From assembly GCA_003695505.1 (NCBI GenBank), contig RFIY01000030.1, positions 1 to 19,800 of the forward strand: a stretch of DNA of 19,800 nt, read 5' to 3'. The DNA comes from J088 sp003695505 [NCBI: Candidatus Dadabacteria bacterium] (GTDB lineage Bacteria > J088). The notes under the pieces were generated by a model. That model did no database searches and had not been told where the DNA came from. It was given only the letters and a program-made list of their open reading frames with translations. Numbering within the stretch: the stretch's first letter is position 1; each line of letters starts with the position of its first letter. This document shows positions 1-19,800 of the stretch, in pieces. Both the position numbers and the translations under genes were made by a program.

Positions 1-7
1 TCTTTTT

Positions 8-189
<182 letters not shown>

Positions 190-381
190 CTTTTTTCTTT
201 CTGAAAACAGTGCTGTTAGCAACAACGGCTTTTCGGATAGGCGATTGAACCTCCGGCTTGCTGATCGGCGCTGCATTCGCAGCGCGGTGTGCGGTCGGGG
301 TTATGCGCCGTTGGCGCACCCCTTCGGGGCTGCGCGCCCGCATCCGCGGTCGCTTGTGCAGCCGTCCCTGCGGGCCGTCTA
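190..381. other. Non-coding spacer between the tRNA-tail repeats
   Basis: No gene is supported. The segment starts with a T-rich run (190-201), a second possible terminator. Further on are two compact hairpins side by side: TGCGCC-GTT-GGCGCA (304-318) and CCCC-TTC-GGGG (319-329). The rest is GC-rich and I recognise nothing in it. It may be part of the same repeat family or the remnant of a small insertion between tRNA-tail duplications. Confidence 0.5.
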
Positions 382-494
382 CAAATCCTCTCGCCCCGAC
401 CATTCTGCTTCGCTAAAGCTACGCAGAACGGGTTCAGTTTTTCGGGAACATCGAGAATGATCTGCCCACGCTCCGAAGCCTTGGCGAAGGAGGG
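382..494. repeat. tRNA-tail repeat, copy B
   Basis: This is the second copy of the unit that starts at 64. It shares the last 21 nt of the tRNA (382-402, CCA included), the following TTCTGCTT-GCTAAAGCTACGCAGAACGGGTT block with one change, a T-run, and the palindrome CTCCGAAGCC-TT-GGCGAAGGAG (471-492). There is no tRNA body before it, so it cannot make a tRNA. Its palindrome lies 10 nt beyond the ccoS stop codon and could also act as a weak transcript end for the minus-strand cco operon, although no U-tract follows it. Confidence 0.8.
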
Positions 495-502
495 GGGCCT
501 GG

Positions 503-688
503 TTACTCGTCATTGTCTTCCGGAGTGGCGGGTGTCTTCGCTGTCAGGTCTTCGTCATCGAACAGGATGCGTTCGGCGGGGGTGTCGAGGTCGTCGAACT
601 GGCCCGTGCGGACCGCCCAGATGAACCAGGCGATGGCGGTTGCGGCCATCAACAGGCCAATCGGTAGCAGAAGGTAAATGGCACTCAC
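503..688 (-). CDS. ccoS: CcoS, cbb3-type cytochrome oxidase maturation protein
   Basis: A 61-residue protein with one N-terminal membrane helix (about residues 4-26) and the short acidic tail typical of CcoS, including the family signature [16 protein letters not shown]. CcoS is needed to insert haem and copper into the CcoN subunit in the inner membrane. The start is GTG, overlapping the ccoI stop in the sequence GTGA, so translation is probably coupled to ccoI. It is the last gene of the cco operon, and repeat DNA follows it. Length and position match the family, so the call is firm. Confidence 0.93.
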
Positions 689-3069
689 GGGTTGCGCCTC
701 CGGAATAGCAACAGCGACGACGTGGTGACGGTGACCGAGCTGAGTGGCATCAGCAGGGCGGCAGCAAGCGGCCCGATGCTGCCGGTGGCTGCAAGTGACA
801 GCCCAATGATGTTGTAAACGATGCTGAGTGCGATGTTGCGCCGAACGGCCGCCATCGTGGCTTTCGCCGTTTCGATAGCCTCGGCAAGTACCGACAGTCC
901 GGGATCCAGAAGGTAACCATCGGCAGCTTCGAGCGCCTGATCGACACTGCCAGCCATGGCAATGCCGGTATGGGCGCCAGCAAGTGCGGCGGCATCATTG
1001 GCACCATCGCCGACCATGCCGACGCGCTCGCCCAGCCGTTTCACCAGGGCGAGCTTTTGTTCGGGAGTGACATTTCCAAAGGCCGTTTCGATGCCGACGG
1101 CTGCGGCGACGCGATCCACGGTCGTCTGGCGGTCGCCGCTGACGATGACGGGTTCAATGCCTCGGGCCACCAGGCGGCGGACGGCGTCTTTTGCGTCCGG
1201 GCGCAGCTCGTCGCGCAGGTCGATGCGGGCAACGACTCGTCCGTCGCATTCGACCCAGATGCTGGTGATGTCCGGGGCTTCGGGCGCGCGAAATGCATCC
1301 GGGATATCCGTGCCGATCCAGCGCGACCCGCCAATCCTCAACGTGTGCCCGGCGACGCGCCCCTGAATACCGAGTCCGGCTTCTTCGTGTACATCTTCGG
1401 CAATGTAGCGACCGCCAGGGATTGTCGCGAATGCCCGTGCGATCGGATGCAGTGAATGCTGTTCGATCGAAGCAACCGCTTCCTTCAGCGAAAGTCCATC
1501 GATCGTTGCGAGGCCCTGCCAGTGAACAATTTGTGGGGTGCCCGTGGTCAGCGTGCCTGTCTTGTCGAATACGATGGTGTCGATGGCAGCGAGGCGCTGC
1601 AGCGCGGCGCCGTGTTTGAGCATCAGGCTGCGGCGGTGGAGCAGTGACTGGCCGATTGCAAGCGCGAGTGGGGTCGCGAGTCCCAGTGCGCACGGGCACA
1701 TGACGACGGCAACCGCAACGGATGCAGCGATGGCGTGGTCGATGCTGTGCGGCCACCACCACAGCAACGTGCCGACAACTGCGATCAAGGTGACTGCGAC
1801 CAGTGCGGTTGCAATGCGGTCGGCGAGGGCCATGATTGGGGCGCGTCCGCGTCCGGCCTCGTGTGCGAGCTGGGCGATCCCGTTGATCCGGGTCTGCTCG
1901 CCCGTGGCCGTCACGCGATAGCGAATCGGCGCGCCCAGGTTGGTCGTGCCGGCGTACACCTGGTCACCGCGCTTGAGTTCGGCCGGTCTCGATTCACCCG
2001 TCAGGACGGCCATGTTGAACCGCCCTTCTTCGCTTTCGAGTTTGCCGTCGGCGACAAGAAGCTGACCGGTATCCGCGTAAAGCAGATCGCCGGCCTGAAG
2101 TTCGGAGACCGGCACGCGATCAATGGCGCCGCTTTCCGGGGCGACGCGCAAGGCTTCGGTGGCAGTTTGCCAGGTGACCTGGCGTGACGTCGTACGGGCG
2201 CGCCTGTGCCCTCGCTCGAGGATCACGCGGCCCGCGAGCAACAAAAATACGAGCGCGGCAATCGAGTCGAAATAGACGTGTTGCTGTCCACGAACGAGCG
2301 CGGCGATGCTTCCGGCGAAGGCGATCAGGATGCCGAGCGAGACCGGGAGGTCGATATGGGGCACACCGCGCCGCAGCGCGCCCAGCGCGCGGCGATGAAA
2401 CGGGGCCGCGCACCAGAAGACGACCGGTAGCGTCAGTGCACCCGCGACCCACAGAAAGAGCTTCGCAAAGTGATCGGAAATGCCACTGAACTGGCCAGCA
2501 TAGAGCGGCACAGTGACCAACATGATGTTGCCCGCCAGGGCGCCAGCGACGCCGGTGCGAAGCCACAAATCACGCGCGGCTTCCTGCTCGGACTGCGTAT
2601 CGTCGCGCGGCAGCCGCAGGCTGTATCCCGCCGATGCAAATGCGTTGGCCAGTGCCGGCAGGTCGGTATCCGCAGGTCGCCAGCGCAGGCGAACCCGGCG
2701 TGCATCCAGCTGGACGTCGATCGATTCGACGCCGCGATGACGTAGCGCGATCTTTTCCAGCAACCAGACACAGGCCGCGCAATGAATTTCGGGGACATCG
2801 AAGGGCATTTCGACGACGGTCTGGCCGGACAGCGCGCAAAGCAGGCCGGCGAGATCTTCGTCTGGCGTGCCACGGCTGCGCAACGGGGAGGGCGCGTCAC
2901 GCACACGATAGTAATCCTCAAGCTGCTCATCGCGCAGAAAATGCCAGACCGCCTCGCACCCGGCGCAACAGAAGATGGGCTCGTCCGTTCTGCTCGTGCC
3001 AAGAACCAGTTGTCCGCAGTGCGCGCAGCGCGTGCCGCCCGAGCTGGATTTGCGAAGCGGATCAGCCAT
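685..3069 (-). CDS. ccoI: CcoI/FixI, copper-exporting P1B-type ATPase for cbb3 oxidase assembly
   Basis: A 794-residue heavy-metal P-type ATPase of the FixI/CcoI branch, which delivers copper for the CuB site of cbb3 oxidase. The N-terminus has an FixI-type cysteine cluster (C15, C18, C34, C35, C38), then an HMA-like domain with HCAAC at 96-100. The actuator motif TGES is at 357-360, the membrane metal site CPC at 458-460, the phosphorylation motif DKTGT at 502-506, an SLHPIA loop at 539-544 and GDGANDA at 687-693. All catalytic motifs are intact. Its start overlaps the ccoH stop by 8 nt. The FixI-type cysteine-rich N-terminus and the neighbours favour CcoI over a detoxifying CopA. Confidence 0.96.
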
Positions 3070-3541
3070 CGTTCCAGAGTTCGGTCGAGATCGTCACCGG
3101 CGTCTGCTTCCAGGTCGCCTCAAGCGTGACGCGCCAGCGCCCGCGCACTGCGGGGGCGGTGACGGGAAGGATCGTAGTCCCGGATACCAGCGCCGGCGTG
3201 CTGAAGTCGAGCTCGGGGCGATCCGGGCGCCAGTAATGCAGAAGTGGATGCTCTGGCGTCACGGGGTTGCCGTATGCAAGTAATGCAACTCCGCCGTCAG
3301 CCGGCTGCAATTGCAGGCCAAGGCGAGCATTTGTTTCACCGGCAGCGATTTCGCGATCGTATGCGAGTCCGTGTTCATAGTAATCCCGCCGGACCAGCGG
3401 GAACGTCACATCGCGTACGAGCCACCACACCGCAAAATTGACGACGACGACCGTGCCGAGGCCCAGTGTGATGCCGATCGCCCAGCGCCGACCGGCACGT
3501 TTCGCTTCTTCGGTTGTTGCGCGGTAGAGCTCGCGCGTCAT
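3062..3541 (-). CDS. ccoH: CcoH/FixH, cbb3 oxidase assembly protein
   Basis: A 159-residue FixH-family protein with one N-terminal membrane helix (about residues 20-42) and a periplasmic domain of beta-strand character. The conserved YYEHGLAYDREI stretch just after the helix is typical of FixH. CcoH is a membrane assembly factor that associates with the cbb3 complex. The ATG overlaps the ccoG stop as ATGA, and its own stop overlaps ccoI, giving the usual order G-H-I-S with tight translational coupling. Confidence 0.93.
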   Translation of the reverse strand: MTRELYRATTEEAKRAGRRWAIGITLGLGTVVVVNFAVWWLVRDVTFPLVRRDYYEHGLAYDREIAAGETNARLGLQLQPADGGVALLAYGNPVTPEHPLLHYWRPDRPELDFSTPALVSGTTILPVTAPAVRGRWRVTLEATWKQTPVTISTELWNDG

Positions 3542-4935
3542 GGCCGGTCATCCGGGAAAATGGCGTCGCCGTTGATGGTGTGCGCTTCGCCGGTTTCCTT
3601 ATTCCGGATTTCGATCGTGAACGGGATCGTACCGTGCAGCTCAGCGGGGCCGACAACGAAAATTTCGGTCGCACGCTCCGCCCCTGCGTCAACGGGTAGC
3701 GGGTTGACCGGCGCAATCAGTCGTAGCGGCTGATCGCTGCGCAGGATGAGCTGCAGGTGGACAGGTTCGGCGTCCTTGTTGATCAGCTTCAGTCGGAAAT
3801 GGTTGGCGATCTCGCGATCGCTGAGCGGTTGCCAGACCGCCCCGGCTGGCCGCAGCAGGGCGACTTCGATCATTGGCCGGTTCACAGCCAGGACGATGAA
3901 AGTCGTCAGCGACGCGAGCATCAGCAAACCATAGATTACCGTGCGTGGGCGGATCGGATGCGCGGGTGCGCCGTCTTCGAGTTCTCGTTCTGATGCATAG
4001 CGGATCAGCCCGCGCGGTTTGCCGATTCCGTCCATCACCGAATCACAGGCGTCGATGCAACGGGCGCAGTGGATGCACTCGAGCTGCAACCCATTGCGAA
4101 TGTCGATCCCTTGCGGGCAGACGACGACACACTTGGTGCAGTCGATACAGTCACCGAAATTCTCGTCGCCTTCTTTCTTGCGTTGGGCCATCTTTGCGCG
4201 CGGTTCACCGCGGTTGGCATCGTAGCCGACGATCAGGCTTTCGCGGTCGAGCAGCGCGGATTGAAACCGTGCGTAAGGACAGATGTAATTGCAAAACTGT
4301 TCGCGCAGCAGCACCAGGTCGGTATAGATCGCAACCGTCATGAACGTCGCAAAAATAATTGGCGCCTTGTATTCCCAGCTCGGATGAAGGATCGCGTAAG
4401 TGAGGCGCCGTACGTCCATGAAGTACGACAGAAAGACGTGCGCCAGCAGGCTTGACAACGCGATGAAGATCAGATGCTTGGTGATCTTGAGGCTCAGCTT
4501 TTTCCAGGTCCAGGGTGCCTGGTCCAGGCGCATTTGCTGGTTGCGATTCCCTTCGAGCCACTGTTCGACCTTGAGGACGACATTGTGCAGAAAAACTGTC
4601 TGCGGGCAGGTATAGCCGCACCAGACCCGACCCCAGAGTGCGGTCACGAACAGGATGCCAACGAAAAAGGCGAACAGCAGAAAGAACAACAACCACACGT
4701 CATGCGGCCAGTACACCTGGCCGAACAGGACGAAGCGGCGGCCGGGAACATCAAAGAGAATCAGAGGCAGTCCGTTGATGCGGATCAGCGGGATTGCCAC
4801 CAGGATCGCGATCAGCACATAACCGAGGACGGTTCGTCCGCGCGTGAACCGTCCCGAAATCTTTTGTGGATAGACCCAGTTGCGTTTGTCAACGTCGGGC
4901 AGGATGCGGTCGAGTTTTTCGAGGGGCACGAACAT
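3538..4935 (-). CDS. ccoG: CcoG (FixG/RdxA), membrane iron-sulfur protein of cbb3 assembly
   Basis: A 465-residue polyferredoxin. Several membrane helices fill the N-terminal half, with the CGYTCPQTVFL motif at about 106-116 and CNYICPYARFQSALLD at about 215-230. Two [4Fe-4S] cysteine sets follow (C263, C266, C269, C273 and C287, C290, C293, C297), then a further helix near 335-353 and a C-terminal IgG-like FixG domain. CcoG family members have been reported to reduce Cu(II) during cbb3 biogenesis. AGGAG lies about 11 nt before the ATG. A strong hairpin separates it from the upstream ccoP, so it is the first gene of the assembly block. Confidence 0.95.
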   Translation of the reverse strand: MFVPLEKLDRILPDVDKRNWVYPQKISGRFTRGRTVLGYVLIAILVAIPLIRINGLPLILFDVPGRRFVLFGQVYWPHDVWLLFFLLFAFFVGILFVTALWGRVWCGYTCPQTVFLHNVVLKVEQWLEGNRNQQMRLDQAPWTWKKLSLKITKHLIFIALSSLLAHVFLSYFMDVRRLTYAILHPSWEYKAPIIFATFMTVAIYTDLVLLREQFCNYICPYARFQSALLDRESLIVGYDANRGEPRAKMAQRKKEGDENFGDCIDCTKCVVVCPQGIDIRNGLQLECIHCARCIDACDSVMDGIGKPRGLIRYASERELEDGAPAHPIRPRTVIYGLLMLASLTTFIVLAVNRPMIEVALLRPAGAVWQPLSDREIANHFRLKLINKDAEPVHLQLILRSDQPLRLIAPVNPLPVDAGAERATEIFVVGPAELHGTIPFTIEIRNKETGEAHTINGDAIFPDDRP

Positions 4936-4956
4936 GGGGGCTGCTCTCCTGAAGAT

Positions 4957-4983
4957 CCGAAGGGGGCCGGCGGCCCCCTTCGG
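4957..4983 (-). other. 12-bp hairpin between ccoP and ccoG
   Basis: CCGAAGGGGGCC (4957-4968) pairs perfectly with GGCCCCCTTCGG (4972-4983) around a 3-nt loop. On the transcript it begins 10 nt after the ccoP stop and ends shortly before the ccoG ribosome-binding site. No U-tract follows, so it is probably not a full terminator. It could protect the 3' end of a ccoNOQP mRNA, be an RNase processing site or act as an attenuator. Role inferred; structure seen directly. Confidence 0.7.
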
Positions 4984-4993
4984 TGGGTGTCAT

Positions 4994-5560
4994 CTACTGT
5001 GCTGGGGGCGTTTCCGGGTGCGCATCTGGATGCGGTGAGCCATCTCCATTTGGTGTGCTTAGTGAATAAACGAAGGCAGCGACCTGATGAATCTTTTCCG
5101 GTCCGAGCATCTTCCAGGGCGGCATGCCCTTGGCAGGGACGCCGTTCGTGACAATATTGATGATCGCCGCCAGGGAGCCATCCCCGTTGCGCCAGGCGTG
5201 ATCGCGCAGGTTGGGCCCGACCAGGCCTTCCGCGGTCGGGCCGTGACAGGATGCACAGGTCGATGCGAAGATCTGCGCACCGGCTTCGCGGGCAGCCGCA
5301 TCGGCGGCCAGAGCCGCAACGTCGAGTGATGGTGCCTGCTGCGCTTGCGCTTCACGCGCTTTCTGAACCTCGGCCATTTCCGCTTCGTAGGCTTGCACCG
5401 GCAAGACGCCCTTGTCAAAGACGTGATACCAGAGCATGTACGGCAAGGCGAAGCAGACGGTACCTACGAAAATCAGATTCAGCCAAAGTGGAATCGGGTT
5501 GTCGTATTCCTGGATCCCGTCGAACTGATGGTCTTTCAATCTGTCTTTTTCAGGCGCCAT
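4994..5560 (-). CDS. ccoP: CcoP, cytochrome c subunit of cbb3 oxidase (one haem only)
   Basis: A 188-residue membrane-anchored cytochrome c. The N-terminus carries the CcoP hallmark DGIQEYDNPIPLWW-like segment (here DGIQEYDNPIPLWLN, residues 14-28), then one membrane helix and an alanine/glutamine-rich linker. There is one class I cytochrome c domain, with CASCH at 102-106 and a probable axial Met146. Typical CcoP has two CxxCH motifs and about 300 residues, so one haem domain is missing. The start at 5560 is chosen because AAGGAG lies about 7 nt upstream. A start 30 nt further upstream (5590) is possible but poorer. It overlaps the ccoQ end by 11 nt. Confidence 0.92.
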   Translation of the reverse strand: MAPEKDRLKDHQFDGIQEYDNPIPLWLNLIFVGTVCFALPYMLWYHVFDKGVLPVQAYEAEMAEVQKAREAQAQQAPSLDVAALAADAAAREAGAQIFASTCASCHGPTAEGLVGPNLRDHAWRNGDGSLAAIINIVTNGVPAKGMPPWKMLGPEKIHQVAAFVYSLSTPNGDGSPHPDAHPETPPAQ

Positions 5561-5744
5561 GGGGGGCTCCTTCCGTGTCATCTTTTTCATCGTCGAGCGG
5601 CAGGTACTTCAGCGCTTCCAGCTCGTCGCGGCGACCGCGACGCCACGTCCATATGGCCGTCAGGATGAAGGCCACAATGAACAGAATCAGCGCCAGTTGC
5701 TGCCAGAATACGGTGTCGCCTTGCGCGAGTACTTCCCGGATCAT
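5550..5744 (-). CDS. ccoQ: CcoQ, small subunit of cbb3 oxidase
   Basis: A 64-residue single-helix membrane protein. The helix is about residues 14-34 and is followed by the basic WRRGRRDE segment and the conserved LKYLPLDDE motif of CcoQ/FixQ. CcoQ stabilises the association of CcoP with the CcoNO core. The ATG overlaps the ccoNO stop as ATGA, and the ccoP ribosome-binding site and start lie inside its last codons. Size and position match the family. Confidence 0.9.
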   Translation of the reverse strand: MIREVLAQGDTVFWQQLALILFIVAFILTAIWTWRRGRRDELEALKYLPLDDEKDDTEGAPHGA

Positions 5745-7849
5745 GGATTTTGCCTCCAGTTGATGTCCGTGCCCAGCCGTTGCAGGTAGGCAATCAGCGC
5801 CAGGATTTCACTATCGCTCGGGACGTCACCCGCGCCAGCGGCTTCCAGGCCCTGCTCGATTTTCGCGGCCTGTTGCTTCGCCAGCGAAACGGCGTCGCGA
5901 ACTTCGTCGTCGCTGTAGGGTACGCCCAGGGCTTTCATTGCAGCGACAGAGCTGGCCAGTACGTCGTAGTCGATCGGCTTCTTGGTCAGGAAACTGTACG
6001 GTGGCATGATCGACCCCGGCGAGGTTGATCGTGGATCGACCAGGTGGCGATAGTGCCAGAGGTCGGGGTACTTGCCGCCGACGCGGTGCAGATCTGGTCC
6101 GATCCGGCGACTTCCCCACTGGAACGGATGGTCATAGACGAATTCACCGGCTTTGCTGTATTCGCCATAGCGTTCGGTTTCGTGGCGGAAGGGGCGAACC
6201 ATCTGTGAATGGCAGACGTAGCAGCCTTCGCCGATGTAGAGCGTCCGGCCGTGCAGTTCGAGTGGGGTGTATGGTTCGACTTTCGCCAGTTTCGGCAGTT
6301 CGAATTCGGCCTTGAGGATTGGAACCAGTTCGAACAGGGTACCGACGAGGATGACGACCAGTGCGACACTGGTGAATACGAACGGACGGGCTTCGATCCA
6401 GCCGTGGCCAGCTTCACTGTGTGCGCCCTCATTTTCGGCAACCGTGATCCCTTCAACCGCCGGACCTTCGCTTTGTCCGATCGTCTTGAGCAGATTCCAG
6501 ATCATCAGAATGACGCCACTGAGAAACAGCAGCCCGCCGAAGAAGCGGATGTAGTACATCGGCAGAATCTTGATGACCGTTTCCATGAAGTTCGGGTAGC
6601 GCAGCAGCCCGTCGGGCGTAAAGGCGCGCCACATCAGGCCCTGGGTCACGCCAGCGATCCACATCGAAATGACATAGATGATGATGCCGAGCGTGCCAAT
6701 CCAGAAATGGACTTCCGCGGCGCGGGTGCTGTAGAGCTTCGTGTTCCAGAGGCGCGGTACCAGGTAATAGAACATGCCGAAGATCAGGAACGCGACCCAG
6801 CCGAGCGCGCCGGAGTGCACGTGCCCGATCGTCCAGTCGGTGTAGTGGCTGAGCGAATTGACCGACTTGATGCTCATCATCGGCCCTTCGAAGGTACTCA
6901 TACCGTAGAAGGTCACAGCGACGACCATGAACTTCAGCACCGGATCCTTCCGAAGCTTGTCAAAGGCCCCGCGCAGGGTATACAAACCGTTGATCATGCC
7001 GCCCCAGCTCGGTGCCCACAACATGACGCTGAAGACCATGCCGAGCGACTGCGCCCAGTCCGGCAGCGCCGTGTAGTGCAGGTGGTGCGGACCGGCCCAG
7101 ATGTACAAGAAGACCAGCGCCCAGAAGTGCAAGATGCTGAGGCGGTAACTGAACACCGGGCGGCCGGCGGCCTTGGGCAGGTAATAGTACATCAGCCCAA
7201 GGAATGGCGTGGTCAACAGGAAACCGACGGCATTATGGCCATACCACCACTGCACCATGGCGTCCTGCACGCCGGGATAGATCGAAAAGCTGTGCAGCAG
7301 CCCGGCCGGCATCGCGAGGTTATTGACGATGTGCAGTACGGCAATCGTCACGATCGTCGCAATGTAGAACCAGATCGCGACATAAATATGCTTGATGCGA
7401 CGGATGGCGATCATCCAGAAGACATTGACCGCAAAGACGACCCAGATCAGCGTGATCAGGATGTCAAGGATCCAGCCGGGTTCCGCATATTCCTTGCCCT
7501 GGCTGTGACCGGTGGCGAGATAGAGCACGTCGAGGACGACGATCAGTTGCCAGCCCCAGAAATGCAGACTGGCCAGCTTGTCGCTGGGTAGCCGCACTTT
7601 GAGCAGGCGCTGCATCGAATGGTAGGTGCCGGCAAAGATCGCATTCGCGGCGAACGCGAAAATCACACCGTTTGTGTGAATTGGGCGCAGCCGACCGAAC
7701 GTGATGTATTCAATGCCGCCATTGAGTTGCCACCAGGCGAGTTCACCGGCGATGTACAATCCGGCGAGCATCCCGATCAGCCCCCAGATCACACTTGCGC
7801 CGATGAACTGGCGGACGACCCGATCGTTGTAGGTGATCGTCTCGGTCAT
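5741..7849 (-). CDS. ccoNO: CcoNO, fused catalytic (CcoN) and mono-haem cytochrome c (CcoO) subunits of cbb3 oxidase
   Basis: One 702-residue frame holds both subunits. Residues 1 to about 460 are CcoN, the 12-helix haem-copper oxidase core that reduces oxygen to water. Expected ligands are present: H58 and H345 (haem b), H205, H255 and H256 (CuB), Y249 (likely cross-linked tyrosine) and H343 (haem b3). A linker at about 458-485 leads to CcoO, with a membrane helix (about 490-510), CYVCH at 543-547 and Met615 in GSIMPPY. The two subunits are usually separate genes. The fusion point shows no stop or frame change. GAGGAGG lies 7 nt before the ATG. It is the first gene of the cco operon. Confidence 0.95.
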   Translation of the reverse strand: MTETITYNDRVVRQFIGASVIWGLIGMLAGLYIAGELAWWQLNGGIEYITFGRLRPIHTNGVIFAFAANAIFAGTYHSMQRLLKVRLPSDKLASLHFWGWQLIVVLDVLYLATGHSQGKEYAEPGWILDILITLIWVVFAVNVFWMIAIRRIKHIYVAIWFYIATIVTIAVLHIVNNLAMPAGLLHSFSIYPGVQDAMVQWWYGHNAVGFLLTTPFLGLMYYYLPKAAGRPVFSYRLSILHFWALVFLYIWAGPHHLHYTALPDWAQSLGMVFSVMLWAPSWGGMINGLYTLRGAFDKLRKDPVLKFMVVAVTFYGMSTFEGPMMSIKSVNSLSHYTDWTIGHVHSGALGWVAFLIFGMFYYLVPRLWNTKLYSTRAAEVHFWIGTLGIIIYVISMWIAGVTQGLMWRAFTPDGLLRYPNFMETVIKILPMYYIRFFGGLLFLSGVILMIWNLLKTIGQSEGPAVEGITVAENEGAHSEAGHGWIEARPFVFTSVALVVILVGTLFELVPILKAEFELPKLAKVEPYTPLELHGRTLYIGEGCYVCHSQMVRPFRHETERYGEYSKAGEFVYDHPFQWGSRRIGPDLHRVGGKYPDLWHYRHLVDPRSTSPGSIMPPYSFLTKKPIDYDVLASSVAAMKALGVPYSDDEVRDAVSLAKQQAAKIEQGLEAAGAGDVPSDSEILALIAYLQRLGTDINWRQNP

Positions 7850-7904
7850 ATGCGGTCCTCCTCAGCAGGTTCCGGTCGTGAAATTGTCAGAAGACAGGTG
7901 AATC

Positions 7905-7953
7905 TTGGTTCATTCTAACGATCATTTTGCGTGCGGAACTTGATCTGGATCAA
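7905..7953 (-). promoter_or_regulatory. FNR/ANR-type promoter of the cco operon
   Basis: TTGATCTGGATCAA (7940-7953) matches the FNR/ANR consensus TTGAT-N4-ATCAA exactly. Reading leftwards, TAGAAT (complement of 7912-7917) matches the -10 consensus at five of six positions. Its spacing puts a start near 7905, with the box centred close to -41.5, as in class II FNR-activated promoters. The leader to ccoNO would be about 56 nt. The box is seen directly; the start site is inferred. Confidence 0.85.
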
Positions 7954-7987
7954 ATTTTGAAGCCGTTTTGTGCATATCATGTAACGA
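7940..7987 (+). promoter_or_regulatory. Divergent FNR/ANR-type promoter for the TauE/SafE-like gene
   Basis: The same box (7940-7953) has a second well-placed -10 element on its right: TATCAT at 7975-7980, five of six matches. This predicts a rightward start near 7987, again with the box near -41.5. A small inverted repeat, ATATC/GATAT (7974-7990), overlaps this -10 element. One symmetric box could therefore activate both directions. Confidence 0.65.
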
Positions 7988-8020
7988 TATCTCCCCCCGC
8001 CAATGGTCGAAGTGTGCCCG

Positions 8021-8734
8021 ATGAATGCATCTGTCCTGCTGATTGCCGCCGCAACAGCCTTTTCCGTGGGCGTGTTGTCCGGCACGGGGCACTGTACCGC
8101 AATGTGTGGCGGGCTGCTGCTTGCGATGAAGCGGTCGAGCCGTGGCCGTACCTGGGCGTTGCACCTTGGCCGCGTGATGACCTACACCTGGCTGGCCGTG
8201 GCACTTGCGCTGGGACAGGGGTGGGTCGGGCAGCAGCAATGGATGATCGTACGCCGCGTCGTGCTCGGCTCGCTCGGCCTGGCGTTGATCGTGATTGGTA
8301 TGGAGGTGCTATTGCGGCGTCGGCTGCGCGTCGGCTGGCTGGAACGTGCCACGCGCGCGGTGGGGCGTGGTATGCGAGCGGTCAGCGGTAGCGGGATCGC
8401 GGGCGCGTGGCTGGCTGGTATGCTCTGGGGACTGATTCCCTGCGGCTTCAGTTGGGCGGCGATTCTCGGCGCGGCCACGCGGCCACCGGCTGAGGCCGTG
8501 TTGGTCATTGCCGCGTTCGGCCTGGGTACCATTGTCCCGCTGACCGGGCTGGCCTGGATCGATGGGCGTCTGTCATTGCGACAACGTGCCCGCTGGACAC
8601 AGGTCGTTGCCGTGTTGCTCGTCGCGTACGGCGCGTGGATGTCGGCGCGGGCAATCGGTGGCATGCCGCAGCATGCTCATGGAAAGGAAGCGTCTGCGAT
8701 GCACGCGCCAGACATCACCAGGGGGACGCGATAG
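8021..8734 (+). CDS. TauE/SafE (DsbD_2-type) membrane protein, possible metal-handling partner of cbb3 oxidase
   Basis: A 237-residue polytopic protein with about six membrane helices. It carries GHCTAMCGG near residues 23-31 and GLIPCGFSWAAILGAA in the second half, the paired cysteine motifs typical of proteins annotated as 'sulfite exporter TauE/SafE' or DsbD_2. Relatives often sit beside cco genes and are suspected to move copper or reducing power. Substrate not known. The tail contains HAHGKEASAMHAP, with histidine and methionine residues that could bind metal. I chose ATG 8021 over ATG 8003 because 8003 has only C-rich sequence before it. Shared FNR control with ccoNO supports a link to the oxidase. 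Confidence 0.8.
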   Translation: MNASVLLIAAATAFSVGVLSGTGHCTAMCGGLLLAMKRSSRGRTWALHLGRVMTYTWLAVALALGQGWVGQQQWMIVRRVVLGSLGLALIVIGMEVLLRRRLRVGWLERATRAVGRGMRAVSGSGIAGAWLAGMLWGLIPCGFSWAAILGAATRPPAEAVLVIAAFGLGTIVPLTGLAWIDGRLSLRQRARWTQVVAVLLVAYGAWMSARAIGGMPQHAHGKEASAMHAPDITRGTR

Positions 8735-8802
8735 CATTGACCGGGGCTGAGGAGCGCGGCCACAGGCTCGCTGTGTCGTGTTGATCGGGGTAGCATGACA
8801 GG

Positions 8803-11088
<2,286 letters not shown>

Positions 11089-11090
11089 GC

Positions 11091-11115
11091 CATAGCCGTG
11101 CGATGCCCGGCTATG
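11091..11115. terminator. Possible shared terminator between convergent genes
   Basis: CATAGCCG (11091-11098) and CGGCTATG (11108-11115) form an 8-bp stem with a 9-nt loop between the convergent yyaL-like and usp genes. The usp stop codon lies inside the right arm. No T-run is present on either side, so termination is uncertain. Confidence 0.35.
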
Positions 11116-12007
11116 CGTTACCGTTTGTTGGAATGACCAGGACGTCGATCGGCGACAGATCGAGCATGCCTTCGGCAACACTGCCCAGCAGGATCGCGAC
11201 GGCCGGGTTTTGTCCTCGTGAACCCACTGCGACCAGGTCGTAGTCCCCTTCTTCGATTGCGTGCAGAGCCTGTTCGACCGGCAGGCCAAGGCTGACATGT
11301 GTCGCGGCAAAGGTGACTTCATCCTTGAGTGAATCGACGAAGTCGTTGAACGACTGCGTCGCCGACGCGCGGACGTCCCGCTCGATCGGTTCCAGATCCA
11401 GCGCCGGTACATCGAGCAGTTCGACGCCCGCCACATATGGCGGCAGCTCGTAGCAATACATCAGGGTCAGTTCGGTGCCAGCCGGCAGAATCTCGGGGAG
11501 CCTGCGGCAGGCGGAGCGAGATGCTTCGGAAAGGTCGGTCAGAACCAGGACACGTTGCCAGAGCGGCGGATCCGGGTGCTCGTCCGACTTGATTACGAAG
11601 GTCGCCAGCCCCGATTTGCGCGCCAGTTTGTGCGCGGTTGAGCCAAGGCGGTGCGGCCGATGGCGACGGTTGATGTATGCATCTGCCGCAACGAGCAGTG
11701 CATTGCTGTTGTGCTCGCGGATCCATTCGAGGGTGGCCAGATAGGGAACGCCATCGATGGCATGCCACGCGTGCCGAATCTCGTCCTGTTCGAGGCGCTG
11801 GTGCAGTTGTTCCATATACTCGTCAATGGCGCGGCGTCGATGACCTTCGACTGCTTCAAACAACAGCGGCGGCAATTCTTCGGCAACGTGAAGGACGTCG
11901 AGTTGCGCGCGCATTGCGCGTGCATAGGCAGCGCCACGTTCGATCGTGCAGTTACTTGCGGGTGTCAGATCCGTCAGTGCGGTGATGCGATGAACAGATT
12001 CGGTCAT
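11111..12007 (-). CDS. Universal stress protein, tandem Usp domains
   Basis: A 298-residue protein with two UspA-like halves (about 5-140 and 150-294). The second half has the nucleotide-binding signature GSRGQNPAVAILLGS (262-276) and ends in DVLVIP, as in ATP-binding Usp proteins. The first half lacks a clear copy of this motif. Usp proteins act in the cytoplasm in survival under starvation or low oxygen; tandem forms are common near FNR/ANR-regulated genes. I chose ATG 12007 because GGAGAAG lies 8 nt before it; an upstream start at 12049 lacks this. It lies 81 nt after the VIT1-family gene, with a hairpin between. Confidence 0.9.
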   Translation of the reverse strand: MTESVHRITALTDLTPASNCTIERGAAYARAMRAQLDVLHVAEELPPLLFEAVEGHRRRAIDEYMEQLHQRLEQDEIRHAWHAIDGVPYLATLEWIREHNSNALLVAADAYINRRHRPHRLGSTAHKLARKSGLATFVIKSDEHPDPPLWQRVLVLTDLSEASRSACRRLPEILPAGTELTLMYCYELPPYVAGVELLDVPALDLEPIERDVRASATQSFNDFVDSLKDEVTFAATHVSLGLPVEQALHAIEEGDYDLVAVGSRGQNPAVAILLGSVAEGMLDLSPIDVLVIPTNGNA

Positions 12008-12043
12008 GACGTTGACTTCTCCAGATGGCGAACATTGGACGGC

Positions 12044-12064
12044 GCACATCGGCCGGCGATGTGC
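12044..12064 (-). other. Hairpin between the VIT1-family gene and usp
   Basis: GCACATCG (12044-12051) pairs perfectly with CGATGTGC (12057-12064) around a 5-nt loop. It lies in the 81-nt gap between two minus-strand genes and has no U-tract after it. It may be a processing or attenuation site or part of the usp leader. Confidence 0.5.
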
Positions 12065-12088
12065 CTGAATTCAGCATAGCAGGATGGT

Positions 12089-12841
12089 TTACAGGGCCGC
12101 CTCCCCGAACGAGCGTTTCAGCAGTTCGGCGATGCCCCATGCGATTGCCGCAGCACTGAGGCCGGTCAGCAGCGTGCCGACCGCGCCAGTCCACGGAGAT
12201 TCGCGGTAGAGCCGGGCTCGCCAGGCGCCGATGACGGCAAAGGCGACGCAGGCCAATGCGATACTCCAGACGATCTGGGTTTGCAGTGCCAGCGAGAGCG
12301 CAAACGGGATAAGAGGTGCGGTACCGGCCAGAACAAAGGCGACAAACGTCGCCGCCGCGCTACGAAGCGGATGCGGCGGATTGGCGGATAGCCCCCATTC
12401 CTCGGTCAACATGGTCTCGATCCAGCGATGTTTGTCCGCCGTGATCGTGTCGACGATCTGGTCGAGGACGGCTCCCGTGAAGCCCTTCGCCGCAAAAATC
12501 TGTCGGATCTCTTCCCGTTCGCCTTCGGGATGTTCCTGCACATGCCGCTCCTCGTTGCGGCGTACCGCTTCGAGGGCGATCGAATCACTGTGCGCACGTT
12601 GATAATTGCCCATGGCCATGCTGACGGCGTCGGCGAGCAATTTCGCCACGCCGACGATCAGCACGCTCGTGGAGTCGAGATCAGCGCCGATAATGCCGGC
12701 CATCAGGGCGAGCGTCGTGACGCTGCCATCCAGCGCGCCAAGCACCGCATCGCCGACAAGCGACGGGCGTTGCGCCGCGTCAAGACGCGACGCAATTTCC
12801 TCGGGGTGATGACCGTGATCGAACTGGCCTGGATCGACCAT
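12089..12841 (-). CDS. VIT1/CCC1-family transporter (iron/manganese)
   Basis: A 250-residue member of the VIT1/CCC1 family, which moves Fe(II) or Mn(II) across membranes. The first part contains the family signature GDAVLGALDGSVTTLALMAGIIGA and a second helix with AKLLADAVSMAMGNY. A long cytoplasmic stretch rich in Glu and Gln (about 80-145) probably forms the metal-binding helices. Three hydrophobic helices follow to the end. The N-terminus has a short His-containing stretch (HGHHPEE). Its ATG overlaps the stop of the haem-binding gene by one base (TGATG), so the two are made together. Substrate is inferred from the family only. Confidence 0.9.
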   Translation of the reverse strand: MVDPGQFDHGHHPEEIASRLDAAQRPSLVGDAVLGALDGSVTTLALMAGIIGADLDSTSVLIVGVAKLLADAVSMAMGNYQRAHSDSIALEAVRRNEERHVQEHPEGEREEIRQIFAAKGFTGAVLDQIVDTITADKHRWIETMLTEEWGLSANPPHPLRSAAATFVAFVLAGTAPLIPFALSLALQTQIVWSIALACVAFAVIGAWRARLYRESPWTGAVGTLLTGLSAAAIAWGIAELLKRSFGEAAL

Positions 12842-13347
12842 CAGTCGTCGTGATCATGATCGTGCGTACCGCCCTCGCCTTCGTCCGTGCCGAAGGTCGC
12901 TTCCAGGCCGGTAAGCAGGGCCTGACGGTCAGCGTCGCCCAGTCGTGCTTCTGGATGCAGTGGCAGATAGAACCAGGGCGGCATATCCCCTTCGCGGTAT
13001 TCCTCGACGGCTTCGTCGCCGTGCTGCTCCTGGCCGGACCAGTTCGAGACGTTGAAATGCTCGCGCCCTTCGGCGACGTCGTGATAGACGAGCCATGAGG
13101 CCGGCGCGATCCAGCTGTACCAGGGCCATTTCGTTTCATGGCTGTGGCAGTCGCCGCAGGTTCGCATAAATAGGGTACGGGTCCGGGGCGAGTCCCATTG
13201 TGGCTCGTCTCGCACATCAGGATTGCTATGGTTGCGTCCGTACGGAACGAGCTGCATCAGGACAAACAGCGAAAGCAACGCAACCCAGATCCGCGCCGTA
13301 CGGCTGGCTGTGGTTGCGTCCGACGATGCGGGTTGGTCAGCGGTCAT
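12841..13347 (-). CDS. Membrane-anchored haem-binding cytochrome (Haem_bd family)
   Basis: A 168-residue protein. One N-terminal membrane helix (about 19-36) is followed by a periplasmic domain with [16 protein letters not shown] (64-79), the Haem_bd family signature with a c-type haem site C64-H68. The likely sixth ligand region is [16 protein letters not shown] (119-134). It ends in an acidic, histidine-rich tail, HDHDHDD, that could bind metal. AGGAGG lies about 7 nt before ATG 13347, which decides the start over one 21 nt upstream. It is coupled to the VIT1-family gene, suggesting a shared link to iron or haem. Electron partner unknown. Confidence 0.88.
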
Positions 13348-13404
13348 TGCCACCCCTCCTGTGTGCAAATGTGTTTATGCAGTGTAGCAATTTTGATGAT
13401 TCAC

Positions 13405-13441
13405 AAAAAAACCGCCGCCCGGCGGGAAACCCGGGCGGCGG
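13405..13441 (-). terminator. Rho-independent terminator of the small membrane protein gene
   Basis: An 11-bp perfect stem (13412-13422 with 13431-13441) has an 8-nt loop. On the minus strand it is followed by seven U residues (complement of 13405-13411). It begins 8 nt after the stop codon of the gene ending at 13449. This is a textbook intrinsic terminator, so that gene is its own transcription unit, apart from the haem-binding gene to its left. Confidence 0.93.
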
Positions 13442-13448
13442 TGGCAGA

Positions 13449-13736
13449 TCACGCAAAAGGGCGCGCTATGAGGTGGACGGACTGGCGAAGAACGCCCCGA
13501 AGCGTGCCGGCAAACAGGCCGATGGCCGCAGCCGGAATGCCGCAAAGCAGCATTCCCGGGCCGTCGGGCATCGACTTGCCGAAGACCAGCGCCAGCACGC
13601 TCAGCAGCAGCGCGCCCGTAAAGATCTCGACGTGTGCGCCCTGAAGCAGCCCCCGCATCAATTGCGCGTCGTCGAGGCTGGAATCCGCGTGACCTGCCGG
13701 TGCGGACACCCAAAGAATGGTGGAAGACGAGTTCAT
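13449..13736 (-). CDS. Unrecognised small membrane protein under FNR/DNR-type control
   Basis: A 95-residue protein that I do not recognise. The first 35 residues are polar. Two hydrophobic segments follow: about 36-57 (VEIFTGALLLSVLALVFG) and about 64-84 (MLLCGIPAAAIGLFAGTL). A short basic end follows. ATG 13736 is the best start. Longer forms begin with TTG at 13799 or 13781, upstream of the predicted transcript start, and are unlikely. GGAGG sits 18 nt before the ATG, further than usual. It has its own terminator and an FNR/DNR-type box, so it is probably a real gene switched on at low oxygen or by NO. Confidence 0.65.
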   Translation of the reverse strand: MNSSSTILWVSAPAGHADSSLDDAQLMRGLLQGAHVEIFTGALLLSVLALVFGKSMPDGPGMLLCGIPAAAIGLFAGTLRGVLRQSVHLIARPFA

Positions 13737-13772
13737 TAGCGTTGTGTTTTTGTTCCTCCGCGTGTTCTTCCT

Positions 13773-13821
13773 GTACCTCAATATGCCAAAGCGCCGCAAC
13801 CGAAAAATTGATCCAGGTCAA
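13773..13821 (-). promoter_or_regulatory. FNR/DNR-type promoter of the small membrane protein gene
   Basis: TTGATCCAGGTCAA (13808-13821) fits TTGAT-N4-GTCAA, the form often given for DNR/NNR sites, and is one base from the FNR consensus. On the minus strand CATATT (complement of 13780-13785) sits at the distance expected of a -10 element for a class II site, giving a start near 13773. No matching -10 is visible to the right, so this box probably serves only the leftward gene. Confidence 0.75.
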
Positions 13822-13908
13822 CTTTTTTCGAGATCGGCGCAGGCGGAATGGTGGTGGATGGTAATGAGCTCTGCGCGCCTATGGCACTGGTGCAATTGTG
13901 ATGATGAA

Positions 13909-13922
13909 CGTCAAATTTGACG
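13909..13922. promoter_or_regulatory. Unassigned 14-bp perfect palindrome
   Basis: CGTCAAATTTGACG is a perfect palindrome between the two FNR/DNR-type boxes, 17 bp left of the box for the porin-nirS operon. It does not fit the FNR pattern. Its symmetry and position suggest an operator for a second regulator of one or both divergent genes. Confidence 0.45.
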
Positions 13923-13938
13923 CGAATCCGCAAGTTCA

Positions 13939-13987
13939 TTGATTCCGATCAATTTTTTTGTGCCAATCGCCGGATTCAATGTAAAGC
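13939..13987 (+). promoter_or_regulatory. FNR/DNR-type promoter of the porin-nirS operon
   Basis: TTGATTCCGATCAA (13939-13952) is an exact FNR/ANR consensus. TTCAAT (13975-13980) matches the -10 hexamer at four of six positions and predicts a start near 13987, with the box centred near -41.5. The leader to the ATG at 14030 would be about 43 nt. This is the only clear promoter seen before nirS. Confidence 0.85.
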
Positions 13988-14029
13988 AGTTTGAGAACCG
14001 CTTTCTTTTCTTCGGGAGGCAAGACGAAT

Positions 14030-15265
14030 ATGCAATGGTCACGATTCTGTAGCAATGCTGCCTTTGTCGCTCTTGCGGTGAGTTTGCCGGCGGCCGCGCT
14101 GGCGATCGATGTCGGGGTGGACGTGCAATATCGTCCGCGTGCGGAAGTCTCGGAGCGGTCACTGGCGGGCGCGACGGCCGATCAGTTTGTCTCGCATCGG
14201 GCCCGCGTCGGATTATCGGTGAGCAATGGGGCGTGGGGGTTGAGGCTCGCACCGCAGCATGTGCTGATGTGGGGTTCGGAAGCATCGACCTTGTCGGGGT
14301 TGTCGGGAAACATCGACTTCCACGAAGCGTGGGGTGAATGGAAAAAGGACGGGTACCGGCTGCGTATCGGACGCCAGGAGCTGATTTTTGATGACCACCG
14401 TCTTGTCGGCAGTGTCAACTGGACACAACAGGCCCGGGCATTTGATGCGGTGCGCTTCGATACGAGCTACCCCGATTCCGGTCTGGATACGACGTTGTTC
14501 GCGGCGTTGGTCGAGGAGAACAGCCCGCGCAATCGCGCCTTCTGGGGGTTGCGCACGGGGCTGAAGAAAGATGCGTTGAACGGTTCGGTTGTCGTGCTGG
14601 CCGAGCACGCCGAAACGCTCGCCAATGGCGACAAGGACTTTTGGCGACTGACGCCCGGTGTCAATGTGAACTGGTCAAGCGACGGTCTTTCACTGGCGCT
14701 GTCGGGGTATGTGCAGGCCGGAAAGATCGCGCCGGGTGGCGCCACCCGGGAAACGATCCTTGCCGGCATGGCGAGGTTGCAGGCCGGATACGCGAACGAT
14801 ACGCTCGGCAAGCTCACAGTCAACGGCGAGTACCTCAGCGGCGACGACAACGCCGCAGATACCGACCGGCATACCTTTGACACGTTGTATGCGACGAACC
14901 ACAAGTTCTATGGGCATATGGACTATTTTCTCAATATCCCCAAGCATACCGGAAACCTGGGACTGATCGACGCCTGGATGGGCTACAGCCGCAAGCTTCC
15001 AAAAGCCACGTCGATCTACGCGAATATTCACGAGTTCCTGGCCGCCGCCGAGTCTGGTGCGGGCAATCGTGATTTCGGCACTGAAGCGGATCTCGGCATG
15101 AGCTGGAAGGTCACGTCCGGCGTTGCGCTGAAAGGTGGGTATTCGCTCTATCGCTCCGGGGATGCGTTTGTCGATATCGGCCGGGCATCCGACTCGAACG
15201 AAATCGGACACTGGGCGTGGGTCATGCTCAACGTTGCCTTCAGCCAGACTTTTTCCAGTAACTGA
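14030..15265 (+). CDS. Outer-membrane beta-barrel, alginate-export family, leading the nir operon
   Basis: A 411-residue protein. A signal peptide of about 25 residues ends at ALA, followed by the mature start IDVGVDVQYRPR. The body is alternating, aromatic-rich beta-strand sequence. The stretch LRIGRQELIFDDHRLVGSVNW (about 115-135) is characteristic of alginate_export-family barrels. The name reflects homology; no alginate genes are nearby. Given its place directly after an FNR/DNR box and 21 nt before nirS, a role in passage of nitrite, nitrate or another small solute is plausible but unproven. ATG 14030 is chosen because GGGAGG lies about 10 nt before it; the TTG at 13991 has none. Confidence 0.87.
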   Translation: MQWSRFCSNAAFVALAVSLPAAALAIDVGVDVQYRPRAEVSERSLAGATADQFVSHRARVGLSVSNGAWGLRLAPQHVLMWGSEASTLSGLSGNIDFHEAWGEWKKDGYRLRIGRQELIFDDHRLVGSVNWTQQARAFDAVRFDTSYPDSGLDTTLFAALVEENSPRNRAFWGLRTGLKKDALNGSVVVLAEHAETLANGDKDFWRLTPGVNVNWSSDGLSLALSGYVQAGKIAPGGATRETILAGMARLQAGYANDTLGKLTVNGEYLSGDDNAADTDRHTFDTLYATNHKFYGHMDYFLNIPKHTGNLGLIDAWMGYSRKLPKATSIYANIHEFLAAAESGAGNRDFGTEADLGMSWKVTSGVALKGGYSLYRSGDAFVDIGRASDSNEIGHWAWVMLNVAFSQTFSSN

Positions 15266-17404
<2,139 letters not shown>

Positions 17405-17405
<1 letters not shown>

Positions 17406-18559
17406 TGCGGCTCGTCACAGCGGCTACAGCGGCAGCCATCGCGGTCGGCTGTTCTACAATCGCGACCCTGCCGCCGGATGCCGGCACGGCCTCACTTGGG
17501 GTCGTGATCGAACGCGCCGACGGCGCCGTGACGGTCATCGATTTCTGGCGTGAGCAGGTACTCGGTCGCATTGATGGGCTTGGCGATCTGTCGCACGCCT
17601 CGGTGGTTTTTTCGCCAGATGCACGATATGCGTATGTATTCGGTCGCGATGGTGGGCTGACGAAGCTTGATCTGGTAGCACGCAAGATCGCGGCGCGAAC
17701 GATGCAGTCGGGGAACTCGATTGGCGGGGCCATCTCATGCGACGGCCATATCATCGCGGTTTCGAACTACAAGCCCGGCGGCGTTCGCTTCTTTCGCGCG
17801 AGTGACCTGGCGCCACTTGGACGTCACGACGCCGGCCGGACCGTCGGTCTGGTCGATGCGGCGCCTTGTCGTTTCGTCGCAAGCGACATGGACAACGGCG
17901 CGATCTGGGAGTTCGATGCGCTGGCGAATCCTGTCTCGCGACCGGTCCGAATCTGGGACAACGTCGGTCGAATGCCCTACGATGGCCTCGTCACGCCGGA
18001 CGGCAACGACTACTTTGCGGGTCTGTTCGGTGAAAATGGCGTCGCCCATATCGACCTGCGGACAGGTCGTATGGAAAAGGTTCTGCTCGACTACGGGCGA
18101 GGAGATGTGAAGCTGCCCGTCTACAAAATGCCGCATCTCGAAGGCTGGGCCGTCGCGGGCAGCCGTTTATACCTGCCGGGCGTTGGACGTCACGACGTGC
18201 TGGTCGTCGACCGGAATGGCTGGCGGCAAATGGCGGCGATCCCGGTCACCGGACAGCCAGTGTTCGTGATGGCGCGCCCTGACGGTCGTCAGCTCTGGGT
18301 CAACTTCGCGCCACCTGACAATCATCTTGTACAGGTGATTGACACGGCTACGAATGAGGTGATCGACACGCTCGATTTCGATTCGGCCGTCTTGCACATG
18401 GAATTCGCGCCGCGCGGGCAGCGCGTCTGGCTGTCATTGCGCGATGCCGATGCAGTCGTCGTGCTCGACACCCGCACGCGTCAGCAGGTTCAACGATTCG
18501 CGGTTGCGCATCCGTCCGGTATTTTCTTTGCCGACCGCGCGCACAGGATCGGGCTGTGA
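17405..18559 (+). CDS. nirF: NirF, haem d1 biosynthesis protein (lipoprotein)
   Basis: A 384-residue propeller protein related to the d1 domain of NirS. It is required for the final steps of haem d1 synthesis and is membrane-tethered in the periplasm. The signal is short and ends in AVGC, making C16 the lipid-modified cysteine. Repeats such as SPDARYAYVFGRDG, NVGRMPYDGLVTPDGNDYFAGLFGENG and MARPDGRQLWVNFAPPDN mark the blades and are typical of NirF. The start is GTG 17405, which shares one base with the nirC stop (TAGTG). The open frame continues upstream to 17036, but that part is the shadow of nirC. Length fits the family (about 390). Confidence 0.94.
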
Positions 18560-19047
18560 GTACGCTACGCGCCGGGCATGCGCATTCGGATGTTGTGGCG
18601 GTCGAACTGTCTCCGCTCGAACGCACGATTCTGAATCGCTGCCAGCAGGCATTCCCGGCCTGCGATCGACCATTCGCGCAGATCGCGTCAGAGCTCGGCA
18701 TCGACGAAGACATCGTCCTGGCGACCCTGCGGCGTCTGCAGAAGGCGGGTGTGCTTTCCCGAATCGGAGGGGTCGTGCGCAGCGGCCGCCTGGGCGCAAG
18801 CACGCTCGCGGCGATGGCCGTGCCCGAACATGATCTGGAGCGTGTCGCCGCGATCGTCAGCGCGTTCGACGAGGTCAATCACAATTATCGACGCGAGCAC
18901 CAGGTCAACCTCTGGTTCGTCGTCGTCGCGCCCGACGCTGACACATTGGAACAGGTGCTTCACGATATGGAAGCAGCGACGGGCTACCGCGTGTTGCGTC
19001 TGCCGATGCTGGAGCAGTATCACATCGATCTGGGGTTCACGATATGA
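18556..19047 (+). CDS. nirD: NirD-like sirohaem decarboxylase subunit (Lrp/AsnC fold)
   Basis: A 163-residue protein of the AhbA/NirD group. These look like Lrp/AsnC regulators but act with partner subunits to decarboxylate 12,18-sides of sirohaem on the way to haem d1. The N-terminal helix-turn-helix-like part (about 22-75) ends in LQKAGVLSRIGGVV. The C-terminal ferredoxin-like part has NHNYRREHQVNLWFVV and ends with LPMLEQYHIDLGF, a strong NirD/NirG signature. Start GTG 18556 overlaps the nirF stop by 4 nt (GTGA). The D rather than G label rests on the usual C-F-D-L-G-H order. Confidence 0.9.
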   Translation: MSTLRAGHAHSDVVAVELSPLERTILNRCQQAFPACDRPFAQIASELGIDEDIVLATLRRLQKAGVLSRIGGVVRSGRLGASTLAAMAVPEHDLERVAAIVSAFDEVNHNYRREHQVNLWFVVVAPDADTLEQVLHDMEAATGYRVLRLPMLEQYHIDLGFTI

Positions 19048-19553
19048 CATTCACCGAGCAGCGTATCATCGAGGAATTGCTTCGCGGGCTGCCGCTGGTC
19101 TCCCGTCCGTGGCAGGCGCTCGCGCAGGAACTTGGCCTCAGTGAGGCGGAAGTCGCCCAGAAGGCAAAGGCATTGCTCGAGGACGGCGTGCTGCGACGGA
19201 TCGGCGCCGTTGTCCGGCACCACGAGCTGGGGTACACGGCCAACGGCATGGCGGTCTGGGATATCCCCGATGAACAGGTCGCGCAACTCGGTCGGCGTCT
19301 GGCTGCGGAACCGCGTGTCAACCTTTGCTACCGCCGGGCGCGGGTCGAGGGTGTCTGGAACTACAATCTGTTTGCGATGGTGCACGGCCATTCCGAGGAT
19401 GACGTACGCAGGGCTGTGGCCGATATGGCGCGGCGGATCGGACTGACAGGATTCCCACACGCGCTGCTGTTCAGCACGAGGCGTTACAAGCAGTGCGCCG
19501 GGCGCTATGTCGAACCGTCGATCCGGGAGCGAGGCGACCATGCTGCCGCATGA
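19044..19553 (+). CDS. nirL: NirL-like sirohaem decarboxylase subunit (Lrp/AsnC fold)
   Basis: A 169-residue protein of the AhbB/NirL group, the usual partner of NirD. It has an Lrp-like N-terminal part ending in LLEDGVLRRIGAVVRHHELGY. The pattern RVNLCYRRARVEGVWNYNLFAMVHG and the C-terminal LFSTRRYKQCAGRY are typical of NirL/NirH. Cytoplasmic. The ATG overlaps the nirD stop as ATGA. The choice of L over H follows gene order and is less certain than the family. Confidence 0.9.
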   Translation: MTFTEQRIIEELLRGLPLVSRPWQALAQELGLSEAEVAQKAKALLEDGVLRRIGAVVRHHELGYTANGMAVWDIPDEQVAQLGRRLAAEPRVNLCYRRARVEGVWNYNLFAMVHGHSEDDVRRAVADMARRIGLTGFPHALLFSTRRYKQCAGRYVEPSIRERGDHAAA

Positions 19554-19800
19554 GCCGGTCGAGCTGTCTGCGCCGCAACGGTTGGTCCTGAACCGTCTTC
19601 AGGACGGGATCGCGCCGACGCCGCGCCCATTCGCGGCGCTGGCCGAGGAGGCCGGCGTCAGCGAGCAGGTGATCGTTGACTGGATTTGTGAGTGGCTCGA
19701 TCAGGGCGTGCTGACGCGGTTTGGGCCAATGATCCATCTCGATCGCGCCGGCGGTGCAGTCGAACTCTGCGCGCTCGCGGCGCCGCAGGACGAATACGAA
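19540..19800 (+). CDS. nirG: NirG-like sirohaem decarboxylase subunit, 5' part only
   Basis: The first 87 codons are visible before the window ends. ATG 19540 overlaps the nirL end by 14 nt, with a GGGAGCGAGG ribosome-binding region just upstream. The protein begins with an Lrp/AsnC-like helix-turn-helix domain (PFAALAEEAGVSEQVIVDWICEW is the core region, here residues about 31-53 in part). It continues with LDQGVLTRFGPMIHLDRAGG, which resembles NirG. A nirH gene would be expected next. The frame is open to the edge. The assignment combines this motif with gene order. Confidence 0.82.
   Translation, partial: MLPHEPVELSAPQRLVLNRLQDGIAPTPRPFAALAEEAGVSEQVIVDWICEWLDQGVLTRFGPMIHLDRAGGAVELCALAAPQDEYE

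What the first reader, a model, noticed from the sequence alone, without database searches (positions are those of the whole stretch)
7905..7987. One symmetric FNR box with a matching -10 on each side
TTGATCTGGATCAA is a perfect, self-complementary FNR/ANR site apart from its spacer. TAGAAT on the left and TATCAT on the right each match -10 at five of six positions, with inner edges 29-30 bp from the box centre. This predicts that one bound dimer activates both ccoNOQP and the TauE/SafE-like gene, possibly in competition.
Basis: partly seen in the sequence, partly recalled or inferred. Interest (0 to 1): 0.6.

Follow-up and report, generated by a model that had tools for sequence, protein, structure and literature searches.

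The report
One oxygen-sensor site, two opposite promoters
A single binding site for an oxygen-responsive type of regulator sits midway between two back-to-back genes, each with a promoter element at about the standard distance, so one bound protein probably switches on both; the design is neat but already known from another bacterium.

Summary
TTGATCTGGATCAA lies at 7940-7953 (centre 7946.5). TAGAAT (minus strand, 7917-7912) and TATCAT (plus strand, 7975-7980) each match -10 at 5 of 6 positions. They begin 29.5 and 28.5 bp from the centre, so the right distance is slightly less than stated. Shuffled flanks give such a -10 on both sides in 5e-5 of trials. Neither side has a -35 better than 2 of 6.

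The genome supports the geometry. It holds 15 perfect boxes, about 0.45 expected. TAnnnT lies 28.5-30.5 bp from the centre on 12 of 30 sides, against a mean of 0.1 sides per offset elsewhere. A second box, beside hemN, also has a -10 on both sides.

Best reading: one FNR/ANR/DNR-type dimer activates ccoNO-Q-P-G-H-I-S leftward (-41.5) and a DsbD_2 gene rightward (-40.5) as back-to-back class II promoters. In 10 of 80 distant relatives that DsbD_2 gene lies downstream of ccoNO on the same strand. The mechanism has precedent: one FnrL/Dnr site in Dinoroseobacter shibae serves nirS (-39.5) and nosR2 (-41.5). It is a new member of a known kind. Transcription, regulator identity, conservation and competition are untested.

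The parts
7940..7953 (.). FNR/ANR/DNR-type box TTGATCTGGATCAA, centre 7946.5
   Evidence: perfect TTGAT-N4-ATCAA; one of 15 in the genome, about 0.45 expected
7912..7917 (-). -10 element TAGAAT of the leftward cco promoter; first base 29.5 bp from the box centre
   Evidence: no -35 better than 2 of 6
7975..7980 (+). -10 element TATCAT of the rightward promoter; first base 28.5 bp from the box centre
   Evidence: no -35 better than 2 of 6
7905..7905 (-). predicted leftward transcript start, about 7 nt after the -10; box at -41.5
   Evidence: inference from -10 position; not mapped
7987..7987 (+). predicted rightward transcript start, about 7 nt after the -10; box at -40.5
   Evidence: inference from -10 position; not mapped
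5741..7849 (-). ccoNO, fused cbb3 oxidase subunits I and II; leader carries GAGGAGGA before the ATG
503..5744 (-). rest of the leftward cluster: ccoQ (Pfam FixQ just below cut-off), ccoP, ccoG, a small gene at the ccoH position, a copper-type P-ATPase (ccoI), ccoS
   Evidence: the ccoH name is by position only (no NCBIfam match; not run against Pfam)
8021..8734 (+). DsbD_2 membrane protein gene (start 8021 preferred; ATG at 8003 also possible)
   Evidence: PF13386 E 3.9e-33; leader shows no strong ribosome site before either ATG, judged by eye

Best explanation
The box at 7940-7953 is bound by a dimer of an FNR-family regulator, most likely when oxygen is low. Each subunit of the symmetric dimer faces one promoter. 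On the left it sits at -41.5 and recruits RNA polymerase to TAGAAT for the ccoNO-Q-P-G-H-I-S cluster. On the right it sits at -40.5 and recruits polymerase to TATCAT for the DsbD_2 gene. Both are class II, activator-dependent promoters without a good -35. Shown here: the sequence parts, the distances, and their agreement with the rest of the genome. Inferred: binding, transcription, low-oxygen control, and the idea that two polymerases (predicted starts about 82 bp apart, both reaching over the same box) cannot sit there at once.
For: Box and both -10s are present and unlikely by chance. Across the 15 perfect boxes, TAnnnT at 28.5-30.5 bp occurs on 12 of 30 sides (1, 7 and 4 by offset), against a mean of 0.10 sides per offset at 59 other offsets (Fisher p 1e-12). 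By my hand classing, made after seeing the hits, these 12 are among 19 sides that face a gene start, with 0 of 9 non-facing sides and 0 of 2 unclear (p 0.0017). Both sides: 2 of 15 sites, and 0 in every three-offset window that starts more than 2 bp away. No sigma-70 promoter pair in 7840-8040. Several other perfect boxes precede typical low-oxygen genes: hemN, napD, PFOR, the porin-nirS genes. The DsbD_2 gene keeps company with cco genes: in 10 of 80 distant ccoNO loci it lies downstream on the same strand (nine of them again). FNR-activated E. coli promoters exist at both -40.5 and -41.5 (PMC3688515 Table 1, passage).
Against: No transcript data. The right -10 at 28.5 bp is the only TAnnnT at that offset among the 30 sides; the norm is 29.5-30.5. 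Seven of 19 gene-facing sides lack TAnnnT there, and four other divergent-looking boxes (L003, L006, L008, window 13939) have it on at most one side, so a shared box is not the rule. Some perfect boxes precede genes with no evident oxygen link (P450, CBS-domain, PEP synthase, genes without Pfam match) and one (L007 4646) lies inside the P450 gene. Twenty hand-chosen one-mismatch boxes gave TAnnnT on 3 of 40 sides, a higher background than 0.1 per offset suggests, though at least one may be real. The right gene lacks an obvious ribosome site. No complete FNR with the cysteine cluster was found: L121 has CRFCPGRHEC but is cut off at a contig end, and the complete L013 protein has the SRETVSR helix but no N-terminal cysteines. 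None of 10 plasmid ccoN regions showed a -10 on both sides. Conservation in close relatives could not be tested.
Confidence: 0.74

Rival explanations
1. The box serves only the cco cluster; TATCAT on the right is a chance match and DsbD_2 is expressed by another, unseen promoter or at a low constant level.
For: The right spacing (28.5) is off the genome norm; a single side matches by chance at 1.3%, and one-mismatch boxes gave TAnnnT on 3 of 40 sides; four other divergent-looking boxes have a -10 on one side at most (L003, L006, L008, window 13939).
Against: 0 of 9 non-facing sides of perfect boxes carry TAnnnT at this distance (hand classing); no alternative promoter in the gap by the scan; the gene is a cco-cluster neighbour elsewhere; -40.5 is a working FNR position in E. 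coli.
Confidence: 0.16
2. Same architecture, but the activator is a DNR/NNR-type nitric oxide sensor or another CRP-family protein that reads TTGAT-N4-ATCAA, so the pair answers to denitrification rather than to oxygen itself. (This overlaps with the best explanation in everything but the signal.)
For: The only complete CRP-family protein with an E..SR recognition helix that I found in the assembly (L013) has no N-terminal cysteines; porin-nirS genes with their own boxes are in the same window; in D. shibae DnrD is the main regulator at the shared nirS/nosR2 site.
Against: Targets such as hemN, PFOR and cco are typical oxygen-FNR targets (recalled); a truncated protein with an FNR-like cysteine spacing exists (L121); L013's best NCBIfam match is CRP at 125.9 bits, below its cut-off of 266; its best PDB matches are CRP/FNR-family regulators and CRP, with DNR lower.
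Confidence: 0.25
3. The bound dimer activates one side and represses the other by blocking it, as FNR does at the E. coli nrf/acsP1 pair.
For: FNR binding at pnrf represses the divergent acsP1 promoter (PMC5434802, passage); in the 2026 E. coli study, activation in one direction tends to reduce the other at promoters sharing one -10 (PMC12825309, passages).
Against: Both -10s sit at activating distance, outside the box rather than under it; the D. shibae nirS/nosR2 pair with nearly the same geometry is active in both directions.
Confidence: 0.07

Closest known systems
Dinoroseobacter shibae nirS/nosR2 and hemA3/dnrE single FnrL/Dnr sites (PMC5398030; sections 22 and 23 read)
   Same: One FNR-type palindrome between divergent genes, at -39.5 of nirS and -41.5 of nosR2, and at -41.5 of hemA3 and -39.5 of dnrE; for nirS/nosR2 both directions were active in lacZ fusions and fell in regulator mutants
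   Different: Different genes; box TTAAC-N4-GTCAA; starts taken from RNA sequencing there, only predicted here (-41.5/-40.5); their site mutation was tested on the nirS side only
Single CRP site activating divergent promoters, El-Robh and Busby 2002 (title only, from the reference list of PMC5434802; paper not held)
   Same: One dimer of the same protein superfamily serving two opposite promoters (title)
   Different: CRP in E. coli; content not read
Sphingopyxis granuli ccoN/ompW (PMC7713065, passages)
   Same: Fnr box at -41.5 of ccoN, which the authors suggest could also serve the divergent gene
   Different: Divergent gene is ompW; sharing is their suggestion, not shown
Rhodobacter capsulatus ccoN/uspA (PMC4634722, passages)
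   Same: FnrL site upstream of ccoN, with a divergent FnrL-activated neighbour
   Different: Divergent gene is uspA; the passages seen do not show that one dimer activates both
Bidirectional promoters of E. coli (PMC12825309, passages)
   Same: Back-to-back transcription with possible polymerase competition
   Different: Those share one -10; here the two -10s have 57 bp between them with an activator site in the middle

Membership tests
FNR-type class II activated promoter (cco side) | Site centred near -41.5, with a -10 about 29.5 bp from the centre | tested here: met
   29.5 bp; the start itself is predicted only
FNR-type class II activated promoter (DsbD_2 side) | Site centred at about -41.5 (+/-4 nt in E. 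coli, PMC3688515) | tested here: met
   28.5 bp, predicted -40.5; E. coli examples at -40.5; the start itself is predicted only
FNR-type class II activated promoter | No good -35, so activator needed | tested here: met
   Best -35 2 of 6 on both sides; no promoter in scan
FNR-type class II activated promoter | Transcript depends on the regulator and on low oxygen | not testable with these tools
   needs RNA or reporters
FNR regulon (iron-sulphur FNR) | Genome encodes an FNR with N-terminal cysteine cluster and E..SR helix | tested here: inconclusive
   L121 has the cysteine spacing but is cut before the helix; L013 has the helix without the cysteines; assembly 84.5% complete
Shared single-site divergent FNR/Dnr promoter pair (D. 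shibae type) | One box at about -40 of both starts | tested here: met
   Sequence geometry only
Shared single-site divergent FNR/Dnr promoter pair (D. shibae type) | Both directions active and lost when the box is mutated | not testable with these tools
   needs reporters
TauE/SafE family | Match to a TauE model above cut-off | tested here: not met
   At E up to 0.001 only PF13386 DsbD_2 matched in Pfam

The most novel reading that the evidence does not exclude
In this lineage the two-sided class II box is a recurrent device for cbb3 oxidase supply: one box ties oxidase genes to a membrane maturation factor, another ties hemN to a CopD-like membrane unit. If two polymerases do not fit at once, the box would act as a switch that shares out initiation and fixes the ratio of enzyme to maturation factor.
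Probability: 0.12. Interest if true: 0.5.

Novelty: new member of a known kind. Interest (0 to 1): 0.35.

Why it matters
It gives a clear, testable case of one activator dimer feeding two opposite class II promoters, with a second candidate in the same genome for comparison. It also suggests how a cco-linked gene that sits downstream in the cluster in some distant relatives can be divergent here and still lie under the same regulator. It would let one measure whether the two polymerases compete.

Tried and rejected
A search for relatives that keep the arrangement failed. The DsbD_2 protein found no relative in genome contigs by the tool's peptide patterns. Family, order and class searches each searched one genome, the window's own. 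Among 51 'relatives', all others only 'same domain', 6 including the own genome had a match, the best other at 35%. Of the five resulting loci, three again gave a DsbD_2 match, one (L104) a ccoI-type ATPase match, and none a ccoNO match within their about 3.6 kb.

Among the 80 distant ccoNO loci kept of 594 found (best 63%), 4 had a TTGA-N6-TCAA site within 400 bp upstream, where that much was held. One, L091, has a perfect box; I looked at its flank by eye only and saw no clear -10 at the right distance. Of 10 plasmid ccoN regions fetched out of 60 listed and 457 found, 6 had a box by a looser rule (two boxes in one of them) and none had a -10 on both sides. All ten are alphaproteobacteria, where -10s may differ, so this says little.

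One-mismatch boxes were used as a rough background: of 68 in the genome, 35 were listed; I fetched 20, chosen by hand. TAnnnT at 28.5-30.5 was on 3 of 40 sides, one of which (L125, TACAAT) may be real.

Paper searches for a link between TauE/DsbD_2 genes and cbb3 oxidase gave no title that I judged useful (listings only).

Full report
What is there. The gap between two back-to-back genes (7850-8020) holds one perfect FNR-type palindrome, TTGATCTGGATCAA at 7940-7953. To the left, on the minus strand, lies a cbb3 oxidase cluster that begins with a fused ccoNO gene (NCBIfam bifunctional subunit I/II model above cut-off), then ccoQ (Pfam FixQ just below cut-off), ccoP, ccoG, a small gene at the ccoH position, a copper-type P-ATPase at the ccoI position and ccoS. 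To the right lies a membrane protein gene matching DsbD_2 (PF13386, E 3.9e-33), followed by a thioredoxin-like DUF255/DsbD_N protein.

Geometry. TAGAAT begins 29.5 bp from the box centre on the left and TATCAT 28.5 bp on the right. With a start about 7 nt past each -10 the box sits at -41.5 for the cco promoter and -40.5 for the rightward one, with about 82 bp between starts (inference). Neither has a -35 better than 2 of 6, and a promoter scan of 7840-8040 found none. The left leader carries GAGGAGGA before the ATG; the right leader has, by eye, no strong ribosome site before 8003 or 8021.

Chance. Shuffling each flank separately 20,000 times gave a >=5/6 hexamer at 28.5-30.5 bp in 1.3% of trials on either side and 5e-5 on both.

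The genome as its own control. The assembly (2.83 Mb, 395 contigs, 84.5% complete) has 15 perfect boxes, 0 matches to the reversed pattern and about 0.45 expected from composition. The flanks of all 15 were scored. TAnnnT starts at 28.5, 29.5 or 30.5 bp on 1, 7 and 4 of 30 sides; at 59 other offsets the mean is 0.10 sides. I classed sides by hand from open reading frames and Pfam; some frames had no Pfam match. 12 of 19 gene-facing sides, 0 of 9 non-facing and 0 of 2 unclear have the element (test). The classing was done after I had seen the hits, so that p value (0.0017) is indicative; the offset test needs no classing. Two of 15 sites have it on both sides, and no three-offset window starting more than 2 bp away gives even one such site. 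Against this, 20 one-mismatch boxes chosen by hand gave TAnnnT on 3 of 40 sides, and one perfect box lies inside a gene (L007 4646).

The second two-sided site. L009 (contig C286, 2735-2748) has TATGCT rightward and TATACT leftward, both at 29.5 bp. Rightward is hemN (NCBIfam TIGR00538). Leftward is a 36-codon frame for a small membrane-like peptide starting at 2660, then a DUF4149/CopD-like gene.

Contrast in the same window. Upstream of the porin-nirS genes there are two boxes: 13939-13952 (perfect, TTCAAT 29.5 bp rightward) and 13808-13821 (one mismatch, CATATT 29.5 bp leftward). So this genome also seems to use separate boxes in one gap.

Why DsbD_2 belongs. In 10 of 80 distant ccoNO loci a DsbD_2 relative (21-29% identical) lies downstream of ccoNO on the same strand. 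Nine appear again; in seven of those nine the order ccoI-ccoS-ccoNO-ccoP-ccoG-DsbD_2 is complete. Loci end at most 3 kb past ccoNO, so misses may be cut off. Here the gene is divergent instead, yet still next to the box.

The regulator. 21 cNMP-binding matches occur in the assembly. One complete protein, L013, has a CRP-type helix SRETVSR with E..SR spacing but no N-terminal cysteines; its best NCBIfam match is CRP, below cut-off. L121 starts with CRFCPGRHEC, the FNR-like C-x2-C-x5-C spacing (recalled), but runs off its contig before the helix. The activator is therefore not fixed: FNR, or a DNR-like sensor.

What is known. E. coli FNR activates at -40.5 (ynfE, pykA, nikA, focA-pflB, yfiD) and at -41.5 (PMC3688515 Table 1, passage). 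In D. shibae one FnrL/Dnr site lies at -39.5 of nirS and -41.5 of nosR2; both directions were active in lacZ fusions and fell in regulator mutants, and the site mutation was tested on the nirS side. hemA3/dnrE has the same layout (PMC5398030 sections 22-23). A shared Fnr site at ccoN was suggested for ompW in Sphingopyxis (PMC7713065, passages). So the mechanism is known and this is a new member. In the listings and passages from my searches I saw no report of a ccoN/DsbD_2 pair sharing a box, but these were few, open-access only, and most listed papers were not opened.

Open points. Transcription and oxygen response are untested. The competition idea is inference: each polymerase would reach over the same box. 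Published competition that I saw concerns promoters that share a -10 (PMC12825309, passages), a different layout. Conservation in close relatives could not be examined.

Noticed in passing
L009 (own genome C286) 2735-2748: Second perfect box with a -10 on both sides at 29.5 bp: hemN rightward, a 36-codon small membrane-like frame plus DUF4149/CopD-like gene leftward.
   Followed up: partly
window 13808-13821 and 13939-13952: Two FNR-type boxes between a small leftward frame and the porin-nirS genes, each with its own weak -10 at 29.5 bp.
   Followed up: partly
window 5741-7849: ccoN and ccoO are one fused gene; the 80 best held relatives (56-63% in the best segment) are mostly Bacteroidetes, Bdellovibrio-like, Myxococcota and similar genomes, the top one SAR324.
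   Followed up: partly
whole genome G000: Searches by family, order and class returned only this genome, so the lineage is isolated or unplaced in the held set.
   Followed up: no
L121 (own genome C377, contig end): Regulator fragment with CRFCPGRHEC cysteine spacing, cut off before its DNA-binding helix; candidate FNR.
   Followed up: partly
own genome: 21 cyclic-nucleotide-binding domain matches, some as pairs in one frame; seems many for 2.8 Mb (impression, not tested).
   Followed up: no
L011 5394; L006 4018; L003 1843; L008 858: Other perfect boxes lie before napD, PFOR, a pyridine-nucleotide oxidoreductase beside an Rrf2 regulator, and between a ferritin and a gene without Pfam match.
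   Followed up: partly
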